A DNA stretch of 64,000 nt from a virus. Every line of letters begins with the position of its first letter. Position 1 is the stretch's first letter. Of this stretch, positions 1 to 64,000 are shown piece by piece. Position numbers and translations under genes: made by a program. The stretch lies in IMG/VR virus record IMGVR_UViG_3300013136_000003, positions 1-64,000 of that record. One strand, written 5' to 3'. The notes below the pieces were generated by a model. That model saw nothing but the letters and a program-made list of their open reading frames with translations, ran no database searches and had not been told where the DNA came from.

Positions 1-600
1 CAAGCGGGTCTTCAGGTTCTTCAGGTTCATCTGGAACAAGCGGGTCTTCAGGTTCTTCAGGTTCATCTGGAACAAGCGGGTCTTCAGGTTCATCTGGTAA
101 ATCTGGTTCTTCAGGTTCATCTGGAACAAGCGGGTCTTCAGGTTCTTCAGGTTCATCTGGTAAATCTGGTTCCTCAGGTTCATCTGGAACAAGCGGGTCT
201 TCAGGTTCATCAGGTTCATCTGGTAAATCTGGTTCCTCAGGTTCATCTGGAACAAGCGGGTCTTCAGGTAGTTCAGGATCATCAGGCAAATCAGGGTCCA
301 GCGGATCTTCCGGCACTTCTGGAAGCTCAGGTTCATCCGGTTCGTCAGGAAAAGCTGGTAGCTCTGGATCTTCCGGCACTTCTGGAAGCTCAGGTTCATC
401 CGGTTCGTCAGGAAAAGCTGGTAGCTCTGGATCTTCTGGCACTAGCGGTTCATCAGGTTCATCCGGTACTTCCGGTTCCAGCGGCTCAAGCGGTACTTCT
501 GGATCATCTGGCTCGTCTGGTTCGTCAGGCAAAGCTGGTAGCTCAGGATCTTCTGGTACTAGTGGCGCAGCGGGCTCAAGCGGTTCATCCGGTACGTCAG
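1..600. repeat. Tandem collagen-coding repeats
   Basis: Degenerate 9-base units of the type GGTTCATCT/GGAACAAGC are arranged in longer near-identical blocks of roughly 60 bases. Between about 300 and 600 the blocks change to a second variant with GGATCTTCCGGCACT, repeated almost exactly at about 300-360 and 360-430. The array should be prone to recombination and copy-number change, altering shaft length. Confidence 0.85.
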
Positions 601-1229
601 GAACCGACGGAAATGCAAATTTCACTACTGATACTGACCTTTATTACGACACTGCGACTGACACAATATACACTCCGAACCTTACGTTAACAAGCACCAG
701 TTTCTCTGCAACGAGCCTTCCTTCCGGCGGAACGTCAAACGAAGTTCTGGTCAAAGAATCTGACGGTACTATAAAAACAAAAACCGGAGCAGCAGGTTCC
801 TCAGGTTCCTCAGGAACGTCAGGTTCGTCTGGAACTTCTGGAGCAGCAGGATCTTCGGGCTCATCGGGTACATCAGGAACTTCTGGTGCAGATGGGGCAA
901 GCGGCGGACCAGTAGAAAGAACCTTTACTTGGGCTATAGTTAACCCAGCTGTTGCCACTGTGTTAGGACCAAGGCTCAACGGTAAATTCACTCCAACAAG
1001 GTGCGATACTTTCGTAGGTTCAAATACAAGTGTATCATTCAAGGTTCTGTACGGAACTGCACCAGGGTCATTCACAAACACGTCAGTCCAACCTACTACC
1101 GCTACCACTTCTGCTGGTACAGGTACCGTTAATGCAGTCGATATAGCTGCTGGCAACTGGTTGGTCGTTGAAATAACCGCTACGTCCGGAACTGCTGGAC
1201 AGCTTGTGGTAACCCTAGCCGGAACCTAA
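1..1229 (+). CDS. Collagen-like Ser/Thr-rich tail fibre, 3' part of the gene
   Basis: The frame (codons from base 3) is open at the window edge, so the start lies upstream. About 200 codons are Gly-X-Y triplets, chiefly GSS, GTS and GKS. A non-repeat insert follows (starting GTDGNANF), then a second collagen-like block and a C-terminal domain of about 110 residues from GGPVERTFTW to the stop, probably beta-rich. Phage fibres use such collagen-like stretches as trimeric shafts, so a tail fibre or adhesin is the likely role. Ser and Thr fill nearly all X and Y positions, giving a dense array of possible O-glycosylation sites; a TibC-like glycosyltransferase gene follows 0.9 kb downstream. The fibre role is inferred; the repeat is seen directly. 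Confidence 0.8.
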   Translation, partial: SGSSGSSGSSGTSGSSGSSGSSGTSGSSGSSGKSGSSGSSGTSGSSGSSGSSGKSGSSGSSGTSGSSGSSGSSGKSGSSGSSGTSGSSGSSGSSGKSGSSGSSGTSGSSGSSGSSGKAGSSGSSGTSGSSGSSGSSGKAGSSGSSGTSGSSGSSGTSGSSGSSGTSGSSGSSGSSGKAGSSGSSGTSGAAGSSGSSGTSGTDGNANFTTDTDLYYDTATDTIYTPNLTLTSTSFSATSLPSGGTSNEVLVKESDGTIKTKTGAAGSSGSSGTSGSSGTSGAAGSSGSSGTSGTSGADGASGGPVERTFTWAIVNPAVATVLGPRLNGKFTPTRCDTFVGSNTSVSFKVLYGTAPGSFTNTSVQPTTATTSAGTGTVNAVDIAAGNWLVVEITATSGTAGQLVVTLAGT

Positions 1230-1243
1230 AAATACGAAAATCG

Positions 1244-1978
1244 ATGGGAGCATTCGAAGGAACTCTAAAAACCCCAGGAACATCACAATACACCTTACCA
1301 TTTGGCTGCGTGCTTAAAGCTGTGCGTTGCTGGGCAGCTGGAGGTCGTGGAGCTGACATAACCTACCCTACCGGAACAAGAGGCGGAGGTGGAGGAGGTG
1401 GCGCTTACGCTGAACCCAACAGTTTAACTACGTATGACAATAAAATGTGGAACGCTAGGTTAACTGTCATAGTTGGAGCAGGAGGAAGCGACTTAGCTGT
1501 TAACGGCGGAGATTCGCTAGTAACTTTGGAATTAGCAGAAGACGGAGGATTTGGTACTCCCATAACGTTAGCTAGAGCTCAGGGAGGAAGAGGTGTTGCC
1601 AATAACTCAGCAACAGGTGGAGCTGGCGGAACCGTTACTACTGGCACTGGGTACACTGGAGGTAACGGTGCTAGCACTATTTCTACTTACGGTGGTGGTG
1701 GTGGCGGTGGAGCTGGCAGTATTGCAAACGGAGGAAATGCTTCTGCTAGAACAGGAGGAACTGCTGGAGCTGGAAGCGGCGGCCGTGGAGGTTACGGTAG
1801 CAACGTTTCTGGAGTTGCTGGTACAGCTGGAACAGCGTTTGGAGGCGGAGGCGGAGGAGGTTACCGTACAACGACAGGAAGTGTTTCAGGCGGAAACGGA
1901 ACAAACGGAGGCGTAACCATTTCCATTCAATGGCCGGACAACCTTGTCATGCACGTCATCAAGGACGAGGGAGTATAA
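1244..1978 (+). CDS. Glycine-rich tail-tip or adhesin-like protein
   Basis: A 244-residue protein with many glycine runs (GGGGGGG, GGAGG, GGGGGGY) between residues about 40 and 225, flanked by a short N-terminal domain and a C-terminal segment starting SIQWPDN. Glycine-rich proteins of this kind form polyglycine II bundles in distal fibre adhesins such as gp38 of T-even phages, and similar proteins accompany fibre genes in many phages. The gene follows the collagen-like fibre by 14 bases and ends before the glycosyltransferase, fitting a receptor-binding tip or fibre accessory protein. No sequence-specific adhesin motif is recognisable. Confidence 0.7.
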   Translation: MGAFEGTLKTPGTSQYTLPFGCVLKAVRCWAAGGRGADITYPTGTRGGGGGGGAYAEPNSLTTYDNKMWNARLTVIVGAGGSDLAVNGGDSLVTLELAEDGGFGTPITLARAQGGRGVANNSATGGAGGTVTTGTGYTGGNGASTISTYGGGGGGGAGSIANGGNASARTGGTAGAGSGGRGGYGSNVSGVAGTAGTAFGGGGGGGYRTTTGSVSGGNGTNGGVTISIQWPDNLVMHVIKDEGV

Positions 1979-2062
1979 ATCGGAAAAGAAAAATGATAGA
2001 AAATTAGGCGATGATAAAATCGATCCAATTTCTAACAAAACTCAGGTCAACATTTACAGTAT

Positions 2063-2081
2063 AAAAGGCAAAAGGCCTTTT
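2063..2081 (+). terminator. Weak hairpin before the glycosyltransferase
   Basis: AAAAGGC and GCCTTTT form a 7-bp stem around AAAAG, but only four T residues end the stem and the next start codon is 6 bases away. It may be a weak terminator or a translational hairpin. Confidence 0.35.
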
Positions 2082-2087
2082 CACTAA

Positions 2088-4433
2088 ATGTTCGATTACA
2101 AAGTAAGAGTAGCTACGTCCCTCGTAGGAACTACCGGTTACAATAATCACGCGCAATCTTTTTTCAGATCACTTTCAAAGTTCGTCCCGTTAGAGATACG
2201 CAACTTCACGATAGGCAGTTCGTGGAACGGGTATTCTGACGAACCTCACAACGGCGAACCGTACATGGACGATCAGATGAAGACTCTTCTGACCGAACAG
2301 ACTCTCTGGAACGATAAAAAGATGCTGGTTGATTACCCGATCTACACCAAGTACCCAAATCCAGGAAAGCCAGTCATCAACATCGTTCTTAACGAGACCA
2401 ACCATCATTACTTTTACCGCGATTACTTCGGTTACAACATAGCTTACAACGTTTGGGAATCAACTCTTCAACCGGATAATTTCTTTAAGAGATTGTTGGA
2501 ATTCGACGAAATGTGGGTTCCGTCAAAGTGGCAGAAAGAGTGCACAGTTAAACAAGGTTACCCAGAAGACAAGATATTCGTTATTCCTGAAGGGGTTGAT
2601 GTCGCTACCTTTTTTCCTGAAAAAGTCTATCACGGTCTAACAGCAAACCCAAAACGGTTCACGTTTGGAATTTTCGGTAGGTGGGATTACCGAAAATCGA
2701 CGAAGGAGATGATAGAAACCTTCCTAAAAACGTTCGATAAGAACGAGCCGGTCGACCTTATCGTGTCCATAGACAATCCTTTTTCTTCAGACGGAATGAC
2801 TTCAACCGAAGAAAGATTGACTAAGTACGGGCTTCTTGATAGTCGGATAAAGATCTTGCACTTTCCTTCTAGGGAAGATTACGTTCGACTGATGAAATCG
2901 GTCAACGTTTTTCTGTCGTGTTCTCGGTCAGAAGGTTGGAACCTTCCTCTCATAGAAGCGATGTCCTGCGGAACTCCGGCTATCTACTCAAACTGTTGCG
3001 CTCAGCTAGAATTTGCGGAAGGTAGAGGTTTACCTGTCGAAGTATTAGGAGAAAAACCCTCCAGAGAAAGCAGTTACAATCACTTTAACGAGACAGTCGG
3101 CAATTACTACGAGCCAGATTTTGATGATCTCGGAAAGGTCATGTGCGATGCATACGAGAATTACGAGTCTCACAAGAACCGAGCGATCGAAGAATCGAAA
3201 GAAATTCACCAACTCTTTAATTGGACAAAGGTTGCTAGGTTAGCCGCAGAACACTTAGAGAGCAGGAAAGAACACATAGAACAGGTTCTAAAGACCGAGA
3301 AGAATTTTCTCAAGATCAACTACCACTTCGTTGAAGGAGCAAACGTTGACATAGTTGGCGGCGAACCCAGCGAGTACTTAGTGGAGTTCACTGATCAGAA
3401 AACTGGAAACGTTCTCCACAAAGCTACGATAAACAATAACATGTGGACCAAGGCCTACCGACAGTATTTCGTCGATTGGCACGTAAAGATAACTGACACG
3501 AAAACTCAGGACGTTTTGTTAGACAGGTCAATCGACTTGGAAGGAAAGCGAGTTTACGTTGCTATCGAATCTGCTTCTCTCGGAGATACCTTGGCTTGGT
3601 TTCCGCCGGTAGAAGAATTTCGAAAGAAACACAAGTGCGAGATGCTGTGCTCGACTCATCACAACGAGTGGTTCGTAAAAAATTACCCGGAAATAAAGTT
3701 CATCACACCAGGAACAGCTGTTAACGATTTGCACGCGATGTACAAGATCGGTTGGTTCTACAAGGAAAATACTGAGACTAAACAAACCGTCATAAACTTG
3801 GACATGAACCCAAGCGATCCAAAACCTCAGCCTATGCAAAAAGCAGCTTTCGACATACTTGGATTACCTTACAAGGAAACTTTACCCATCTTAACTCTTC
3901 CAAAAAATGTCAAAAAGAAAAAGAAGATCGCGATAGCTTTGCATGCAACGTGTCAATCAAAGTACTGGAATAAAGCAAACGGTTGGCAGACTGTCGTAGA
4001 TTGGTGCAGAAAGAATGGGTACGATGTAGTTCTCCTGTCGAAGGAAGAGGATGGGTACATGGGAAACTCTCACCCAACCGGAATTAGACAGCTACCAGCT
4101 GGGCCCATAGAAAAAGTCATCAAGGAACTGATGGAAGCAAAAGCTTTCGTTGGAATAGGAAGCGGGTTGAGTTGGCTTTCTTGGGCAGTTGGAACTCCCA
4201 CCGTAATCGTGTCAGGTTTTTCTTATCCGTACACCGAAACTACTTTGAACACGTTTAGAGTTTTTACGCCTGAAGGAAAGTGTTCAGGCTGCTTTAATCG
4301 ACACCGGTTATCGCCAGATGATTGGTACTGGTGCCCGGAGCACAAAGCAACTGAGAGACAGTTCGAATGCACAAGATCTATAACGCCGGAAATGGTCATT
4401 GAAGAATTGAAGAAAGCTCTGAAGATCGTATAG
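2088..4433 (+). CDS. Two-domain glycosyltransferase: GT4-type plus TibC-like heptosyltransferase
   Basis: The 781-residue protein joins two transferases. Residues about 1-400 look like GT4: VIPEGVD, FGIFGRWDYRKS, and the sugar-nucleotide loop SRSEGWNLPLIEAMSCGTPA. Residues about 480-781 resemble autotransporter heptosyltransferases of the TibC/Aah group, with IGSGLSWLSWAVGTP, SGFSYPYTE and four cysteines (about 732, 735, 749, 761) in the CSGC...WYWCPEH...FECT pattern that binds iron in TibC. TibC enzymes O-glycosylate serines of repetitive surface adhesins. The gene lies directly behind a Ser/Thr-rich collagen-like fibre, so fibre glycosylation is the leading inference. An alternative is modification of host surface glycans. 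Confidence 0.85.
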   Translation: MFDYKVRVATSLVGTTGYNNHAQSFFRSLSKFVPLEIRNFTIGSSWNGYSDEPHNGEPYMDDQMKTLLTEQTLWNDKKMLVDYPIYTKYPNPGKPVINIVLNETNHHYFYRDYFGYNIAYNVWESTLQPDNFFKRLLEFDEMWVPSKWQKECTVKQGYPEDKIFVIPEGVDVATFFPEKVYHGLTANPKRFTFGIFGRWDYRKSTKEMIETFLKTFDKNEPVDLIVSIDNPFSSDGMTSTEERLTKYGLLDSRIKILHFPSREDYVRLMKSVNVFLSCSRSEGWNLPLIEAMSCGTPAIYSNCCAQLEFAEGRGLPVEVLGEKPSRESSYNHFNETVGNYYEPDFDDLGKVMCDAYENYESHKNRAIEESKEIHQLFNWTKVARLAAEHLESRKEHIEQVLKTEKNFLKINYHFVEGANVDIVGGEPSEYLVEFTDQKTGNVLHKATINNNMWTKAYRQYFVDWHVKITDTKTQDVLLDRSIDLEGKRVYVAIESASLGDTLAWFPPVEEFRKKHKCEMLCSTHHNEWFVKNYPEIKFITPGTAVNDLHAMYKIGWFYKENTETKQTVINLDMNPSDPKPQPMQKAAFDILGLPYKETLPILTLPKNVKKKKKIAIALHATCQSKYWNKANGWQTVVDWCRKNGYDVVLLSKEEDGYMGNSHPTGIRQLPAGPIEKVIKELMEAKAFVGIGSGLSWLSWAVGTPTVIVSGFSYPYTETTLNTFRVFTPEGKCSGCFNRHRLSPDDWYWCPEHKATERQFECTRSITPEMVIEELKKALKIV

Positions 4434-4443
4434 ATAATTCAGT

Positions 4444-5058
4444 ATGATACTCAATGCTAGACAAAACGGTTTTCTCGTAAATCTCCCACAGGATTTTTTC
4501 AACAAGGAGATAGATCAGAAGTACGAAAAGTACTACAAAAACCTACTGGTTCCGTACAGATCTCTGTCTGACTTCATGGCATCCACCATACAGACGATAG
4601 ACATTCCTGGGTTCAACAGCACCTTACCGTTTCAGATGGAAACGTTAGGAAAGAAAAGAGAAGCTCAGAGCGCAGTTCCGATCGCTGAGCAGTTCAACCG
4701 CGACATAAAGATCTCGTTCAAGCTAACTGACGGTTGGCTTAGTTACTGGATATTTTTGGACAACATGCTGAACTACTTGGATTTTTCCAACATTGCTGAA
4801 AGTAACACTCAAAATTCGTTAGGCCGAGCATTTTCAGCGCAACCTGTTCCAAATGCTAACCACCCATTCTTTCACCCAATTAGGCTGACCATACTGAACA
4901 ACGAAGGTTATGCTTTAGTGTCAATTGTTTTCAACCGACCGATGATCACCGGTCTCACGAACTTTCAGCTATCTTACGCTTCGGTAAAGAGCGAGTTCAA
5001 AACTTTCACAGTTACGTTTAGGTATTACAACTTCGATCTCGAACCGGAATTCGATTAA
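4444..5058 (+). CDS. Tail tube protein-like (T4 gp19 type)
   Basis: A 204-residue protein with the order expected of myovirus tail tubes: an N-terminal extension, an IDIPGF motif, KISFKLTDGWLSYW, IRLTILNNEG with a following IVFNRP strand, and a C-terminal FKTFTVTFRYYNF strand typical of tube and tube-initiator folds. It would polymerise inside the contractile sheath. It sits 10 bases after the glycosyltransferase and converges on the gp15-like gene with a 4-base overlap. A tube-initiator (gp54-like) protein is the main alternative. Confidence 0.6.
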   Translation: MILNARQNGFLVNLPQDFFNKEIDQKYEKYYKNLLVPYRSLSDFMASTIQTIDIPGFNSTLPFQMETLGKKREAQSAVPIAEQFNRDIKISFKLTDGWLSYWIFLDNMLNYLDFSNIAESNTQNSLGRAFSAQPVPNANHPFFHPIRLTILNNEGYALVSIVFNRPMITGLTNFQLSYASVKSEFKTFTVTFRYYNFDLEPEFD

Positions 5059-5819
5059 GATTCAGGTTGAGTAGGCAGATCGTTCTGATCTATCCAAGTG
5101 TTGTCCATCAAGTTTTCGTCCTGATCTAGAAACCTGAGGTTAATTCTTTCCCTGGTGTTGGAACTTCTTCTCTTAGACGAGGATTCGAAGCTCGGGAAGT
5201 ACGTTTCAACTTCCACCGACGTAGTCATGTGCAACTTATTGTTGTCTGCATACGTGAAGGAGTACTTCTTATCGATCTTTTCATTCTCCGAAAAATGAAA
5301 CTGCGCTGGAATTCTTATGCCTTTGTACCTGAAATAAACTACTCGGTTAGAATAAGTTAGATCTAGAATAGTTTCAGCTATCTTGAACGCTTGGTTTATG
5401 CTGGCAGTTATCACTTTTATGTCAAACGTGACGGTCATCGGCAAGGAATAGAGCTGAGCTGAGTACCCGGTTAGAATATTTTCTCCATTACTGTTCTTTT
5501 CGGTCTCTGTGTATTGCCCACGAATAAACCGGTTAGTGATGTCTCCGCTTTTTATCTGAAATGTGTTTAACGTGACTATCCCTCTCGGGATCATGTCATA
5601 CGTTCCTTCCGATACCGGAATTCGGCAGTTGTCAGGTAAGCCGATGTAGAAATCCTTTAGAAAGCCTTCGTCCGTTCCGTAATTGTACATAAAAGGAACT
5701 GTGTACGTTTCATCAGCGTCGTTTCTGGAGACGGTTATGGTCATAACGCTGTTGAGAAGGTCTAGCAAAGAAATCGTTAGGTTTCGAAGAAAGATGTTAT
5801 CTGTGTTCAGTGTCTTCAT
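5055..5819 (-). CDS. Tail terminator / sheath stabiliser, T4 gp15-like
   Basis: A 254-residue protein with the layout of T4 gp15, which caps the tail tube and sheath for joining to the neck: an N-terminal helix (FLRNLTISLLDLLNSV), the TITVSRND..YTVPFMY segment matching gp15 'IQIKRQ..IRVPITY', a conserved IPRGIVTLNTFQI strand, and YSLPMTVTFDIKVITASINQAFKIAETIL matching the gp15 'MIYELSIFTR...QIVEQIL' region. A C-terminal acidic tail follows. Its late-type box lies only 4 bases before the ATG, so the mRNA may be nearly leaderless or a more distal start may be used. Family assignment is by eye. Confidence 0.7.
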   Translation of the reverse strand: MKTLNTDNIFLRNLTISLLDLLNSVMTITVSRNDADETYTVPFMYNYGTDEGFLKDFYIGLPDNCRIPVSEGTYDMIPRGIVTLNTFQIKSGDITNRFIRGQYTETEKNSNGENILTGYSAQLYSLPMTVTFDIKVITASINQAFKIAETILDLTYSNRVVYFRYKGIRIPAQFHFSENEKIDKKYSFTYADNNKLHMTTSVEVETYFPSFESSSKRRSSNTRERINLRFLDQDENLMDNTWIDQNDLPTQPES

Positions 5820-5823
5820 ACCT

Positions 5824-5831
5824 TTATTTAT
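5824..5831 (-). promoter_or_regulatory. Late-type promoter box ATAAATAA
   Basis: ATAAATAA on the minus strand, 4 bases before the gp15-like start codon. It matches the T4 late box TATAAATA in 7 of 8 positions when aligned by one base. Confidence 0.5.
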
Positions 5832-6444
5832 TCATAGTGCGCCCAGTTATCCAACCGTCAGGGATAGTTGAATTTGCAGCTAATTTTTTATTAGCCTGGC
5901 CGTTTGTTATCCACTTTGTGCCGAACTGAGAATTTTCAGAACCGAATCCCTTTCCTTTACGAGAATCGCTCATCTTCTTCTTTGTTTCTTCTCGGTGCTT
6001 TCGACCTATCCAATTTAATGAATGCCATTTACCTGAAGCTAACATTTTTCGGTTGGTTTCTTTCATTTTTTCGCTAGCCTTCCTTGATTTCTCAGGATTA
6101 GTAGTTCGACCGCCAGCCGACGAACACTTGAGCTGATGTTCTTTAGAACAAAATCCGCCTTCTCCTCCTAATTGCAAATTCATGCACCTTGGATCCAGTA
6201 AAACTGTTTCATTTATCAATTCGCGTTCTCTATTTCTTAGTTCTTCGCGAGTTTCGAAAAACTCTAACACTTCCTTTGTGTGATTTTGTTTTCCGTGCTT
6301 TTTAATAGAGTATCGAATGCGCTTGCCGCTTCCAAAATATCCATCTTCCATATTATCGGTTGCGTGCATCCCAATATAGTAACGGCCAGTTACATTGCAG
6401 GAGATTGTATAAATGTAATGGAATTTGTGTTCTCTTCTAGGCAT
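5824..6444 (-). CDS. GIY-YIG homing endonuclease (Seg-like) with NUMOD3 repeats
   Basis: A 206-residue protein beginning with a GIY-YIG domain (HYIYTISCNVTGRYYIGMHA) and continuing through ELRNRERELI to a basic region with NUMOD3-like DNA-binding repeats (GRKHREETKKKMS, SRKGKGFGSEN). Seg-type enzymes are free-standing mobile genes that cut related genomes and spread by repair. It is wedged between the gp15-like gene and the tmRNA. Its codon use is more AT-rich than its neighbours, a sign of separate origin. It has its own late-type box, as T4 homing endonucleases do. Confidence 0.85.
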   Translation of the reverse strand: MPRREHKFHYIYTISCNVTGRYYIGMHATDNMEDGYFGSGKRIRYSIKKHGKQNHTKEVLEFFETREELRNRERELINETVLLDPRCMNLQLGGEGGFCSKEHQLKCSSAGGRTTNPEKSRKASEKMKETNRKMLASGKWHSLNWIGRKHREETKKKMSDSRKGKGFGSENSQFGTKWITNGQANKKLAANSTIPDGWITGRTMNK

Positions 6445-6467
6445 AAAAAAGTACCTCAGTTTTAGAG

Positions 6468-6475
6468 TTATTTAT
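6468..6475 (-). promoter_or_regulatory. Late-type promoter box for the homing endonuclease
   Basis: ATAAATAA (context AGATAAATAAC) on the minus strand, 23 bases before the endonuclease ATG and just downstream of the tmRNA 3' end. Confidence 0.5.
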
Positions 6476-6504
6476 CTATCACTGAGGTACAATTTGTGCC
6501 GGGG

Positions 6505-6948
6505 TGGAGGTGGTGGGATTCGAACCCGCGTCCGCCAAATAATGCGAGAAGCTCTCATTCACATGCTTAGTTCATTTTTCTAAACGAACAAAATTTGTGT
6601 CTTTCTTTTTTGGACTGACTTAAGACTCAGTCAGCGAACCTACCGCTAGAGACGATCTCAATGGGTATTGGATTTCTCCTCAAGGTTCCTCGCGGTTTCG
6701 TGAGCGGTACTACGAACCTTTTTTCCCGCATGCGCACATTTGGTCGTATGGAATTGGGCAAGTGCGGCCCAATGATTAAGCAACCAGTGCTAGGTCCTCA
6801 ACCTGCTCAGCAACGCCGATTGTCTCGTCATTGATGAGGCTCCAGATAGAAGTGTTGCCACTTACCGTTTGATACGAGTTAACGAGTTAGGATCTTCCTC
6901 GGCATGCAAGCTTAACCCATGTATTCACGTCAATAGCCTGTCACCCCC
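6505..6948 (-). ncRNA. ssrA: Transfer-messenger RNA (tmRNA)
   Basis: On the minus strand the 5' end GGGGGTGA pairs with 3' CACCTCC to give a 7-bp acceptor stem containing the G3-U70 wobble used by alanyl-tRNA synthetase. The 3' part has GGGTTCGAATCCC (T arm); the 5' part has the tmRNA-like GACAGGCTATTGACGTG. The tag frame begins after GGTAAGT at GGC (6859) and ends TAA (6778-6776): 27 codons, starting GNTSIW and ending EDLALVA. CCA is not encoded (ACCC follows the stem), so 3' maturation would be needed. tmRNA with SmpB rescues stalled ribosomes and tags their products for proteolysis. It is one-piece, not permuted. Confidence 0.92.
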
Positions 6949-6959
6949 ATGAGTTAGTT

Positions 6960-6985
6960 TATTATTGTACTAACGTTATCTATAA
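6960..6985 (-). promoter_or_regulatory. Candidate promoter of the tmRNA
   Basis: The minus strand reads GTTAGTACAATAATAAA just upstream of the mature 5' end. The GTTAGTAnnATA shape recurs before the DNA ligase gene and, in looser form, before other genes. The gap of about 14 bases from TACAATA to the mature 5' end suggests that a leader is trimmed. Confidence 0.4.
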
Positions 6986-7017
6986 AAGGTCCACGTGTGA
7001 GCCTCGTTAACTCACGG

Positions 7018-7025
7018 ATAAATAA
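7018..7025 (+). promoter_or_regulatory. Late-type promoter box ATAAATAA
   Basis: GGATAAATAAAG, 21 bases before the ATG of the baseplate wedge gene; no other gene start is near. Confidence 0.6.
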
Positions 7026-7046
7026 AGAAAAAGAAGTACCTCATAG

Positions 7047-8732
7047 ATGGCCACGATTACAAGTCAAAATACCTCTCTACGGCTTTTTACCAGCTTAAAG
7101 ATCAGGATCTCTGACATACTCGGAGAAACGATAACCTACTTGCAGGAAACATTTAAGCAGAGTAGAGCCATTTTTACGGCAGCTTCTCCGTTCGGCCAGC
7201 TCCTGATAGTTTTTGAAAACTTGAGCCAGCTGATATTCTACTACATTGAGGATTCCATCACCGAACTAAACATCTACGAAGCGTCCCGGCCATCATCGAT
7301 ATACAGTTTAGCCTCGTTAGCGGGCCACAATCCTAGTCGAGCAATCGGAGCAACCGCGCAAGTTAGGTTACTGAGAAAACCGGGAATAATTCCAACGTCA
7401 AACAAAGCGATACTTAACAATCTCTTTAGGCTGACTTGCTCGAACAATGGGTTGACTTACGTGATGGAACTTCCGCAGGACGAAGTTCGTTTGAACTTAA
7501 CCGGCGCAGAAACAATGGCAGTTTTCAGCTTACGGCAAGGTCAGATCGAGAGTCAGACCGTTACAGCAAAAGGAAAACCGCTAGACAGTTTCAGCATAGG
7601 TTACCCTAACAACTATTACATCGATCAGTTCATGGTAAACGTTTACGTTAACGGAGAGCAGTGGACCAAGTACGATTCTCTTCTCGATATACCAAGGAAC
7701 GCTAAGGGCTTTTTCACAAAGACTGGCATAACTAATGGACTCGACATTTACTTCGGAAACGGTTCTTTCGGAAAGATTCCGGACGTTGGTAGCGAGATCG
7801 TTGTCGAGTACTTAGTTTCAGAAGGATCCAACGGAAACATAAGAGTCGACGATGCTCGGCAGGTTCAGTTTACTTTCTCAGAAAACGCTTTTTCTCCGAT
7901 AGGAGAGGAACTCAACCTTAACGAGTACTTTGACATTGCTACAATAAGCCCACCGAGCTTCGGAGTTGACCCAGAAGACATCGAACTCACCAGGTTGATA
8001 GCTCCTAAACAATCGAAAAATTTTGCGCTGGTGAATCCAGACAATTACGAGGTCCTGCTTCACAAGATGCAGATGTTTTCGACGGTTAGAGTATTTCTAA
8101 ACGAAGCGAATCCTCGAATGATAAACCTGTTTCTCATACCTGACGTAACTCAACTGTTCAAAACCAGCGCAGATTACTTCAAGTTAGGTTTGGACAGGTT
8201 CATCCTGACTCCTTTTCAGAAAAACGAACTAGTAAAGTACATAGAGAAGTCCGGAACCAAGTTGGTGTCTACCGACATTGCCCTTCTCGACCCAATTCTA
8301 ACAAAATACGTTCTGAACATCAGCGTCATTGGTTTCGACGATGTTGAGAATGACGTGATAAAGACCGACATAACGGACGCGATAGGAAATTACTTCATAA
8401 AACTATCCCGAAACGATAGGGTGCCTAAAAGCGACCTAATCACCGTGGTAGAATCAGTTAATGGCGTTGACTCAGTAAGCATTTCCATCGTGTCAGAACT
8501 AAACGAATTAGCGTTCATTTCCGACCCTAACCGTGATCCTTCCAGCTTGGTAGGACTCGACGAGTTCAACGACATAGTCATGAAGATCGACGAGTTCCCA
8601 GTCATAAGAGGTGGGTGGATCGATAGGTATGGAAACAATTACGCTGAGGGGATTTCTGACACTGCTTTGGGTGCTGTGAACATTGAGATAAAAGCTCAAA
8701 AAGCTACTCGCAAAAAATTGACTCTACTATGA
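7047..8732 (+). CDS. Baseplate wedge protein, T4 gp6-like
   Basis: A 561-residue protein (T4 gp6 is about 660). The N-terminal part reads PFGQLLIVFENLSQLIFYYIEDSITELNI in two helices, followed by SRPSSIYSLASLAGHNPSRAIGA, the signature that starts the gp6 / gpJ wedge fold. The body is beta-rich, and the C-terminal part (about 400-520) has the VVESVNGVDSVSISI motif of baseplate J-like proteins. gp6 forms the inner iris of the baseplate around the hub. It is the first gene of a tight plus-strand run (gp6-like, unknown, small and large terminase) with 1-4 base overlaps. Confidence 0.8.
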   Translation: MATITSQNTSLRLFTSLKIRISDILGETITYLQETFKQSRAIFTAASPFGQLLIVFENLSQLIFYYIEDSITELNIYEASRPSSIYSLASLAGHNPSRAIGATAQVRLLRKPGIIPTSNKAILNNLFRLTCSNNGLTYVMELPQDEVRLNLTGAETMAVFSLRQGQIESQTVTAKGKPLDSFSIGYPNNYYIDQFMVNVYVNGEQWTKYDSLLDIPRNAKGFFTKTGITNGLDIYFGNGSFGKIPDVGSEIVVEYLVSEGSNGNIRVDDARQVQFTFSENAFSPIGEELNLNEYFDIATISPPSFGVDPEDIELTRLIAPKQSKNFALVNPDNYEVLLHKMQMFSTVRVFLNEANPRMINLFLIPDVTQLFKTSADYFKLGLDRFILTPFQKNELVKYIEKSGTKLVSTDIALLDPILTKYVLNISVIGFDDVENDVIKTDITDAIGNYFIKLSRNDRVPKSDLITVVESVNGVDSVSISIVSELNELAFISDPNRDPSSLVGLDEFNDIVMKIDEFPVIRGGWIDRYGNNYAEGISDTALGAVNIEIKAQKATRKKLTLL

Positions 8733-8974
8733 TAAGAAATTCAATCTACTGGACAGTTTACAACAGAAAGGACCGTAGGTTGCATCTCGGTTTCATGTAC
8801 AAGGGAAACGTTTTGAGAAAAACTCTTTCCAACCAGATGTTTGGTGCGAATCCAACTCTGACCAACTTTTTGTCGTACATGGAAACCTACATATACGAGC
8901 ACATTGAAGCGGTGAAGCAGATAAAGATCTTTGCCAACCCAGCGTTGGACAAGAACGAAAATAGGATAAACTAA
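8729..8974 (+). CDS. Small conserved-context protein, unknown
   Basis: 81 residues; starts 4 bases inside the wedge gene (ATGA overlap) and ends 1 base into the small terminase gene, so it is translationally coupled to both. Sequence is mixed alpha/beta (IRNSIYWTVYNRKD, FLSYMETYIYEHIEAVKQI) without signal peptide or membrane segment. Position suggests a small baseplate or packaging accessory protein. I do not recognise the family. Confidence 0.75.
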   Translation: MIRNSIYWTVYNRKDRRLHLGFMYKGNVLRKTLSNQMFGANPTLTNFLSYMETYIYEHIEAVKQIKIFANPALDKNENRIN

Positions 8975-9717
8975 TGAGCTCTCAACCGGTTTTCAACAAA
9001 GAAAAGAAGGCACAGATTCGAGGAGAACTCGAAGACCTGCTCAGAGGGTACTCGCCCAATCCATCTAACTCGGAAGATGACGTGATAGACGAGCAATTGA
9101 GCGAGATCGCTGTTGCTCCGCCCATCGACTTCGAGGAAATGAATCGAAAGTTCGAAAAGCAGGCAAAGGACATAACCAACTCAATGTTAAAGTTTTACGT
9201 TGATTTGGGAATCATGGACCAGAACGATTACCTTAAGCAAAAGCAGGTACTCGACAATTCAAACATTCAGAACATCTTCTTTCAGCTAAAGACTCTTAGA
9301 ATGGCCATCGAAAAGATAGCTGAAGAGATAAACCAAGGAAACACTCACCCAAGATTGTTCGAAGTTTTCGGACAGCTTCAGGATAAATTGACAACCGTGA
9401 TCAAGACTCAGGCAAATTACGTCCTATTCTTAGAAGACACGTACAAGAAAATAAACCAAGACATCACCCAGAAAGGCACTCAATCTGCATCGGTCACACC
9501 GTTGTTGGGTCAGCCTAACGAATTTTACATAACTGCTGGGACAAAAAACATCATGAAAGAGATAACGGCAGAGGAAGTGAACGAAGAAGACAAACCTGAT
9601 CGCTACCTCACGCATCCTGGAAAGAAGGCCCAAGTTATGGAAGAGGCCGGCGTTTCCCAATCTTTCGTCGAGGACGAGGTTGAAGACCTATCGGATGACG
9701 TTAACTCGCTAGTATGA
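8974..9717 (+). CDS. terS: Terminase small subunit, T4 gp16-like
   Basis: A 247-residue protein whose central helices match T4 gp16 by eye: THPRLFEVFGQLQDKLT here against SPRHMEVFATLMGQMT in gp16, followed by a long coiled coil, TQKGTQSA, and a QPNEFYI segment resembling the gp16 'GSPTELM' segment. gp16 forms a ring that stimulates the large subunit ATPase and selects DNA for packaging. The N-terminal 60 residues are acidic and the C-terminal end is acidic. Its stop overlaps the terL start by 4 bases, the usual terminase arrangement. Confidence 0.8.
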   Translation: MSSQPVFNKEKKAQIRGELEDLLRGYSPNPSNSEDDVIDEQLSEIAVAPPIDFEEMNRKFEKQAKDITNSMLKFYVDLGIMDQNDYLKQKQVLDNSNIQNIFFQLKTLRMAIEKIAEEINQGNTHPRLFEVFGQLQDKLTTVIKTQANYVLFLEDTYKKINQDITQKGTQSASVTPLLGQPNEFYITAGTKNIMKEITAEEVNEEDKPDRYLTHPGKKAQVMEEAGVSQSFVEDEVEDLSDDVNSLV

Positions 9718-11726
9718 AAGACTTTTTAACCGAAACTGGAGGCTCATCCAGAATAAAGCTGTCAGGCTTAGACCAGGAAAATCTCGCTATATGGACTACC
9801 GAGCGAGTGAACCAACTCTTCAAGGACGTTGAGGACGGCGCCATCGACATAAAGACGATAAAAAATTCGCCTTTCAAGGACAATGACCCTGTTTGGAAGA
9901 AAGCAAACTTGATATTCGAATACACCCCATACGAGGTGGAAGAAATCAAAAGGTGCAAGAATGGCATCATTTACTTCGCGAATCACTACGCGCAGACAAT
10001 GACGGACGATGGAATCCAACAGATAACGTTAAGAGATTACCAGGAAGAGATTCTAATTTCCTTCAAGGAAAATCGAATGAACATTTTGAATGCATCTCGT
10101 CAGATCGGAAAATCGGTCATGGCCGCTATTTTTATAGCATGGTTCCTCATATTCAACACGGAAAAGAACGTTCTCACAGTTGCTAACATCGCTACTACGA
10201 CCAAGGAAGTCATGGACAAGATAAAATCCATCTTGGAACACTTGCCGTTCTTCATGAAACCTGGTTGCGTTTCTAACAATGTTATGTCCATGAAATTCGA
10301 TAACGGCTGTAGGCTGATCGGCCGTACTACCACAAAGAACACCGGTATCGGTTTCACGGTTCACCTTCTGTACATCGACGAGTTTGCTCACATCAACCCG
10401 TCGTACCTGAACTTCTTCTACCGTGCAATCTACCCGACCATTTCAGCTTCAACTTCAAAATCGAAGATCATCATAACTTCCACGCCAAACGGCATGAACA
10501 AGTTTTACGAAATTTACATGGATGCCCTCAACGGCCGAAACCAGTACACGCCGCTTAGGGTGGACTGGTGGCAGGTTCCAGGAAGGGATGAAGCGTGGAA
10601 AAAATTCACTATTGCAGACTTAGGTTCGGAAGAGGATTTCAACCAGGAATACGGGTTGCAGTTCTTCTCTTCCGACGTTCTGTTGCTTCCATCAAAGACT
10701 CTAAAAAAGATCTTTAACCTCAGAATCGAATACCGTGTCCCAGAATGGGCACAAAAACCTGACGTTATTGATCTATTAGACGGATTGCAATTTCACCCAA
10801 ACATGGCGAAAATGACGGTGGATGACATCAGGAACGATCCTAACTACTACATCTTCTCTGTCGACACGGCTGACGGTCTGAATCGTGACTATTCGATAGT
10901 AAACATCTTCAAGTTCGTAGCTCTTCCGGTAAAGATGCTAGAAAACGTTAAGGAATTCGTCAAGATAGAGACTGACGTGTTCGCAGTTGTTCAGGTTGGA
11001 ACCTTTAGGACCAACACCAAGGACATAAACCAGTACTGTAACTCATTGGAACACTTACTGTTCAACGTTTTTAATCCAGAAAAGGTTCGCCTTTTGGTAG
11101 AATTGAACCATAAGGGTGAGTACATCATGGATAAGATCACCAAGAACGAGAACTATTGGAACGGAATGTTAGTATTTTCAAAGCACTCAGAATTAGCTCA
11201 GAACTGGAAACCGGGTCTTAGGTTGACCGTTCCGAACAAGATAAAGTACTGTGAACGGTTCAAGTACCTCACAGCAGTTCACAAGATCCTGCCGAACGAA
11301 TTCAGAACGGTTCACGAGCTTGGTTCGTTTGGCCGAACTAAGAACGGAACGTACAGAAGTCAGAGCGGAAACGACGACCTTGCTATGACGTGCGTGAACT
11401 TAGCAGTTTTCTTCGAATCACCAAACTTCTGGGAAATCGCAAATGCGGAGATAGATAGACTTAACAAGGATTACGTTGCGGAAGTTCACGAGAAGTACCT
11501 GAAGGACATTTATTTTGACAAGAGAACCAAGTACGATTACTCAACTCTGAACGAACTAAACACGTCAGGCTTAGCTAGAAGTTCGGGAGCAAGTCAGCGC
11601 GTAGCCGAAGATTACTTGAACTCGTACAAGGACACGTTGAAACATTTTTATGGCGGAGACCAAAACGAACTTCAAGAGTACAAGGATTTAGTTGAAAAAT
11701 ACAGAAATCAAAATGAAGGGCTCTGA
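9714..11726 (+). CDS. terL: Terminase large subunit, T4 gp17-like
   Basis: A 670-residue packaging motor. The ATPase half has Walker A SRQIGKS (about residues 128-134), Walker B LLYIDE (218-223) followed by FAHI, and coupling motif ITSTPNG (254-260). The nuclease half starts with SVDTADGLNRDYS, where Asp384 is the first RNase H-fold catalytic acid, and has a further acidic site near LLVELNHKG. Length is normal for gp17. It cuts concatemeric DNA and pumps it through the portal. The portal and capsid genes are not in the window. Confidence 0.95.
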   Translation: MKDFLTETGGSSRIKLSGLDQENLAIWTTERVNQLFKDVEDGAIDIKTIKNSPFKDNDPVWKKANLIFEYTPYEVEEIKRCKNGIIYFANHYAQTMTDDGIQQITLRDYQEEILISFKENRMNILNASRQIGKSVMAAIFIAWFLIFNTEKNVLTVANIATTTKEVMDKIKSILEHLPFFMKPGCVSNNVMSMKFDNGCRLIGRTTTKNTGIGFTVHLLYIDEFAHINPSYLNFFYRAIYPTISASTSKSKIIITSTPNGMNKFYEIYMDALNGRNQYTPLRVDWWQVPGRDEAWKKFTIADLGSEEDFNQEYGLQFFSSDVLLLPSKTLKKIFNLRIEYRVPEWAQKPDVIDLLDGLQFHPNMAKMTVDDIRNDPNYYIFSVDTADGLNRDYSIVNIFKFVALPVKMLENVKEFVKIETDVFAVVQVGTFRTNTKDINQYCNSLEHLLFNVFNPEKVRLLVELNHKGEYIMDKITKNENYWNGMLVFSKHSELAQNWKPGLRLTVPNKIKYCERFKYLTAVHKILPNEFRTVHELGSFGRTKNGTYRSQSGNDDLAMTCVNLAVFFESPNFWEIANAEIDRLNKDYVAEVHEKYLKDIYFDKRTKYDYSTLNELNTSGLARSSGASQRVAEDYLNSYKDTLKHFYGGDQNELQEYKDLVEKYRNQNEGL

Positions 11727-12033
11727 TGAATCAGCAAACTACGTTAACAACAAACGCCAGATATTCGTTAGGCTCTTGACAGAAATAGAACAAGCAAACA
11801 AAGTTAACAGATCAAAGATTTACGTTAAAAAAATAAAGGTACTTGAAGAAGAAATCGATGTAATAGCAAAGAGAGAAGAATGGCCAACTGTCCTACAAAA
11901 AGCTAGGACGTTTTTTGAAAACTTAGAAGATTATGAAATGTGTCAAAGGTGCATGAACATTCAGAATTCATTGAAACCGGCGAAGAAAAAGGAAAAAGCG
12001 AATGGCAAAAAGAGAACCGAAGAAACAACCTAG
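11692..12033 (+). CDS. Small charged protein, unknown
   Basis: 113 residues from the first ATG, or 106 from the second (11713), which shortens the overlap with terL. Lys/Glu-rich helices (KIYVKKIKVLEEEIDVIAKREEW), two cysteines as CQRCM near residue 88, and a Lys-rich C-terminus (AKKKEKANGKKRT). It runs 32 bases into the PhoH-like gene. Possibly a packaging- or sigma-associated small protein; no family is recognised. Confidence 0.65.
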   Translation: MKNTEIKMKGSDESANYVNNKRQIFVRLLTEIEQANKVNRSKIYVKKIKVLEEEIDVIAKREEWPTVLQKARTFFENLEDYEMCQRCMNIQNSLKPAKKKEKANGKKRTEETT

Positions 12034-12727
12034 AAAAAAAGAAGAACTTGAGTTTACCGAGAACGACTTGCAATCGGTAAAACTAAAATCCTCCCAAAGC
12101 AAGTATTTACGAGCTATCTTCGATAACGACATAACTTTCTGTTATGGACCGGCTGGGACGAGCAAAACGTTCACCGCGTGTTTAGCGGCACTACGACTTT
12201 ACCTTGATGGTAAGATCAAAAAGATCATACTGTCAAAACCTATACAGGAGTCAGGTGAAAGGCTAGGTTTCCTTCCAGGTGATGTGAGCGAAAAAATCGA
12301 TCCTCACATGGAAAGTTATCGAACCAATTTGGTAAAATTGCTGAAAGACCCTCACCTTGTGAGTTGGCTTGAGACTACCGGAATTATCGAGTTCCGACCG
12401 CTTGCCTACATGCGTGGAGCAACGTTCGATGACAGCTTGATGATCCTTGATGAGTCCCAAAACGCTAATTTCAAGCAGCTTATGCTGTTTGTGACGAGAT
12501 TGGGTAAAGGTTCGAAGGCTTTGATCTGCGGCGATGTAAGTCAATCTGATATCACTAAAGATCAGATTGCGCTTCCAGATTTTATCAAAATGATGCAAGG
12601 CGTACCTGGGTTAGCAGTGCACAAATTTGGTGAGGATGATGTTGTACGAAAAGATATTCTTATTCAGATTATTAAACGCTACGAACAATGGAAAGATGAG
12701 AACCCGAACCACCAGTTCCTTAAGTAA
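12002..12727 (+). CDS. phoH: PhoH-like ATPase
   Basis: A 241-residue P-loop ATPase. Walker A is GPAGTSKT (residues 49-56; Ser replaces the usual second Gly), followed by the PhoH signature SKPIQESGERLGFLPGDVSEKIDPHM and Walker B LMILDESQNA (about 147-156). GDVSQSD near 177 is the sensor region. PhoH proteins are helicase-like ATPases linked to RNA and are frequent in large phages, where their role is unsettled. The basic N-terminal tail (KREPKKQPRKKEE) may bind nucleic acid. It lies between terminase and sigma genes. Confidence 0.9.
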   Translation: MAKREPKKQPRKKEELEFTENDLQSVKLKSSQSKYLRAIFDNDITFCYGPAGTSKTFTACLAALRLYLDGKIKKIILSKPIQESGERLGFLPGDVSEKIDPHMESYRTNLVKLLKDPHLVSWLETTGIIEFRPLAYMRGATFDDSLMILDESQNANFKQLMLFVTRLGKGSKALICGDVSQSDITKDQIALPDFIKMMQGVPGLAVHKFGEDDVVRKDILIQIIKRYEQWKDENPNHQFLK

Positions 12728-12754
12728 AAACAAAGAAAAAAATAATGAAACCCT

Positions 12755-13381
12755 ATGAACTCTTACGACGCAATCAACAAGCAGCTCAACGATGAGATGC
12801 AAGAACTCGCAGAAAAAATTAACCGTGGAAGTTACACGGAGAAGGATAGAAATCGGCTAGCCACAATAATGTACCCGAAACTCAAGTACTTCATCTGGAA
12901 GTTTTTTAACGACCCGATCGAAACTGAGGAAGTCCTTCACAACACGCTTTTCAAAATATTCAAGGGCTTAGAATCCTACCGAGACGATTTTCGGTTCACC
13001 ACCTGGATCTACACTATTGCCAAAAACGAAGCCCTACTTCACAAGCACAAAATCACAAGTCAAATTACCGTTCGTTTGGAAAACCTAGCGAAGCAGCCAG
13101 TGATAGAAGATACTGCTGGTTCTACGCTCGACCGCGAAGAGTACCTTCATGCTCTGTTCACAATGACCCAGGAAGAGATGTTTTCTCTACCTGAATGCAT
13201 AGAAAAAGACATCCTTATAGATAAGGAAGTCAATCAGATGAAGGGAAACGACATCGCGGAAAAGTACAAGATGAACCTGAACACGGTCAAGACTAAGATC
13301 AGAAAAGCTAAAAAGATGCTAAGGGATCGAGTGCTTGAGAATAATCCTCACATGAGGGAACACATAAACGAATACATTTAA
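12755..13381 (+). CDS. ECF-like sigma factor, candidate late sigma
   Basis: A 208-residue sigma factor of the minimal region-2 plus region-4 type. Region 2 covers MYPKLKYFIWKFFNDPIETEEVLHNTLFKIFKGLESYRDDFRFTTWIYTIAKNEAL, close to ECF factors. Region 4 has the helix-turn-helix MKGNDIAEKYKMNLNTVKTKIRKAKKML. It sits inside the virion gene block, like T4 gene 55, whose small sigma reads late promoters TATAAATA. Many genes here follow ATAAATAA boxes, so this is the best candidate for the late sigma. That link is inference. Confidence 0.85.
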   Translation: MNSYDAINKQLNDEMQELAEKINRGSYTEKDRNRLATIMYPKLKYFIWKFFNDPIETEEVLHNTLFKIFKGLESYRDDFRFTTWIYTIAKNEALLHKHKITSQITVRLENLAKQPVIEDTAGSTLDREEYLHALFTMTQEEMFSLPECIEKDILIDKEVNQMKGNDIAEKYKMNLNTVKTKIRKAKKMLRDRVLENNPHMREHINEYI

Positions 13382-13383
13382 CC

Positions 13384-13890
13384 ATGAAACTGATTGACGC
13401 ATTTCATCCAAAAATGTTCCGAGACACCATAATCATGGCGGTTAGGAATTTCGTTAATTGGCGCTTCTACAAGAAACAGATGAAGCGTTTGAACGAAGAC
13501 GGTTCGTTAAAACAGAACGGAATGAGACTCGACAAGCGAAACCGAGCGTATTACGTTCTAAACCTAGAACCGGAAATTCTAATGATGGGAGAGGAAACCA
13601 TCGACCTAGAAAGGAGCCGTGTGTACGAATCTCTCGGAAAGAAGAAACCTCTCTTTGAAAAAGCTGGGTTGGGCGAGATAATCGAAGCGAAGACTGACCG
13701 AATAAAGGATGAAACTTACTACGCTTACCTCGTTCAGGTTAAGTACCGACCCATTGCTACTATCTGGAACGTCATCTACTGTTGCATTTGGTTGACAACT
13801 TTGGCTGTCGCTGCTTATTTTGTAGTAAAAGGCATCATGCAGTACGAGACTATCGTTACCTGGTTTAGCAACGTGATGACTGCGAAATAA
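13384..13890 (+). CDS. Membrane-anchored protein, unknown
   Basis: A 168-residue protein starting 2 bases after the sigma gene. The first 130 residues are basic and soluble; one transmembrane helix lies near 133-157 (ATIWNVIYCCIWLTTLAVAAYFVV), with a short tail. A C-terminal anchor exposing the N-terminal domain to the cytoplasm is likely. No family recognised. Confidence 0.75.
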   Translation: MKLIDAFHPKMFRDTIIMAVRNFVNWRFYKKQMKRLNEDGSLKQNGMRLDKRNRAYYVLNLEPEILMMGEETIDLERSRVYESLGKKKPLFEKAGLGEIIEAKTDRIKDETYYAYLVQVKYRPIATIWNVIYCCIWLTTLAVAAYFVVKGIMQYETIVTWFSNVMTAK

Positions 13891-13894
13891 ATAA
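13887..13894 (+). promoter_or_regulatory. Late-type promoter box overlapping a stop codon
   Basis: ATAAATAA, using the TAA stop of the preceding gene, 17 bases before the next ATG. Confidence 0.5.
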
Positions 13895-13911
13895 CAAAAA
13901 GTTAAAGTAAC

Positions 13912-14220
13912 ATGACAGAATTCGAATTCGTCAAGAAACACAGTCTGAAACTAGTAGGAGTAGGATTCTTTTTTCTGATCCTCATATTTTTGTCAACTTG
14001 CGGAACCGGAAGAAAAGTTAAAGTGATTTCGAAAGACGTTAAGAACGTTATCGAAGTTCAAAAAACTCAACCGACGGTTGGAGAAATACAAAAGATGATC
14101 CAACTGGAAGGTCTCAAGTCGGAAAAGAGAATGATTCAAGCTACTGACAGAAAGATACTTGACGTTAACCGGGAAAACGCGATAGAAGAAGAGCTAAAAA
14201 AACTCGAATCTTCTAAATGA
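13912..14220 (+). CDS. Small membrane or lipoprotein-like protein
   Basis: 102 residues: a short basic start, one hydrophobic segment (VGVGFFFLILIFLSTC, about 16-32) ending in a cysteine in a lipobox-like context (IFLSTCGTG), then a charged helical domain rich in Lys, Glu and Gln. It could be a lipoprotein such as an outer spanin, or a bitopic membrane protein. The next gene overlaps its stop by 4 bases. Evidence is insufficient to call a spanin. Confidence 0.7.
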   Translation: MTEFEFVKKHSLKLVGVGFFFLILIFLSTCGTGRKVKVISKDVKNVIEVQKTQPTVGEIQKMIQLEGLKSEKRMIQATDRKILDVNRENAIEEELKKLESSK

Positions 14221-14957
14221 AAAAACGGACAGTGCACTATTTCGTAATTAGTGCATTTACGATACTCTACGCGATAACTTCGCTTATTTCCACAGTACAC
14301 GTGGTAGATTTTTTCAAGCTGACTAACCCCGAGTGGCTAGCTATCAGCTTGGCAATTGCGTTCGAAATAGGAGCAGCGGCTTCTCTAGCTTCGATCATTG
14401 CGTTAGAAAAGATGAACAAATTCATAGTTTGGATGCTGTTCATAATCCTAACGTTGATGCAGGCCATGGGAAACACGTACTATGCTTACGTGCACGCTGA
14501 AAATTTTCAAAGTTGGATAGAACTATTCGGCTTGGTAGACGAGGACCTTATTTACCAGAAGAGAATATTGGGCTTGCTCAGCGGTGGTATCTTACCTATA
14601 GTTGCACTAGGTTACATAAAAGCGCTAATTGACTACATCAAACCGACTGAATCAAGCGAAAATCCAGCCGCAAGTTCTTACGATGAACCGAAACAGGAAG
14701 AGGTCGTGGTTGAAGAAATTTTCGGTACGCCGACTACCGCTGAACAAACTACTCAGCTGACAACTACTGTATTGCCCGAAATACCTAAACCTAAACCAGC
14801 TGTTGAATTTACAACTGAACCTCCAACTACTACAGAGAGCCCGCGATTAAATAATACTGAGCCAGCTCAGCACGATGACATGTCGATAGACGATAGAATC
14901 GCTAGAGGGAAAAATGTCGAGTACGCTAGCAATTTAAAGAAGCCTCACGACCCGTAA
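14217..14957 (+). CDS. Multi-pass membrane protein with Thr/Pro-rich tail
   Basis: 246 residues. Four hydrophobic segments (about 8-28, 40-65, 68-90, 113-138) form a membrane domain. The C-terminal 100 residues are hydrophilic and rich in Thr, Pro and Glu (TTAEQTTQLTTTVLPEIPKPKP). It is translationally coupled to the preceding small membrane gene. Roles in lysis control, superinfection immunity or membrane attachment during assembly are all possible. Confidence 0.7.
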   Translation: MKKRTVHYFVISAFTILYAITSLISTVHVVDFFKLTNPEWLAISLAIAFEIGAAASLASIIALEKMNKFIVWMLFIILTLMQAMGNTYYAYVHAENFQSWIELFGLVDEDLIYQKRILGLLSGGILPIVALGYIKALIDYIKPTESSENPAASSYDEPKQEEVVVEEIFGTPTTAEQTTQLTTTVLPEIPKPKPAVEFTTEPPTTTESPRLNNTEPAQHDDMSIDDRIARGKNVEYASNLKKPHDP

Positions 14958-14971
14958 AATAGTCAAAAACG

Positions 14972-15691
14972 ATGCCATACACTCAGTACAATGACGATCC
15001 TGTCCAAAAAAGAGTCAGCGCAGCTTTTGCAAATCTCTGTGCATCGACCACTTCTGGAAAGAAAACTCTTAGAGCTTTCGATAAAACTTTGAGCGTGTTC
15101 AATGGATCGGCAGTCGATGCTGCTTTTTCATTAGCTAGCTTAGTTTACCCAGTTGACAATCAAAATTCCATAAATTTTGAAGTGTGTGCCGGCGAAACTC
15201 TAGTTATTTTCGACAACGGTTTGGAAACTATTACACCGACTCCTCAACCAGTTAACACTACTTTGAATTACCCGTTGGGCCAAGACACAGAATACATTCC
15301 ACCTATCGGAACAACCGGCCCATCTAGCTTACCAGCGTATTACCTGCTAAACGGAGAGAAGAATTACGCTCGTGGCATTCTTCTATACTTAGAGTATTCG
15401 ACAGTCACAAAGGGCGGAGCAGACCTTCTTCCAGAGGATGCTAAGTGCGAAATTCACATGTGGACAGGAATAAGTGACCCAGAAACAGATCCGCCTCTGA
15501 TTCTTCCGCTTCATTCGTTTTACGCTCATTTTGCAAATCCGTTGACCAGCGATCCTGCTTCTCTAATAAATAGAATAGAAATAGTCAATCCTAGCCCAGC
15601 TGACGAAGGAGGAAGAGGTTATAGCTTCATTGTCAATGGTTTAGTTTTGTACACTAAGAGCAACACAGCGGTTAGCGACTGCGCTTGCTAA
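14972..15691 (+). CDS. Probable virion protein, unknown
   Basis: 239 residues, soluble, predicted beta-rich with NGSAVDAAFSLASLVYPVDN near the start and a Pro-rich central loop (TPTPQPVNTT). It begins a three-gene group (to 16496) between membrane protein and baseplate hub genes, a position that favours a virion or decoration protein. Cysteines occur at the extreme C-terminus (SDCAC). No family recognised. Confidence 0.65.
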   Translation: MPYTQYNDDPVQKRVSAAFANLCASTTSGKKTLRAFDKTLSVFNGSAVDAAFSLASLVYPVDNQNSINFEVCAGETLVIFDNGLETITPTPQPVNTTLNYPLGQDTEYIPPIGTTGPSSLPAYYLLNGEKNYARGILLYLEYSTVTKGGADLLPEDAKCEIHMWTGISDPETDPPLILPLHSFYAHFANPLTSDPASLINRIEIVNPSPADEGGRGYSFIVNGLVLYTKSNTAVSDCAC

Positions 15692-15705
15692 AAATACTTG
15701 AAACA

Positions 15706-16041
15706 ATGGTACCAGTAGCTAAATTCATACAAAAGCACACGAGCGACAGCACGATCTATACGCCAGTGTTTACCGACACTAACCCAAGCGGAGCTGTTCT
15801 AAACGGTGGACTTCCCGGATCAGTTGGAACTTATTCTCCGTCGTGGTTTGGTGTTCACAATGCAGCAGCTGCAGCACAAGACGTTACGATTTGGACAATA
15901 GCTCAGGGAACTAGCGGAACTGGTGTTACTGTGAAGATCTTAGCAGGTGAGACATTCTATGCTCAGATCGCTAAGCTAACTGCCGCAACAGACGGAACGA
16001 TAGTTCTTCTCGGAACTACAAACTTACCATCGATGGTGTAA
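15706..16041 (+). CDS. Small beta-rich protein, probable virion component
   Basis: 111 residues from ATG at 15706. A longer TTG-start reading at 15685 overlaps the preceding gene and is less likely. Ala/Thr/Gly-rich strands (GTSGTGVTVKILAGETFYAQIAKL, split across two strands) suggest a small decoration or fibre-like beta-sandwich. The stop overlaps the next ATG by 1 base. Confidence 0.65.
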   Translation: MVPVAKFIQKHTSDSTIYTPVFTDTNPSGAVLNGGLPGSVGTYSPSWFGVHNAAAAAQDVTIWTIAQGTSGTGVTVKILAGETFYAQIAKLTAATDGTIVLLGTTNLPSMV

Positions 16042-16496
16042 TGATACCAATAATGTCATTCGGACAAAGGCAGCAAGCAATGCAAGGCTTACCATTTTTC
16101 GGTAGGTCGGACTTTAACTTTGCCGCGGCGAAATCACCTTACTCGCCAGGCATCACGATAAAGATCCTGCCTCTTTCTGACCTATCCAGGGTGGGCGCAG
16201 TTGATGTCGATTCGTTCGCAGATGGTATCAGTCAACTAAACCAAAAATTCAAGAGAGGGTCACGGATAAGCGGAATTCAAGTGAACTCTCATATTGCCGA
16301 TAAGAAAAGAAACCCAAAGGTTGTCATCGGCAAGTTCGAAGCTTTGAAGATAGACAGAGAAACTAAAAGCATTCGAGCTTTCATCAGAGATCCAAAGTCT
16401 CTAAAGCTGGTAGAAGTCTACCCAGAAACACTGACCCGTCTCACGGAATCCAAGAGCGAGGGTCGAGCAAAAACTTTCCTGGAGTACCTGATATAA
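16041..16496 (+). CDS. Hypothetical protein, 151 residues
   Basis: Starts on the last base of the preceding stop, so the two are coupled. Basic, with FGRSDFNFAAAKSPYSPG near the N-terminus, a KFKRGSRISGIQVNSHIADKK segment, and a C-terminal helix ending FLEYLI. No recognised domain. Sited just before the hub gene, from which a late-type box separates it. Confidence 0.65.
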   Translation: MIPIMSFGQRQQAMQGLPFFGRSDFNFAAAKSPYSPGITIKILPLSDLSRVGAVDVDSFADGISQLNQKFKRGSRISGIQVNSHIADKKRNPKVVIGKFEALKIDRETKSIRAFIRDPKSLKLVEVYPETLTRLTESKSEGRAKTFLEYLI

Positions 16497-16502
16497 AATT
16501 CG

Positions 16503-16510
16503 ATAAATAA
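16503..16510 (+). promoter_or_regulatory. Late-type promoter box ATAAATAA
   Basis: CGATAAATAAAT, 23 bases before the ATG of the baseplate hub gene. The spacer contains an AAATTCG/CGAATTT inverted repeat that could fold in the leader. Confidence 0.55.
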
Positions 16511-16533
16511 ATTCGTAAAAAAATCGAATTTTT

Positions 16534-17553
16534 ATGGGTGAACAAACCGACTTGCTACAGGAAGGCAGTGAATTTCTGGATCAGCAAGACGCTATTTATG
16601 GGAAAAATCAGGACACTAGCAAAGTTGTCAAGAATTCCCCGGTCGAAAACCTCCCACCAAATTTAGGCAGATCAATATCACCAGAGTTTGAATCAACGAT
16701 CGGCGGGGCAAACGATTCGCACTGGAAAATTATTTCGTTGGAAAATCTTCCGTCTAAGGGTTGGTTTTACCCAGACGGCACCGAGATAACAATAAAAGCA
16801 GCATCCGTTCTTGAGGTACGTCAGTGGTCTACTATGGATGAGAATGACCGGCTGAACGTTGACGATACTCTAAACTTCATCATCGAACGTTGCGCTAGAA
16901 TCAAAGTGAAAGGCGGCAAATCTTGGATGACTTGGCGCGACATTTCGGAACTTGACAGGTTAGCTCTAGTCTTCATGATTCATGAAATAACATTCCCAGG
17001 CAATCAAAATTCTCTTTTCGTTAGGTTTACTTGCCCGGGTCCGTGTGCAGAAGAAAAGAAATGGAGCGATGAGGTCAAGATTTCCAGTCCAATGCTCAGC
17101 TTCATAGAATTGCCGAACGATGTGATGCAATTCTACAATCCTCAGTACAAGTGTTTCGTTATGGAGTCAGCAAAGCTCAACGAAACGTTTTACCTTTACA
17201 TGCCGACTATCGGAGCAGTAGAAAAACTCAGAGCCAGAATTTCTCAAGCAAAAGTCGACGGCCGTTCAGTCGATAAAGCTTTCATAAAGATTGCTCCGTA
17301 CATCATCCAAGACTGGCAATCGTTTACTCAGGAAACTTACTACAAGATGTCTAGGGAAAATTTCGCGTGGCACGTTAACAAATTCACGTTCGTTACTAGG
17401 TTCGTCGAAGAGATCGAAAAATCTCGAAGATCAATGGTTGCGACAACGTGTCCAAAGTGCGGAAAATTAGCATCAACTCCTCTTTTTTCAAGGTCCGGCT
17501 TCACGATCAAAGATCTTTTCTTTATTTCAGGCGGACTTAACGAACTTATTTGA
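16534..17553 (+). CDS. Baseplate hub protein, T4 gp26-like, with zinc finger
   Basis: A 339-residue protein with the T4 baseplate hub signature LENLPSKGWFYPDGTEITIKAASVLEVRQWST and DDTLNFIIERCARI in the middle. CPGPC (near 168) and CPKCGK (near 311) supply four cysteines for a zinc site, as in gp26-like hub proteins. The in-frame product ends at TGA right after FFISGGLNELI, but the +1 frame continues open for another 53 codons, so the family's usual C-terminal part may be reached by frameshifting (see the next entry). The first 60 residues are acidic and variable. Confidence 0.75.
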   Translation: MGEQTDLLQEGSEFLDQQDAIYGKNQDTSKVVKNSPVENLPPNLGRSISPEFESTIGGANDSHWKIISLENLPSKGWFYPDGTEITIKAASVLEVRQWSTMDENDRLNVDDTLNFIIERCARIKVKGGKSWMTWRDISELDRLALVFMIHEITFPGNQNSLFVRFTCPGPCAEEKKWSDEVKISSPMLSFIELPNDVMQFYNPQYKCFVMESAKLNETFYLYMPTIGAVEKLRARISQAKVDGRSVDKAFIKIAPYIIQDWQSFTQETYYKMSRENFAWHVNKFTFVTRFVEEIEKSRRSMVATTCPKCGKLASTPLFSRSGFTIKDLFFISGGLNELI

Positions 17554-17572
17554 GATTAACCGGATTCTAGCA

Positions 17573-17713
17573 GTGAAGCTTAATCAACAGTTTGATAACC
17601 TATACAAGCTGCCCTATTACGAGTACATGTACTACCTAAACTTACTAATAAAGGAATCTGGTACTGAGGTCAGCGAAAAATTAGAACTTGAAAGAGATGG
17701 TTCGGCCGAATAA
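17573..17713 (+). CDS. Small ORF: separate gene or +1-frame C-terminus of the hub protein
   Basis: 46 codons from GTG (VKLNQQFDNLYKLPYYEYMYYLNLL and a charged tail). The same frame is open upstream through the end of the hub gene, reading EINRILAVKLNQQ. At ATT TGA G a +1 slip would re-pair the P-site tRNA on TTT, as at the prfB site CTT TGA C. The LPYYEYMYYLNLLIKE segment resembles the C-terminal part of other hub proteins. A separate GTG-start gene or a one-base indel are the alternatives. Confidence 0.5.
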   Translation: MKLNQQFDNLYKLPYYEYMYYLNLLIKESGTEVSEKLELERDGSAE

Positions 17714-17726
17714 GCCGAACCTTTTT
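17699..17726 (+). terminator. Rho-independent terminator after the hub gene
   Basis: GGTTCGGC and GCCGAACC form a perfect 8-bp stem around CGAATAA, followed by TTTTT. The stop codon of the small ORF lies in the loop. Confidence 0.8.
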
Positions 17727-17734
17727 CTTTTGAA

Positions 17735-17742
17735 ATAAATAA
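17735..17742 (+). promoter_or_regulatory. Late-type promoter box ATAAATAA
   Basis: GAAATAAATAAC, 17 bases before the GTG start of the next gene and directly after the terminator. Confidence 0.55.
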
Positions 17743-17759
17743 CTAAAAGGAAAATTCAC

Positions 17760-19394
17760 GTGGACGAAGATAACCTTCTGCAAGAACCAGTTGACGAAAC
17801 GCCGGTCGATAATGACATAATGACGCCGAGTGAAATCGCAGACGCAGCGACTGAAAACAAGAGCGCCGAACCGGCTGATCTTCTGCCATCTGACGTGGCC
17901 AAGATTGCCGAAACCGCAGAAGTAAGCGAAGATGATCAAGTAAAAGTTGAATCAGCAGACTCGTCCACAAAGAGCGGAATCGATCAGGTAAAAACTACCT
18001 TAGAAAAGGAAGATGAACCTGCTCCTGTGATAAACGTTAACGTTGATGCTCCAGTAACGGTTTCGAAAGATGAATCAGCTGAACCTAGCACCGTAACAAA
18101 CGTAAACGTAACCAACATCTACCAAGCAGATAACCAAGAAAATAAATCTGCCGATCCAGAAAAGGACGCTGGCCTTACTCCTAGCGCTATTGCCGCAAGT
18201 CAGTCAAAACACGAAGAGGTTGACAAACAAATCGATCCGATAAGAGTTGAAGTGGATCCTACTGTCTCACAAACCGTAGTTGACCAAGTGTTGACCACCA
18301 AACAAAGGGTCGAAGAAACTGAATTGTCTACTGTTCTTAAAGAAAAAGAAGCCGAGATCAGAGCGAATGACGTGATCTTAGCTCAACTAGAAAAGGTTGA
18401 AAAAACGGTGGAGACAGTTTTAGAAAAGGACTCAGCTAATTTAACGCCAACTAACGTAGTCGAAAATCAGTCCAGTGTAACAGACCAGCCCAATCAATCA
18501 AGTACCGTTAGGATAGAGACGGTCGAACCGTCTAGCCAAACTCTGCAGGATTTACTAGTGTCAGTTGAACCTACTGTAGATTACGGGCAAATGAGTTCGT
18601 TGGAGGGACTTGACCAGTCCAATTTTGCTTACAAGGAACCAGCACTTCCTTCTACCGCGACGGAAGACCTGTTAAAGAGTTATCAAACGGAAACGGAGAT
18701 AATTAACCGGCTCTTTCAAGAAGATTTTTCAAAAACCCTAGAAGCAATAGAAAAAAATCAGGAGTCGATAGATTACTTTTCTCAGATCATTCCGCCTGAT
18801 ATTTCTGTTCCTATAAATCCAACAGCCATTAACCAGGAAACAAAGGTCGACCAATTGTACGATCTGTTATCGAAGGAAGCTGTTGGAACGGAAGAAAAAG
18901 AGGAAGAGCCTATTCTCAGAACCGACATGCAAAAGATTAGCTTGGCCGAATCTGCTCCTGAAAAAATAGAAGAGGAAGAGGACCTTAGCTGGCCAATTTC
19001 CAAGATGCAGATGGTGCCATTGACTGATGTTCGTGTGGAAAACAACGAGAAAAAAGTTAATCCTGGGTTAGCAAAGGAAATACTAACAACGCCGGAAATG
19101 AAGCAACTTAGAGATTTATCGGCCGTCCTGAATCAGGTTAGCTCTCAGCTAGAAGCGTTAAATGAAACGCAAGTTACCAACAACCAAAGTATTAGCACCA
19201 TTGCTAACTCAGTAAACACAGTAAATTCAGTAGAAGCACAAAAAATGATTCCAGGTGAATCCGAAAAGACAAGCTCAGTAAAAAAGGAAGAAGGTAAAAA
19301 GGCCGAACTCATCTCGGGATCGCTGAGCGAGTACTATTTACACGCAATATACGATGCCCTAGTTAGTTACGGTATAAAATTAAGAACGTACTAA
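17760..19394 (+). CDS. Large acidic, Ser/Val-rich protein, probable virion or assembly protein
   Basis: 544 residues from a GTG start placed by the promoter box. The first 300 residues are low-complexity and acidic, with recurring short phrases (SAEPADLLPSDVAKIAE, NKSADPEKDAGLTPSAIAAS, VTNVNVTN). The middle has Glu-rich helices, and the C-terminal 120 residues contain a coiled coil (LRDLSAVLNQVSSQLEALNETQ) and a conserved-looking end (GSLSEYYLHAIYDALVSYGI). Following the hub gene, it occupies the place of T4 gene 29 (tape measure/hub). The composition is atypical for that role, so the function is open. Confidence 0.65.
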   Translation: MDEDNLLQEPVDETPVDNDIMTPSEIADAATENKSAEPADLLPSDVAKIAETAEVSEDDQVKVESADSSTKSGIDQVKTTLEKEDEPAPVINVNVDAPVTVSKDESAEPSTVTNVNVTNIYQADNQENKSADPEKDAGLTPSAIAASQSKHEEVDKQIDPIRVEVDPTVSQTVVDQVLTTKQRVEETELSTVLKEKEAEIRANDVILAQLEKVEKTVETVLEKDSANLTPTNVVENQSSVTDQPNQSSTVRIETVEPSSQTLQDLLVSVEPTVDYGQMSSLEGLDQSNFAYKEPALPSTATEDLLKSYQTETEIINRLFQEDFSKTLEAIEKNQESIDYFSQIIPPDISVPINPTAINQETKVDQLYDLLSKEAVGTEEKEEEPILRTDMQKISLAESAPEKIEEEEDLSWPISKMQMVPLTDVRVENNEKKVNPGLAKEILTTPEMKQLRDLSAVLNQVSSQLEALNETQVTNNQSISTIANSVNTVNSVEAQKMIPGESEKTSSVKKEEGKKAELISGSLSEYYLHAIYDALVSYGIKLRTY

Positions 19395-19648
19395 TGAGTG
19401 CAACCGATCCTTACATTGAAGAAATCCGCAGTATCGTGAACCTGTATAAAGCGATAGAAGAACTAATGAACTCTCTGCTCGAAGAAGTCAACCTGCTCAA
19501 CTTAAAAAAGCAGGACATCGAGCTCAAACTAGCTCAGAATAAGGAAGATGAGCGAAACTTAATAGATAAAATAAAAAGAGAGACAGGCAAGGACCCTAAC
19601 CTTTACGAAATCTTACAGAGTATTAACAGTCAAACAACAAACGCATGA
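19394..19648 (+). CDS. Small coiled-coil protein
   Basis: 84 residues, ATG overlapping the preceding TAA by 1 base. Almost entirely helical: IRSIVNLYKAIEELMNSLLEEVNLL then KKQDIELKLAQNKEDERNLIDKI. Short coiled-coil proteins beside large assembly proteins often act as chaperones or partners. The next gene overlaps it by 4 bases. Confidence 0.7.
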   Translation: MSATDPYIEEIRSIVNLYKAIEELMNSLLEEVNLLNLKKQDIELKLAQNKEDERNLIDKIKRETGKDPNLYEILQSINSQTTNA

Positions 19649-20463
19649 AAACTCTACCGTGGTTTAACAAGTACTTCAAACTTATCGCGATAGGAGCGAT
19701 AATTGTCCTCGGCCTTCTTTTTGGATGGTCGATCAGCCGGAATAATGATCTGACTCGCGAGAACGCGAAACTAAAACAATCAGAATCAATCCTTTCGCAG
19801 AACCTAATAGCGGCAAATGACACCATGCAGTTCTGGAAGGATAAGTACGGAAATAGTCAGTCAGAAATAAAGATTCTAACTGGAACTCAGGAAATGCTAA
19901 AAAAGCAATACTCAGATCTTTACGGCAAGTACAGATCCATCCTTGGAAAAGACGCTAAGAACCAGGAAATGATAGCTTACCTGCAAACGCAGATTGTGTT
20001 GAAGGATTCTATCATCGCTGAGCTAAAAGCTAACGGCGGATCAGGTAGTTATATCATCAACGATTCAACGATAGCGATAGACGAGGGAAAGGTTTACGAC
20101 AATAACAATTACTACAGCGTAAAGGGGACAGTTGTTACCAGGATAGAAGAAAATAAGATCAAAGCCGGAACGATAAATTTGGCAACGACTGTTGGACTTG
20201 GAGTGGACTTTGCAATAAGCCGAGATAAGAAAACTGGTATTGCTAGCGTAACTTCAAAAACTGCTTTTCCGGCAAAAGTAACAATGTCTGGGATAACCCA
20301 GATGGAAAAAGAGTTGAACAAGAAACCTGCAGCCTACCTTGGCTTGGGCTTTGTCGTTGGATACGGGGCGACATTAGAACAGCAACCTCAGCTCAAACCG
20401 TACATCGGCGTAGCCGCATACATTTCGCCAAGGTGGCTAACCATTAAAATACGAAACAGATGA
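19645..20463 (+). CDS. Inner-membrane-anchored coiled-coil protein, spanin-like
   Basis: 272 residues with an N-in membrane helix (FKLIAIGAIIVLGLLFGWSI, about 11-30), a long periplasmic coiled coil (about 32-130), a Gly/Ser linker, and a C-terminal beta-rich domain (about 140-272) ending YIGVAAYISPRWLTIKI. The order resembles envelope-spanning lysis proteins (Rz-like) seen with many Gram-negative phages, here with an outer-membrane-like beta tail instead of a lipoprotein partner. Function is inferred from architecture only. Confidence 0.6.
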   Translation: MKTLPWFNKYFKLIAIGAIIVLGLLFGWSISRNNDLTRENAKLKQSESILSQNLIAANDTMQFWKDKYGNSQSEIKILTGTQEMLKKQYSDLYGKYRSILGKDAKNQEMIAYLQTQIVLKDSIIAELKANGGSGSYIINDSTIAIDEGKVYDNNNYYSVKGTVVTRIEENKIKAGTINLATTVGLGVDFAISRDKKTGIASVTSKTAFPAKVTMSGITQMEKELNKKPAAYLGLGFVVGYGATLEQQPQLKPYIGVAAYISPRWLTIKIRNR

Positions 20464-20464
20464 A

Positions 20465-22432
20465 ATGAATTCAAGCTTTGTAAGTCTTTCTAGCTATTGC
20501 CTCTTAGAGTTCAGAGCTACACCGCTCAACGACCTAACACCTCCGATGCTAAGCACGGAGTACTATTTTGTTGACAATAAAAACGTTGACACTTACCAGA
20601 TCTACAATAGTGATGGAGACTCTAGCTTAACTCACAATTCACGAAATCTCAGCGTAGTTTCGGTCGGAGGGTCAAAAGTGATTTACGTTGACACGACCCT
20701 CGTTCCGATTTACACCCAGTACGATCCGAACATTACAGAAACGGCATTGAGCGCATCCCTCAGCCAAAATTTGGTGATGGACACTCTACGATTTCATTTC
20801 GCTTCAGGTTTTAACTTTACTGAAGTTGAGAATTTGGTGGTCGGAGCAAGGTACAAGATGAATAATTTGAAACAGGTGCAGATAGCAACGATACTGTTGG
20901 ATGCTGCTACTGCTTTGGAAATATTCACTTACAACAATCACCCGCTATTCATAGCTAACACCATATACGATAAGTACATTGACGTTAAGGTGCCAGCTGC
21001 TCCGTGGATCGATAAGGACTTCGATGAATTCGGTAGTGCTTCGTTTGAGTACGCGATAACAGGAGGAGTTGGATTCATAAAGAATGCGCCGATCACCGTT
21101 TTTCTAGCAGAAGCAAACTGGGAAGAATACAATGCGCCTAACGACATAACTTACGACAGGTACAAGCTGATAAATTACTTCGAGGGTGCGGTCGCTCAAG
21201 TAAACGAATTCGATGCACTAGGTTGCATTATTGAGGAAGCTACTGACGGTGACTACATAAAATTTCACGCCACTTGGGGTGGAGGATTTCCGGATTCTCT
21301 TATCGCTACGTTGAACGATCGTGGACCGAATAACAACTGGATTTTTTCTCACCAACTTCAAGTTTACGAACAGATAGGTTCTGACCTTTATCCAACCGGT
21401 AACGCGATAATTTACCAAGAAGACCGGTTTGACGAGGTTCTAACCTACCGCCCCATCCTAAAAGAAGCAGGATACGCTGTTTCTATGTCAATAGATTACA
21501 CTCTTCGCTTGATAAACACCCTTACTGGTGACCAGGTCATCAAAACAGCAGCAGTAAGCGTCATAAACCCTAACAAGTACGGAAAGACTTTGGCCAAGAT
21601 CAACTTGCCGGAAGGTCCACAGTCCATGAAGGTCTACAACAAGGTAGTTCAGAAAAACTTCGAACTATCCAATTTATTTGCTCCTAAGTCAACCAGAGAA
21701 ATCGTAATTCCAGTTCCGCCAATTCCAATAATCGAAACAAAAACGGAACGAGTGACGGTTAAGGAATACGTTCCTATCAAGCAGATGGACATAATGATGG
21801 GCCAAGCTAACGCGTTGAACAGCATAAAGGACGAAGTAGATCAAGTAGTTTACGGTCAGGGTCGTTTAGTCCTGCCTATTGACCCAGTTGATAATTTCAT
21901 CAAATTTACGGCTTACCAAGCTAACCCAACAGATACGACTAACCAAAAACGAATCGACTTAAACAACAATTCGATGTTTAAGTTGAACTTCGGTCAAACT
22001 GGTAAATTCGTTTACGAGAATGTCGCTGATAACACTCTGGCTAGTCCAAGCAGAGGAGAATTTGTTTTTCGGATCCCTAAAGATCAAGCATTGCAGATAT
22101 TGGGCATGCAAGACAATCAATTCTTCATCACATTAGTTTCAAAAACGGATGGAACAGAAACTCTGTTCTACACTGGAACCTGGGTTTCTTCTGTTAATTA
22201 CGCAAGTCTCCTAGCTCAGAAAAAGGACGAGGCTTCTGCTCTTACTAAGGACAAAAAGATAGCTGAACTTCGTCAGCAAGTGACAAAAATCACAGAGGAA
22301 AAGGAAAAGATTCAGCAAAAAGTCGAAATCGAAGGACCAGCTAAGAAAACAATTCAACCCCAGATCCCAAAGAACGTGAACGTCGCGGCGGCTAAGCCAA
22401 TACCCGAATCGCAACAAACAATGAAAGACTAA
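20465..22432 (+). CDS. Large virion-like protein with C-terminal coiled coil
   Basis: 655 residues. The first 400 are beta-rich with many Asn, Tyr and Asp, like phage neck, fibre or baseplate proteins. A Pro-rich linker (VIPVPPIPIIETKTERVTVKEYVP) leads to a second beta domain, then a coiled coil (KDKKIAELRQQVTKITEEKEKI) and a basic tail. It begins 1 base after the spanin-like gene and is followed by two late-type boxes. No family recognised; a virion role is likely from context. Confidence 0.6.
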   Translation: MNSSFVSLSSYCLLEFRATPLNDLTPPMLSTEYYFVDNKNVDTYQIYNSDGDSSLTHNSRNLSVVSVGGSKVIYVDTTLVPIYTQYDPNITETALSASLSQNLVMDTLRFHFASGFNFTEVENLVVGARYKMNNLKQVQIATILLDAATALEIFTYNNHPLFIANTIYDKYIDVKVPAAPWIDKDFDEFGSASFEYAITGGVGFIKNAPITVFLAEANWEEYNAPNDITYDRYKLINYFEGAVAQVNEFDALGCIIEEATDGDYIKFHATWGGGFPDSLIATLNDRGPNNNWIFSHQLQVYEQIGSDLYPTGNAIIYQEDRFDEVLTYRPILKEAGYAVSMSIDYTLRLINTLTGDQVIKTAAVSVINPNKYGKTLAKINLPEGPQSMKVYNKVVQKNFELSNLFAPKSTREIVIPVPPIPIIETKTERVTVKEYVPIKQMDIMMGQANALNSIKDEVDQVVYGQGRLVLPIDPVDNFIKFTAYQANPTDTTNQKRIDLNNNSMFKLNFGQTGKFVYENVADNTLASPSRGEFVFRIPKDQALQILGMQDNQFFITLVSKTDGTETLFYTGTWVSSVNYASLLAQKKDEASALTKDKKIAELRQQVTKITEEKEKIQQKVEIEGPAKKTIQPQIPKNVNVAAAKPIPESQQTMKD

Positions 22433-22435
22433 GGG

Positions 22436-22443
22436 ATAAATAA
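22436..22443 (+). promoter_or_regulatory. Late-type promoter box, distal copy
   Basis: GGATAAATAAAT just after the preceding stop, 31 bases upstream of a second copy; the two form a tandem pair before one gene. Confidence 0.45.
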
Positions 22444-22466
22444 ATCCAGCGCGACCAAGCAGGTTG

Positions 22467-22474
22467 ATAAATAA
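22467..22474 (+). promoter_or_regulatory. Late-type promoter box, proximal copy
   Basis: TGATAAATAAAA, 19 bases before ATG 22494. Its position rules out the longer TTG-start reading at 22464. Confidence 0.55.
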
Positions 22475-22493
22475 AAAAAAGATAGCTAATTGC

Positions 22494-24032
22494 ATGAACG
22501 GCCTAATACACGAACTAACAACAGAACTGAGAAACGATCCAAAATTTAAGGATAGTGCAGTCGTTCGAGTTGTTTTGGAATCGATAAACAATTCAACTCT
22601 CTTAGGAGTACCGACCGACCAGATCCTGGAAACTGCTCTTACCAACTTGGAAGAGCTGGCAACGGCAACTGTGAATGAAGATCTGAAAGAAGTTGTTGCA
22701 AAGTTCAGGAAGATGGCCGAAAAGCCAACTCAACGCTTAAAAAACATGGCTAAAGAAGCTGGCATATCTATGAAGCTCACAGCTTTAAAGGAATCTGCCA
22801 TCGCTAAGGACCCTGTTTTTGCAAACACACTAGCTCACATCGAAAAAATAGTGGAAGTAGTTCCTGAATTTAGGACGCTTGGCATGGTTTATGAATCGTT
22901 GAACAAATTTTCGTACGATCCAGAAGTTGCCAAAGTTCTGGAAAGCTTGACAGAGTATGTCAATGCAAACAGGTCGAAGCTTGAAATCATGAACGCTATC
23001 TTTGAAATGAGGCAGACCAGCTCGATAATCTACGGCGAAGCTATCACGATCCTAGAAGACTGCTTGCTTGCTGAAACTCTAAGTTCCGATTCGATAAAGA
23101 TGAAGATGCACGGAAAGGTCGAAATGCCTATTGTTAACCGCTTGGTGAACACTTTGAGCATGGTAGAAGCTAAGACTGAAGGAAAATTCAACATCGGGTT
23201 GGGCAACGGCGATGCTAAAGTATTTTCAGTCATCGCGCCGTTCCATAAGATCTCAGAATCGGCTGCTGTAGTATTGCTTGATAACGGTTTCGTGAAACTA
23301 TCCGAAGACGAAGATCCTGTCGCTATGACAGTTGAAGAAGCTCAGACTTACCCAGAATTCTTTGAAGTCTGCGAAGCTTACGCAACTTTAAACTTCGCTC
23401 CACGTGAAAACGAAGTTTTCACCAGGGGCCGTCACCTCGAAATATCCTTTGCCATCAACGAATCCGGAAACCTCCAACTGAAACTCAACGGAAAAGTGGT
23501 TGATGATCTAACGAAGGTTGACCTTACTCAAACTTTCATGATGGAACAGGTCGAGGCTAGAGCAAAACTAGTGAAACTGTTCAATCACCTGGACGCTATC
23601 GTAAACTTGGAATTCGCAAAACGCCTCATAAACGAAAGGCTCGGTGCAGATTCGTACGTTTTCACTATCGGTGAAACTCAGTACGTTTTCGAACGTCTGG
23701 GAAACACTAGAGTCATAAAGAAAATGCAAGGTTTAGCTTTCCACAATTACGTGATGGAAAATTTCCACTACGACGTTAGCGAACTCTATTCGATCCAACT
23801 AACAGAAAGAGAAGACCGGGTAAAGAGAATCGACGAGGAAAAGAGCAAAATCGACAGAGACCTTGAAAAGTTGGAAAAATCGGTCGACCAACTCACAGAA
23901 GCTCTCGGAGACAATTCTCTCACGAACGAGTACAGAACTCAGCTCGCAGATCTTAAAGAGTCCATTCAGAAAAACATTGTGGCTCTAAAGAACCATTACA
24001 TCGAGCTTGACCAGAGCAAAAAAAAAGCCTAA
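22494..24032 (+). CDS. Large helical protein, probable virion or head-assembly component
   Basis: 512 residues from ATG 22494, chosen because the promoter box overlaps the longer TTG reading. Mostly helical in the first 220 residues; a central mixed domain (GKFNIGLGNGDAKVFSVIAPFHKISES) and a C-terminal coiled coil (REDRVKRIDEEKSKIDRDLEKLEKSVDQL) ending in a run of lysines coded by nine A bases. A -1 shift in that A run would add 98 codons of clearly coding sequence (next entry). No family recognised. Confidence 0.75.
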   Translation: MNGLIHELTTELRNDPKFKDSAVVRVVLESINNSTLLGVPTDQILETALTNLEELATATVNEDLKEVVAKFRKMAEKPTQRLKNMAKEAGISMKLTALKESAIAKDPVFANTLAHIEKIVEVVPEFRTLGMVYESLNKFSYDPEVAKVLESLTEYVNANRSKLEIMNAIFEMRQTSSIIYGEAITILEDCLLAETLSSDSIKMKMHGKVEMPIVNRLVNTLSMVEAKTEGKFNIGLGNGDAKVFSVIAPFHKISESAAVVLLDNGFVKLSEDEDPVAMTVEEAQTYPEFFEVCEAYATLNFAPRENEVFTRGRHLEISFAINESGNLQLKLNGKVVDDLTKVDLTQTFMMEQVEARAKLVKLFNHLDAIVNLEFAKRLINERLGADSYVFTIGETQYVFERLGNTRVIKKMQGLAFHNYVMENFHYDVSELYSIQLTEREDRVKRIDEEKSKIDRDLEKLEKSVDQLTEALGDNSLTNEYRTQLADLKESIQKNIVALKNHYIELDQSKKKA

Positions 24033-24322
24033 ATGAAGCAGAGGACATAACTCTGGTTAATCCTCGAACTTCAAAGTACGGCGCCGGTCAAAAGGTCGTC
24101 CTAAAAGACGACAAATCTGCTACCATTCTCGGAGTTGATCCAATCAACAACATTTACCAGCTAATGACTTTAGACAATAAGTCGATTAGCGTGAAGGGCA
24201 CCGAGATAAAGAAGTTGGAAAAGCCAAAGAACCAAGATTACCAACCATCTGGAATAGATCCGGAAGATCAAACTCAACTTAACATCAAGGATACGCCGTT
24301 CGACTTAGACCCAGAAAAGTAA
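24026..24322 (+). CDS. Coding extension in the -1 frame, no usable start codon
   Basis: 98 codons (SLNEAEDITLVNPRTSKYGAG to LDLDPEK-type acidic end, then TAA) open in the -1 frame right behind the A9 run that ends the preceding gene. Codon choice matches the neighbours, and there is a KOW/SH3-like stretch (GQKVVLKDDKSATILGV). Its only internal ATG is mid-domain. It should therefore be made as a fusion by slippage on A9 (total about 609 residues), or the A9 run is miscounted in the assembly. Confidence 0.65.
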   Translation, partial: SLNEAEDITLVNPRTSKYGAGQKVVLKDDKSATILGVDPINNIYQLMTLDNKSISVKGTEIKKLEKPKNQDYQPSGIDPEDQTQLNIKDTPFDLDPEK

Positions 24323-24352
24323 ACGTTGGTAAGTTAGTTCAAAAATAGGCTA

Positions 24353-24757
24353 ATGAGCCCATACCAACTCTTACAAGAAATCTACTATCACAATCCTTGG
24401 AAATCAATGGTCTGCTGCATTCTCCTTAACCGGACGAAGCGCGCGCAGGTAGATAGAGTGCGTGAAGAGCTTTTTAGAACGTACGGTGATGCTCTTGATA
24501 TGGCTGACGCTGACGCTGACCCTTTGGCCAAAATACTTCAGCCGCTTGGTTTTCAAAACAGACGAGCAAACACGCTCATCAAGTTCAGCGAGGACTGGGT
24601 TAGTAAGGATTGGACAGATCCCAAGGAACTTCACGGAATCGGTCAGTACGCGGCAGACTCGTACTATATTTTTTACAATAGCAAGCTTGACATAAATCCA
24701 AACGACGGGGTTTTAGTAAAATATCTAGAGTGGAAAAAAACCAACCTAAACGAATAA
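24353..24757 (+). CDS. HhH-GPD DNA glycosylase, MBD4-like
   Basis: 134 residues that match the catalytic domain of MBD4, which removes thymine or uracil mispaired with guanine. Shared features are ILLNRT, the LQPLGFQNRRANTLIKFSEDW helix, the helix-hairpin-helix ELHGIGQYAADSYYIF (92-107) and the catalytic region INPNDGVLVKYLEWK, where Asp118 sits at the place of the MBD4 catalytic aspartate. There is no iron-sulphur cluster and no extra domain. It precedes a BGT-like glycosyltransferase by 5 bases. Substrate specificity cannot be read from sequence. Confidence 0.85.
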   Translation: MSPYQLLQEIYYHNPWKSMVCCILLNRTKRAQVDRVREELFRTYGDALDMADADADPLAKILQPLGFQNRRANTLIKFSEDWVSKDWTDPKELHGIGQYAADSYYIFYNSKLDINPNDGVLVKYLEWKKTNLNE

Positions 24758-24762
24758 AGAAC

Positions 24763-25818
24763 ATGAAAACATTGTACGCATACTTCGGCGAATTTGGAAT
24801 CTTCGATCAGAACATTCCAGGTCATTCCTTTTACCAGATCGGCTTGTTATCTTCAATCGCCGAAACGTACGACATCAAAAAGTTCGATGTTTACAATTAT
24901 TTGGACGGAGATACAGTTGAACCTAACCTTGGGCCAAAATACCCAGACGGAAAAATAGGAGAACTAATGCAGTCCGTAACCGACCAGCTTGTCGATTCGT
25001 ACAGAATACCATTGAACCACGTTATGAAGAACATAGCAAACGGAAAAGTGTACGATTACATCATCCTAAAAGCAAGGTTTAGAAACTTATCAACTCTTGC
25101 AAAAAAGATGGAAGATGCGAAACGGTTTGAGCTGATAATACAGTATGCGTTATCGACTGGGCATAAGCCTGAAAACATAATAGTTCTCGATACAGACCTG
25201 TCAATGAGTCCAGGCGTGTCAAAACGACTAACTGATCTTAAGATTCAGGTGCTAGTTCCGTCAATTAATTTTCCAGGAATAGGCAGAGCTTTTTTGAAAG
25301 AGTGTTTGCAGATTCACAGAGAACGTTCGGTAAAAAAAGAACAATCTATCGTTTATCACGGAAACATTGATTTTTCCAACTACAAGGAAGGCCATTCAAA
25401 GAATCCTATCGTTCATGAGATAATCGGAGCGGTGAATCACGAGTTCATGTTCGATCAGTCAGTGTTTCACATGTTCCTGTGTGCAAAAGATACCCAAGAA
25501 CTCGTGGCTACCTTGACTGATATGCCAAGAGTTACGCTGGTTCCACGAAACGATAGAGCCTCCATCTGGAAGCACCTCAGTGAATCAATAGTTTCATTGA
25601 CCGTTAGCAAGGATCTCTACTTGGAGCGCGGGTTCATTCCTGCAAGAGTTTATGAAGCGATCATTGCTGGTACAATCCCAGTTTCTTACAAAGCGGGTCA
25701 ACACCCAGCTATGACATTTGAAACCAGTTCACAGTTTTACGAAATTTGCAAGTTCTTAGCTGAGTGTTCACCGGTTGATTACTACAAGATCCTGGAAACT
25801 ATCGCGAAAAAACTTTAA
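24763..25818 (+). CDS. Glycosyltransferase, weakly like T4 DNA beta-glucosyltransferase
   Basis: 351 residues from ATG 24763 (a GTG reading 33 bases upstream overlaps the glycosylase). The N-terminal half starts MKTLYAYFGEFGIFDQNIPGH; the C-terminal half has IVYHGNIDFSNY and IPARVYEAIIAGTIPVSYK, which align by eye with the 'VIYGGSF' and 'LRVWETMASDAVMLI' parts of T4 BGT, where UDP-glucose is bound. A GT-B fold transferase is well supported. A DNA-modifying role is only a hypothesis, based on that likeness and on the neighbouring DNA glycosylase. Confidence 0.6.
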   Translation: MKTLYAYFGEFGIFDQNIPGHSFYQIGLLSSIAETYDIKKFDVYNYLDGDTVEPNLGPKYPDGKIGELMQSVTDQLVDSYRIPLNHVMKNIANGKVYDYIILKARFRNLSTLAKKMEDAKRFELIIQYALSTGHKPENIIVLDTDLSMSPGVSKRLTDLKIQVLVPSINFPGIGRAFLKECLQIHRERSVKKEQSIVYHGNIDFSNYKEGHSKNPIVHEIIGAVNHEFMFDQSVFHMFLCAKDTQELVATLTDMPRVTLVPRNDRASIWKHLSESIVSLTVSKDLYLERGFIPARVYEAIIAGTIPVSYKAGQHPAMTFETSSQFYEICKFLAECSPVDYYKILETIAKKL

Positions 25819-25833
25819 ACCCAGGCTGCGCCT

Positions 25834-25841
25834 ATAAATAA
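25834..25841 (+). promoter_or_regulatory. Late-type promoter, exact T4 TATAAATA
   Basis: CCTATAAATAATAC contains the full T4 late box TATAAATA plus the AA of the local consensus, 20 bases before ATG. Confidence 0.65.
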
Positions 25842-25861
25842 TACAAATGACCCATTAGTAA

Positions 25862-28192
25862 ATGAATCACGTATTATCAGTAGGCGAATACCTCATACAC
25901 GAAGATCCAAAGTTAAAGGTTCTAAGAGAAGCTCTCTTGAGCTTACCAGTTTACGAGAACATTGCTCCGCTTTCGATGCAGCCGTTTAGCTTGGCTCCAA
26001 CCAGCGAGGATCGACTCATCTCTCACCAAATTTACCTGCTAGATCACTTTGACACTCTCGAACAGATAAACGTGAACGAAAATCTACTTCTCGTTCATAA
26101 TTACTCTCCGATTCTTTTAACCGAACTTGGAACGTACGAAAAATCTCTAACTTACTTAGAGTCTCTAAACGAAAGTTTTCTGTCCAAGTTGAAATCTGTT
26201 CTAAGCCTGATGACCGAGGGCGGTTCTGCTATCGGCATTTTCCAATTTGTGTTGGACCTTATCGGCATGATTCCCGCATCGTGGTTCGGCTTTCCGATCG
26301 ACATAGCTGCTAACAGTCTAAACGGCATAATATACTTGATTCGTGAACAGTACTTGATGGCCATCATCAACTTCATTGCGATGGTCGACATGACCAAAAT
26401 ATTTGCACCGTTAAAGTTTGGAATAAAGACCGTTGCAAAACCGGCAACTAAACTATTTTCAAAATTATTCTCAAAGGGATTAGGTAAAACAGAAGCTGCG
26501 GCATTCAAAGCATCCAGCGAAGCTGCCGCAAACCCAGGAATAGTTAAAATGCTAGGTCAAGCTCTAGGAAAAGTAGTAAAGTGGTTATCTGAAACAGGCA
26601 TAAAATTATTAAAGAGCATAGTTCCAACAATCGTTAAGGCCGTAGATAAACTAACGTTCGGAGCATTCAAATTGGATAGGTACATTCCAAAGATGACAGC
26701 TGCGTTCGACACGCAGATCGCAAAGCTTAACACTTTCGCTAAGGAAGCAGATGATGCTAGCAAGATTTTACTATCAGACGCGACTGCCAAAAAAGCAGCG
26801 TCAACGCTTGGAGATGCATCAGTCGCCGCAAAGAAAGCAGAAAAGCCTCTAAACATAGGAGCGGAAAGAGCTGTAAGAACTGGAGCAGAACAGTCGATGT
26901 ACAAAACAGCAAAAGGCGGAAAGATCGGCGGGTTCAGCTCGGACATATTAGCAAAGTCCGAAGCTAAATTCACCAAACTTTTCCCTGGCGTAACCAATCC
27001 AGCCGTGAAGAAGAATTTCATGTACAACGATGCAACTAAACAGTTGGTAGAAAACATTTTGAGCAAGCAGAGCGGATTGATTTCGATGACAAAAAACAAG
27101 AAGATCATGGCAGCTCTGTCCACTGGAAAGACCTGGAAAGGTGCTGATAGAATGCTAGCTAGCGCTATACGAAAGGGCGATCCTACTGAGCTTGGAAACG
27201 TGATGCAGAAGATGTTAGACGATCCAGAATTCTTCGCTTTGATCAAGAAAACATCGCCCGACGTTGTCAAAACCATGTCACTGTTCAGAAACGCGCCAGA
27301 AGCTCTGATAAACGGTTCGAAAAAATTCTCGGATTTTGGAAAGGTCGCTGTAAAAAGCGCGTTTAACTATCGAAAATTCACTCTTCAGCTATTACCTATC
27401 TTCTTATTAAAGGTTGCTCTTAAAGGAACTGAGTGCGGACGATACATAACTCGAGCAAAGTCAGCAGAAGAAGTAGCAGACTTGGCTAAGGGTGCAGCGA
27501 TCCAGACCATTACTCCTGACATGGCAGCTGTGGACGAAATTCTTTCCAGAGTTTACGAACAAACGGAAGAAGAACTGCTTCAACTGTCTCAGCAGGAATT
27601 GGACAACCTTCGTTCTGAAAATCCGCAGGCTTACACGGAATTCGTAAAAACGCAGACCGAAACAGACCAAAAGATAGAAGAACTCAAGCAGAAAACCGAT
27701 TCAGCCAATCCGTGCTACGAAAAAACGGCAATAGCTCAAGCTGAGGTAGGAGCAATTCTCGATACTAACAACAAAGCTTGGAAGCAAGGTCAAGTAGCAG
27801 TTGACCTAACCAGCCCAGAAGAATTCGATGCTTCGAACTTGAACAATTATTCTAAGGGTGTACTAAGCATGCTAAAGCAGGACACCAACATAGACGTTCA
27901 GCACCCGTTGGCAGATCAGAACCCAGTAGTTCAAGCTTACTTTTCCGACGTGGTCAAATCCAACGGAGAGATCTCGTACAACGAGAGCGATGAATCTAGG
28001 CTAGAAGAGATGCTTAACACGTTAGTCAAGCAAGGAAAAATGACGTTAGCCGAAAAAGAAGACAACAGAAAACGAATCATGGACTCTTGGAAAACTAACA
28101 CTGTACCGCCTGAGGTGATAAACGCGGCTGAAGAGACCCCAAATCCGAACGAATCGGTATTTAAGGTAGGAAAATTTATCACAGTACGATGA
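25862..28192 (+). CDS. Very large helical protein with hydrophobic segment, probable virion protein
   Basis: 776 residues. The N-terminal 110 are soluble; about 115-190 is strongly hydrophobic (SAIGIFQFVLDLIGMIPASWFGFPIDIAANSLNG and following), then Ala/Lys-rich helices to about 560 and an acidic C-terminal part with coiled coils. Size and composition suit an ejected or tape-measure-like virion protein that contacts membrane on infection. The N-terminus LSVGEYLIHED loosely resembles the capsid-targeting-like motif of other proteins here. No family recognised. Confidence 0.65.
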   Translation: MNHVLSVGEYLIHEDPKLKVLREALLSLPVYENIAPLSMQPFSLAPTSEDRLISHQIYLLDHFDTLEQINVNENLLLVHNYSPILLTELGTYEKSLTYLESLNESFLSKLKSVLSLMTEGGSAIGIFQFVLDLIGMIPASWFGFPIDIAANSLNGIIYLIREQYLMAIINFIAMVDMTKIFAPLKFGIKTVAKPATKLFSKLFSKGLGKTEAAAFKASSEAAANPGIVKMLGQALGKVVKWLSETGIKLLKSIVPTIVKAVDKLTFGAFKLDRYIPKMTAAFDTQIAKLNTFAKEADDASKILLSDATAKKAASTLGDASVAAKKAEKPLNIGAERAVRTGAEQSMYKTAKGGKIGGFSSDILAKSEAKFTKLFPGVTNPAVKKNFMYNDATKQLVENILSKQSGLISMTKNKKIMAALSTGKTWKGADRMLASAIRKGDPTELGNVMQKMLDDPEFFALIKKTSPDVVKTMSLFRNAPEALINGSKKFSDFGKVAVKSAFNYRKFTLQLLPIFLLKVALKGTECGRYITRAKSAEEVADLAKGAAIQTITPDMAAVDEILSRVYEQTEEELLQLSQQELDNLRSENPQAYTEFVKTQTETDQKIEELKQKTDSANPCYEKTAIAQAEVGAILDTNNKAWKQGQVAVDLTSPEEFDASNLNNYSKGVLSMLKQDTNIDVQHPLADQNPVVQAYFSDVVKSNGEISYNESDESRLEEMLNTLVKQGKMTLAEKEDNRKRIMDSWKTNTVPPEVINAAEETPNPNESVFKVGKFITVR

Positions 28193-28923
28193 AATTAAAA
28201 ACGTTCGACACGTTTCAACCGAGCGTTGAAACATACGCAAAGAAAGTAGGTTTGGTCGGAGAAAACGAGATGAGAGATCTCTTCGGAGATAGAACATCTG
28301 ACGTTGTGATAAAGATCTCACCTAACGCTTTTTCAACGTACCAGGTGTTTAGTAGACTACCTGGTGCAAATTTTATCCCTAAGTACGTTTCTAATCGGTT
28401 GCACGCAACTAGGTTAAAAACGCCGGTAACAGTCATCTCTCCGCTTTCAGAAATAAGAACTTACACGACCTATCGAAAACTCAGGTCAGACGAACTCTTA
28501 AAGAACTCTATCTACTTCCACACTCCCAAGGTACTGGAACAATTCCAGATCACAGCACACGAAGGAAAGATAGTAGGACTTCGCCAGATAATCGATCGTC
28601 AGCCAGTTCACATAAACTCTAATCGCTTTCCGACGACAGCTAGACTTCAGGAAATATCTGAATCTTTATACGAAGCTCTAAAAACTGATCTAATGAGGTT
28701 CAGAGTCGGAATGACTAAAAACGGACCGGTCCTTTTGGCTATGGAAGATTTCAAACTCCAAGCTCCTGAGATGGCAAAAATCTACGTGAACGTTTACGAA
28801 AATTTTGTTGGTCACATGCCTGAGTGGTTCAAACACCACATTGAGAGTAGCACGGTCATGCCTTTCCTGAGCGAGTACATAAACCGGGAAGAAATGAGCA
28901 AAAAATGTCCCTACTTGCTCTAA
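28189..28923 (+). CDS. Hypothetical protein, possible packaged-protein motif
   Basis: 244 residues, start overlapping the preceding stop by 4 bases. N-terminus KLKTFDTFQPSVETYAKK partly resembles the KSFDEFVxE motif of the putative packaged proteins. The rest is mixed alpha/beta, with RTYTTYRKLRSDELLKN-like basic stretches, GKIVGLRQIIDRQPVHIN, and a C-terminal helix pair. No recognised family. Confidence 0.65.
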   Translation: MKLKTFDTFQPSVETYAKKVGLVGENEMRDLFGDRTSDVVIKISPNAFSTYQVFSRLPGANFIPKYVSNRLHATRLKTPVTVISPLSEIRTYTTYRKLRSDELLKNSIYFHTPKVLEQFQITAHEGKIVGLRQIIDRQPVHINSNRFPTTARLQEISESLYEALKTDLMRFRVGMTKNGPVLLAMEDFKLQAPEMAKIYVNVYENFVGHMPEWFKHHIESSTVMPFLSEYINREEMSKKCPYLL

Positions 28924-28944
28924 TTCTAAAACTTTTTGCTTGGT

Positions 28945-28970
28945 TTTAAGTACAATTTCATAAATTACAA
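28945..28970 (+). promoter_or_regulatory. Candidate promoter
   Basis: TTGGTTTTAAGTACAATTTC, about 15 bases before ATG 28981. TAnnnTTT resembles the host -7 element, and the same AGTACAATTT string recurs before the metallophosphoesterase gene. Confidence 0.4.
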
Positions 28971-28980
28971 AACCAAGACA

Positions 28981-29631
28981 ATGGACGAAAAGCTTGTTAC
29001 AGATCAGCTGCCTACTGAAAACAGCGAGGCAATCGAAACTCAACTTCCTGTAGTTGATTCAAACGAAGAAACCATTTCACCAGAAGTTACCGAAGAAACG
29101 GCGACTGACGAAGTTACCTGTGATCTGGAAATATCTGACCCAACCGCAGAAGGTCAGCCCGACCAGGAGGAACAACCGGAACCTCAAGAAGAACTCACAG
29201 AACTCGAAAAACTAACGCAGAGGAGAACTGGCTTTTGGCAAGTAAATCTCCAGGAGCCGGACGTTAAGTGGATCAAAAATTCATGCAACGGAAAGTTCGA
29301 ATTTACCGGTCCAAACGAAGCTTTCATGCTCATGAACTGCTTCCTTGGTTTTTCCAGCGCTCACACTAGAATGGCTCCAGCAAACGGTGAAGAAAGCCAG
29401 CCTTGCGTGGTCCAAGCGTCCGCTATCGAAGCATGCGGTTATTTCATGAACCGCGTTTCTGGAAATAACATGGAAGCAGCACAACGCGCTTTCAGAATCG
29501 CAATGGCGCTCAACCCAATCATCATGGAAATGAGAAACCTTGACACAAAGATCCAGGAGCTTCACGCTATCGAAGAAGAACAGAAGAAAGCAGAACCTGC
29601 ACCGACCGAACTTCAGGAACCAGCAGAGTAA
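28981..29631 (+). CDS. Acidic protein, unknown
   Basis: 216 residues from ATG 28981, chosen because the promoter lies between it and the longer TTG reading. The first 75 residues are very acidic (ETISPEVTEETATDEVTCD); the central 110 form a compact domain (GKFEFTGPNEAFMLMNCFLGFSS, SAIEACGYFMNRVSGNNMEAAQRAFRIAM); the end is Glu/Pro-rich. It is followed by a gene with an unusual strong ribosome-binding site. Confidence 0.7.
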   Translation: MDEKLVTDQLPTENSEAIETQLPVVDSNEETISPEVTEETATDEVTCDLEISDPTAEGQPDQEEQPEPQEELTELEKLTQRRTGFWQVNLQEPDVKWIKNSCNGKFEFTGPNEAFMLMNCFLGFSSAHTRMAPANGEESQPCVVQASAIEACGYFMNRVSGNNMEAAQRAFRIAMALNPIIMEMRNLDTKIQELHAIEEEQKKAEPAPTELQEPAE

Positions 29632-29636
29632 GGAGG
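29631..29636 (+). promoter_or_regulatory. Perfect Shine-Dalgarno AGGAGG
   Basis: AGGAGG overlaps the preceding TAA and lies 5 bases before ATG 29642. Other genes in the window rely on A-rich leaders, as usual in Bacteroidota, so this strong site is exceptional. Confidence 0.7.
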
Positions 29637-29641
29637 GTATC

Positions 29642-29866
29642 ATGGGATTGAACAAGCGGTACTACTGCATGAAACACGTGTCCGACCACGCAAAACAGTC
29701 GGACTTTCAATCCTTTAACCTCTACATGACTTTCAGCGATGTTCACCTTTACCTGGACGAAGATTGCAAAAAAGTTCACGAAGAATACTCAAAGGCTGAC
29801 ATGGTTGAAAGGGAACGAATCTACGAACGAATTAAAAAATTCCAGCAGGTTGACCAGACCAGCTGA
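29642..29866 (+). CDS. Small protein, 74 residues, unknown
   Basis: Start set by the AGGAGG site and by starting after the preceding stop. Charged, with RYYCMKHVSDHAKQ, FSDVHLYLDEDCKKVHEEY and a C-terminal helix. Cys and His residues (C9, H12, H16, C46) might bind metal, but no clear finger pattern is present. A bidirectional terminator follows. Confidence 0.7.
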   Translation: MGLNKRYYCMKHVSDHAKQSDFQSFNLYMTFSDVHLYLDEDCKKVHEEYSKADMVERERIYERIKKFQQVDQTS

Positions 29867-29891
29867 AATAATCACGAATGACGTATTCCAT

Positions 29892-29921
29892 AAAAAAGAG
29901 AGCCGATAAGCTCTCTTTTTT
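29892..29921. terminator. Bidirectional Rho-independent terminator
   Basis: AGAGAGC and GCTCTCT form a 7-bp stem around CGATAA, with six A on one side and six T on the other, so it can end both the plus-strand gene and the convergent ATP-grasp gene. Confidence 0.85.
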
Positions 29922-31038
29922 ATTTGTGAGTTTCTAATAAGTACTTAGCGTACTCGACCGGCCGTTTTATAGCAGCTTCTCTAATGTCTGGCAGTATCTT
30001 AAACAAATTTCTTCCAGGAACGGAATTCACTTCTATCAGGTGAATCTTACCAGTCTGATCGATCAAAAAGTCCATTCCTACTTCGCCTATTGGTCCGACT
30101 TTATTTTCAAGTATCGTAAACAATCTCTTAGCATAGGACCGTATCGATTCAGCAATAGGTCCTTTCATATCTTGGTTGAACAGGGTTTCAAGTATCGAAC
30201 TTAGTGGGGCTTTTCCTCCTCCCTGGTGCAAGTTTGCAGTTATCCGGTTCGGTGCAGCGGTTCTGGCAGCCATGCCAGTTCTAATAGGTTTTCCATCAGA
30301 TCCTTTTTGGTAAATGACCCTAACGTCGAAGACAGAGTTCTGGTACTTCGGAAGAGCTATCTTTTCCTGAACGATGTATCGTCTTGAAAAGGTTCTCATT
30401 CTTTCGCGTATTGATTTTATTCGGTCTAACAGCTGATCTTCTGAACACACGATTGATTTATCCTCGTAAACCAATTCGTAAGATTTTCCGTTCTTGGTCA
30501 CGCTTATTATTCCTTTTCCACCGGAACCGAACCGTGGTTTCAAGATTGCTTTAGGTCTCTGTTGAAGAAATGGGATCAAACCCTCATCTGTGTATTTTTC
30601 TGTGTACGGAAGACCTAATTCTCCAAGGTCCTCGTTTACCAAGCTCTCGTAAGTTAGTTGTTTGTCCAAAGCTAACTTTCTAAAGTTCGCTGAGTTTAAC
30701 GGAATGCAGCCTAATTCAGCCAAGTACTTTGTGCTGGATTTTCCTTCCATGTACTTTCTAACTCTAAAGCTGCGGTTGTAAAAAACCTTAGGAAGTCCGC
30801 GTTTTTCTGAGATCCACCGGCCGTCTCTAAACTTCCAACCTATCGTTCCGTTTTTTGAAAAATCCGTGAAAACAAAAGCATCTAGACCGATCTTTTCGGC
30901 TTTTTCCAGCAATCTCTTGAAATAACCAGTCTGCTCTCCAAATTTTGAGCTTCTGCCCTTGTCCCCTAATATCCCAAAGGATCGTTCGATTTGGGGTTGG
31001 TTAATGTACTGGTTGAATTCGAATACGTACTGGTTCAT
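29920..31038 (-). CDS. ATP-grasp enzyme, YheC/YheD-like
   Basis: A 372-residue ATP-grasp protein. The ATP-binding part has AILKPRFGSGGKGIISV (about 164-180), the lid-side YIVQEKIALPKYQNSVFDVRVIYQK, and the metal-binding end IGEVGMDFLIDQTGKIHLIEVNSVPGRN (about 315-342), where the acidic residue/Asn pair chelates magnesium. YheC/D-type proteins are spore-coat related in Bacillus; in phages the substrate is unknown and could be peptide-like or amino-acid ligation. It is the only minus-strand gene between 7 and 42.9 kb and has its own late-type box. Confidence 0.85.
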   Translation of the reverse strand: MNQYVFEFNQYINQPQIERSFGILGDKGRSSKFGEQTGYFKRLLEKAEKIGLDAFVFTDFSKNGTIGWKFRDGRWISEKRGLPKVFYNRSFRVRKYMEGKSSTKYLAELGCIPLNSANFRKLALDKQLTYESLVNEDLGELGLPYTEKYTDEGLIPFLQQRPKAILKPRFGSGGKGIISVTKNGKSYELVYEDKSIVCSEDQLLDRIKSIRERMRTFSRRYIVQEKIALPKYQNSVFDVRVIYQKGSDGKPIRTGMAARTAAPNRITANLHQGGGKAPLSSILETLFNQDMKGPIAESIRSYAKRLFTILENKVGPIGEVGMDFLIDQTGKIHLIEVNSVPGRNLFKILPDIREAAIKRPVEYAKYLLETHK

Positions 31039-31043
31039 CTGAT

Positions 31044-31051
31044 TTATTTAT
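31044..31051 (-). promoter_or_regulatory. Late-type promoter box for the ATP-grasp gene
   Basis: ATAAATAA on the minus strand 5 bases before the start codon, half of a divergent pair with the plus-strand box at 31089. Confidence 0.5.
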
Positions 31052-31088
31052 TCGAAAATACTGAGGTGAAACGCGTATGGCTAGGTGA

Positions 31089-31100
31089 ATAAATAAATAA
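31089..31100 (+). promoter_or_regulatory. Late-type promoter, overlapping double box
   Basis: ATAAATAAATAA contains two overlapping copies of the box, about 20 bases before the first ATG of the next gene. Confidence 0.55.
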
Positions 31101-31116
31101 CAAAGTCCAAAAATAC

Positions 31117-32949
31117 ATGACACACATGAACGATCTAAACATCAAGAGCTTTGACGAATTCGTAAAAACCGTGAACGAATCGGCAAACGAAACCGAAAAA
31201 GTAACGGAAAAGGAAGTTTGGAGACTTTCTGGAAAAAGAACGGATGCTGCTGGCGGTGAGGACGAGTACAGTAAGCTGACGATAAAGGACGAAGGCAAAA
31301 AGATAAAAGTTGTCGTTTCCAAACCAGTCGCGCCTGATGAAAAGATACGATACGATTTTAAAGTGGTAACTTCCTCCCCTGACGATCAAGTAGCAGAACA
31401 GGAAGCAATGAACCACATCGCTAACCTAATAGCTGACCAGGTAAATCAGAAAAAGATAACAGCTGACATGGTCGGTTTCATAAACACCGAAAAGGCTCAA
31501 AGACGCGCTCTTGGCGATTACATAGTCGCTGGAGTTCTATCCTTTTACCCAGTCACCAAGTTTACCAATTTGGACAAAGTTACGCCAGTCAATAAATTTC
31601 CGGTTCCGACTACTGAAGAAAAAACAGAAACTAACGTTCCTGTAACTAGCCGAGTGGTAGAAGCGGATAAATCGATTAATGAGGCGGCTGACGTTAAGAT
31701 TTACAAATACGATCAAATGAAAGACCTTTTATCTTCTAGCGCTCAGCCAGGAATGAACATCGCTTCTGCCTCAGCTGTGTCAGGCGAAAAAGTAGAAGAC
31801 CCAGGAACAGATAAATCTCAACCTGACGCTAGTACTACTCAAACTACTACAGTTGCCCCTACTCAAACGGCTGCCGAAGCTGAACCAACTGAAAGAGCTA
31901 TATCTTTCGAGTATATTAGGAGTAGTATGACTGTCGATCCAAGAGTAAAAGAGCTCCAGTCACGGATTCTATCAAAGGGTGAAACTGATCCGAAGATTAA
32001 AGTAGCAGCAGATTTCATACGAGCAAAAGGCGGAGCCGACGGAAAATTCGGAGATGCAACAGGCCGAGCTATTTCACAGATATTGAAAGGAAACCCAGAA
32101 CCACCAACTCTATACATTGATAATGTTACTTCAGATAGGTTGGTAACTGCTTTGCGCGGAACTATTTACAATAGAGAGCAGCAAACTCCGCAAACTACAC
32201 AAGCGCCAGTCACGCAACCGAATACGCAGTCAGAGCAACCTGTTCAAACTGAACAGCCTCTAGCTACAACTCCGCCAGGCGGTGCAGTTCAAGTAAAGAC
32301 TCCTGCCGGAAGCACATTTAACGTTCTTCTAGAGGCTAAAAAGTTCAACTATTTTAACTACGCTCGAACTGTCGAACTTCTAAAGTTTCGGCCAGTGAAC
32401 GAAGGAAAGCTCGAACTTTTGAAATCCGGAGCACGCGGAGGTCAGTACAAATGGGCATGGGACACTTTGATGAATGGAATAGGTACTCAGATCGATAGTG
32501 GAGTAACTTACGGAGCGATAAACACCCAGCTCGTTCAGAACGATCCAAAATCGGTGGTCCAAGTACGATGGTCGATGGACGCTAGCAGAAACGTTTCGCT
32601 TTACGTAGTAGGAGAATTTACCAGAACGCAAGCCGACGATACAAAAGCTACTGAAATATGCGAACTTATAAAAGCGCAGTTTTCAAACGAAGTCTTTTGG
32701 AAACCGGCTAAAGGCTGGCCGAACGATAACGAACGTACCGCTCAGGAGCTGTACAACAATTGGTACACCAAAAACATTCTCCCAAGACTCAGGTCAATGA
32801 ACCAAGCTGATCCGAACGTTGCAGCTATTAAAAACGCAGACGTCGACATCAGAAGAAGATTGTGGGGTAACACAGGAAACGATACAGCTAGGTGGCAGAT
32901 CGAAACTCTGGACGGGCCTATGAGTTATTCAGTTAACACAGACTTCTAA
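31117..32949 (+). CDS. Large protein with capsid-targeting-like N-terminus and peptidoglycan-binding-like domain
   Basis: 610 residues (607 from the second ATG, 31126). N-terminus DLNIKSFDEFVKTVNES carries the motif shared with other putative packaged proteins, ending in E before a polar stretch, like the T4 targeting peptide KTYQEFIAE. Pro/Thr/Gln-rich linkers (TQTTTVAPTQTAAEAEPTE; TTQAPVTQPNTQSEQPVQ) flank a small domain (DPRVKELQSRIL...GADGKFGDATGRAISQIL) with a PG_binding_1-like shape. The C-terminal 280 residues form an unknown domain. Packaging in the head is inference. Confidence 0.7.
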   Translation: MTHMNDLNIKSFDEFVKTVNESANETEKVTEKEVWRLSGKRTDAAGGEDEYSKLTIKDEGKKIKVVVSKPVAPDEKIRYDFKVVTSSPDDQVAEQEAMNHIANLIADQVNQKKITADMVGFINTEKAQRRALGDYIVAGVLSFYPVTKFTNLDKVTPVNKFPVPTTEEKTETNVPVTSRVVEADKSINEAADVKIYKYDQMKDLLSSSAQPGMNIASASAVSGEKVEDPGTDKSQPDASTTQTTTVAPTQTAAEAEPTERAISFEYIRSSMTVDPRVKELQSRILSKGETDPKIKVAADFIRAKGGADGKFGDATGRAISQILKGNPEPPTLYIDNVTSDRLVTALRGTIYNREQQTPQTTQAPVTQPNTQSEQPVQTEQPLATTPPGGAVQVKTPAGSTFNVLLEAKKFNYFNYARTVELLKFRPVNEGKLELLKSGARGGQYKWAWDTLMNGIGTQIDSGVTYGAINTQLVQNDPKSVVQVRWSMDASRNVSLYVVGEFTRTQADDTKATEICELIKAQFSNEVFWKPAKGWPNDNERTAQELYNNWYTKNILPRLRSMNQADPNVAAIKNADVDIRRRLWGNTGNDTARWQIETLDGPMSYSVNTDF

Positions 32950-32968
32950 TAGTTGCTAAATATTACAA

Positions 32969-32995
32969 AAACCGCATCTTTGGTGCGGTTTTTTT
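32969..32995 (+). terminator. Rho-independent terminator
   Basis: AACCGCA and TGCGGTT stem with loop TCTTTGG, followed by seven T in all; ends the virion-type block before the ligase gene. Confidence 0.8.
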
Positions 32996-33007
32996 ATGCC
33001 CAAAGAG

Positions 33008-33030
33008 TTGCTGGTTAGTATAATAACCGC
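33008..33030 (+). promoter_or_regulatory. Candidate middle-type promoter
   Basis: TTGCTGGTTAGTATAATAACC immediately after a terminator and 10 bases or fewer before ATG. GTTAGTAnnATAA matches the sequence upstream of the tmRNA. Confidence 0.45.
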
Positions 33031-34323
33031 ATGAAAAACGAACTTACACACGTGGCCAATTTCGTCGAGGAAATGAAAGCCACTTCTTCAACCAACGCAA
33101 AGAAAGAAATCATTGCAAAGTACGATTCTCCGTTTCTTAGGAAACTGTTCGAGTACGTCTACAATCCGTTCAAACAGTACTATGTCACTTCTTCGAGTTT
33201 GATAAAGCACCCAGAGCTTTCAACAAACGGCCACGATGATCTGTTCGCTCTACTTGATGATCTGAGCTCACGGCGCATCACTGGTCATGCTGCAATCTCA
33301 GCGGTGAATGGTTTTATTGAAAAGAACAGCGAGTTCGCAAGCATCCTCTACGATGTCATCGATCGCAACATCAAAACACGAGCAACTACTTCCCTGATCA
33401 ACAAAGTTCTTCCTGGAACGATACCTACCTTCGAGGTTGCTCTAGCACAAAAGTTCAGGGACCACGTAAAGAAAGTAAAGTTCGAATCAAAGCTCTGGTG
33501 GGCTAGCCGAAAACTCGACGGGCTCCGTTGCATTGTCATATTTGACGCAGACGGAGAAGTACGGTTCTTCTCTCGTAAAGGAAAGGAATTTTTCACGCTT
33601 TCTGTCCTAGCAGAGGATCTGAAGAAGCTCAACCTTCGTAACAAGGTTCTCGACGGAGAAATATGCATCATGAAGGAAGACGGTCTGGAAGATTTCCAGG
33701 GAATTTTGAAAGAAGCCAGAACAGACGATCACACAATAGAAAACCCAATGTACCAGGTGTTCGATTTCCTGGAACTCGAAGAGTTTGTTAACGAAGAAGG
33801 CCAGGTGACTTTCACCGCTAGACAGATCATGCTCAATGCTCTTTTCGGAATGCACCAACTAAAAAACGCAAAAGTTCTCGAACAGATCCAAGTCGAAAGT
33901 CAAGAACACTTTGACCAACTAGTAAAGGACGCAGAAACCGCAGGTTACGAGGGCATCATGCTACGTAAGGACGTTGGGTACGAGGGAAAGAGGACTGCTA
34001 ACTTATTGAAAGTAAAACAAATGGAAGATGCTGAGTATGTGGTTATCGATTACGAAGTAGGACCTATGAGAATCATCGAAAACGGAGTTGAGATCGAAGA
34101 AGTGATGCTGCGTAACGTTAGAATTCTTCACAAAGGCGATCCGGTTGACGTCGGCTCAGGTTTTTCTCTTGAACAAAGACGTCGCTTTTTTCAAAACCCT
34201 GAGGAAATTATGAATAAGACAATAACAGTCAACTACTTCGAAGAAACAAAAGACCAGCACGGAAAAAATTCACTTAGGTTTCCAGTATTTAAGGGAATAT
34301 ACGGAGACGATCGTGACATGTAG
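33031..34323 (+). CDS. ATP-dependent DNA ligase
   Basis: 430 residues. The nucleotidyltransferase core has motif I KLDG (Lys161, the residue adenylated) in WWASRKLDGLRCIVIF, RKGKEFF, motif III VLDGEICI, motif IV YEGIMLRKD and motif V LLKVKQM. An N-terminal helical domain of about 140 residues and a C-terminal OB-like domain complete a T4 gp30-like architecture (T4: 487 residues). It seals nicks in replication and recombination. First gene of the nucleic-acid metabolism block. Confidence 0.93.
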   Translation: MKNELTHVANFVEEMKATSSTNAKKEIIAKYDSPFLRKLFEYVYNPFKQYYVTSSSLIKHPELSTNGHDDLFALLDDLSSRRITGHAAISAVNGFIEKNSEFASILYDVIDRNIKTRATTSLINKVLPGTIPTFEVALAQKFRDHVKKVKFESKLWWASRKLDGLRCIVIFDADGEVRFFSRKGKEFFTLSVLAEDLKKLNLRNKVLDGEICIMKEDGLEDFQGILKEARTDDHTIENPMYQVFDFLELEEFVNEEGQVTFTARQIMLNALFGMHQLKNAKVLEQIQVESQEHFDQLVKDAETAGYEGIMLRKDVGYEGKRTANLLKVKQMEDAEYVVIDYEVGPMRIIENGVEIEEVMLRNVRILHKGDPVDVGSGFSLEQRRRFFQNPEEIMNKTITVNYFEETKDQHGKNSLRFPVFKGIYGDDRDM

Positions 34324-34343
34324 ATATTTCGAAGAGGCCTAGG

Positions 34344-34351
34344 ATAAATAA
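34344..34351 (+). promoter_or_regulatory. Late-type promoter box of a homing endonuclease gene
   Basis: GGATAAATAAAC, 11 bases before the first ATG. One of only two late boxes inside the metabolism block between 33 and 41 kb; both precede homing endonucleases. Confidence 0.55.
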
Positions 34352-34362
34352 ACATAAATTGT

Positions 34363-35133
34363 ATGATTATGAAATATTATGTTTATGTCTATTACGATCC
34401 TATTGTAGATATTCCGAGATATGTTGGGAAAGGTACAAAAAATAGAGATACGTCACATTGGCTACGACGAAAAAATCATAATAATAGATTGTTTAGAGAA
34501 TTTTTAATATCTCTAGAAACTCAAAATCTTCAACCAAAAATAAAAAGAATTAAAGAAGGTCTTTCTAATTTTGAAGCTTTTTTATTAGAAAATCAACTGA
34601 TTAAAAAGTACGGTAGATTAGAGTTTGATAAAAACGGAACATTATTTAATCGATCATTGAGCTTCGAATTTGCCGAACAATCTTATCTTAATTCACAGAC
34701 ATCCACCGACCGATACTTTAATAGTAAACATTTTAATTGCATAGATTTAACAGATGATGAAATTAAAGAAATCATTCACTTATATGTCGATAAAAAATTT
34801 GGAATAGTTAGTATCGCTAAAATGTTTTGTCATGGACCTGACAAAATAAAAAAAATTTTGACAGATAACAATATTTTGATACGAAATAGAGGTGGACAAA
34901 TCGGTACTGACAACGGAATGTATGGAAAAACTCGTGTAAAAAACGATTTTTTTAAAGGAAAATTTCACACAAGTGCCTCCAAATTAAAAATTTCTAATTC
35001 TCTTAAAAAACCGGTGACTATAAACGATGTAAAATATTCAAGTATGAAGGACGCCGCTGATTTTTTAGGTTTCGCTTACTCCACGTTTAAGAGATTAGTA
35101 AAAATAGGAAAAATTAAAATCCAAAAAGAATAA
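34363..35133 (+). CDS. GIY-YIG homing endonuclease
   Basis: 256 residues. N-terminal GIY-YIG domain (KYYVYVYYDPIVDIPRYVGKGTKNR, ending before the NHNNRLFREFL helix), then EAFLLENQLIKKYGR, with the catalytic Glu region, and a C-terminal DNA-binding part with helix-turn-helix (GIVSIAKMFCHGPDKIKKIL) and a repeat-like end (MKDAADFLGFAYSTFKRLVKIGK). Base composition is far richer in A+T than its neighbours, marking a recent insertion between ligase and the next gene, whose start overlaps its stop by 1 base. Confidence 0.88.
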   Translation: MIMKYYVYVYYDPIVDIPRYVGKGTKNRDTSHWLRRKNHNNRLFREFLISLETQNLQPKIKRIKEGLSNFEAFLLENQLIKKYGRLEFDKNGTLFNRSLSFEFAEQSYLNSQTSTDRYFNSKHFNCIDLTDDEIKEIIHLYVDKKFGIVSIAKMFCHGPDKIKKILTDNNILIRNRGGQIGTDNGMYGKTRVKNDFFKGKFHTSASKLKISNSLKKPVTINDVKYSSMKDAADFLGFAYSTFKRLVKIGKIKIQKE

Positions 35134-35564
35134 TGGAACACAGATTAATGATCGATAACGATCTCCTAGCGCCGCACAATCTAGTTGCGGACCTTGATAA
35201 GATACTTTCTCCACTGGGAGTACACCTCGAAATAGAGAACAAAGAGCACGACGGTTACGATGTGTGCATAGTCACAGTCCCGGAAAAAACGCAGACAGGC
35301 GTAGACCTGATCGCAGCTGAAAGAAAAAGGCAGATTGAGGAAGAAGGTTGGCCTGCCGAACACGATGACAAGCACACTAACGAATCTATTTCTATCGCTG
35401 CCGCTTGTTACGCATTACCTGCTAATTTGCGTTTTACCATCATGCATCTCTGGCCCTGGGACAGAAAATGGTTCAAACCGTCAATCGACCGCATAAGAGA
35501 CCTGGTAAAAGCTGGGGCTCTTATCGCTGCTGAAATAGACAGAGGAAAACGATTAAACCAGTAA
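35133..35564 (+). CDS. MazG-like/DUF550-type nucleotide pyrophosphohydrolase candidate
   Basis: 143 residues. Residues about 62-140 carry the phage motif ERKRQIEEEGWPAEHDDKH, a helix SISIAAACYALPA and a final ALIAAEIDR helix, the pattern of a small family found in many phages and linked to (d)ATP/(d)GTP pyrophosphohydrolases of MazG type. Residues 1-60 are a separate small domain. Role would be trimming the nucleotide pool, next to the HD/guanylate-kinase-like fusion gene. Catalytic activity is not certain. Confidence 0.65.
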   Translation: MEHRLMIDNDLLAPHNLVADLDKILSPLGVHLEIENKEHDGYDVCIVTVPEKTQTGVDLIAAERKRQIEEEGWPAEHDDKHTNESISIAAACYALPANLRFTIMHLWPWDRKWFKPSIDRIRDLVKAGALIAAEIDRGKRLNQ

Positions 35565-35566
35565 CT

Positions 35567-36694
35567 ATGAACACTAACGTGTACAACATTGACGCGATTG
35601 CTGTTGAAAACGGCATAGAACGATACTGGGACTACGTCAAGAAGAATAATCCAGCGAACGATAAACCGTATCATAACTTTTGGCACACAAGCTGTGTTGT
35701 GAATTACTGTAACGAGATAGCTGAGGACGAAGAGCTTGACGGTCTTTCAAAAAAGAAGCTTCTCCTAGCTGCTATGTTTCACGATTTTGCGCACCACTCA
35801 AAGGACGATGCTCGAAACGTAACCGTGGCTAAGGAAATGTTCAAAATCGCTACGTACATTCTTGAACCGAACCTCTACAATACGCCGGACTTCGGCCGAT
35901 TGATCATGGACGTTTGCAACATAATTGATGCTACAAAGTACCCGTACGCAGTTCCAGAAGATCGACTGACTCTAAGCCAAAAAGTTATACGAGATGCTGA
36001 CCTGCTACAGTGGACGGAAGCAACTATCACCGAACACACTTTTGCTGGGCTAGCAAAGGAAATGGAGATTCCTCTGACCATGTTCCTGCCAAAGAACAAA
36101 CAGTTCATTCTTAACATCAAGTACCACACCGAGTGGGCAAATCACAGAGCAAGCATCATGCTTCCTCACCAACTTGAAAAGCTTGAAGTGTTCGAAAAGA
36201 TGATAGCTGAACTCGGTCACAAGCGCATCGTTCTAGTTGCTAGGGCTGCTTCTAGAAAAGATTTTTTACGAAACAAATTCGAAGCTCGAGGTTTCAAACC
36301 ATCCATCAGCATCACAAACCGGCCTCCAAGACCAGGAGAAATAGAAGGTAAGGATTACTTCTTCATCACGGAATCGAAAGCCGAGCAGATGATAGAGAAC
36401 GACGAGTTCTACGAGTACGTTAGGTTCAACACCTGGCTTTACGGAACGACAAAGAAACAATTCATGGAAGATGACGTTTTCATCATGACGCCTGCCGGAG
36501 TTTCAAAGATTCAACCTGAAGACAGAAAGAGTTGTTTCATCATTTACTTGGACATACCAGAAGACACACGAAAGCTCAGACTTCTTCAGAGACAGATGCC
36601 AGGAGATACGGTTGACCGACGAATAGAGGCCGACGAGGAAGATTTTCGAAATTTCAAGGATTACGACATGCGGGTAACTAATCCAGATTTCTAA
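35567..36694 (+). CDS. Fusion of HD phosphohydrolase and guanylate-kinase-like domain
   Basis: 375 residues. Residues about 1-205 form an HD domain (NFWHTSCVV with His40; AMFHDFAHH with His72-Asp73; later IRDADLLQ), typical of nucleotide phosphohydrolases. Residues about 218-375 match guanylate kinase: TNRPPRPGEIEGKDYFF and WLYGTTKKQF are intact, but the P-loop reads ARAASRKD where G-x-x-x-x-G-K is expected (GRAASGKD in an active form). Loss of both glycines suggests a weakened or inactive kinase, used perhaps for binding. Both halves act on nucleotides. Confidence 0.85.
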   Translation: MNTNVYNIDAIAVENGIERYWDYVKKNNPANDKPYHNFWHTSCVVNYCNEIAEDEELDGLSKKKLLLAAMFHDFAHHSKDDARNVTVAKEMFKIATYILEPNLYNTPDFGRLIMDVCNIIDATKYPYAVPEDRLTLSQKVIRDADLLQWTEATITEHTFAGLAKEMEIPLTMFLPKNKQFILNIKYHTEWANHRASIMLPHQLEKLEVFEKMIAELGHKRIVLVARAASRKDFLRNKFEARGFKPSISITNRPPRPGEIEGKDYFFITESKAEQMIENDEFYEYVRFNTWLYGTTKKQFMEDDVFIMTPAGVSKIQPEDRKSCFIIYLDIPEDTRKLRLLQRQMPGDTVDRRIEADEEDFRNFKDYDMRVTNPDF

Positions 36695-36705
36695 AATAAT
36701 TAAAA

Positions 36706-37062
36706 ATGAAGAAATGCATCATCATCACGGCTGACACAAACGATGCCGATTACATTACTAAGAAAACAGAAATCACAGATGAACAGATCGAACAGATCAA
36801 ACCTGTGATAGCTGCTATCCAAGCTAGACGTGATAAACTAAATGAGGATCGCCATACTAATTGGAATAAGTGGGGACACAATTGGGAGACGTCTGAATAC
36901 GGAAAACTTGGAACGCCAAGTAAGATGTACGTTGACACTGGGATATTGACGGAAGAACAAGTTCAACTATTTAATGAATTCGTGCCGTATGGCGAATACG
37001 GGGTTCACACAATAAAAACCGTTGACATCCTGGTAGTATCAGAAGAAATACAATTATTTTAA
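36706..37062 (+). CDS. Hypothetical protein, 118 residues
   Basis: Mixed alpha/beta: a first strand KKCIIITADT, a helix EQIEQIKPVIAAIQARRDKL, a Trp-rich loop (NWNKWGHNW) and a final strand TVDILVVSE. No known motif. Sits between the HD fusion and DUF3127 genes in the same direction. Confidence 0.7.
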   Translation: MKKCIIITADTNDADYITKKTEITDEQIEQIKPVIAAIQARRDKLNEDRHTNWNKWGHNWETSEYGKLGTPSKMYVDTGILTEEQVQLFNEFVPYGEYGVHTIKTVDILVVSEEIQLF

Positions 37063-37071
37063 CATACGAAA

Positions 37072-37485
37072 ATGAACACATTTGAATTAACTGGAAACAT
37101 TGTCGAGATCATGTCGACACAGACCTTTAACAAAGGCTTCAAAAAAAGAGAATTTGTCATCGAGACAGAAGACGGCAGGTTCACGCAAAAAATTCTGTTC
37201 CAAGCGGTTCAGGACAAGTGTGACATGCTGGATTCGTTCGGCATAGGCGACACAGTGAAGATCGCTTTTAACGTGAAGGGCAGAGAGTTCAACGGAAAGT
37301 ACTACAACGCTTTGGAAGCGTTCAGAGTTTTTGGAGAAAAGAGAGCTGACCCTATTTCCGACGAGCAGGACATCGACATTCTCGACGACCCTGAGCTCTT
37401 TCCTGAAAAAGGAAAACACTCTCCCAGAAAGAGCGAACTCGAAAAGGTTCCTATGCTCGACCAGGAGGATGAGTTACCATTTTGA
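37072..37485 (+). CDS. DUF3127-type single-strand DNA-binding-like protein
   Basis: 137 residues. The first 88 match the Bacteroidota family DUF3127, an OB-fold: MNTFELTGNIVEI, then a KKREFVIET strand, KILFQAVQDKC, and GDTVKIAFNVKGREFNGKYYNALEAFRV. The C-terminal 45 residues are acidic and end DQEDELPF, the kind of tail that single-strand binding proteins use to recruit partners (compare E. coli SSB DDDIPF). It is therefore a good candidate for the phage SSB. Confidence 0.8.
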   Translation: MNTFELTGNIVEIMSTQTFNKGFKKREFVIETEDGRFTQKILFQAVQDKCDMLDSFGIGDTVKIAFNVKGREFNGKYYNALEAFRVFGEKRADPISDEQDIDILDDPELFPEKGKHSPRKSELEKVPMLDQEDELPF

Positions 37486-37497
37486 ACAGAACGTAAA

Positions 37498-37944
37498 ATG
37501 GACATAGGATCCGGGAACGCATACCCAGCCAACGCGCTTAGCAACTTTGCTCCGCACCCTTTCGAGTTCGATGGGGTGCAGTGCAATTCTATGGAAGGCC
37601 TTCTACAGAGCTTCAAATTTTCTAGCGTTGACATGCAAAGAGAGGTTTGCAAGTTAGTCGGAAAGGCTGCTAAGTTTAAAGGAAAACGAAAAAATTGGCA
37701 ATCAACTCAGAAACTCTACTGGAACGGTACAGAATACGACAGATCGTCTGACGAGTACCAAGAATTGTTGGACAGAGCGTACGACGCACTGTTCGCCAAC
37801 GATTCCTTTAGAAAAGCTCTGGCTGCTTCCGGTTCCGCAACGTTAACCCACGAGATAGGACGCTCCAACGAGAAAGAAACTGTTCTCACTAAGCGAGAAT
37901 TCGTCTCGAGGCTAAAAAAATTAAGAGAAAGGTTATCACAATGA
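37498..37944 (+). CDS. NADAR domain protein (ADP-ribosyl hydrolase-like)
   Basis: 148 residues with the NADAR/YbiA pattern: ANALSNFAPHPFEFDGV, SMEGLLQSFKF, GKAAKFKGKRKNW, and a C-terminal ANDSFRKALAASGSATLTHEIG. NADAR proteins act on N-glycosidic or ADP-ribose linkages; some remove ADP-ribose from guanine in DNA and neutralise DarT-like toxins. In a phage this suggests counter-defence against ADP-ribosylation or a role in NAD turnover. It overlaps the DHH gene by 4 bases. Confidence 0.85.
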   Translation: MDIGSGNAYPANALSNFAPHPFEFDGVQCNSMEGLLQSFKFSSVDMQREVCKLVGKAAKFKGKRKNWQSTQKLYWNGTEYDRSSDEYQELLDRAYDALFANDSFRKALAASGSATLTHEIGRSNEKETVLTKREFVSRLKKLRERLSQ

Positions 37945-38798
37945 TTTGCATTTATCACGGAATAGACCTGGACGGTTGGTGCAGCGCAGCGATTGTCAAG
38001 AACAAGTACCCTGATTGTAAGATGGTCCCGTACGACTACGGCCAGCCCGTTCCGGAGTTGGAAGAAGGAGAGGATCTAATCCTCGTTGACGTTTCCTTCT
38101 CGATGGACACTTTTAGAAAGTTTCTAGCGGAAGGACGCACCATTACCTGGCTAGATCATCACATCTCGGCAATACGAGAATTCGACAGAGATCTCAGGTA
38201 CGAAGTTCAAGGAAATAAAAAATTCCTCTTTTCACTAGACCCAAAGAAAGCAGCTTGCGAAATTACTTGGGAATTCATAAATCCTGACCTCGACATTCCG
38301 CGAGGTGTTCACCTTCTTGGAAGGTATGACTGCTTCGGCCACAAGGGAACGAGCGAGGAGTTTGCAGTCCTAGTGTTTCAGTACGCAGCACGAGCTCGTT
38401 GGAACGGGTGGAAAGAGACTAGCGAAGTTCTTCGTCTAACCAGAGAAGATCTCGTTCAGATGCACAATGCTGGACTCTACATCTACCAGAGCTTGTGCAC
38501 AGAAGCAAAGCAATCCTACGCTAAGGGTTTTGTCATCGAGTTCGACGGTTACCGATTCCTTGCAGTTAACAAGGAAAGGTTCAACCCGATCAATTTCGAG
38601 ATCAATTATCACAAAGATGGGTACGACGGGTTCGCTAGCTTTTATTTTGCGGATGGCCATTGGAAATTTTCACTGTACAATGACAACGGCAAAGTTGACT
38701 GCTCAGAGATCTGCACGCGCAGAGGTGGAGGAGGTCACGCTGGAGCAGCAGGATTCGTAACCAAAAACATAAACGATTATGTCCAAGCAGGAGTTTAA
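37941..38798 (+). CDS. DHH/DHHA1-type phosphoesterase
   Basis: 285 residues. HGIDLDGWCSAAI (first metal-binding aspartates), ILVDVSFS, the DHH motif in WLDHHIS, GRYDCFGHK, and the C-terminal DHHA1 signature RRGGGGHAGAAGF are all present, as in NrnA-like oligonucleotide phosphodiesterases. Likely substrates are short oligoribonucleotides or cyclic/linear dinucleotides. Coupled to the NADAR gene, it may serve nucleotide salvage or remove defence signals; which is not visible from sequence. Confidence 0.88.
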   Translation: MICIYHGIDLDGWCSAAIVKNKYPDCKMVPYDYGQPVPELEEGEDLILVDVSFSMDTFRKFLAEGRTITWLDHHISAIREFDRDLRYEVQGNKKFLFSLDPKKAACEITWEFINPDLDIPRGVHLLGRYDCFGHKGTSEEFAVLVFQYAARARWNGWKETSEVLRLTREDLVQMHNAGLYIYQSLCTEAKQSYAKGFVIEFDGYRFLAVNKERFNPINFEINYHKDGYDGFASFYFADGHWKFSLYNDNGKVDCSEICTRRGGGGHAGAAGFVTKNINDYVQAGV

Positions 38799-39069
38799 CA
38801 AAGTCAGCGAGTACAAACGTTATCGGTTCAACACAAAGGTTCAGCTTAATCACTCAGCAGTTCGTACCCCAGGAGGAGTAGTAACACACTTGATCACCAT
38901 AAACGACATGGGTGTAACGACCTACTACCGAACGTACGAATGCGTTTCGGGTGACCTGGAAAAGACGATCAACCTTGCTTACGCTAACGCGTGCGCTTGG
39001 GTTGATGACAGAGAGCACAAAGGAAAATCTGTCGAACAGATAACTCTAGAAAAATTGGGATTCGAATAA
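38779..39069 (+). CDS. Hypothetical protein, 96 residues
   Basis: Overlaps the DHH gene by 20 bases in another frame. Beta-rich with TPGGVVTHLITINDMGVTTYYRTYE and a C-terminal helix EQITLEKLG. No recognised domain; codon use fits the surroundings. Confidence 0.65.
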   Translation: MSKQEFNKVSEYKRYRFNTKVQLNHSAVRTPGGVVTHLITINDMGVTTYYRTYECVSGDLEKTINLAYANACAWVDDREHKGKSVEQITLEKLGFE

Positions 39070-39070
39070 G

Positions 39071-39367
39071 ATGGAAACAAAAGTAGTTCACTGTAAGAAA
39101 GAACCGTACGATGTTTACATCGGCCGGCCCAGCAAGTGGGGAAACCCGTTCACTCACTTGAACGATACGACTCGGGCTCAGTTCAAAGTGGCAACACGAG
39201 AAGAAGCGATCGAAAAGTACGAAGAATGGATACGTCAGCAGCCTCAGCTGTTAGCAGACCTTCACGAACTTGACGGAAAAGTTCTTGGTTGTTGGTGCAA
39301 GCCGCAGGCCTGCCACGGAGACGTATTAGTTAAACTGATAAACGAACAAAAAAATCAACAAGCATGA
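39071..39367 (+). CDS. DUF4326 protein
   Basis: 98 residues matching DUF4326: VVHCKKEPYDVYIGRPSKWGNPF, a helix REEAIEKYEEWI, and GKVLGCWCKPQACHGDVLVKLI, where Cys and His residues may hold a metal. The family is common in phages and near nucleotide-related genes, with no settled function. The next gene overlaps by 4 bases. Confidence 0.85.
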   Translation: METKVVHCKKEPYDVYIGRPSKWGNPFTHLNDTTRAQFKVATREEAIEKYEEWIRQQPQLLADLHELDGKVLGCWCKPQACHGDVLVKLINEQKNQQA

Positions 39368-39582
39368 CAGTAAGAGCAAAATTCAAGTGCACGGAAGTGA
39401 CGATTACCGAGAGCGGTAAGAAGGTCACGTTAGTTCCAGTAACAGGCGGAAGCGCAGAAAACGAAACCTTTTTCAAATGGACGCCGTACGGCAAGCTTGA
39501 AATGGGAACTGTAAACGAAGAAGCAGCCGCGCAGTTTGAACCAGGGAAAGAGTATTACATCGATTTCACAAAAGCCGAGTAG
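39364..39582 (+). CDS. Small beta-barrel-like protein, unknown
   Basis: 72 residues, nearly all strands (AKFKCTEVTIT, KKVTLVPVTGG, FKWTPYGKLEMGTVN) and a closing YYIDFTKAE. Similar short proteins are widespread in phages without a known function. Confidence 0.7.
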   Translation: MTVRAKFKCTEVTITESGKKVTLVPVTGGSAENETFFKWTPYGKLEMGTVNEEAAAQFEPGKEYYIDFTKAE

Positions 39583-39620
39583 TGAAATACGTCTCAATTG
39601 AATCGGTGAACACTTCACTA

Positions 39621-39628
39621 ATAAATAA
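39621..39628 (+). promoter_or_regulatory. Late-type promoter box of the third homing endonuclease
   Basis: CTAATAAATAAAG, 14 bases before ATG 39643. Confidence 0.55.
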
Positions 39629-39642
39629 AGATAAAGTGAAGT

Positions 39643-40263
39643 ATGAAATTAGTAAAAATATACGTTCTTAAAGATCCAAAAACAGACGAAGTTCAATATG
39701 TCGGTAGGTCAACTCAACCCGATACTAGGTATCGTCAACACATTTATTTAGCAAGAAAGCCAGGTAAAAAAGACATAAAGACCGCATGGATTCGAAGTTT
39801 GCTTGATGAAAATCAAAAACCGGTACTTGAAATAATTGACGAATGCGATCAATTTGACGCTCAAATTAGAGAAACTTATTGGATCGGCGAATATAAAAAA
39901 CTGGGAAATCTTAAAAATCAACGAGATTTTGTAGAAAATGGGTATTTATTTTCTGAAGAAAGTCGAAAGAAAATGTCAGAGTCAGCTAAAGGAAATACTA
40001 ATACTAGAGGTAAAAAAAGATCAGCTGAACAGGCATATCGGTGTGGTAATGCAAATAGAGGAAAACATAAATCAATAGAATCTATATTAAAAGTAAGTAA
40101 ACCAATTTTTCAATTAACTATTGAAAATGTATTAATCTGTGAATGGTCATCTCAGAAGGAAGCAGCAAAGACCTTGTCAATAAATCAAAGAAATATTTCA
40201 TCGGTTTGTAATGGGATTAGACAAACCGCCGGTGGATATAAATGGAAATTCAAAAATACCTAA
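39643..40263 (+). CDS. GIY-YIG homing endonuclease with NUMOD-like tail
   Basis: 206 residues. GIY-YIG domain (KIYVLKDPKTDEVQYVGRS; RETYWIGEYKKLG), NUMOD3-like repeat (SEESRKKMSESAKGN) and a C-terminal NUMOD1/helix-turn-helix region (ISSVCNGIRQTAGGYKWKF), where PIFQLT and EWSSQKEAAKTLSIN precede. AT-rich relative to neighbours. Inserted directly before the exonuclease gene, 4 bases away, probably targeting that or an adjacent locus in related phages. Confidence 0.88.
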   Translation: MKLVKIYVLKDPKTDEVQYVGRSTQPDTRYRQHIYLARKPGKKDIKTAWIRSLLDENQKPVLEIIDECDQFDAQIRETYWIGEYKKLGNLKNQRDFVENGYLFSEESRKKMSESAKGNTNTRGKKRSAEQAYRCGNANRGKHKSIESILKVSKPIFQLTIENVLICEWSSQKEAAKTLSINQRNISSVCNGIRQTAGGYKWKFKNT

Positions 40264-40267
40264 AATT

Positions 40268-40915
40268 ATGCGTTTTGTTTCTATAGACATCGAAACTACT
40301 GGGTTAGACCCAGAAACCTGCCAGATCCTTCAGATCGGAGCAGTTATCGAAGACACTCTAAACGTGAAGCCCACCTCGGAACTTCCGTCCTTTTCGTGCA
40401 TCATCGATCACCAAACAATAACAGGCCGGCCATTTGCTCTCAACATGAACAACTGGATCATGAAGATCCTTGCTTCTTTGGAAACAGCGTCTAAGGAAGA
40501 ACGTGCTGAGATAAGAAAATCGAATCACATCATGGGAGAAGGCTTAGTGGCCAGAGCACTTTACGAGTGGTTAAGAGGTCAAGGAATTCACCCAAGAGCC
40601 GATTCGAAGACTGAACAAGTGAACATAAACGTTGCTGGCAAAAACTTTGCCACGTTCGATAAACTTTTCCTAGAAAAGCTTCCTAGCTGGTCAAGCTTCA
40701 TCCAAGTCAACCAGAGGATAATCGATCCAGGCATTATCTTCACAGATTGGCAAACCGACGAAAAACTTCCGAGTTTGGGAGTTTGCATGAAGAGAATTGG
40801 AGTAGACGGAGAAGTCACTCACGATGCTGTGCAAGATGCAATCGACGTGATTCGCGTGATTCGTAAGGTGACATCGGACTATCAGAACGTTCTGTATCTG
40901 AGTCCGAATAGATAA
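40268..40915 (+). CDS. DnaQ-like 3'-5' exonuclease
   Basis: 215 residues from ATG 40268; the longer reading runs into the homing endonuclease gene. DEDD exonuclease signs: FVSIDIETTGLDP (ExoI), ILQIGAV, NVAGKNFATFDKLFL (ExoII) and THDAVQDAID (ExoIII with the DEDDh-type His-Asp). Likely a proofreading or DNA/RNA trimming nuclease. Confidence 0.88.
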   Translation: MRFVSIDIETTGLDPETCQILQIGAVIEDTLNVKPTSELPSFSCIIDHQTITGRPFALNMNNWIMKILASLETASKEERAEIRKSNHIMGEGLVARALYEWLRGQGIHPRADSKTEQVNINVAGKNFATFDKLFLEKLPSWSSFIQVNQRIIDPGIIFTDWQTDEKLPSLGVCMKRIGVDGEVTHDAVQDAIDVIRVIRKVTSDYQNVLYLSPNR

Positions 40916-40922
40916 CCTTACT

Positions 40923-41162
40923 ATGACATGCTGTAACGGCGAAAAACCTAAACCTAACCCAACTTTCCTCAGCCGAATCCTAGATAAGGTGTTCGTTTCT
41001 GAAGCTGAGAAGAATCGTCGCATGTCCATCTGTAGGGCATGCGATCATTTTAACCCGACATTCGTTCAGTGCAAGCTGTGCGGGTGTTTTCTTGAAGCAA
41101 AAACCCGTCTTCAGGGGTTTCACTGCGCGTTAGACCTCATCGGCGAGCAACCGGCTTGGTGA
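40923..41162 (+). CDS. Small cysteine-rich zinc-ribbon-like protein
   Basis: 79 residues. CRACDHFNPTFVQCKLCGC supplies four to five cysteines spaced as a zinc ribbon, preceded by a basic helix and an N-terminal TCCNG. Proteins with this C-x2-C...C-x2-C layout are frequent small phage proteins thought to bind nucleic acid or protein partners. Confidence 0.75.
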   Translation: MTCCNGEKPKPNPTFLSRILDKVFVSEAEKNRRMSICRACDHFNPTFVQCKLCGCFLEAKTRLQGFHCALDLIGEQPAW

Positions 41163-41169
41163 TAAATAA
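41162..41169 (+). promoter_or_regulatory. Late-type promoter box overlapping a stop codon
   Basis: GATAAATAACAC at the TGA of the preceding gene; the next convincing start is about 75 bases away. Confidence 0.4.
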
Positions 41170-41242
41170 CACTGAAGCAGACTTGTGCTTCCTTAACTGG
41201 TGAGGAAAATCCCAGCTATGAAAACCGGTACTCCGGTGGACA

Positions 41243-41503
41243 GTGACGTTAATAAACAGGAAAATAAAACGATTGAGCAACCTAGCGAACTGGGCGATGA
41301 TGATCGGGCTGTTTTTCAACCCGTTTGGCTTCGACGCTGTGCAGTATTCTTTGATCCGCCTAACTGGGGATCTCTGGTACGCCAATTTTATTATGTACTG
41401 TGCGGCGGCATCGTTTTTTGGACTTGCCTTCTTCTTTCGCTTTAGGTACAAACGGATCGAAAGAAACCTAAAAATTCAGGAAGAGTTAAATGGAAATAGT
41501 TAA
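41243..41503 (+). CDS. Small two-helix membrane protein
   Basis: 86 residues from GTG. Two membrane segments (LANWAMMIGLFFNPFGF and ANFIMYCAAASFFGLAFFF) joined by a short loop, with a basic C-terminal tail (RFRYKRIERNLKIQ). The positive end predicts cytoplasmic tails. Overlaps the following gene by 14 bases. Confidence 0.65.
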   Translation: MTLINRKIKRLSNLANWAMMIGLFFNPFGFDAVQYSLIRLTGDLWYANFIMYCAAASFFGLAFFFRFRYKRIERNLKIQEELNGNS

Positions 41504-41720
41504 AACGTTCGACGGTTTTGTAAACGAAAACAATTCAAGGTTTCCACACGAGATAAAATCCGAAAAGTACTGGAGGCAGATGGCATACGGTGATAAATTT
41601 CTAAACGACGTGCTGGATACGATAATGAAAAAGCAAAAAGGCTTTGCTTCGGACAGACAGATGGCACTGCTAAAAAGAAAAGCCAGCGGCGATACTACTC
41701 CGTATTCCACCAAAAATTAG
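41490..41720 (+). CDS. Small protein with capsid-targeting-like N-terminus
   Basis: 76 residues. N-terminus MEIVKTFDGFVNENNSRF carries the shared [KT]-F-D-x-F-V-N-E motif. After removal of the first 13 residues a basic, helical 63-residue protein remains, much like T4 internal proteins after prohead cleavage. Packaging is inferred from the motif. Confidence 0.7.
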   Translation: MEIVKTFDGFVNENNSRFPHEIKSEKYWRQMAYGDKFLNDVLDTIMKKQKGFASDRQMALLKRKASGDTTPYSTKN

Positions 41721-41790
41721 AGCCAGCTCTTAGGTACGTCTATCATATTCACTGAGTGTTAATTGCAAGAAGTTTTCTGGTTGTTTTTGA

Positions 41791-41798
41791 ATAAATAA
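41791..41798 (+). promoter_or_regulatory. Late-type promoter box ATAAATAA
   Basis: TGAATAAATAAAA, 14 bases before the lipoprotein ATG. Confidence 0.55.
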
Positions 41799-41812
41799 AA
41801 ACAAAAATCACC

Positions 41813-42370
41813 ATGAAGAAATTATTGTTTTTGGTAGCTTTTGTTCTGCTAGCTATTAGCTGCGAAAAAGAACAAACGCCAGAACAGATCCTACCGAAAC
41901 CTACACAGGTTTCGCAAATCGAATTAGATGCGGGTTATACACAGTACGTTCTTCCGAACATTACGCTAACTCAGCTAAAAGCTGGCAACGGCAATGGAAA
42001 TGGAAACAACCCAAGAGTAGATAACGGTATTAGAATCGTTTGGGATTCAAATCTCAACAACGGAACCTCGCCAGATGGTCCAATTTACTTGGAAGAAGGA
42101 GAGAACATGCAGTTGAGCATCGAATGGTTGGCTGATGAAATTCCAGGAGCAACTGTAAATTGGTACACAAACGATCAGCAAGTAGCTAGTGTAAATTGGT
42201 TGGGCGTGCTATCTGAATCCTGGATAGGTTCTTGGTACCCAGGTTATTCGACAGTAACGGTTATTACAGCAGTCATTTACCGCCCGAAACCTAATTACAA
42301 CGGACCACACCCATGGAACGGTTGGCTTCAGCCTTACCAAGATAACGTCGTCGTACACATCGTTCCATAA
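41813..42370 (+). CDS. Exported lipoprotein with Bacteroidota-type signal
   Basis: 185 residues. Signal peptide KKLLFLVAFVLLAIS ends at Cys20 in a lipobox, and the next residues EKEQ resemble the charged surface-export signal of Bacteroidota lipoproteins. A Gly/Asn linker (GNGNGNGNNP) leads to an Ig-like/BIG-type domain (IRIVWDSN, MQLSIEWLADEIPGATVNWYTNDQQVASVN). Expressed from a late-type box, it could coat the host surface (superinfection exclusion or receptor masking). That role is inference. Confidence 0.75.
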   Translation: MKKLLFLVAFVLLAISCEKEQTPEQILPKPTQVSQIELDAGYTQYVLPNITLTQLKAGNGNGNGNNPRVDNGIRIVWDSNLNNGTSPDGPIYLEEGENMQLSIEWLADEIPGATVNWYTNDQQVASVNWLGVLSESWIGSWYPGYSTVTVITAVIYRPKPNYNGPHPWNGWLQPYQDNVVVHIVP

Positions 42371-42404
42371 TTTTTTACTGAAGAAAAACCGATTGATAAG
42401 ATCA

Positions 42405-42888
42405 TAGTATATTATCAACCTAAGTTCTTAAACATTTTGCGTTCGGTAGAGGAATCAGGAAGTCATGAGCCTGGTTCTAGTGCGTGCCAGAACAACCTGT
42501 ATTGCAAAAGCAGGTAATGGCTCGAGCTAGGGGGATGCCCCACATGCAATGAAAAAGGCGGCCAAGCGGTCGGCATGAACTGTCTAACCAGCAGAGCTTG
42601 AGGTTTCGATCAGATACTTAAATGGTATCTTGCAAACGACGTACGGGTATACAAGATCCCCGTCTTGTGGCCGAATAATTTTCGTTGCGTGAAATAAGGC
42701 ACGCAGTTTGTTGTGGTGACACAGCAGCGGTTCATGGAGCAGCTAACCTGCTTTGAGCTGCCCTCGACAGAGGGAACTGATGGTCGTCGTACACACTTGC
42801 AGCGCAACATCGAACTGGAGGTAAAACCTAACCCTTCCGTACGTTCTACTGAGCGATATTAAACCGGCCACAGTGCCGGTTTTTTTAT
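42405..42888 (+). ncRNA. Large structured RNA of unrecognised class
   Basis: About 460 nt without a convincing reading frame, between a promoter-like TAGTATATTATC (near 42407) and a strong terminator. Visible helices: GTTCT/AGAAC (42474/42489), ACCTG/CAGGT (42495/42511), AGATAC/GTATCT (42612/42625), GCGTG/CACGC (42687/42700), a 7-bp stem closed by a GTGA loop (42709-42726), GCAGCT/AGCTGC (42739/42756) and CCCTC/GAGGG (42761/42770). ACGGG/CCCGT and ACAAG/CTTGT near 42643-42668 interleave as a pseudoknot. It lacks the conserved cores of RNase P RNA, tmRNA and group I introns. The large phage RNA classes GOLLD and ROOL are possible relatives but were not tested. Confidence 0.7.
42862..42887 (+). 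terminator. Terminator of the structured RNA
   Basis: AACCGGC and GCCGGTT stem, loop CACAGT, followed by a run of T. Confidence 0.85.
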
Positions 42889-42904
42889 GCGACTCGCGCT
42901 GCAC

Positions 42905-42931
42905 AAAAAAAAGCCGGACTGGCCGGCTTTT
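42905..42931 (-). terminator. Terminator of the DUF4494-like gene
   Basis: On the minus strand AAGCCGG and CCGGCTT form a 7-bp stem around CCAGT, followed by eight T. It faces the RNA terminator, isolating the two transcripts. Confidence 0.85.
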
Positions 42932-42949
42932 AAGTTCGGTTGGTAGAAG

Positions 42950-43150
42950 TTACTCCTCCAAAACGCTCATGATCTTTGATTCCTGAACGCTCTCGATAAA
43001 GCACGGAGAGATTCCATGAGAGAAACGCTTTAACGCTTTGTCTTCTGCATCTCCGACCGAGTCGGCATCCACCAAGTGTTGTTCTTTCACTTTCTTGACC
43101 TTTCCGTTTTCCTGGTCAACTTCAAATCTGATTTTTACTAAGTAGTACAT
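42950..43150 (-). CDS. DUF4494-like small protein
   Basis: 66 residues: YYLVKIRFEVDQENGKVKKVKEQHLVDADSVGDAEDKAL, with the strand, strand, and 'LVDA.S..DAE' helix order of DUF4494, a family seen chiefly in Bacteroidota and their phages. Function unknown. It is alone on the minus strand with a terminator at its end and a late-type box upstream. Confidence 0.75.
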   Translation of the reverse strand: MYYLVKIRFEVDQENGKVKKVKEQHLVDADSVGDAEDKALKRFSHGISPCFIESVQESKIMSVLEE

Positions 43151-43202
43151 TGTTCTTCGATTTTGTTTGCTTATTTTACTAGAGCTGTGCCCTAGGTTTC
43201 AT

Positions 43203-43210
43203 TTATTTAT
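43203..43210 (-). promoter_or_regulatory. Late-type box upstream of the DUF4494-like gene
   Basis: ATAAATAA (context GGATAAATAAAT) on the minus strand, about 50 bases before the start codon. This is further than usual. Confidence 0.4.
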
Positions 43211-43341
43211 CCAGACAGCCAGACTAACCTAGGATCCCACAGGAGACCCCCAGACCTCATCCTACTGAGAAGTCACTGTGTAACACATCTTCAGTATGCG
43301 CACACGCCTGAGCCCTCTAACGAATCGTAAACTTCAATCGA

Positions 43342-43358
43342 CTTTTTAGTACAATTTA
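43342..43358 (+). promoter_or_regulatory. Candidate promoter
   Basis: CTTTTTAGTACAATTTAAAG ends a few bases before ATG 43365; AGTACAATTT is shared with the site near 28955. Confidence 0.45.
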
Positions 43359-43364
43359 AAGATT

Positions 43365-44021
43365 ATGAAAGTTAGAGAAGAATTGATTTACGAACCAGAC
43401 AAGACCTGGTTCATCAGCGATACCCACTTCGGACACGATAACGTGCTGAAGTTTGAAGCAGGGTACCACAATTTTGCAAACATCGAGGATCACGACAAAA
43501 CGATCGTCGCAAATTGGTTTGCAACAGTTTACGATGACGATACTGTATTTTTCTTGGGCGATGCTTCTATGCCAAGAGTTAAATTGGACTACGTTAGAAG
43601 CATCTTTGCTCAGCTTCCAGGGAAGATAGTGTGGGTGACAGGAAATCACGATTATCACATCGATGATTTTTGGAAGAAAGAACTGATCAGAGTAGCAAAC
43701 ATAGTGGAATTCACGAGCTACAAAGAAATTTTTATCAAGTGCAAGGAACGGACAAACTATCCGCACGGTTACGATTTTCTTCGGCACATCGTTCTGTTTC
43801 ACTACCCTATCGCAGAATTTAACGGCTCCTTTAGGGACACGTTTCACGTGTACGGTCACACGCACGAAAATTTGTACCCGATAAAGAACGCCTACACAGC
43901 TACTGCATGTTTAACTGGTTACAAACCGGTGAATTATGCATGGCTTGCTGAAAAAATAGCCGAACACAATGAAGGACTTGATAGACCTGGGAAACCAAGT
44001 ATTCAACGTTTTAAAGGATAA
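43365..44021 (+). CDS. Calcineurin-like metallophosphoesterase
   Basis: 218 residues with all five metal-binding motifs in order: FISDTHFGHDN, VFFLGDAS, VTGNHD, VLFHYPI and VYGHTHEN. The layout matches the small phage/bacterial phosphoesterases that act on phosphodiesters. The substrate is unknown. The next gene starts 53 bases before its end. Confidence 0.92.
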   Translation: MKVREELIYEPDKTWFISDTHFGHDNVLKFEAGYHNFANIEDHDKTIVANWFATVYDDDTVFFLGDASMPRVKLDYVRSIFAQLPGKIVWVTGNHDYHIDDFWKKELIRVANIVEFTSYKEIFIKCKERTNYPHGYDFLRHIVLFHYPIAEFNGSFRDTFHVYGHTHENLYPIKNAYTATACLTGYKPVNYAWLAEKIAEHNEGLDRPGKPSIQRFKG

Positions 44022-44328
44022 ACACGGAGAGATCGAAGAATCTCGAATGCTTTTTCTGTACTTCATCACTCAAAAAAATAAGTGGGACATATTGGGTTCT
44101 AACCATTGGATCATCTTAGAAGTAAATGGAATAATCAAGAATTTCGCGGATCCGGCGATCGATCAGTTGAACCAAGAATGGTTAGCCCTAAAAGAACGAG
44201 TGGATTACGAATTTCTCATCAACAAGCTTAACCACCTCAGAAAAGAGTACGACCGTCCTGCGCCAAAGGATGGAGACATTTGGGAATTTGGCTCAAATTC
44301 TGGAACATTTAGAAACATTTCTATATGA
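43969..44328 (+). CDS. Hypothetical protein, 119 residues
   Basis: Overlaps the phosphoesterase gene by 53 bases in another frame; a later start is possible but no ATG is well placed. Helical with MLFLYFITQKNKW, FADPAIDQLNQEWLALKERV, then a short Gly/Asn-rich end. No domain recognised. Confidence 0.6.
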   Translation: MKDLIDLGNQVFNVLKDKHGEIEESRMLFLYFITQKNKWDILGSNHWIILEVNGIIKNFADPAIDQLNQEWLALKERVDYEFLINKLNHLRKEYDRPAPKDGDIWEFGSNSGTFRNISI

Positions 44329-44510
44329 GCAAATCCATCTTCAATAAGGATTGGGAAGAATTCGTAAAGACGTTAACCCCAGAACAGCAAGAAGCTCTAA
44401 AACAATACGACGAAGCTGTTTTTAAAGCTCAGCAAAGAAAACCATTTATCGTTTGCTCAGCTAAGCTGGCTGAAGAATTGCAAAAATTACAAGAACAACC
44501 GAATGAATAA
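44325..44510 (+). CDS. Small helical protein, 61 residues
   Basis: Overlaps the preceding stop by 4 bases and the thymidylate synthase start by 8. Sequence FNKDWEEFVKTLTPEQQEAL and AKLAEELQKLQEQ is helical and charged. Function unknown. Confidence 0.65.
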   Translation: MSKSIFNKDWEEFVKTLTPEQQEALKQYDEAVFKAQQRKPFIVCSAKLAEELQKLQEQPNE

Positions 44511-45210
44511 CTTAGATAAGCAATACTTTGAACTGTTGGAAGACATTCTAAGTAACGGAACACAAAAAGGAGACCGGACCGGCACTGGAAACATCTCAGT
44601 GTTCGGTAGAATGATTCGCCACAAGATGAGCGAAGGTTTTCCGCTCATCACAACCAAGAAAGTTTATTTCAAGGGGGTTCTCGTCGAACTTCTCTGGTTC
44701 CTCAAAGGTGGGACCAACATCAAGTACATGGTGGAAAATGACTGCACCATCTGGGTAGGAGATGCTTACAAAAAATTTCAAAGCGTTCAGAACGCCATCA
44801 TTGGGTTAAAGCCGCCTGCGTCTGATGAAGCACTCGCTAAGTACATCGATTGGTACGAAAACATTAAGACTAAAGACGATTTTATCGAAAAAATAAAAAC
44901 AGACGACCAGTTTGCACAAAGGCATGGTGATCTTGGCCCAGTTTATGGAAAGCAATGGAGAGAATGGCAAGGATCAATTCCATCAATCGATCAGATAAAA
45001 GATCTCATAGACAAATTAAAAAATAATCCAGAAGATCGTCGAATGATCGTAAGCGCATGGAACGTTCAGGAAATTCCATTAATGACTCTACCTCCGTGCC
45101 ACTATTCATTTCAGTGTTACGCTAGGCCATTAAGTTCAAAAGAGCGAGTTAATTTATGGAAGGTAAAACACGGAATGACAGAATCAGAAGAATTACTTTA
45201 CCTTTACTAA
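44503..45210 (+). CDS. thyA: Thymidylate synthase, N-terminal part (frame ends early)
   Basis: 235 codons containing most of a thymidylate synthase: GDRTGTGNISVFG, FPLITTKKVYFKGVLVELLWFLKG, HGDLGPVYGKQWREW, the dUMP-binding RRMIVSAWNV and the catalytic Cys in PPCHYSFQC. The frame stops at TAA soon after KERVNLWKVKHG, before the conserved C-terminal third, which continues in the -1 frame. The enzyme makes dTMP from dUMP. A large insert between TIWVGDAYKKF and HGDLGP is normal for the long type of the family. Confidence 0.9.
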   Translation: MNNLDKQYFELLEDILSNGTQKGDRTGTGNISVFGRMIRHKMSEGFPLITTKKVYFKGVLVELLWFLKGGTNIKYMVENDCTIWVGDAYKKFQSVQNAIIGLKPPASDEALAKYIDWYENIKTKDDFIEKIKTDDQFAQRHGDLGPVYGKQWREWQGSIPSIDQIKDLIDKLKNNPEDRRMIVSAWNVQEIPLMTLPPCHYSFQCYARPLSSKERVNLWKVKHGMTESEELLYLY

Positions 45211-45572
45211 ATTCAACATTAGAGGAACAAAATATTCCAAAATATGAGTTATCTCTAATGTTTAACATTCGCAGCAATGACGTTCCGTTGGGCTTGCCTT
45301 TCAACTTGGCTTCCTACGGCCTCCTTCTTGAGATCTTAGCGAAACACGTGAACATGGTTCCTGGAGAGCTGATAGCATCTATCGGAGACACTCACATCTA
45401 CTTGAACCAAGTGCCGATGATCAAGGAACAGTTGGAAAGAGAATCTTTTCCATTACCAACTATAAAGATAGATGACCGCCAAGTCGACGACATTTCTGAG
45501 TACAAGATAGAGGATTTCGAGATCTTTGGTTACCAATCTCAGTCGGCGATAAAAATACCTCTTTCTAATTAG
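45156..45572 (+). CDS. thyA: Thymidylate synthase, C-terminal part in the -1 frame
   Basis: Supplies the missing third: LSLMFNIRSNDVPLGLPFNLASYG (dUMP/folate site), IASIGDTHIYLNQ and the end FEIFGYQSQSAIKIPLSN. Joined to the first part by a -1 shift near CTTTACTAA, the protein would be about 356 residues. The first 20 codons of this frame as listed are probably out-of-frame. The junction lies in a stretch markedly richer in A+T than the rest of the gene. Sequencing indel, true inactivation, split subunits or recoding are possible. Confidence 0.85.
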   Translation: MEGKTRNDRIRRITLPLLNSTLEEQNIPKYELSLMFNIRSNDVPLGLPFNLASYGLLLEILAKHVNMVPGELIASIGDTHIYLNQVPMIKEQLERESFPLPTIKIDDRQVDDISEYKIEDFEIFGYQSQSAIKIPLSN

Positions 45573-46897
45573 GCAGTAGGAATTGCTGGTGGGTTGATAG
45601 TTCCGCCAGCTAAGACGCGTTTTACGCCGTCACCTGTTCCCCAGGTTCTAAGATCTGGGCAATCTGCCAATTGTTGAGCAGTCACTGAATCATTCCTAAG
45701 AAGAGCTAACAGTCTAGCGTAGTACGGGAGTTTTAGAGTAGCAACCGTTGCTGCTAACCCGGCCGCTGGATTTGGATATTCCTTAACCCCAGCCGAACTG
45801 TAATTTCTAATTCCTTTAATTTTCAACTTTTTGGTAGTGTTGAACGGATTGTAGTCTGCTTGACCTCCTTCGGCTTGACGCCATGCTTTTAAGAACTTCA
45901 TCTTTTCTGGAGTTTCGTTAGTACCAAGCATTCTAAGAATTGCTCTGTAGAAATTATCATCATTAACAGATCCGCCTACCACCACGTCTGCTCCACCGAT
46001 AGTAGCGTACTTCGAAAGTTCTTCCTTTCCGAAACCTTTGTTTTGTAAGTTAGCAATCAGTCGCTTGACCAAACCGCCATCGATCAGCGATATTCCAGGA
46101 GAACCAGCGGGTTCTCCAGCTGACTGTTTTGCTGCTGACAGACTTGATTTGTGTTCCCAATGCCAGGGTTCTCTCGGTATGCTGGTAAACCCGTAATTCT
46201 TAGCGTTAGTGTTCATCCAAGCTTGAGCTTTAGCGTCCAACTTTAAGTCCAAGGCTGCACCCCAACCATGGTTGGAAGTTCCAGGAACGGCAGCGTACCC
46301 GCCTTGGTTGTATAGGCCCTTTTCCTTTGCCACTTGAACTTGCTGATCGTAATTTCTGTAAGAGTCTGTGATCTGCCAAGTTACACCATCTTCGGCGGCA
46401 GCCTTGACCATTTTTTCATAGTCTTCTTTCGCTTCTTTGTTAAGTCTGTGGTGAGTTTCTCCGTGACCAGGAGTAGAAATAGTTTCAAGATCGTTTGTAC
46501 CAAGCCGGCCGTTTTGCGCTTCACCTACTAGTTCTGAAAAACTCTTGAAATTTACAAGAGATTCGTCCGCCGGTTGGTTAGATTTAGTAGCAGAGTTAAA
46601 ATTAGCAATGGCATTTGCTGTTTCTGGGCCAAAGTAACCGTCCACACCGTGTTTTGGCATCTTAAAACCTAGGAAATCCAAGCCTGCTTGAATTTTCTTG
46701 ACGAGATCCGAGTACTGCATGTTACCTTTTGACTGAACGGTGATAGTTTTTCCAGAGTTGGCAAAATCCTCGAGCTCAGAATAGAATTCCTTATCGTTGG
46801 CGGAAAGACCTTTAGTTTCGTCCTTTTTTCCTCTTAACCAATCCCAAAAACCGCCCTCGTTCATCTGCTTTTCAAAATCGTCGAAGTTCTTTACCAT
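45569..46897 (-). CDS. VanY carboxypeptidase plus lysozyme-like protein with capsid-targeting-like N-terminus
   Basis: 442 residues. N-terminus VKNFDDFEKQMNEGGFWDW has the shared motif with cleavage-like E-G. Next come a PG_binding_1-like domain (about 58-105, VDGYFGPETANAIANF), a second motif copy (NFKSFSELVGEAQN, about 117-130), and a VanY D,D-peptidase domain with SNHGWGAALDLKL (His210, Asp217) and PWHWEH (His246, His249). The C-terminal 170 residues carry a lysozyme-like stretch (FLKAWRQAEGGQADYNPFNT; NPAAGLAATVATLKLPYYARL). It cuts peptidoglycan peptides and perhaps glycan. It may be packaged and act at entry, or be the endolysin. Confidence 0.85.
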   Translation of the reverse strand: MVKNFDDFEKQMNEGGFWDWLRGKKDETKGLSANDKEFYSELEDFANSGKTITVQSKGNMQYSDLVKKIQAGLDFLGFKMPKHGVDGYFGPETANAIANFNSATKSNQPADESLVNFKSFSELVGEAQNGRLGTNDLETISTPGHGETHHRLNKEAKEDYEKMVKAAAEDGVTWQITDSYRNYDQQVQVAKEKGLYNQGGYAAVPGTSNHGWGAALDLKLDAKAQAWMNTNAKNYGFTSIPREPWHWEHKSSLSAAKQSAGEPAGSPGISLIDGGLVKRLIANLQNKGFGKEELSKYATIGGADVVVGGSVNDDNFYRAILRMLGTNETPEKMKFLKAWRQAEGGQADYNPFNTTKKLKIKGIRNYSSAGVKEYPNPAAGLAATVATLKLPYYARLLALLRNDSVTAQQLADCPDLRTWGTGDGVKRVLAGGTINPPAIPTA

Positions 46898-46924
46898 GTA
46901 AACTATTTCCTTATTTTTTGTACT

Positions 46925-46953
46925 AGAGTACGGCTGATAAATTATTTATTTGA
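46925..46953. promoter_or_regulatory. Divergent promoter region between peptidase and nuclease genes
   Basis: GATAAATTATTTATTTG holds a minus-strand ATAAATAA (46949-46942) and a near-box GATAAATT on the plus strand just before ATG 46954. Confidence 0.4.
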
Positions 46954-47724
46954 ATGAGCGAGAAAATAAAAAGAGTCACGATAGAGGGTTTCAGGTATTA
47001 CAAAGTAACTGACGGTTTGGATTTAATAGGGGTGTTCCCCAGCGTGACTACTGTGTTGGGAGAAACTGGAGACAAGGAATGGCTTGCTCAGTGGAAGGAC
47101 CGCATCGGACACAGCAAAGCGAACGAGATAAGTTCAGACGCTACAAAGAGAGGAACGGTCATGCACAGACTGTGCGAGATTTATCTGAACCTTCCTCAGT
47201 CGCTGTCGAGTCACGATAAGCTGAATGAAACCTTAGCTCTTTCACGATTGGACGATGAGATCGATAAGTTTGACAATAGAGCAAAAATCGTTGGCGGAGC
47301 TCTTTTTTACAATTACATCAGAGCTGGCGTGTTCAATGACATTCAAAAAGTGATCGCTCAGGAAAAATTTTTGTGGACAGCTAGGGACGGCGGTTTTGCT
47401 GGAACGCTGGACAATTTGTCCCTTTTAACGACCAACGAACACGCTGTAATAGATTTCAAAACAGCAAAAAAGCCGAAAGATGAAGCTTGGATCAAAGATT
47501 ACAAACTGCAAGTTGCAGCGTACGTGATAGCTGCATGGGATCGGCTTCGGATAAAATCAACGTCCTGCAGAATTCTCATATCGAATGAAACATCTCACGT
47601 TCCTCAGACGTTCACTCTAAACGAACGCGACATACGGGATAATTACCTTCTGTTTAGAACAAGGTTAGCTAAGTTCTATGAGATGCACCCGCCTAAATCA
47701 CTTGAGGAGCTCCGAGCTTTCTAA
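46954..47724 (+). CDS. PD-(D/E)XK nuclease (RecB/Cas4-like exonuclease)
   Basis: 256 residues. Nuclease core: GTVMHRLCEIYL (motif with His), FAGTLDNLSLL (Asp of PD), VIDFKTAKKPK (EXK equivalent DFK) and YKLQVAAYVIAAW (QxxxY motif). This is the order of the RecB-type family used by phages for DNA end processing or host DNA breakdown. Tail-to-tail overlap of 32 bases with the next minus-strand gene. Confidence 0.85.
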   Translation: MSEKIKRVTIEGFRYYKVTDGLDLIGVFPSVTTVLGETGDKEWLAQWKDRIGHSKANEISSDATKRGTVMHRLCEIYLNLPQSLSSHDKLNETLALSRLDDEIDKFDNRAKIVGGALFYNYIRAGVFNDIQKVIAQEKFLWTARDGGFAGTLDNLSLLTTNEHAVIDFKTAKKPKDEAWIKDYKLQVAAYVIAAWDRLRIKSTSCRILISNETSHVPQTFTLNERDIRDNYLLFRTRLAKFYEMHPPKSLEELRAF

Positions 47725-49606
47725 GAAGGTCCAACCTAACCGAAACGCTTCTTCCTACGTAACCGTAAACATTCAAATAGATGAACTGCTGCCTTGACGA
47801 ATTTACAGCTCCGTACTGACTCTTAGCTATAACTCCGTAAACGTTCTGGTGACCAGCAATGTAAAAATGATCTTGCGCGCGTGCTCCTATCTTGTCAGCT
47901 GTCGTAACTGCAGATAACGGGTAAGCCGTCAAATTTAACCCTGTGTACGGCGGTTGGATCGTTTCTCCGGACACAGCATTTGTTAACCTAGCTGTTCCGT
48001 TTTGTAGATCTTCAATAGATGCATTTCTGGGTCTTCTCATAGGCCCTATAGACCCTGTCCATGCAATGTAAACCGGAATAGCCCAGCTCTGTCTCATCAA
48101 TTCTCTCTGTGGCGGACCCAACACGATGAATGGCATTGAGTAATAGAAAACTCTCTCTCTAAACGATTTTAGCAGAGTCCGGTAATTTTCAACGTTCGGC
48201 CGGTTCAACAGAGCGTCCTTTATGCTATTAGCAGAGGACGGAGCAAAACCAAACGTTCTAGGTTCAGTTGCCCTTTCGACGTTCTGAGTTGTCTGATCCT
48301 GCGCTCTTTTTTGACTAGCTGCACGAATTTCTTCCTGCCGCCTAGCTGCTGTTTCCGGAGACAGTTTATCCTCAATGTACTCTTTTTCTTCTCGGCTGAG
48401 ATTAACGTTATCTAGGTCAGGAATTTCGTTCAGGTTTACTTTTACCCAAGCAGATTTATCTCTAGTGGTTCGGTTGTCCCTACCCTGAAGAGGATCTATC
48501 TCGTTACTTTGAACTCTGATCATTTCCTTGATGTTGAGAGCGTAATATTGACCATCCTGGTAAGTTGCAACTTCGCGAATAGGAAGAGGCTCGTAATCTG
48601 GCCGGTATAGGTAATCCTTAACGACTATGAAATCGCCAATGTCCCAATCCGCATCTGGGTCTGCGCCGAACCGTGAAATTCTGGCGATCAATCTCTTTCT
48701 AATCAATCGTTCTTCCCTAGCTGCTCTTTCTCTAGCTTGTTCGGCCTCTCTAGCAGCTCTTTCTCTAGCAGCGATCTCTGCTCTAGCCCTGGATTCTCTA
48801 ATCGACCTGTATTTTTCTTCGGTTAATCTGCTGTCTCTCACCAACGACCTAAGGTACTGATCGCTGAGTGTTGACAAAAATTCTTCGGGTAGCTGTTGAA
48901 ACAGTTCATCGTCCATATCAAACTGATCTGGATCAGTTCTTCTGGTACCGATAGCATCATTTATGAATCTCATAGCTGCGCTGAGCTTGGTGTTCTGGTC
49001 CAAATTTTTGTCCAATGCCATCCAGTTACTGGAACCAACGATTGCGTGAACGTCTTCTTCCGTTAAATTTCCGTTAGCGTCCTTTTTTACTTCAAGCATT
49101 GATGCCCACACGTTGTCCTTTTCTCTAGTTCCACTAGGATTGGAAGATATGTAACCGACTGTTCTCACAAGAGCACGGTACAGCTTTGCTCCAAGCTTTG
49201 TTCCGCGTAAACCCAAAGGAATACCGTCATTTGGAAAGTGGCTCCTTTGGTAAGAATCAGGAGCGTCAGTTTTCATGTAAATTGCGTCCGAGTCGTTAGG
49301 GTAAACGTCCTTCCATTTTCCAACCACCTTAATCAAACGACTTTCGTTATCACGTTTCATTTCTTGCATGATCTGTGCAATTTCAGGATTATTAAACCTA
49401 GGATAGTACTTTCTCTCGCCGCCTGATCTTTCCATTGTGATGTCTGAACTTCGTGTCGCTTTCAACAAGGCAAGCAACCGTCCTAACTTTTGAGTAAATT
49501 GACGAACATCAGCTAATTTGCTGCCGGTTAACCTAGCAACGCTAGGAACACCCATTTCGGTGACTTCAGCCGATTCATTCACCAAATCTATGAACGATTT
49601 GATCAT
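47693..49606 (-). CDS. Large protein with capsid-targeting-like N-terminus and Arg/Ala/Glu helix
   Basis: 637 residues. N-terminus MIKSFIDLVNESAEV fits the shared motif (LVNE then S). A long single helix of Arg, Ala and Glu spans about 268-308 (RARAEIAARERAAREAEQ). The second half has GDFIVVKDYLYRP and, near the end, an SH3- or beta-like domain (FYIAGHQNVYGVIAKSQYG). No enzyme motif. Candidate internal head protein or ejected protein. Confidence 0.7.
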   Translation of the reverse strand: MIKSFIDLVNESAEVTEMGVPSVARLTGSKLADVRQFTQKLGRLLALLKATRSSDITMERSGGERKYYPRFNNPEIAQIMQEMKRDNESRLIKVVGKWKDVYPNDSDAIYMKTDAPDSYQRSHFPNDGIPLGLRGTKLGAKLYRALVRTVGYISSNPSGTREKDNVWASMLEVKKDANGNLTEEDVHAIVGSSNWMALDKNLDQNTKLSAAMRFINDAIGTRRTDPDQFDMDDELFQQLPEEFLSTLSDQYLRSLVRDSRLTEEKYRSIRESRARAEIAARERAAREAEQARERAAREERLIRKRLIARISRFGADPDADWDIGDFIVVKDYLYRPDYEPLPIREVATYQDGQYYALNIKEMIRVQSNEIDPLQGRDNRTTRDKSAWVKVNLNEIPDLDNVNLSREEKEYIEDKLSPETAARRQEEIRAASQKRAQDQTTQNVERATEPRTFGFAPSSANSIKDALLNRPNVENYRTLLKSFRERVFYYSMPFIVLGPPQRELMRQSWAIPVYIAWTGSIGPMRRPRNASIEDLQNGTARLTNAVSGETIQPPYTGLNLTAYPLSAVTTADKIGARAQDHFYIAGHQNVYGVIAKSQYGAVNSSRQQFIYLNVYGYVGRSVSVRLDLLRKLGAPQVI

Positions 49607-49625
49607 TAAGTTTTACCTTTTTTCT

Positions 49626-49633
49626 TTATTTAT
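49626..49633 (-). promoter_or_regulatory. Late-type promoter box ATAAATAA
   Basis: GAATAAATAAAG on the minus strand, 19 bases before the start of the 637-residue gene; divergent to the box at 49659. Confidence 0.6.
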
Positions 49634-49658
49634 TCGGCAAGTCGGTAGCAACCTGAGC

Positions 49659-49666
49659 TATAAATA
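49659..49666 (+). promoter_or_regulatory. Late-type promoter, exact T4 TATAAATA
   Basis: GCTATAAATATTTACATG: the exact T4 late box 5 bases before the start codon. Confidence 0.6.
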
Positions 49667-49671
49667 TTTAC

Positions 49672-50373
49672 ATGCAGACAGTAACTATAAAAAAGGATGG
49701 AATTTTCTTCTCGTTTTGGGACGAGCAGGTCGCTTCGTGGGTAGATAGAAACATACTGGACTCAGATTTTCCTATCTCTCACTACTTGCCATATAACACC
49801 AGAGTAGAAGGCGAGATAACAATACGAGATTTTCTGAAACACCTTTCTCACTTTAGACCGCAAGTCCAACAGATATTTGCAAACGCTCTATCTGGAATAA
49901 CCTGCGATCAGATTGCTGAGATCATAGAAACGTCAAAGAAACCGAAATCAAACGTTCCGATGAACGCTGTTTACTTATTCAAAATGGGTAAAGTCTTTCC
50001 GGTAAAGGATGAGGAAATTGATTACCTCAGCACGTACTCAGTTCTCATGGGTTTGTTCGTGGAAGAAAACGTCGAAGAGGATAAAGTTTATCACCTGTCA
50101 GCGTTCGACGTTAGAGATTGGGTTGATCTGCCGTTCGCTATCGATAGTTTTATGGAATACACTGACGTGCAGACCGAAGAAATCCTGCTAAACGGATTGA
50201 TCGATTGGAAATTTTTCGAAGTGATTCACGCAGTTCTCAACCAGATAACTCTAACTTTTCAGATCAGGCAGATGACGTCAACCGTCGATTTAAAGAAATT
50301 GGAAAGCGGTCCTATGCTGATAGGCGAATTATTAGTGTGGATCGATGAACTAGATAGAATATTTGCTAACTAA
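49672..50373 (+). CDS. Hypothetical protein, 233 residues
   Basis: Soluble and acidic: FFSFWDEQVASWVDRNIL, TIRDFLKHLSHFRPQVQQIF, and a C-terminal LLVWIDELDRIF. No domain recognised. Late-type box directly upstream and converging on the next minus-strand gene by one base; late or virion assembly role likely. Confidence 0.65.
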   Translation: MQTVTIKKDGIFFSFWDEQVASWVDRNILDSDFPISHYLPYNTRVEGEITIRDFLKHLSHFRPQVQQIFANALSGITCDQIAEIIETSKKPKSNVPMNAVYLFKMGKVFPVKDEEIDYLSTYSVLMGLFVEENVEEDKVYHLSAFDVRDWVDLPFAIDSFMEYTDVQTEEILLNGLIDWKFFEVIHAVLNQITLTFQIRQMTSTVDLKKLESGPMLIGELLVWIDELDRIFAN

Positions 50374-50925
50374 TTAAGTAGGGTAAGAAGTTCTTCCAGC
50401 ATCTGGCGGTGGAGGAGTTGGTTCTGGATCCTGACCGGTTTGATCTCCTCTAGACTGTCCGCTTGGGTAAGGTCGTTGATCATAACCGTATCCCTGATCG
50501 TAGCCGCCGTTATCATAGCCTTGATCATAACCATATCCCTGATCGTAACCGTAACCATTTCCGTAACCTCCGCCGTATCTAGGATCGTAATCGCCAAACC
50601 GTTTCTGTCTCTGTATCTGCCACGTGATGTACCCTCCGACCGCAAACTCAAGAGATGCCCACATGATGAAATCGTACATTGTGAGATCCTGGTACTTAAA
50701 GATCAAGAAGAGTATCATCCCCAACTGGCCGACGATAAACGAAAAACCTGACTCCATTCTCTTCTTTGAAAAGTAAGATGGTTGACTTGAATAGAGTTTG
50801 CCTATCTCTTGAATGAACCACTTGGTGTTGTTCCAGCCAAAGAACCAATCGTTCCTTCCTCTAGGAGGTGGAGTTGGCCTAGGTCTAGGTCTTGGTCTGT
50901 GATTTCGGTTACGGTTCGAAGTCAT
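50374..50925 (-). CDS. Membrane protein with Arg/Pro N-terminus and Gly/Tyr-rich tail
   Basis: 183 residues. Begins with Arg/Pro repeats (NHRPRPRPRPTPPPRGR), has two hydrophobic segments (GFSFIVGQLGMILFLIF; MYDFIMWASLEFAVGGYITW), then a low-complexity tail of GYGYDQGYDNG repeats and a Pro-rich end. The tail is disordered and tyrosine-rich, of the sort that can phase-separate. Start overlaps the preceding minus-strand gene by 17 bases. Confidence 0.7.
   Translation of the reverse strand: MTSNRNRNHRPRPRPRPTPPPRGRNDWFFGWNNTKWFIQEIGKLYSSQPSYFSKKRMESGFSFIVGQLGMILFLIFKYQDLTMYDFIMWASLEFAVGGYITWQIQRQKRFGDYDPRYGGGYGNGYGYDQGYGYDQGYDNGGYDQGYGYDQRPYPSGQSRGDQTGQDPEPTPPPPDAGRTSYPT
50440..50590. repeat. 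Repeats coding the Gly/Tyr/Asp-rich tail
   Basis: Units of the type ATAACCATATCCCTGATC / GTAACCGTA recur every 15-18 bases on the plus strand, coding the YGYDQG repeats on the minus strand. Confidence 0.7.
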
Positions 50926-51253
50926 TGCTCTCTGATACGTTGTACTTTTTCATCGGTGCTGACCGCTGGTCAGTTAGATCTCGCCACAGGTCTCTAACAT
51001 CTGGTTGTCCAAGAGCCCCGGTCTGAACCATCGTGTAAAATTCATTGTCAGAATTTTGCATCATGCTAAACCAAGTCTCAAGGCTGGGTTTTTTGTCCAG
51101 CTCTTTCACTCTGACCTTTAGCCGTCTGAACCTTGGAAAAAGTTCAAACTCGTAACGCGTTCCCTTGTACCGACGGTTCATGTCCAAGTCCGAGAGGTTT
51201 CTTAAAGGCCTAGCATTTTCGCTAATCCATTGATCGAATGTTAAAATGTCCAT
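50909..51253 (-). CDS. Small protein with capsid-targeting-like N-terminus
   Basis: 114 residues from the ATG at 51253; the longer upstream reading crosses the promoter box and is rejected. N-terminus MDILTFDQWISENARPL fits the shared motif (FDQWISE before N). The mature part is basic (RYKGTRYEFELFPRFRRLKVRVKEL), as expected for a DNA-associated internal protein. Confidence 0.7.
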   Translation of the reverse strand: MDILTFDQWISENARPLRNLSDLDMNRRYKGTRYEFELFPRFRRLKVRVKELDKKPSLETWFSMMQNSDNEFYTMVQTGALGQPDVRDLWRDLTDQRSAPMKKYNVSESNDFEP

Positions 51254-51260
51254 GCTACTG

Positions 51261-51268
51261 TTATTTAT
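51261..51268 (-). promoter_or_regulatory. Late-type promoter box (minus of a divergent pair)
   Basis: GAATAAATAACAG, 7 bases before ATG 51253. Confidence 0.55.
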
Positions 51269-51280
51269 TCTGAGAAGCGG

Positions 51281-51288
51281 ATAAATAA
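51281..51288 (+). promoter_or_regulatory. Late-type promoter box (plus of a divergent pair)
   Basis: GGATAAATAAAG, 19 bases before ATG 51308; context identical to the box at 7018 (GGATAAATAAAGAAAAAG). Confidence 0.65.
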
Positions 51289-51307
51289 AGAAAAAGAATC
51301 TAGCCAC

Positions 51308-51757
51308 ATGCCTATTCAAATGTATGAGGAATGGTTGAAAGAGTCGGAAAAAGTCGATCCTCAAGCTGTTCCAACCGCTAGCCCAACTACTCAACCGGCT
51401 CCTAGCACTGATGTTCCGCCAGTCGGAGACATTCCGCTAGAAATCTCTCCAGAGGGTTCGCCTGAACCTACGACTGACTCTGTTGGTGAACCTGCTTCCG
51501 AATTGGAAGAGTTCGAACAGATAGACACTACTAGGAGAGACGCGATAAAAGCATTCAAAGACAAGCAGAAAGAGTACATGGAAATTCCGATCGAAATTAG
51601 GAACAGTCCTACTACCGACGAGGATAAGACGAAAGTTGAGAGCATAAAAGCTGAACTACAGACTCTAAACACAGCAATGAAAGATGCTGTTGCTGCTTAC
51701 GACGCTTTTAACGATAAGATGCTAGGTTCCTCATCTGATGCAAACGAAGAGCCGTAA
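51308..51757 (+). CDS. Acidic small protein with capsid-targeting-like N-terminus
   Basis: 149 residues. MPIQMYEEWLKESEKVD follows the motif (Y-x-x-W-L-x-E then S). A Pro/Thr/Ser-rich linker (30-70) leads to a helical domain (RRDAIKAFKDKQKEYMEIP; LQTLNTAMKDAVAAYDAF). It heads a plus-strand trio (51308, 51775, 52014), all carrying the motif. Confidence 0.7.
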   Translation: MPIQMYEEWLKESEKVDPQAVPTASPTTQPAPSTDVPPVGDIPLEISPEGSPEPTTDSVGEPASELEEFEQIDTTRRDAIKAFKDKQKEYMEIPIEIRNSPTTDEDKTKVESIKAELQTLNTAMKDAVAAYDAFNDKMLGSSSDANEEP

Positions 51758-51774
51758 AATAATCACGCAAGTTC

Positions 51775-51996
51775 ATGAAACAGTTAGTTCTCGGCTTTGG
51801 ACAGTTCGTTAACGAGATGTTCGCCCAAAATGAGAGCCATGAAAAGAAATCTGCCTGCTGCGGAGCAGCCGTGTTGGAAGACGGTTGTTGCTCTGACTGC
51901 GGTGCAGCTGAACCGAAGGAAGTAAATGAAAACCCAGAAGCAGCAGGTGCTGCTCACATACACAAATCCACCGGCACAGAGCCTAAGGACGTGTAA
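51775..51996 (+). CDS. Small zinc-ribbon protein with capsid-targeting-like N-terminus
   Basis: 73 residues. MKQLVLGFGQFVNEMFAQN has the motif (GQFVNE then M). The rest is a mini zinc ribbon (SACCGAAVLEDGCCSDCGA) and a short polar end. After cleavage at the Glu, a ~58-residue metal-binding peptide would remain. Confidence 0.7.
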   Translation: MKQLVLGFGQFVNEMFAQNESHEKKSACCGAAVLEDGCCSDCGAAEPKEVNENPEAAGAAHIHKSTGTEPKDV

Positions 51997-52013
51997 AAAG
52001 AACGCTAAACAGC

Positions 52014-52772
52014 ATGAAACAGTTTATTTTAGATTTTAAGGGATTCGTCAACGAGAATTTCGATCCAGAAAACGAACCTATCGTTTCAGGAGAAGGCGGA
52101 GTTGAAACCGCTGAACTGCCAAAGGAAGTCGGAGACATCGCAGCGTCCATCATCAACGGAAATTTTGAAGGTCACAAGATCATCGGAGTAGACGGGGATA
52201 CGATAAGAGTGAAAACTTCAAAGCAAGATTTCAAGTATGCTCCAGACGTTCTCACGCTAAGGGACATGGGATTTGAAGCATGGAGTGGTAAACCGTACGA
52301 CGTAAAGTTGGAACTCGACGATGCTGATCCAGCAACCGGCGAACTTTCGTACTTCATAGAGTTCACACCAAAAGCAGCCAGGAGAGCAAAGGTTGAAACC
52401 GGAGAGGATGACAACGAGGTAGAGGACGAGTACACAAAACCTAGTGAGTTTGAAGATCTTCCGGAAACTCCCGAAGAAGATACAACTGGTGTGGTTGGTA
52501 AGGGTGATAACTTGTTCAAGGACGAGGATGAACTCCCACCATCAGAAGACGAAGAAGATGAACTTTACGAGGGTCGTAAGAAAGCTCAGACCGGCGGATT
52601 CCCAAAGCTGAAGATCAAGCAAGCTCCTAAGAAGGACAACCCTAATCTCAACATACCTAAGGTTAAAGGAAAGGGATTTAAGCCTGAAACTAAGTTCGAT
52701 CTCATGAAGAAAGACCCGAAAAAGATGGTCGAGGTTGACAAAGAAAAGAAAGAACCTCCTATCAAAAAGTAA
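52014..52772 (+). CDS. Acidic/basic two-part protein with capsid-targeting-like N-terminus
   Basis: 252 residues. MKQFILDFKGFVNENFDPE shares the motif and the MKQ start with the preceding gene. A folded domain (50-125) is followed by an acidic stretch (about 125-185) and a strongly basic Lys/Pro tail (PKLKIKQAPKKDNPN; EKKEPPIKK). A basic tail of this type suits DNA-bound internal head proteins. Ends at a terminator. Confidence 0.7.
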   Translation: MKQFILDFKGFVNENFDPENEPIVSGEGGVETAELPKEVGDIAASIINGNFEGHKIIGVDGDTIRVKTSKQDFKYAPDVLTLRDMGFEAWSGKPYDVKLELDDADPATGELSYFIEFTPKAARRAKVETGEDDNEVEDEYTKPSEFEDLPETPEEDTTGVVGKGDNLFKDEDELPPSEDEEDELYEGRKKAQTGGFPKLKIKQAPKKDNPNLNIPKVKGKGFKPETKFDLMKKDPKKMVEVDKEKKEPPIKK

Positions 52773-52783
52773 ATCAGACACTT

Positions 52784-52810
52784 AAAAAGCCGGCTAGTCC
52801 GGCTTTTTTT
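52784..52810 (+). terminator. Rho-independent terminator
   Basis: AAGCCGG and CCGGCTT stem around CTAGT, followed by T7; closes the 51.3-52.8 kb transcript. Confidence 0.85.
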
Positions 52811-52811
52811 G

Positions 52812-52832
52812 TTAAAGATTGGTACATTATCT
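52812..52832 (+). promoter_or_regulatory. Candidate promoter of the CAP-domain gene
   Basis: AAAGATTGGTACATTATC, right behind the terminator and about 13 bases before ATG 52845; resembles GATTGTAAGATAG and AATTGGTAAGATAG in the early region. Confidence 0.4.
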
Positions 52833-52844
52833 AAAAACGCAGAC

Positions 52845-53393
52845 ATGAAAAAAGCAATCCTAGCAGCGGTTTTTACTATACTATCGATTGCCGCTATTTC
52901 CCAAACCATCGAGCAAGCCTTCGTAGACAAGCTCAACGAAGTAAGAAAGGAAAAGAACCTTCCTGCTTTCGTAAGAGCAAGTGAGTTTGATTCAGCAGCC
53001 AAAGTTCAATCAACGTGGATGGTCAAGACCGTAACATTAAGTCACCAGCAAACCGTTCAGGTTCCAGGAATGAAATTGTTAGCTTACCCATGGGACCGTG
53101 GTCGTGAGTACGGAGTGGATGTTCTTTCAGAAAATTTGATACTGGCCGTGCAGTACAAAAACAACGGAATGACCGATTCTCTGTCTGTTGGAAATTCGAT
53201 ATTCCAAGTGTGGCACGATTCGAAGAACCACTTACAGAACATGATGGTCAATTACGGATCCGCTGTCGTTCCGACGATAGGCATAGCCATCACGGAATTT
53301 CCGGAGAGTAACAGTTGTTCAGTGGTTGCCGTGTTCGGAGTTAGACCTTTCCCGTCTGAGCTAGCAAGTTCGGAACATTCTCCGAACAAATAG
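52845..53393 (+). CDS. Secreted CAP/SCP-domain protein
   Basis: 182 residues from ATG 52845, where a signal peptide begins (KKAILAAVFTILSIAAISQ). The CAP fold is visible: FVDKLNEVRKEKNLPAFVRASEFDSAAKVQSTWM, LSHQQT (the usual His of the CAP cavity), SENLILAV and FQVWHDSKNHLQNMM (Trp-x-x-Ser-x-x-His helix). CAP proteins are secreted and of diverse function. A phage version exported by the host may modify the surface or envelope. The 3' end overlaps the next minus-strand gene by 53 bases. Confidence 0.8.
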   Translation: MKKAILAAVFTILSIAAISQTIEQAFVDKLNEVRKEKNLPAFVRASEFDSAAKVQSTWMVKTVTLSHQQTVQVPGMKLLAYPWDRGREYGVDVLSENLILAVQYKNNGMTDSLSVGNSIFQVWHDSKNHLQNMMVNYGSAVVPTIGIAITEFPESNSCSVVAVFGVRPFPSELASSEHSPNK

Positions 53394-54414
53394 TTGATAT
53401 TGAAAATCTTGTAGCTTCCAGAGGTGAAAACACTCTGATCTTAAAGGAATCGTTTTCCCAACCTTTCGTAACAGTAACCGCGTAAACTCCCTCTTCTGCT
53501 CTCTGGTATTGACCTTTGACCACGTTCCAAGTGCCGTCCTGGTTTATTGCATTGGGCTGCAACTCTCTAACTGTCTTAGTGCTACCAAGCGCTCTTAACT
53601 CTGCGTTTATTTTTTCTTCAAGGTCAGGAATGGCTGATAACTTAGAGGCTAAAGTTGCAGATCCTTGAAAAGCACTCAAAAATTCAGTGTCCTTATACTT
53701 CACGTAAAACATATCAGGTATGTGAAGAGAATTAAAGGATAGCGTTATCGTGTTTCCTGCGGCTATCGTGAGTACCAAGTCAGCTGAGTAACCGGCGTAA
53801 TTGTTTTCGGCTGTCCCCATCTTGCCGTTAAAAAGACGATCTCTTAAACCGCAAGGAACTTTGATAGCTTCAGGAATTGGAGTTCCTGTCTGGACTAACT
53901 TCATCGATACGTACTGCCATTGCTTTCTTTCTTCTGGTGTATTTCCTGCACCCTGGTTAGGTTTTAGAACCTTTCTAAATTCTACTTTAGTCAACAGTCC
54001 CTGAGGAGTAGTCTTTAGAGATTCAGATAAGATGTTAGTTATCAACTGTTCCATGGTAGTTAACCTAGCTTCGCACAGCAGAGCGTTTCCGCTCGGATCG
54101 TTCTGTCCATTCCCTGTGTAACCCTCACTTTGCAACTTTTGAACGAGCTGAGGAGTCAACCGTAAAGTTGAGGTGGACGCGGTGAGTTCGATGATTGTCT
54201 TGCCGTTCATGTACTTTGGAATGAGAAGTTCAGCAAAAACAGGTTTAAGATCGGTTTTCAAAATTTCTACCTGGTTAGGTGGGATTTCGGACGCCAGGTA
54301 CCTACCACTTTCGAAGTTAAAGGCAAACTTTACTTCCTGGTTTAAGCCCACCTGAAAGGCCTCAGTCACCTCAGAGAACAATGATTCGAACAGCTGTATG
54401 TACTTGGTTTTCAT
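53341..54414 (-). CDS. Probable virion protein with capsid-targeting-like N-terminus
   Basis: 357 residues from ATG 54414. MKTKYIQLFESLFSEVTEAF resembles the shared motif (LFESLFSE then V) and the T4 peptide start MKTY. The body is beta-rich (KFAFNFESGRYLASEIP; ITLSFNSLHIPDMFYVKYK) without an enzyme motif. Late-type box upstream. Virion or internal head protein by context. Confidence 0.65.
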   Translation of the reverse strand: MKTKYIQLFESLFSEVTEAFQVGLNQEVKFAFNFESGRYLASEIPPNQVEILKTDLKPVFAELLIPKYMNGKTIIELTASTSTLRLTPQLVQKLQSEGYTGNGQNDPSGNALLCEARLTTMEQLITNILSESLKTTPQGLLTKVEFRKVLKPNQGAGNTPEERKQWQYVSMKLVQTGTPIPEAIKVPCGLRDRLFNGKMGTAENNYAGYSADLVLTIAAGNTITLSFNSLHIPDMFYVKYKDTEFLSAFQGSATLASKLSAIPDLEEKINAELRALGSTKTVRELQPNAINQDGTWNVVKGQYQRAEEGVYAVTVTKGWENDSFKIRVFSPLEATRFSISTICSENVPNLLAQTGKV

Positions 54415-54440
54415 GCTAGACAAAAATGGGGCGATTTTAG

Positions 54441-54448
54441 TTATTTAT
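54441..54448 (-). promoter_or_regulatory. Late-type promoter box ATAAATAA
   Basis: AGATAAATAACTA on the minus strand, 26 bases before ATG 54414. Confidence 0.55.
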
Positions 54449-54478
54449 CTCCTCACGTATTCTAATTAGCTATCGATC

Positions 54479-54807
54479 CTACAGGCGAAGAAGTATCTTC
54501 AACTGGCCGTCGTAGGTGTACTGCATGGTGATGGCCGATCCCGACAGAGTGTACGTGTTGGTTGAGCTGTCGCCCCAGTCGGTGTCGATTACCGCCCCCG
54601 AATTTCCAGCTATGGAGAACCCCTGAGGGTACGATGTCGGAAAGCTGTAGTTGTCTGACGGAGCATCGACGAAGAAGGCAATGACCGGCCCTCCGCCCGG
54701 AGTCTCCGGTAACAGCAGGACCTGGTTGGCCGGGCTAGGGTCGACCGTGTCCAGTTCCACCGTGCTGTTGGTTTAGTAGCTCTAACTACGACTCTCGCGT
54801 GCGCCAT
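54479..54807 (-). CDS. Small fibre-like protein with a frame break
   Basis: Two minus-strand frames together make one protein of about 109 residues: the start AHARVVVRATKP from ATG 54807, then a -1 shift near ACTAAACCAACAG into STVELDTVDPSPANQVLLLPE and an all-beta end (YTLSGSAITMQYTYDGQLKILLRL). The second frame could instead start at GTG 54760. It looks like a small fibre or decoration beta-domain and has a weak late-type box (AGATAAATG) upstream. Indel or recoding is undecided. Confidence 0.55.
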
Positions 54808-54951
54808 GTTCCGGTAAGTTAAGGTTCTTTCATTTATCTATTCGCAGCACCCGCTCGCGCCCAAGTGTGGGGTAACTCGGCGGGTGCACAGCACTGCAAA
54901 CCCAAAACCGGGGCTCGGTAAGGCAGTAAAAGACCCAAAATTCAGAACTAT

Positions 54952-55350
54952 ATGCCGAACCGCAAGGAAAAGTTAAAAGAGCTCGAAAAGTTCGCCGAAG
55001 CTCTGGCCAAGGACGTGATCTCCAAGGACCTTGACAAGCTCAAGAGCGACATCATACTGGTCCTGTACCTGTCGGTAGCGGGCATGTCACCGAGCAAAGT
55101 GCCGATCCTAGCGAGGTCAGCGGCAGAGGGCCTTCACCAAGCCGTCCCGGACGCCAGGCTGGTCGTCATACCGACGAGCAACCAGGATACCCGGCTTGAG
55201 TGCATCAACCCCCGCTTAGCCGAGCCTGAAGAGAGAGCAAAACTCCTCGAAACCATGGAAAAAGTGGACCGAGACTTCCAGGAGTTCCTAAAAGCGGTAA
55301 GTTTGCCAAAAGAAGAAAAAAGTGAAACACACCAAGAGAACCGTGCTTAG
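54952..55350 (+). CDS. Hypothetical early-region protein, 132 residues
   Basis: First gene of the GC-richer region. Charged helices at both ends (NRKEKLKELEKFAEALAKDV; LLETMEKVDRDFQEFLKAV) and a central SKVPILARSAAEGLHQAVPDARLVVI segment. No recognised motif. Overlaps the next gene by 29 bases. Confidence 0.65.
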   Translation: MPNRKEKLKELEKFAEALAKDVISKDLDKLKSDIILVLYLSVAGMSPSKVPILARSAAEGLHQAVPDARLVVIPTSNQDTRLECINPRLAEPEERAKLLETMEKVDRDFQEFLKAVSLPKEEKSETHQENRA

Positions 55351-55648
55351 GGTCCTTTACTGGGTTCAAGTGCTCCTTTTCGTACCAGCTCAAATTGCTC
55401 TGGTAATCCACTTAATCTGGATCCCGTACTGGCTCCTGACTGGGCGCAACGTCTTCAGCGATTACACCAACTGGCAGCCCCTATCGTTTTACGGGTTCTT
55501 ACCGAGCAACAAGGAGCTTGACATGGTCGGAAAGAGCAAGCACACCAGAGACAGGAAAGGTCACCGCACGAACACGTGCTTCGGAACAGGATACGACAGC
55601 GCTTTCGGGTTCGGCGACAGGAGCCTGTGGGACCGGCTCGACGATTAA
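55322..55648 (+). CDS. Small membrane protein with basic C-terminal tail
   Basis: 108 residues from GTG. A membrane segment (VLYWVQVLLFVPAQIALVIHLIWIPYWLL) near the N-terminus and a polar, Gly/Arg/His-rich tail (SKHTRDRKGHRTNTCFGTGYDSAFGFGD). Type of short host-interaction protein common in early regions; function unknown. Confidence 0.6.
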   Translation: MKHTKRTVLRVLYWVQVLLFVPAQIALVIHLIWIPYWLLTGRNVFSDYTNWQPLSFYGFLPSNKELDMVGKSKHTRDRKGHRTNTCFGTGYDSAFGFGDRSLWDRLDD

Positions 55649-55752
55649 AGGAATAAATAGGGTAAACAAGCCCAACCAAATTAAAAAACAGAGATACTTT
55701 CTTCAGCAACCTTTGCCGGATAAATGCCAGGCGGTTCATAAGCGCTTTAGTA

Positions 55753-55881
55753 GTGCTAGCGATAGCAGCTTACTTGCTGAGAGCTGGACTGAACCCGCTG
55801 GAAGTCTTCGTAGCTGAGTTCGTCCCAGCTTTCCTAGTCTTCCTTGACTGGTACCTAACCGATTGCAAAAAAAAGCGATAG
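55753..55881 (+). CDS. Very small hydrophobic protein, uncertain start
   Basis: 42 codons from GTG: VLAIAAYLLRAGLNPLEVF, AEFVPAFLVFLDWYL, then a basic end. One to two membrane segments. The frame is open further upstream (through RRFISALV) but has no ATG, so the start is unclear. A terminator follows 72 bases later. Confidence 0.45.
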   Translation: MLAIAAYLLRAGLNPLEVFVAEFVPAFLVFLDWYLTDCKKKR

Positions 55882-55952
55882 AAACAGACCCCCAGCCCGG
55901 GGAGAATTTCCAACCCAGAGAAACGATACATTCAGAAACGCGAAAACCCAGA

Positions 55953-55981
55953 CCGGCCCCCAATAGGGGCCGGCTTTGCTT
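55953..55981 (+). terminator. Strong hairpin, probable terminator
   Basis: CCGGCCCC and GGGGCCGG pair perfectly (8 bp) around CAATA, followed by a broken T tract (CTTTGCTTT). Confidence 0.6.
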
Positions 55982-55990
55982 TAACCGAGA

Positions 55991-56122
55991 AAAAAGGTAC
56001 CGGGAGCTCTCCTGGACCTGGGGAACTCAGGAAACCGAAAAAGCTCGGGGATCGGACCCCAGGACTTGGGGATTTGGGAAAAAAACAAAAGTGCACTTGC
56101 CGAGCTCCCGGTACATCTTTTT
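55991..56122. ncRNA. Long inverted-repeat element, candidate structured RNA
   Basis: GTACCGGGAGCTC (55997) and GAGCTCCCGGTAC (56102) are perfect 13-base complements, extended outward by AAAAAG/CTTTTT across a 2-base bulge. Inside, CCTGGGG and CCCCAGG form a second stem and A-rich single-stranded loops remain. No reading frame fits. The strand is not determined: read on plus, the outer stem ends in T5 like a terminator. Could be a small RNA, a regulatory leader or a protein-binding DNA site. Confidence 0.6.
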
Positions 56123-56148
56123 ACCAGTGCATATAAGGCCCCCAGGCA

Positions 56149-56262
56149 CCTCCCGGAGTGACCCTGGCGCACCTCCTGGAGTAGCCTGGGGTGACCTCCA
56201 GGAGTCACCTGGCAGGCCTTCTTGGAGCAGCCCTGGCCGGTGCCAGGCCAACCTCCCGGAGT
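56149..56262. repeat. Tandem 23-bp palindromic GC-rich repeats
   Basis: Unit approximately ACCTCCnGGAGTnnCCTGG. The palindromic core CTCC-n-GGAG starts at 56150, 56173, 56196 and (degenerate TTCTTGGAG) 56219, exactly 23 bases apart, and a fifth core at 56253 is 34 bases on. Period and symmetry suggest a cluster of dimer-binding sites or an origin-like iteron array, or a chain of RNA hairpins. No ATG-start frame through it is convincing. Confidence 0.8.
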
Positions 56263-56289
56263 AGACACCCGCCTGGCGGGCTTGGCCGC

Positions 56290-56400
56290 CTAGGTACCGT
56301 CGGCTACCAGGCCGGCGTACGGGTCCAGGCTCTTGGCAGGCTTGAGGATTCCGAGCTTGCGCATGGCGCGGTACTTGAGGGTTAGGAGCTTGAGCTTCAT
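56290..56400 (-). CDS. Micro-protein, 36 residues
   Basis: Start at ATG 56400 because an early-type promoter ends 21 bases upstream; the longer reading would begin inside that promoter. Basic: MKLKLLTLKYRAMRKLGIL then KPAKSLDPYAGLV. Unknown function; typical early small protein. Confidence 0.6.
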   Translation of the reverse strand: MKLKLLTLKYRAMRKLGILKPAKSLDPYAGLVADGT

Positions 56401-56421
56401 GGCTTCTGCAATTTGGTTAAG

Positions 56422-56453
56422 TAAATATAAGACCTTTTCGCGAAAGGAAAAAA
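56422..56453 (-). promoter_or_regulatory. Early-type promoter
   Basis: Minus strand: TTTTTTCC, 16 bases, TATATTTA. Drives the 36-residue gene; the -7 half is a near-perfect host TAnnTTTG element. Confidence 0.75.
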
Positions 56454-56774
56454 TCAGGCCTGACCTTTCTTGACCTCGTTCATCACGCACTCGATCATGC
56501 GGTTGATGTACTCCTCGTACTTCGGCTCCGGCTTCGGCATCCCGCCCAGCATGTACATGTTCTCGAGCGCGGCTCTCAGCTGGTTCCTGATACTCGACTC
56601 GTTCTTCAGCGGCTGGCCGGTCAGCTCAGCGTAAGCGCTGTTGAACTCGTCAAGCGTCAGTTCCCGTTGGTTAGCGTAATTGACCTCGTGAAAGGTCACA
56701 ATCGCTCCGCGTACCTGAAGAACCTTGACCTGAACGGCCGGGTTCGAGTTCTTGGTGTAAGTCTTTCCTACCAT
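56454..56774 (-). CDS. Small early protein, 106 residues
   Basis: Starts 20 bases after an early-type promoter. N-terminal beta segment (KVLQVRGAIVTFHEV) and helical C-terminal half (ELTLDEFNSAYAELTGQPL; YEEYINRMIECVMNEVKKG). No recognised domain. Confidence 0.7.
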   Translation of the reverse strand: MVGKTYTKNSNPAVQVKVLQVRGAIVTFHEVNYANQRELTLDEFNSAYAELTGQPLKNESSIRNQLRAALENMYMLGGMPKPEPKYEEYINRMIECVMNEVKKGQA

Positions 56775-56794
56775 AAGTTAGTTAGTTTGTAAGG

Positions 56795-56826
56795 TAAAAG
56801 TAACCAAAGAAACTGACAGGAAAAAA
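56795..56826 (-). promoter_or_regulatory. Early-type promoter
   Basis: Minus strand: TTTTTTCC, 16 bases, TACTTTTA; 20 bases before ATG 56774. Confidence 0.75.
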
Positions 56827-57213
56827 TCAGTCGTTGGAACCTTCCCACCTCACGTGGCCGTTGCCGACCACTTCCAAGCGGACGGCGTACTCTATGTCGT
56901 TGTAACCGCAGGTCACGGTGTTGCCCCGCACGTCGAATACTTCCATGGGTACCGAGTGCTGAAGGTCGCGAGCGTAAACGTCTATGAACTGACCGACTCG
57001 CGGAGCTTTAGCTCTCAGCTTTGGGCTGGTGGCCGTGACGACAGGGTCGCGGGGCAAGCTCCTCAGCTCCGACTCTTCCGCGTTGATGGCTGCTTCTATG
57101 TCAGCCACGATGCTGTCCAAGTTGGCGATGTCGAATTCCTGGTGCTGGATCCCCTCGCAACGGTCAAGGATCGCGTCCTTGATCCTCTGCTTGGTCTTTT
57201 CTGAAAAGTTCAA
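56827..57213 (-). CDS. Small early protein, probable TTG start
   Basis: About 128 residues if translation begins at TTG 57213 (NFSEKTKQRIKDAIL), since an early-type promoter ends at 57233 and any start further upstream would lie in it. A helical N-terminal half is followed by a beta-rich end (RVGQFIDVYARDLQHSV; GNTVTCGYNDIEYAVRLEVV). It shares a general layout with the 106-residue neighbour (a short 'RG..VT' beta motif), suggesting distant duplication. Function unknown. Confidence 0.6.
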   Translation of the reverse strand: MNFSEKTKQRIKDAILDRCEGIQHQEFDIANLDSIVADIEAAINAEESELRSLPRDPVVTATSPKLRAKAPRVGQFIDVYARDLQHSVPMEVFDVRGNTVTCGYNDIEYAVRLEVVGNGHVRWEGSND

Positions 57214-57232
57214 GTTGTTCGATTTGATAAGG

Positions 57233-57264
57233 TAAAAGTAACCAATCCAGCTGAAAGGAAAAAA
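57233..57264 (-). promoter_or_regulatory. Early-type promoter
   Basis: Minus strand: TTTTTTCC, 16 bases, TACTTTTA. Fixes the start region of the downstream gene. Confidence 0.75.
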
Positions 57265-57565
57265 CTCCGCGCGCAGCCGCTTCAACGTGACGCCCGCGCC
57301 GCCTGCCTTAAGCTAAAGCTTAAGGGCAGGCCAAGGTTACTGAAGTAGAACCTTTGGTTGGCGCCCTACCGGCCGCCAACTGATGAGTAGCCGGTTGGAC
57401 GGACTGGTTGGACAGGTTGGACTGGCCGTTCGGTACTCGTGCGAGAGAAGGGTAGTAGTAACGTTGTTGTAGCAATTGAAAACTTGTTGCCCTCATTCGG
57501 TAATAAATAACAGAGACCGACAACTCCGCCATAGAGCGGCCTAACTAATTGAAACCTAACTACCT
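57265..57565. other. Gene-poor divergent control region with hairpin and GGTTGGAC repeats
   Basis: No convincing gene. It holds a 13-bp stem (57301-57313 with 57318-57331, one bulged G, loop TAAA), three GGTTGGAC copies (57393, 57406, 57415), a late-like ATAAATAA at 57503 and a 5' untranslated stretch to ATG 57566. Lying between divergent early transcripts, it is a plausible regulatory or replication site. Confidence 0.5.
57503..57510 (+). promoter_or_regulatory. ATAAATAA box before the 101-residue gene
   Basis: GGTAATAAATAACAG, 55 bases before ATG 57566; may also work as a TAATAAAT -10-like element. Confidence 0.35.
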
Positions 57566-57871
57566 ATGAGAGAACCAGTCGATAGCATGAAGGAACGAGT
57601 ACTGGCGGTCCTATCCAAAGCTGGACGCAACAAGCGCCAGATCAACAGGACGTTGGACAAGCTGGAAAGAGAGATAAGACAGCAGACAGGAGAGAAGGAC
57701 AAGGAATGGACGGAGGAATACTACCTTTACCTTTTAGAAACGTACGCGCGGGCGATAGAGGCTGCAATACCGATCGCCGTGAAGCGTGAGGAGTACGAGT
57801 GGGCTGAGATACTGACCGAGCGCAAAGCCAACGTTGAGTCCACGATCGATCTCATGTCCGTGGAAAAGTAA
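57566..57871 (+). CDS. Small helical protein, 101 residues
   Basis: Charged and helical throughout (KERVLAVLSKAGRNKRQINRTL; TEEYYLYLLETYARAIEAAIP). No motif. First plus-strand gene of a run of short early genes, each led by its own promoter or coupled to the next. Confidence 0.65.
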   Translation: MREPVDSMKERVLAVLSKAGRNKRQINRTLDKLEREIRQQTGEKDKEWTEEYYLYLLETYARAIEAAIPIAVKREEYEWAEILTERKANVESTIDLMSVEK

Positions 57872-57877
57872 GCAGAA

Positions 57878-57909
57878 TTTTTTCCTTTCGCGGATTCGTG
57901 GTACTTTAG
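57878..57909 (+). promoter_or_regulatory. Early-type promoter
   Basis: TTTTTTCC, 16 bases, TACTTTAG; 16 bases before ATG 57926. Confidence 0.75.
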
Positions 57910-57925
57910 CTTAAAATCAAACGAC

Positions 57926-58129
57926 ATGCTGAACTTATTAATCACAATCGCGATCATTGCCCTCGGGCTCAACATGCTGAGGTTCCTCTTCGGAGCCGGT
58001 TACATAATCGTCAAGGGTGAAGCCAACGGAAAGAAGGTTGGACGCTGGTTCCAGCTATTAAACCTCCTCGAAGCTACAGCTATCGTAGCTGCGTACGTGA
58101 TCCTAATCGTAACCTACTATTCCAAGTAA
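57926..58129 (+). CDS. Small two-helix membrane protein
   Basis: 67 residues with two hydrophobic segments (LLITIAIIALGLNMLRFLFGAG; LLNLLEATAIVAAYVILIV) around a basic loop (KGEANGKKVGR). The early promoter suggests action on the host membrane soon after infection. No family recognised. Confidence 0.7.
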   Translation: MLNLLITIAIIALGLNMLRFLFGAGYIIVKGEANGKKVGRWFQLLNLLEATAIVAAYVILIVTYYSK

Positions 58130-58130
58130 C

Positions 58131-58388
58131 GTGAGAAAGAAGAAACTGTACGCAGTCCTTTCCTTCGCAAGGATAGGCTGCTTTCGTGGGTTCGCGAGTG
58201 GGTTCACGAAAACTCAGGCCGGAAGGATCGCTTTCGACGAAAGTTTCAACGGCCACAGACTCGTGCTCGTGATACCGGACGAGGACATGCGAAAAGTACC
58301 GAGCAAGATGATCGAATCAAGTTACTGGCAGCTGTCCACCGACACGACCGACCTGCAGCAGGTTATAGACGGGTTGAACCAGTTTTAA
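58131..58388 (+). CDS. Small early protein, 85 residues
   Basis: GTG start one base after the membrane gene, presumably co-translated. Beta-rich start (KLYAVLSFARIGCFRGFAS) and helical end (IDGLNQF). Function unknown. Confidence 0.6.
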   Translation: MRKKKLYAVLSFARIGCFRGFASGFTKTQAGRIAFDESFNGHRLVLVIPDEDMRKVPSKMIESSYWQLSTDTTDLQQVIDGLNQF

Positions 58389-58391
58389 CCG

Positions 58392-58423
58392 TTTTTTCCT
58401 GTCAGAAATTCTGGTTACTTTAG
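58392..58423 (+). promoter_or_regulatory. Early-type promoter
   Basis: TTTTTTCC, 16 bases, TACTTTAG; 21 bases before the lipoprotein ATG. Confidence 0.75.
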
Positions 58424-58444
58424 CTTAAACATAAAAACAACAAC

Positions 58445-58678
58445 ATGAAAAAGATTCTCTTTGCAATCCTTGCCCTTGCTCTGGTCGCTACCGTAGCGAC
58501 GAGCTGCTGCCCGAATTCCTGCGAAGCCAACACGGTTCCTGAGCCAGGACCCGCGCCGACCACGATGTACCTCGTCGCTGAGGGTCCGGACTTTAAGGTC
58601 TATTTCTCGCAAGTAAGCGGCCGTAATGTTTACGTGATTACTCGGACCGGCGGAGGAGTCGGTATCTCAGCGAACTAA
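58445..58678 (+). CDS. Small early lipoprotein
   Basis: 77 residues. Signal peptide KKILFAILALALVATVATS followed by Cys-Cys in a lipobox-like position (VATSCC), then a Pro-rich spacer and a short beta domain (TTMYLVAEGPDFKVYFSQ). Envelope-located early product, possibly blocking superinfection. The following ATG lies 2 bases beyond its stop. Confidence 0.7.
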   Translation: MKKILFAILALALVATVATSCCPNSCEANTVPEPGPAPTTMYLVAEGPDFKVYFSQVSGRNVYVITRTGGGVGISAN

Positions 58679-58679
58679 C

Positions 58680-58853
58680 ATGAGAGCGAAAAGAAACAAG
58701 CGCTACTGCAAGAAAAGGCCGGCCGTCTCGTCCAAGCTGGCCAAAGTACCGGCCGGCCTGGACTGGGGCGTGCAGGACAGGAACGTCAGTACTCTTCGCA
58801 ACTTGGAAAAATCCATAGCGAGTGAGGCCGAATTCAAGCAAACTGAAGTATAA
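58680..58853 (+). CDS. Very small basic protein, 57 residues
   Basis: Reads MRAKRNKRYCKKRPAVSSKL, then AKVPAGLDWGVQDRN and an acidic end. Starts right after the lipoprotein gene. The highly basic N-terminus suggests nucleic-acid or ribosome binding; function unknown. Confidence 0.6.
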   Translation: MRAKRNKRYCKKRPAVSSKLAKVPAGLDWGVQDRNVSTLRNLEKSIASEAEFKQTEV

Positions 58854-58876
58854 TACCGACCTAACACATTCGAACC

Positions 58877-59131
58877 ATGAAATACCCAGCCAGACTCCTT
58901 TACTTCTTCGGCTTGTTAGTCTCGACTTACGTCGTTCTTCCGGCCGTTTTCTTCGTCTTCCAGTTGATTTACCTTATGTGGAACCTGCATTGGATCCCCA
59001 AGGGCAAGATGAAGTGCGTGACGAAGGGCTGGCAAGAGGTTCAGATCGGCGGCTTGCCCGGCTTTCCGGACAAGGTCTACGCCAACCCGTACCATTACCT
59101 AATCAGAAAAGAAAAAGTAAATGAAGAGTAA
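58877..59131 (+). CDS. Small membrane protein, 84 residues
   Basis: One or two membrane segments (LLYFFGLLVSTYVVLPAVFF and VFQLIYLMWNLHW) and a basic polar tail (KGKMKCVTKGWQE). Preceded by TATAATACC, a possible promoter. Overlaps the next gene by 11 bases. Confidence 0.65.
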   Translation: MKYPARLLYFFGLLVSTYVVLPAVFFVFQLIYLMWNLHWIPKGKMKCVTKGWQEVQIGGLPGFPDKVYANPYHYLIRKEKVNEE

Positions 59132-59396
59132 AGTGCTAGCGGCTCTAGCCGCGTTCATCATCGTGATCCTAGTTGGGCTCGTGATAGGTCGGTTAATAAT
59201 CCAATCGGACCTGAAGGAAGCTTCCGACCAGATGCTCGGAAAGACCGTCGTTCTTGACGGTCAGTGCTACACGATTACTGACCATTCGCGCGATTCGAAA
59301 ACTTGGACCCTGTCGAACGGGGCGACCATCAGCTGGGAACTGCTCAAGAACTTGAAAAGGTACGATGCGTGCTCTGAAGAAAACTCGAAAAAGTAA
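59121..59396 (+). CDS. Small membrane-anchored protein, 91 residues
   Basis: N-terminal membrane anchor (VLAALAAFIIVILVGLVIGRL) and a soluble beta domain (KTVVLDGQCYTITDHSRDS). Coupled to the preceding membrane gene. Function unknown. Confidence 0.65.
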   Translation: MKSKVLAALAAFIIVILVGLVIGRLIIQSDLKEASDQMLGKTVVLDGQCYTITDHSRDSKTWTLSNGATISWELLKNLKRYDACSEENSKK

Positions 59397-59428
59397 AACT
59401 TATTACTGACCGATTGTAAGATAGAACC

Positions 59429-59647
59429 ATGGAAGAAAAAACTAAAAACTTAAGGCGCAACGATCCGGAATACATCGAGATCAAGGCACACAAGCTGAGC
59501 TACAACGACGGTATTCGTCGGTTATTTCTCAACCTGCCGAACTGAAAACAGCTCTCGCGAGCTACCGGAATTCTGAACGTGCCGACCGACCTGGACGACA
59601 GGCTCAGGGTTCAAGCCGACCTGAAGAGAAAATACGGCAAGAAGTAA
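59429..59647 (+). pseudogene. Small early gene interrupted by an in-frame UGA
   Basis: The frame runs 38 codons (MEEKTKNLRRNDPEYIEIK to LFLNLPN), meets TGA at 59543, and continues in the same frame for 34 codons (KQLSRATGILNVPTDLDDRL and on) to TAA. The downstream part has normal codon use, so this is one 73-codon gene with a stop, perhaps from TGG. A true nonsense change, readthrough, or two short proteins are possible. Confidence 0.55.
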
Positions 59648-59666
59648 TTAAAACCAATACTGACAA

Positions 59667-59924
59667 ATGAAGAAACTGCAGACTGCAACGGTCCTGCCGC
59701 AAGCGCCGGCACCCGTGAACGAACGGCCGGAAGGCATGAGCTTTGAGGACTACAAGAAGCTGAGGAAAGAGACCAACAAAACCATACGGGACAGAGTGAA
59801 GAAGGGGTTCCTTGTGTTCCTCTCGAATGAGATCCTGCTTGACGACATGAAGAGACCGACCGGCATGAAGTACCGCCACGGAAAGACCTTCGTCGGTAAT
59901 ACCAAGTTCCTGCAACTGGTTTAA
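59667..59924 (+). CDS. Small early protein, 85 residues
   Basis: Basic and helical (MSFEDYKKLRKETNKTIRD), then VKKGFLVFLSNEILLDDMK and a Lys/His-rich end. No recognised motif. Confidence 0.65.
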   Translation: MKKLQTATVLPQAPAPVNERPEGMSFEDYKKLRKETNKTIRDRVKKGFLVFLSNEILLDDMKRPTGMKYRHGKTFVGNTKFLQLV

Positions 59925-59930
59925 ACCCCA

Positions 59931-59962
59931 TTTTTTCCTTTCGCGAATTTGTGGTACATTAG
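59931..59962 (+). promoter_or_regulatory. Early-type promoter
   Basis: TTTTTTCC, 16 bases, TACATTAG; 35 bases before ATG 59998. Confidence 0.75.
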
Positions 59963-59997
59963 CTTTAACAAATTCAGTTAACCAACTCAGCACGACC

Positions 59998-60092
59998 ATG
60001 AAAAGAATCTAAAGAAATTCAAGAAGCGAAAACCAACCGTAAAGTCCTATAGAGGGGCCGAGACCGGAGACCGCGGTAAGTCTGTCGGCTGA
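59998..60092 (+). pseudogene. Frame-broken micro-gene in a short early transcript
   Basis: ATG is followed by AAAAGAATCTAA, a stop after 4 codons, but one extra A in that run would give a 31-residue basic peptide (MKKNLKKFKKRKPTVKS and on) ending at TGA 60092. It has its own early promoter and a terminator at 60156, so a short transcript is made. It may be a decayed gene, an A-run miscount, or a small RNA. Confidence 0.4.
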
Positions 60093-60154
60093 CTCTCGGA
60101 TCGCGAGGCGGCAATGGTTGCTAGCTGGGCATTCCGGCCCAACGGAAAGCTGGT

Positions 60155-60186
60155 AAAAAAGCCGGGTCCAAAAGGTCCGGCTTTTT
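60155..60186 (+). terminator. Rho-independent terminator
   Basis: AAAAAGCCGG and CCGGCTTTTT enclose GTCC/GG pairs and an AAAA loop; closes the 59.96 kb transcript. Confidence 0.8.
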
Positions 60187-60243
60187 CGTTTTCAAAACTT
60201 TTCGAGAACCTGTCGTAGAATATACAAAACAACAAAACTTCAA

Positions 60244-60510
60244 ATGGAAAAACCGTTGCTAGATCCAAAGACCGTGGCTAAGAACCAGGTCAAGATCGCT
60301 TTACTGTCGGTATTCGGCGGAATCCTAATCTCCTTTCTGCTCGCGTTTCCTATCAAGTGGCTTTGGAACTGGCTGGTTCCTGGCCTGTTTGCCGGCCCAG
60401 AAATATCTGCTATCCAGGCATGGGGATTGACCTTCCTGACTCGCATGATAATACCGACCAACGTGACGTTGACGGAACCAAAGAAGGACGATAAAAATAA
60501 TCCAAGGTAA
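60244..60510 (+). CDS. Small membrane protein, 88 residues
   Basis: Two hydrophobic segments (IALLSVFGGILISFLLAFPIKWLW and LVPGLFAGPEISAIQAWGLTFL) and a charged end (TLTEPKKDDKN). Shaped like small phage proteins of unknown function that sit in the inner membrane. Its stop abuts the next ATG. Confidence 0.7.
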   Translation: MEKPLLDPKTVAKNQVKIALLSVFGGILISFLLAFPIKWLWNWLVPGLFAGPEISAIQAWGLTFLTRMIIPTNVTLTEPKKDDKNNPR

Positions 60511-60792
60511 ATGCCAACGTACGACAACCAACCAGCAGCAAGCACCCAAACTTTTTTGAGTTCGATAGAATCTCGAATCAGAGAAGCTAGCATTCACATG
60601 CAGGAAAATAACGCTGACCTTTGCAACAAGATCAACGAGATCTTCGGAGCCGAGCCGGCCAACAAGCTGAGCGAAACCGAAAAAGCTCCGCAGCCGAACT
60701 GTGCAGCTGACGCGATAAACGCGAGAATGACCGAACTGTTCGACCAGATCGACAGAGTTAGGTACGAAATCAACAGACTTTCACGAGTATAA
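60511..60792 (+). CDS. Small coiled-coil protein, 93 residues
   Basis: Directly follows the membrane gene without spacing. Helical: TFLSSIESRIREASIHMQENN, DLCNKINEIFGAEPANKL, and MTELFDQIDRVRYEINRLS. The internal similarity NKINEIFGAE / ARMTELFDQI suggests an ancient repeat. Function unknown. Confidence 0.65.
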   Translation: MPTYDNQPAASTQTFLSSIESRIREASIHMQENNADLCNKINEIFGAEPANKLSETEKAPQPNCAADAINARMTELFDQIDRVRYEINRLSRV

Positions 60793-60813
60793 ACCATTCA
60801 ATATCAATCAAGT

Positions 60814-61050
60814 ATGAGCACAGACAACCAAGCAAAAGTCGGTATGAAGTACCGCAAGCTGAACGTTGCCGCTAAACGGGCGGTAATCAAATCGAGACAG
60901 AGACGCTACGATCGCGCGAAGATCGCCAGCGCTCTGGGTTACAATGAAGTCTACGTCGGTAACGTGATCAACGGCCACTACCCGAACGAGAGGATCGTCA
61001 ACTACGCGTACAACATGGTCCGCAGCAGGAAGAAGAACTCTGACCGTTAA
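60814..61050 (+). CDS. Small DNA-binding-like protein with helix-turn-helix
   Basis: 78 residues, basic. The segment RYDRAKIASALGYNEVYVGNVING reads as helix-turn-helix (AKIASALG then YVGNVING), like small repressors, inside a Lys/Arg-rich context (NVAAKRAVIKSRQRR; RSRKKNSDR). Candidate early regulator. A terminator follows at once. Confidence 0.65.
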   Translation: MSTDNQAKVGMKYRKLNVAAKRAVIKSRQRRYDRAKIASALGYNEVYVGNVINGHYPNERIVNYAYNMVRSRKKNSDR

Positions 61051-61063
61051 TTCGGAATACTGA

Positions 61064-61085
61064 TCGCTCGAAAGAGCGGTCTTTT
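61064..61085 (+). terminator. Rho-independent terminator with GAAA loop
   Basis: CGCTC and GAGCG around GAAA, followed by GTCTTTT. Confidence 0.7.
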
Positions 61086-61113
61086 AAGGCCGGCACCTTT
61101 GCCTGCCAGTGAC

Positions 61114-61137
61114 AGGGGCCAACCGCTTGGGCCCCTT
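61114..61137 (+). terminator. Second hairpin in the same gap
   Basis: AGGGGCC and GGCCCCT enclose AACCGCTTG; only TT follows. May be a weak second terminator or a leader hairpin of the next gene. Confidence 0.4.
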
Positions 61138-61180
61138 GCCTCGTTTAATTGGTAAGATAGTACCGAAGAAATAGATAACT

Positions 61181-61429
61181 ATGTACTCAATTGCCGTATA
61201 CCATAATGGGCGCGAGGTCGTCTACCAGGAACTAGAGAACGCTGACTCTCACAACGACGTGAAGTACGTTCTTAGCAACCTGCTAGAAATTGATAAACCG
61301 GAAGACGGTTTCGAATACGCGGTATTCAGGGGCGGAAAGGAATACTGGAACCCTACCCAGGTACTGAAGGAGATGAAGGGGTTCAGCCCAACAAAATATC
61401 TCATGAATCCCTATGCCGAACAAAGGTGA
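61181..61429 (+). CDS. Small early protein, 82 residues
   Basis: Preceded by AATTGGTAAGATAG, a possible promoter. Beta-alpha start (YSIAVYHNGREVVYQELENAD), then FEYAVFRGGKEYWNP, and overlaps the next gene by 17 bases. Function unknown. Confidence 0.65.
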   Translation: MYSIAVYHNGREVVYQELENADSHNDVKYVLSNLLEIDKPEDGFEYAVFRGGKEYWNPTQVLKEMKGFSPTKYLMNPYAEQR

Positions 61430-61664
61430 TAGACAGAGAATGACCACCTTAAAGTTCTTCAAGCGGCTGAAGAAATACTGCTTGCTCGAGGATTTTAGGA
61501 AGGGTAAAGGTAACTTCTTCGTTTTCAAATCGACCGGATCGCCGTGCAGCTGTGAAGCTTGCGCAGGAAAGAAGTACTCAAGAAAGATCAAGCACAAGGA
61601 CCAAGAATTACCGATCAGCAACCAAGGTAAAATTCCAAAGAAATTTTTTCCTGACAAGAGATAG
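61413..61664 (+). CDS. Small basic cysteine-containing protein, 83 residues
   Basis: Starts inside the preceding gene (or at the second ATG, 61440, which avoids overlap). LKFFKRLKKYCLLEDF, then SPCSCEACAGKKYSRKIKHK, where three cysteines could bind zinc, and a basic end. An early promoter begins inside its 3' end. Confidence 0.6.
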   Translation: MPNKGDRQRMTTLKFFKRLKKYCLLEDFRKGKGNFFVFKSTGSPCSCEACAGKKYSRKIKHKDQELPISNQGKIPKKFFPDKR

Positions 61665-61675
61665 TGGTAAATTAG
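61644..61675 (+). promoter_or_regulatory. Early-type promoter within the end of the preceding gene
   Basis: TTTTTTCC, 16 bases, TAAATTAG; 17 bases before ATG 61693. Overlap with coding sequence shows how strictly the element is kept. Confidence 0.7.
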
Positions 61676-61692
61676 CTTCAAATTCTAACGGT

Positions 61693-61866
61693 ATGTCCGA
61701 CTTAAAACAAGTCCTAATGAACCGGGACGGAATGTCCTCGGAAGAAGCTGATTCAGCCATCAGCGATATGCGGGAAAGAGTTCTCGAAGGAGAGGATCCC
61801 GAAGAGATACTGATGGACGATTACGGTCTCGAACCGGATTACGTGTTCGACATCATAACTTTCTGA
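61693..61866 (+). CDS. Small acidic early protein, 57 residues
   Basis: Start chosen after the promoter. SDLKQVLMNRDGMSSEEAD, SDMRERVLEGEDPEEILMD and DYGLEPDYVFDIITF: this is a recurrent short phage/bacterial family shape (two helices with an 'EGEDPEEIL..YGLEPDYV' motif). Possibly a DNA-mimic or small inhibitor; unknown. Confidence 0.7.
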   Translation: MSDLKQVLMNRDGMSSEEADSAISDMRERVLEGEDPEEILMDDYGLEPDYVFDIITF

Positions 61867-61868
61867 CC

Positions 61869-62105
61869 GTGGCTATAGGTTGGTCAGCTGTCAGAGACCG
61901 TCACGCGAGCGGTAACACGGAACTTGGTAAAGTCTGGCTGAGAACCGACCGAGCTGGTCTGGTTACCGGCGTTTACACGCTGTTCGGCCGGACGAGAAAG
62001 TACGTTCCAAAACCGGAAGAGAGCTGGACAGTAGAAGACGGTAAAGTCGTCGCTGAGCTAGCTCTTGAGGACGCGATAGCTTTTAGAGAAAGGTTTCCAA
62101 ATTAA
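61869..62105 (+). CDS. Small early protein, 78 residues
   Basis: GTG start 2 bases after the preceding stop. Beta-rich (LGKVWLRTDRAGLVTGVYTLFG) with a C-terminal helix. No recognised family. Confidence 0.6.
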   Translation: MAIGWSAVRDRHASGNTELGKVWLRTDRAGLVTGVYTLFGRTRKYVPKPEESWTVEDGKVVAELALEDAIAFRERFPN

Positions 62106-62117
62106 AAACAGACAACA

Positions 62118-62273
62118 ATGGCACTAGCATTTTTCTTAACATTAGTCCTTGCCTTCGTGGCAGGGTGGGCAGTAGGCGCGATCTTCGGATTCGGAGCAGG
62201 ACCGGCATGGCGTCGGTACAAGAAGAGCATCATCGAGGAGTACGAGAACTCTAAAAATCAACAGCCCAAGTAA
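62118..62273 (+). CDS. Very small membrane protein, 51 residues
   Basis: One membrane helix (MALAFFLTLVLAFVAGWAVG) rich in Gly toward its end (AIFGFGAGPAW), then a basic/acidic cytoplasmic tail (RRYKKSIIEEYENS). Follows the preceding gene by 12 bases. Function unknown. Confidence 0.65.
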   Translation: MALAFFLTLVLAFVAGWAVGAIFGFGAGPAWRRYKKSIIEEYENSKNQQPK

Positions 62274-62278
62274 TTCGA

Positions 62279-62310
62279 TTTTTTCCTGTCGTCAGTTTTG
62301 GGTACTTTAG
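62279..62310 (+). promoter_or_regulatory. Early-type promoter of the sigma operon
   Basis: TTTTTTCC, 16 bases, TACTTTAG; leads into the 101-residue gene and the RpoD-like sigma gene. Confidence 0.75.
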
Positions 62311-62334
62311 CTTTACATCAATGAAGCTACTCGT

Positions 62335-62640
62335 ATGCAAACCACCCAGTCGACTGCCAACTGCGCTTACAGTTTACCTAAGCCCGATGCTTGGAAAAGG
62401 CGCGACAACTCGATCCTACTCGATGTAAACACCGGAAATTACAGGGTTCACAACCGAACTCGTGGAAGACTTCGTCTCTACCTTGGATCTTTCCAAGATG
62501 GAGACTTTTTTATCACTGTGCCGACGATCAAGGCGGTCCCTTTTGAAACCGATCAGATGATTCGCGAGATAGTGAGAGAAGCAATTGTTGATCTTAACTA
62601 CGTGAGAGTGGAACTAGCAAGAAGGAAATTAGCAAGATGA
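62335..62640 (+). CDS. Small protein upstream of the sigma factor, 101 residues
   Basis: Basic, with NSILLDVNTGNYRVHNRTRGRLRLYLG and a helical C-terminal half (MIREIVREAIVDLNYVRVEL). Overlaps the sigma gene by 4 bases, so the two are co-translated and may work together. A competing ATG at 62321 opens a shorter, less likely frame. Confidence 0.65.
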   Translation: MQTTQSTANCAYSLPKPDAWKRRDNSILLDVNTGNYRVHNRTRGRLRLYLGSFQDGDFFITVPTIKAVPFETDQMIREIVREAIVDLNYVRVELARRKLAR

Positions 62641-63518
62641 AACAACTGAAGATCTCAAGGTTACTGACGGATTCTGAGAAGACCGAAACTTTGAACCGTT
62701 ACTTGAAGGACGTTAAGGAGCTTAGTTTCGCGCTGACCGCGGAAGAAGAAGCTAGCTTGGCGAGAAGGATAAGAGCAGGAGACAGAACAGCTCTCAACGA
62801 GCTGGTCAACTCCAACCTCCGGTTCGTGATAAGCGTAGCAAACCAGTACAGCGCGTACGCTTCGCTTGAGGACTTGATAAACGAGGGCAACCTCGGCCTG
62901 ATCAAGGCTGCTGAAAGGTTTGACGAATCAAGAGGAGTGAAGTTCATATCCTACGCTGTCTGGTGGGTAAGGGACAGCATCGTTCGTTACGTGGCTCAAG
63001 TCCACCCGATCGTCAGAGTACCGTTCGTAAAGAGCAACGACTCTTTCAAGTACCGAACGGCTGAACGCTTGCTCGAGCAAGCTTTCGAAAGAAAACCGAC
63101 CGTGTCAGAGATAGCAGAATCCCTGAGCTTGATCTCAGGAAAGAAGTACTCTGACTCGTACGTTGAAGTACTGGCGGAGACGGCAAACCAGGCCAGAGTC
63201 TCGATAACCGACGCGTTCGACTTCGAGCTGGAGCTAGATACCGACGTCGAAGGAGCGGTCAGTATTCCAGAACCAGCGGAAGAGACCAGCCCGCAGGTTA
63301 CCGTTCGTCGCGAGCTGCTCAACAGCTTGAAGAAGTTGGACGATCGTGAACGTTACATCGTGACAGAGTTCTTCGGCCTAGCTGGAGAAGCCAAGACCTT
63401 GGAACAGATAGGTCAGTACTTGGGAATATCAAGGGAACGAGTTCGCCAGCTGAGAAACGAGACTCTTCTCAAGCTGAGAGAGACGGTCAGCGAAGAGTTC
63501 AGGTTCTTTGAATCCTAA
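62637..63518 (+). CDS. RpoD-like sigma-70 factor
   Basis: 293 residues, similar in length and order to the Bacteroidota primary sigma factor: MKQLKISRLLTD start, region 1.2 (LNRYLKDVKELSFALTAEEE), region 2 (LINEGNLGLIKAAERFDESRGVKFISYAVWWVRDSIV), region 3, and region 4 with LDDRERYIVTEFFGL and the helix-turn-helix TLEQIGQYLGISRERVRQLR. Region 2.4 (YAVWWVRDSIV) and the following segment differ from the usual YAVWWIRQSI, so its -10 choice may differ. It could redirect host polymerase to phage promoters and is itself under an early-type promoter. Confidence 0.95.
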   Translation: MKQLKISRLLTDSEKTETLNRYLKDVKELSFALTAEEEASLARRIRAGDRTALNELVNSNLRFVISVANQYSAYASLEDLINEGNLGLIKAAERFDESRGVKFISYAVWWVRDSIVRYVAQVHPIVRVPFVKSNDSFKYRTAERLLEQAFERKPTVSEIAESLSLISGKKYSDSYVEVLAETANQARVSITDAFDFELELDTDVEGAVSIPEPAEETSPQVTVRRELLNSLKKLDDRERYIVTEFFGLAGEAKTLEQIGQYLGISRERVRQLRNETLLKLRETVSEEFRFFES

Positions 63519-63550
63519 TTTTTTCCTTTCGAGTAATAGTCTTATATTTG
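63519..63550 (+). promoter_or_regulatory. Early-type promoter with exact TAnnTTTG
   Basis: TTTTTTCC, 16 bases, TATATTTG; 23 bases before ATG 63574. Confidence 0.8.
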
Positions 63551-63573
63551 CCCTATCAATCAACTATAAAGCT

Positions 63574-63759
63574 ATGATAGAAAAAGTTCGCGATTTTTTC
63601 AGAGAGCGCTACGCTCACGTAAATTTTCAGGCCATCAGCGATGCCACCATCGAGGAATTCATGAGCCGCTCCTACATCAAGGACCGTGCCTTCGAGAGCC
63701 AGATGGACCTCCTCTACGACATGATCCTGGCCAACGACATGGCGGAGGTGGAAGAATGA
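63574..63759 (+). CDS. Small acidic early protein, 61 residues
   Basis: Start set by the promoter. IEKVRDFFRERYAHVNFQAI, then EEFMSRSYIKDRAF and an acidic end (NDMAEVEE). Overlaps the next gene by 4 bases. Function unknown. Confidence 0.65.
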   Translation: MIEKVRDFFRERYAHVNFQAISDATIEEFMSRSYIKDRAFESQMDLLYDMILANDMAEVEE

Positions 63760-63962
63760 GCCTCATCGACGAAGCGGGAGCCAAGTCTCTGATGACCTGG
63801 CTCCCGACCCGCGGGATGGACCCGGTGGAAGTGACCATCACGAAGGGCGAGGAAACCCTGACCCTCACGGTCACGAAGGATTCCGACCTGGCAATGCTAA
63901 AGATACTGTGCGCTCAGAACGGCGCGAAACTTGAAACAATGGAATTAGTGTCAGCTAACTAA
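63756..63962 (+). CDS. Small early protein, 68 residues
   Basis: Coupled to the preceding gene. Short beta strands (PVEVTITKGEETLTLTVTKD) and a helix (DLAMLKILCAQNGAKLETM). No recognised family. Confidence 0.6.
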   Translation: MSLIDEAGAKSLMTWLPTRGMDPVEVTITKGEETLTLTVTKDSDLAMLKILCAQNGAKLETMELVSAN

Positions 63963-63972
63963 AAATGAAAAC

Positions 63973-64000
63973 ATGAAATGGATCCCGTTCGTCGGCATCT
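63973..64000 (+). CDS. Start of a further small gene, cut by the window edge
   Basis: ATG followed by nine codons (MKWIPFVGI) 10 bases after the preceding stop; hydrophobic start, rest not visible. Confidence 0.4.

Follow-up and report, generated by a model that had tools for sequence, protein, structure and literature searches.

Does a Phage Equip Its Own Tail Fibre with Sugars?

The window analysed here, bases 1–64,000 of an 87,381-bp virus record, opens with a gene for a collagen-like tail fibre that is almost exclusively Gly, Ser, and Thr in its main repeat, followed by a gene for a glycosyltransferase related to TibC. The locus raises the question of whether the phage glycosylates its own fibre and, if so, on which residues and with which sugars.

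Terminase sequences place the phage remotely from its closest named counterparts (about 28–35% identity to Tenacibaculum PTm1/PTm5, Sphingomonas phage PAU, and Prevotella Lak). Since terminase relatives with about 69–74% identity reach 250–271 kb, the record probably represents only part of a jumbo myovirus genome. A circular record was considered and rejected, the window's opening bases being absent from the opposite end of the record. Phage-like MAG contigs with close TibC enzymes (L445, L455, and L456) were binned in two of three cases with Flavobacteriales or Winogradskyella; taken together, the terminase matches and this binning suggest a host among the Bacteroidota. Elsewhere in the window, long ORFs are scarce between 54001 and 64000, where G+C rises from about 0.43 to 0.48–0.54, and an ORF within the tail module (5824–6444, minus strand) has a GIY-YIG-like start when inspected by eye, with a similar ORF in a related locus (L347:5481–6188).

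A Proline-Free Ser/Thr Collagen in a Tail Fibre

The fibre gene (3..1229, plus strand, frame +3) lacks its N-terminal part because the window begins at base 1 of the record, so that the 5′ end of the frame is cut by the contig start. The remaining C-terminal part matches the Pfam Collagen family (PF01391, 7.6e-37), and its top PHROGs are tail fibre families, which places the Gly-X-Y repeat in a tail-fibre context. The main block (6..617, plus strand) comprises 68 proline-free triplets with Ser, Thr, or Lys in position X (46, 13, and 7 triplets, respectively) and Ser in position Y of 62/68, bearing out the original prediction that both positions are almost all Ser or Thr. A second Ser/Thr block, of 14 Gly-X-Y triplets, follows at 786..911 (plus strand). 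The window thus holds 68 + 14 = 82 triplets rather than the roughly 200 first proposed, a figure that was probably a residue count, the first block being 199 residues long. Copies of the 63-bp repeat differ from one another chiefly in the third base of codons, with 69 synonymous codon differences against 16 non-synonymous ones, and therefore the protein repeat, not just the DNA, is maintained. Across phage Ser/Thr tracts, Ser occupies 75–92% of Y positions and Pro accounts for at most 0.3%; one such fibre, from a terminase relative, ends in a Peptidase_S74 domain. A tblastn search with a synthetic G-S/T-S peptide gave no match, an outcome that its low-complexity filter would lead one to expect.

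The opposite end of the record carries a second Ser/Thr collagen fibre (L083:9199–11472; record 85099–87372), which stops 9 bases short of that end and has a collagen match of 4.2e-32, FNIP/leucine-rich-like repeats at the C terminus, and a start at TTG or later. Another protein in the same record (L082:10616–11314) carries TTTTTT-rich, mucin-like linkers and is another possible O-glycosylation acceptor.

A TibC-Type Enzyme Fused to a GT4 Domain

The enzyme gene (2088..4433, plus strand; 781 aa) begins 859 bp downstream of the fibre stop codon, in agreement with the predicted spacing of 0.9 kb. One small gene intervenes (1244..1978, plus strand), encoding a glycine-rich domain protein that resembles tail-fibre-assembly proteins (Gly_rich_2, PF21722, 2.9e-9; phrog_863, 1.2e-8). 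The N-terminal half of the enzyme (residues 1–402; 2088..3293, plus strand) qualifies as a GT4 domain by its match to PF00534 over residues 187–309 (2.4e-11; 43.9 bits versus a cut-off of 26.4) and an E-x7-E motif (E282-x7-E290), and it also matches phrog_2170 over residues 79–392. The C-terminal TibC/BAHT domain (residues 403–776; 3294..4415, plus strand) matches TIGR04414, the Aah/TibC O-heptosyltransferase family, at 1.6e-79 (267.6 bits versus a curated cut-off of 200), so that both halves of the proposed fusion stand over cut-off. PF01075 matches as well (2e-8), reflecting a GT9/heptosyltransferase fold.

Structural comparison led to the same assignment. TibC is the best solved structure for the C-terminal half both by sequence (4RAP, 9.5e-54) and by fold; in a Foldseek search with an AlphaFold2 model of the enzyme, built as a monomer only and not as the dodecamer ring of the TibC/Aah family (mean pLDDT 80, pTM 0.53), TibC was the top match (4RAP, E 4.5e-33, TMt 0.83), followed by GT4 enzymes. 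By alignment, D500 (3585..3587, plus strand) corresponds to the TibC catalytic base D110, and the four cysteines singled out in the original prediction, C732, C735, C749, and C761 (4281..4370, plus strand), match the four iron-binding residues in the TibC iron finger. No autotransporter match was found among the window proteins scanned, and the neighbours of the enzyme are the Ser/Thr collagen fibre and phage structural genes. The partner not being an autotransporter, the protein is described here as a TibC-type enzyme rather than as an autotransporter heptosyltransferase.

TibC-Type Enzymes Co-occur with Ser/Thr Collagens

The association between enzyme and collagen was assessed in three ways. 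For the first comparison, contigs were picked by DNA pattern, blind to the enzyme, yielding 50 with Ser/Thr collagen and 40 with Gly-Pro collagen. With the caveat that p-values are too small because rows are interrelated in all three tests, TibC over cut-off was present in 20/50 Ser/Thr contigs versus 0/40 Gly-Pro contigs (Fisher p = 1e-6) and in 16/28 versus 0/9 among records of at least 60 kb (p = 0.005), and the median distance from TibC to the tract was 11.9 kb compared to 30 kb under random placement (p = 0.002). Many of the 30/50 Ser/Thr records without a TibC match are fragments. PF00534 was not enriched in the TibC-negative Ser/Thr set (7/30 versus 8/40), and the link is therefore to TibC, not to glycosyltransferases generally.

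In the second comparison, TibC loci were picked by protein, and phage loci of at least 10 kb were de-duplicated. A Ser/Thr tract was found in 27/33 TibC phage loci versus 1/52 Gly-Pro loci; at least one locus counted as negative (L070) contains an interrupted Ser/Thr repeat overlooked by the tract rule, and a few TibC loci are without a tract (for example, L005/L006 and L454). The third comparison, among terminase relatives, found TibC in 28/33 and the Ser/Thr pattern absent from 5/5 negatives, a weak test because truncation of a contig would remove both neighbours together. Three relatives (L347, L353, and L411) share the arrangement of genes surrounding the enzyme. Across phages, then, TibC is paired with Ser/Thr collagen strongly and specifically, as the co-occurrence check of the original prediction called for.

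One Branch of the Enzyme Tree Tracks the Collagen

The strongest evidence for the pairing comes from a tree of 97 enzymes (a quick tree with a few long branches, supported by SH-aLRT in place of bootstrap). A branch with an SH-aLRT of 100 parts 39 bacterial enzymes from 58 phage and bacterial enzymes. Ser/Thr collagen lies nearby in 0/24 testable members of the former group versus 44/50 testable members of the latter, and AIDA repeats were found in 5/6 large neighbours scanned in the Ser/Thr-negative group. Bacteria on the Ser/Thr side include Methylobacter, Methylomicrobium, Methylococcaceae, Polaromonas, and other proteobacterial MAGs. Many of their enzymes adjoin a small Ser/Thr collagen 17–1130 bp away, several of which appear by eye to carry a signal or lipoprotein sequence; the surroundings of the Methylobacter locus resemble housekeeping genes, likewise by eye.

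The window enzyme has the same residues as TibC at the catalytic D110 and at T226, K230, and W305, which together with R286 are sugar-binding positions, in addition to the four iron-binding cysteines, and the equivalents of D110, K230, W305, and the cysteines are invariant in 97/97 rows of the tree. Two positions differ: TibC Arg-286, which contacts the donor adenine, is replaced by V677, and the stereoselectivity residue Pro-300 by G691 (TibC roles from PMC4358343). At the Arg-286 position, Arg is found in 38/39 enzymes on the Ser/Thr-negative side, and the residue is variable on the Ser/Thr side. Because the adenine contact is Val here and variable across the clade, the phage branch may draw on ADP-heptose or on another nucleotide sugar as donor, and the sugar transferred may not be heptose.

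Architectures in the family range from standalone TibC and GT4–TibC to larger proteins with methyltransferase, GT25, FkbM, or PIG-L domains (Pfam). Some phages carry a split HldE-like pair, a nucleotidyltransferase of about 130 aa and a kinase of about 245 aa, with a small cupin in some loci. The enzyme gene is followed in L003, L009, and L006 by a nucleotidyltransferase (rfaE_dom_II-like) and a short kinase (rfaE_dom_I-like), with the cupin standing between enzyme and pair in L003; in L071, the kinase is present and no nucleotidyltransferase was seen beside it; and in one relative (G095), the pair occupies another genome site (L438). The pair suggests heptose as the sugar, a suggestion and no stronger because both genes score under the equivalog cut-offs. 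As a general marker, HldE-like genes were rejected: they occur in 8/38 TibC-positive versus 2/36 TibC-negative records, unconvincing by itself and with all matches under the equivalog cut-off. GmhA was found in 1/38 TibC-positive records.

We lean towards the view that a separate TibC branch, found in large phages as well as in unrelated bacteria, is dedicated to proline-free Ser/Thr collagens. Its phage members would have grown into assembly lines through fusion to deacetylase, methyltransferase, GT4, and GT25 domains, sometimes with an HldE-like donor-making pair alongside, and their donor would perhaps no longer be ADP-heptose.

A Cultured Phage Carries the Pair

A TibC domain was detected at E 1e-5 in 4/50,697 phage records, one of them from a cultured phage, Microcystis phage Mel-JY01 (PP395634.1; L525). 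Its Ser/Thr collagen frame spans 2–3049 (1016 aa, 199 triplets), of which only the last part is annotated; an antisense frame (739–2298) is annotated in place of most of the real collagen gene. Its GT4–TibC protein (4750–8430, 1226 aa) is annotated as an FkbM methyltransferase, and a Pfam scan at 0.001 found GT4 and TibC/GT9 domains and no FkbM domain. Since a cultured phage has the pair, fibre glycosylation is directly testable. Ser/Thr collagen genes are prone to long antisense open frames (VPEVPxVPELP...), and the one at 2–625 on the minus strand of the window is the same mis-annotation trap as in Mel-JY01.

A Model for Fibre Glycosylation and Its Alternatives

The preferred model is glycosylation of the tail fibre by the phage itself, with TibC adding the first sugar to repeat serines and GT4 the second, and we regard this as probable. 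The TibC domain would act in the host cytoplasm, before chain trimerisation, attaching the initial sugar to serines in the proline-free Gly-[Ser/Thr]-Ser repeats, most likely on the near-invariant Ser in position Y; this choice of acceptor follows from tract composition, Y being mostly Ser, and from the report that TibC modifies Ser, not Thr (PMC4358343). The fused GT4 domain would then attach a second sugar, extending the glycan. The product would be a glycan-covered collagen-type rod, in which the sugars could stabilise and hydrate the proline-free repeat. The central proposal of the original prediction, that the phage sugars its own fibre, is thus supported by TibC as the best C-terminal structure and by the co-occurrence with Ser/Thr-rich collagen; what we infer is the acceptor role of the collagen, the sequence in which the two domains act, and the stabilisation by sugars. 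Against the model weigh the Val in place of the adenine-contacting Arg, the 30/50 Ser/Thr records without a TibC match (many of them fragments), the few TibC loci lacking a tract, and the β-solenoid nature of the classical TibC acceptor. Roles of the glycans in shielding, receptor tuning, or variation with repeat number are speculation.

Alternatively, the target could be the host surface, with the enzyme modifying LPS core or O-chain to prevent superinfection, for instance; its closeness to the fibre would then reflect a shared host-recognition region. The GT9/heptosyltransferase fold (PF01075, 2e-8) would fit such a role, as would pelagimyophages, in which glycosyltransferases of the tail-fibre region and rfaE have been so interpreted (PMC7029224). 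The domain is nevertheless of the TibC type, a protein O-heptosyltransferase family, complete with iron finger; ordinary GT4 genes are unlinked to Ser/Thr collagen; and the same clade is paired with Ser/Thr collagen in bacteria, in Methylobacter beside housekeeping genes, all of which makes host-surface modification unlikely.

The pairing itself could also mislead. Another virion protein might be the acceptor, such as the glycine-rich protein (1244–1978) whose gene sits between fibre and enzyme, with the collagen as a bystander; we consider this quite improbable, given that Ser/Thr collagen is the sole shared neighbour among those inspected in several bacterial loci and that a non-exhaustive look revealed no shared alternative partner. 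Co-occurrence could be a by-product of lineage if large aquatic T4-like phages hold both genes for unrelated reasons. The records are related and fragmentary, and the five TibC-negative terminase relatives also lack Ser/Thr tracts, a pattern that shared truncation could explain; yet the pairing recurs in unrelated bacterial chromosomes, tracks one branch of the enzyme tree, and persists in records of at least 60 kb (16/28 versus 0/9), so that this is the least probable of the readings. Glycosylation of the phage's own fibre remains the preferred interpretation.

Relation to Known Systems and Implications

The classical TibC acceptor is a β-solenoid, not a collagen, and the collagen-like repeats of BclA use Pro and Thr. 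The window enzyme resembles TibC and Aah (BAHT; PMC4358343) in family membership by curated cut-off, in fold, in the catalytic Asp, Lys, and Trp, and in the four-Cys iron finger; it differs in its GT4 fusion, in its partner, a collagen-like fibre rather than an AIDA-type adhesin, and in the replacement of the adenine-contacting Arg by Val. The collagen-like repeat of Bacillus BclA has been reported to be glycosylated (PMC8968730), by different enzymes and on a repeat unlike the proline-free one of the window phage with Ser in position Y; by analogy, glycosylation could make up for the absent proline. In mycobacteriophages, sugars on virion proteins have been tied to glycosyltransferases that the phages themselves encode (Freeman 2023, cited in PMC11256854); the targets there are capsid proteins and the enzymes, as far as this analysis found, are not TibC-type. 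Pelagimyophages similarly carry glycosyltransferases beside tail fibres and rfaE-like genes (PMC7029224), and the TibC-bearing phages suggest a reading other than LPS modification. Searches of a literature collection with few subscription journals turned up no report of TibC-type enzymes at work in phages, and earlier work may exist.

On the genomic evidence, a TibC-type enzyme paired with Ser/Thr collagen looks like a widespread candidate mechanism for the glycosylation of such fibres, and the pair might become a tool for producing glycosylated collagen. If the model is correct, sugar coats on phage tail fibres would have a genetic explanation, with the probable acceptor residue named, and a family known for glycosylating adhesins would gain a new class of substrate. 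The model would also offer a reason why very long proline-free collagen repeats could work, and the fibre glycans would influence receptor binding, stability, and recognition of the phage.
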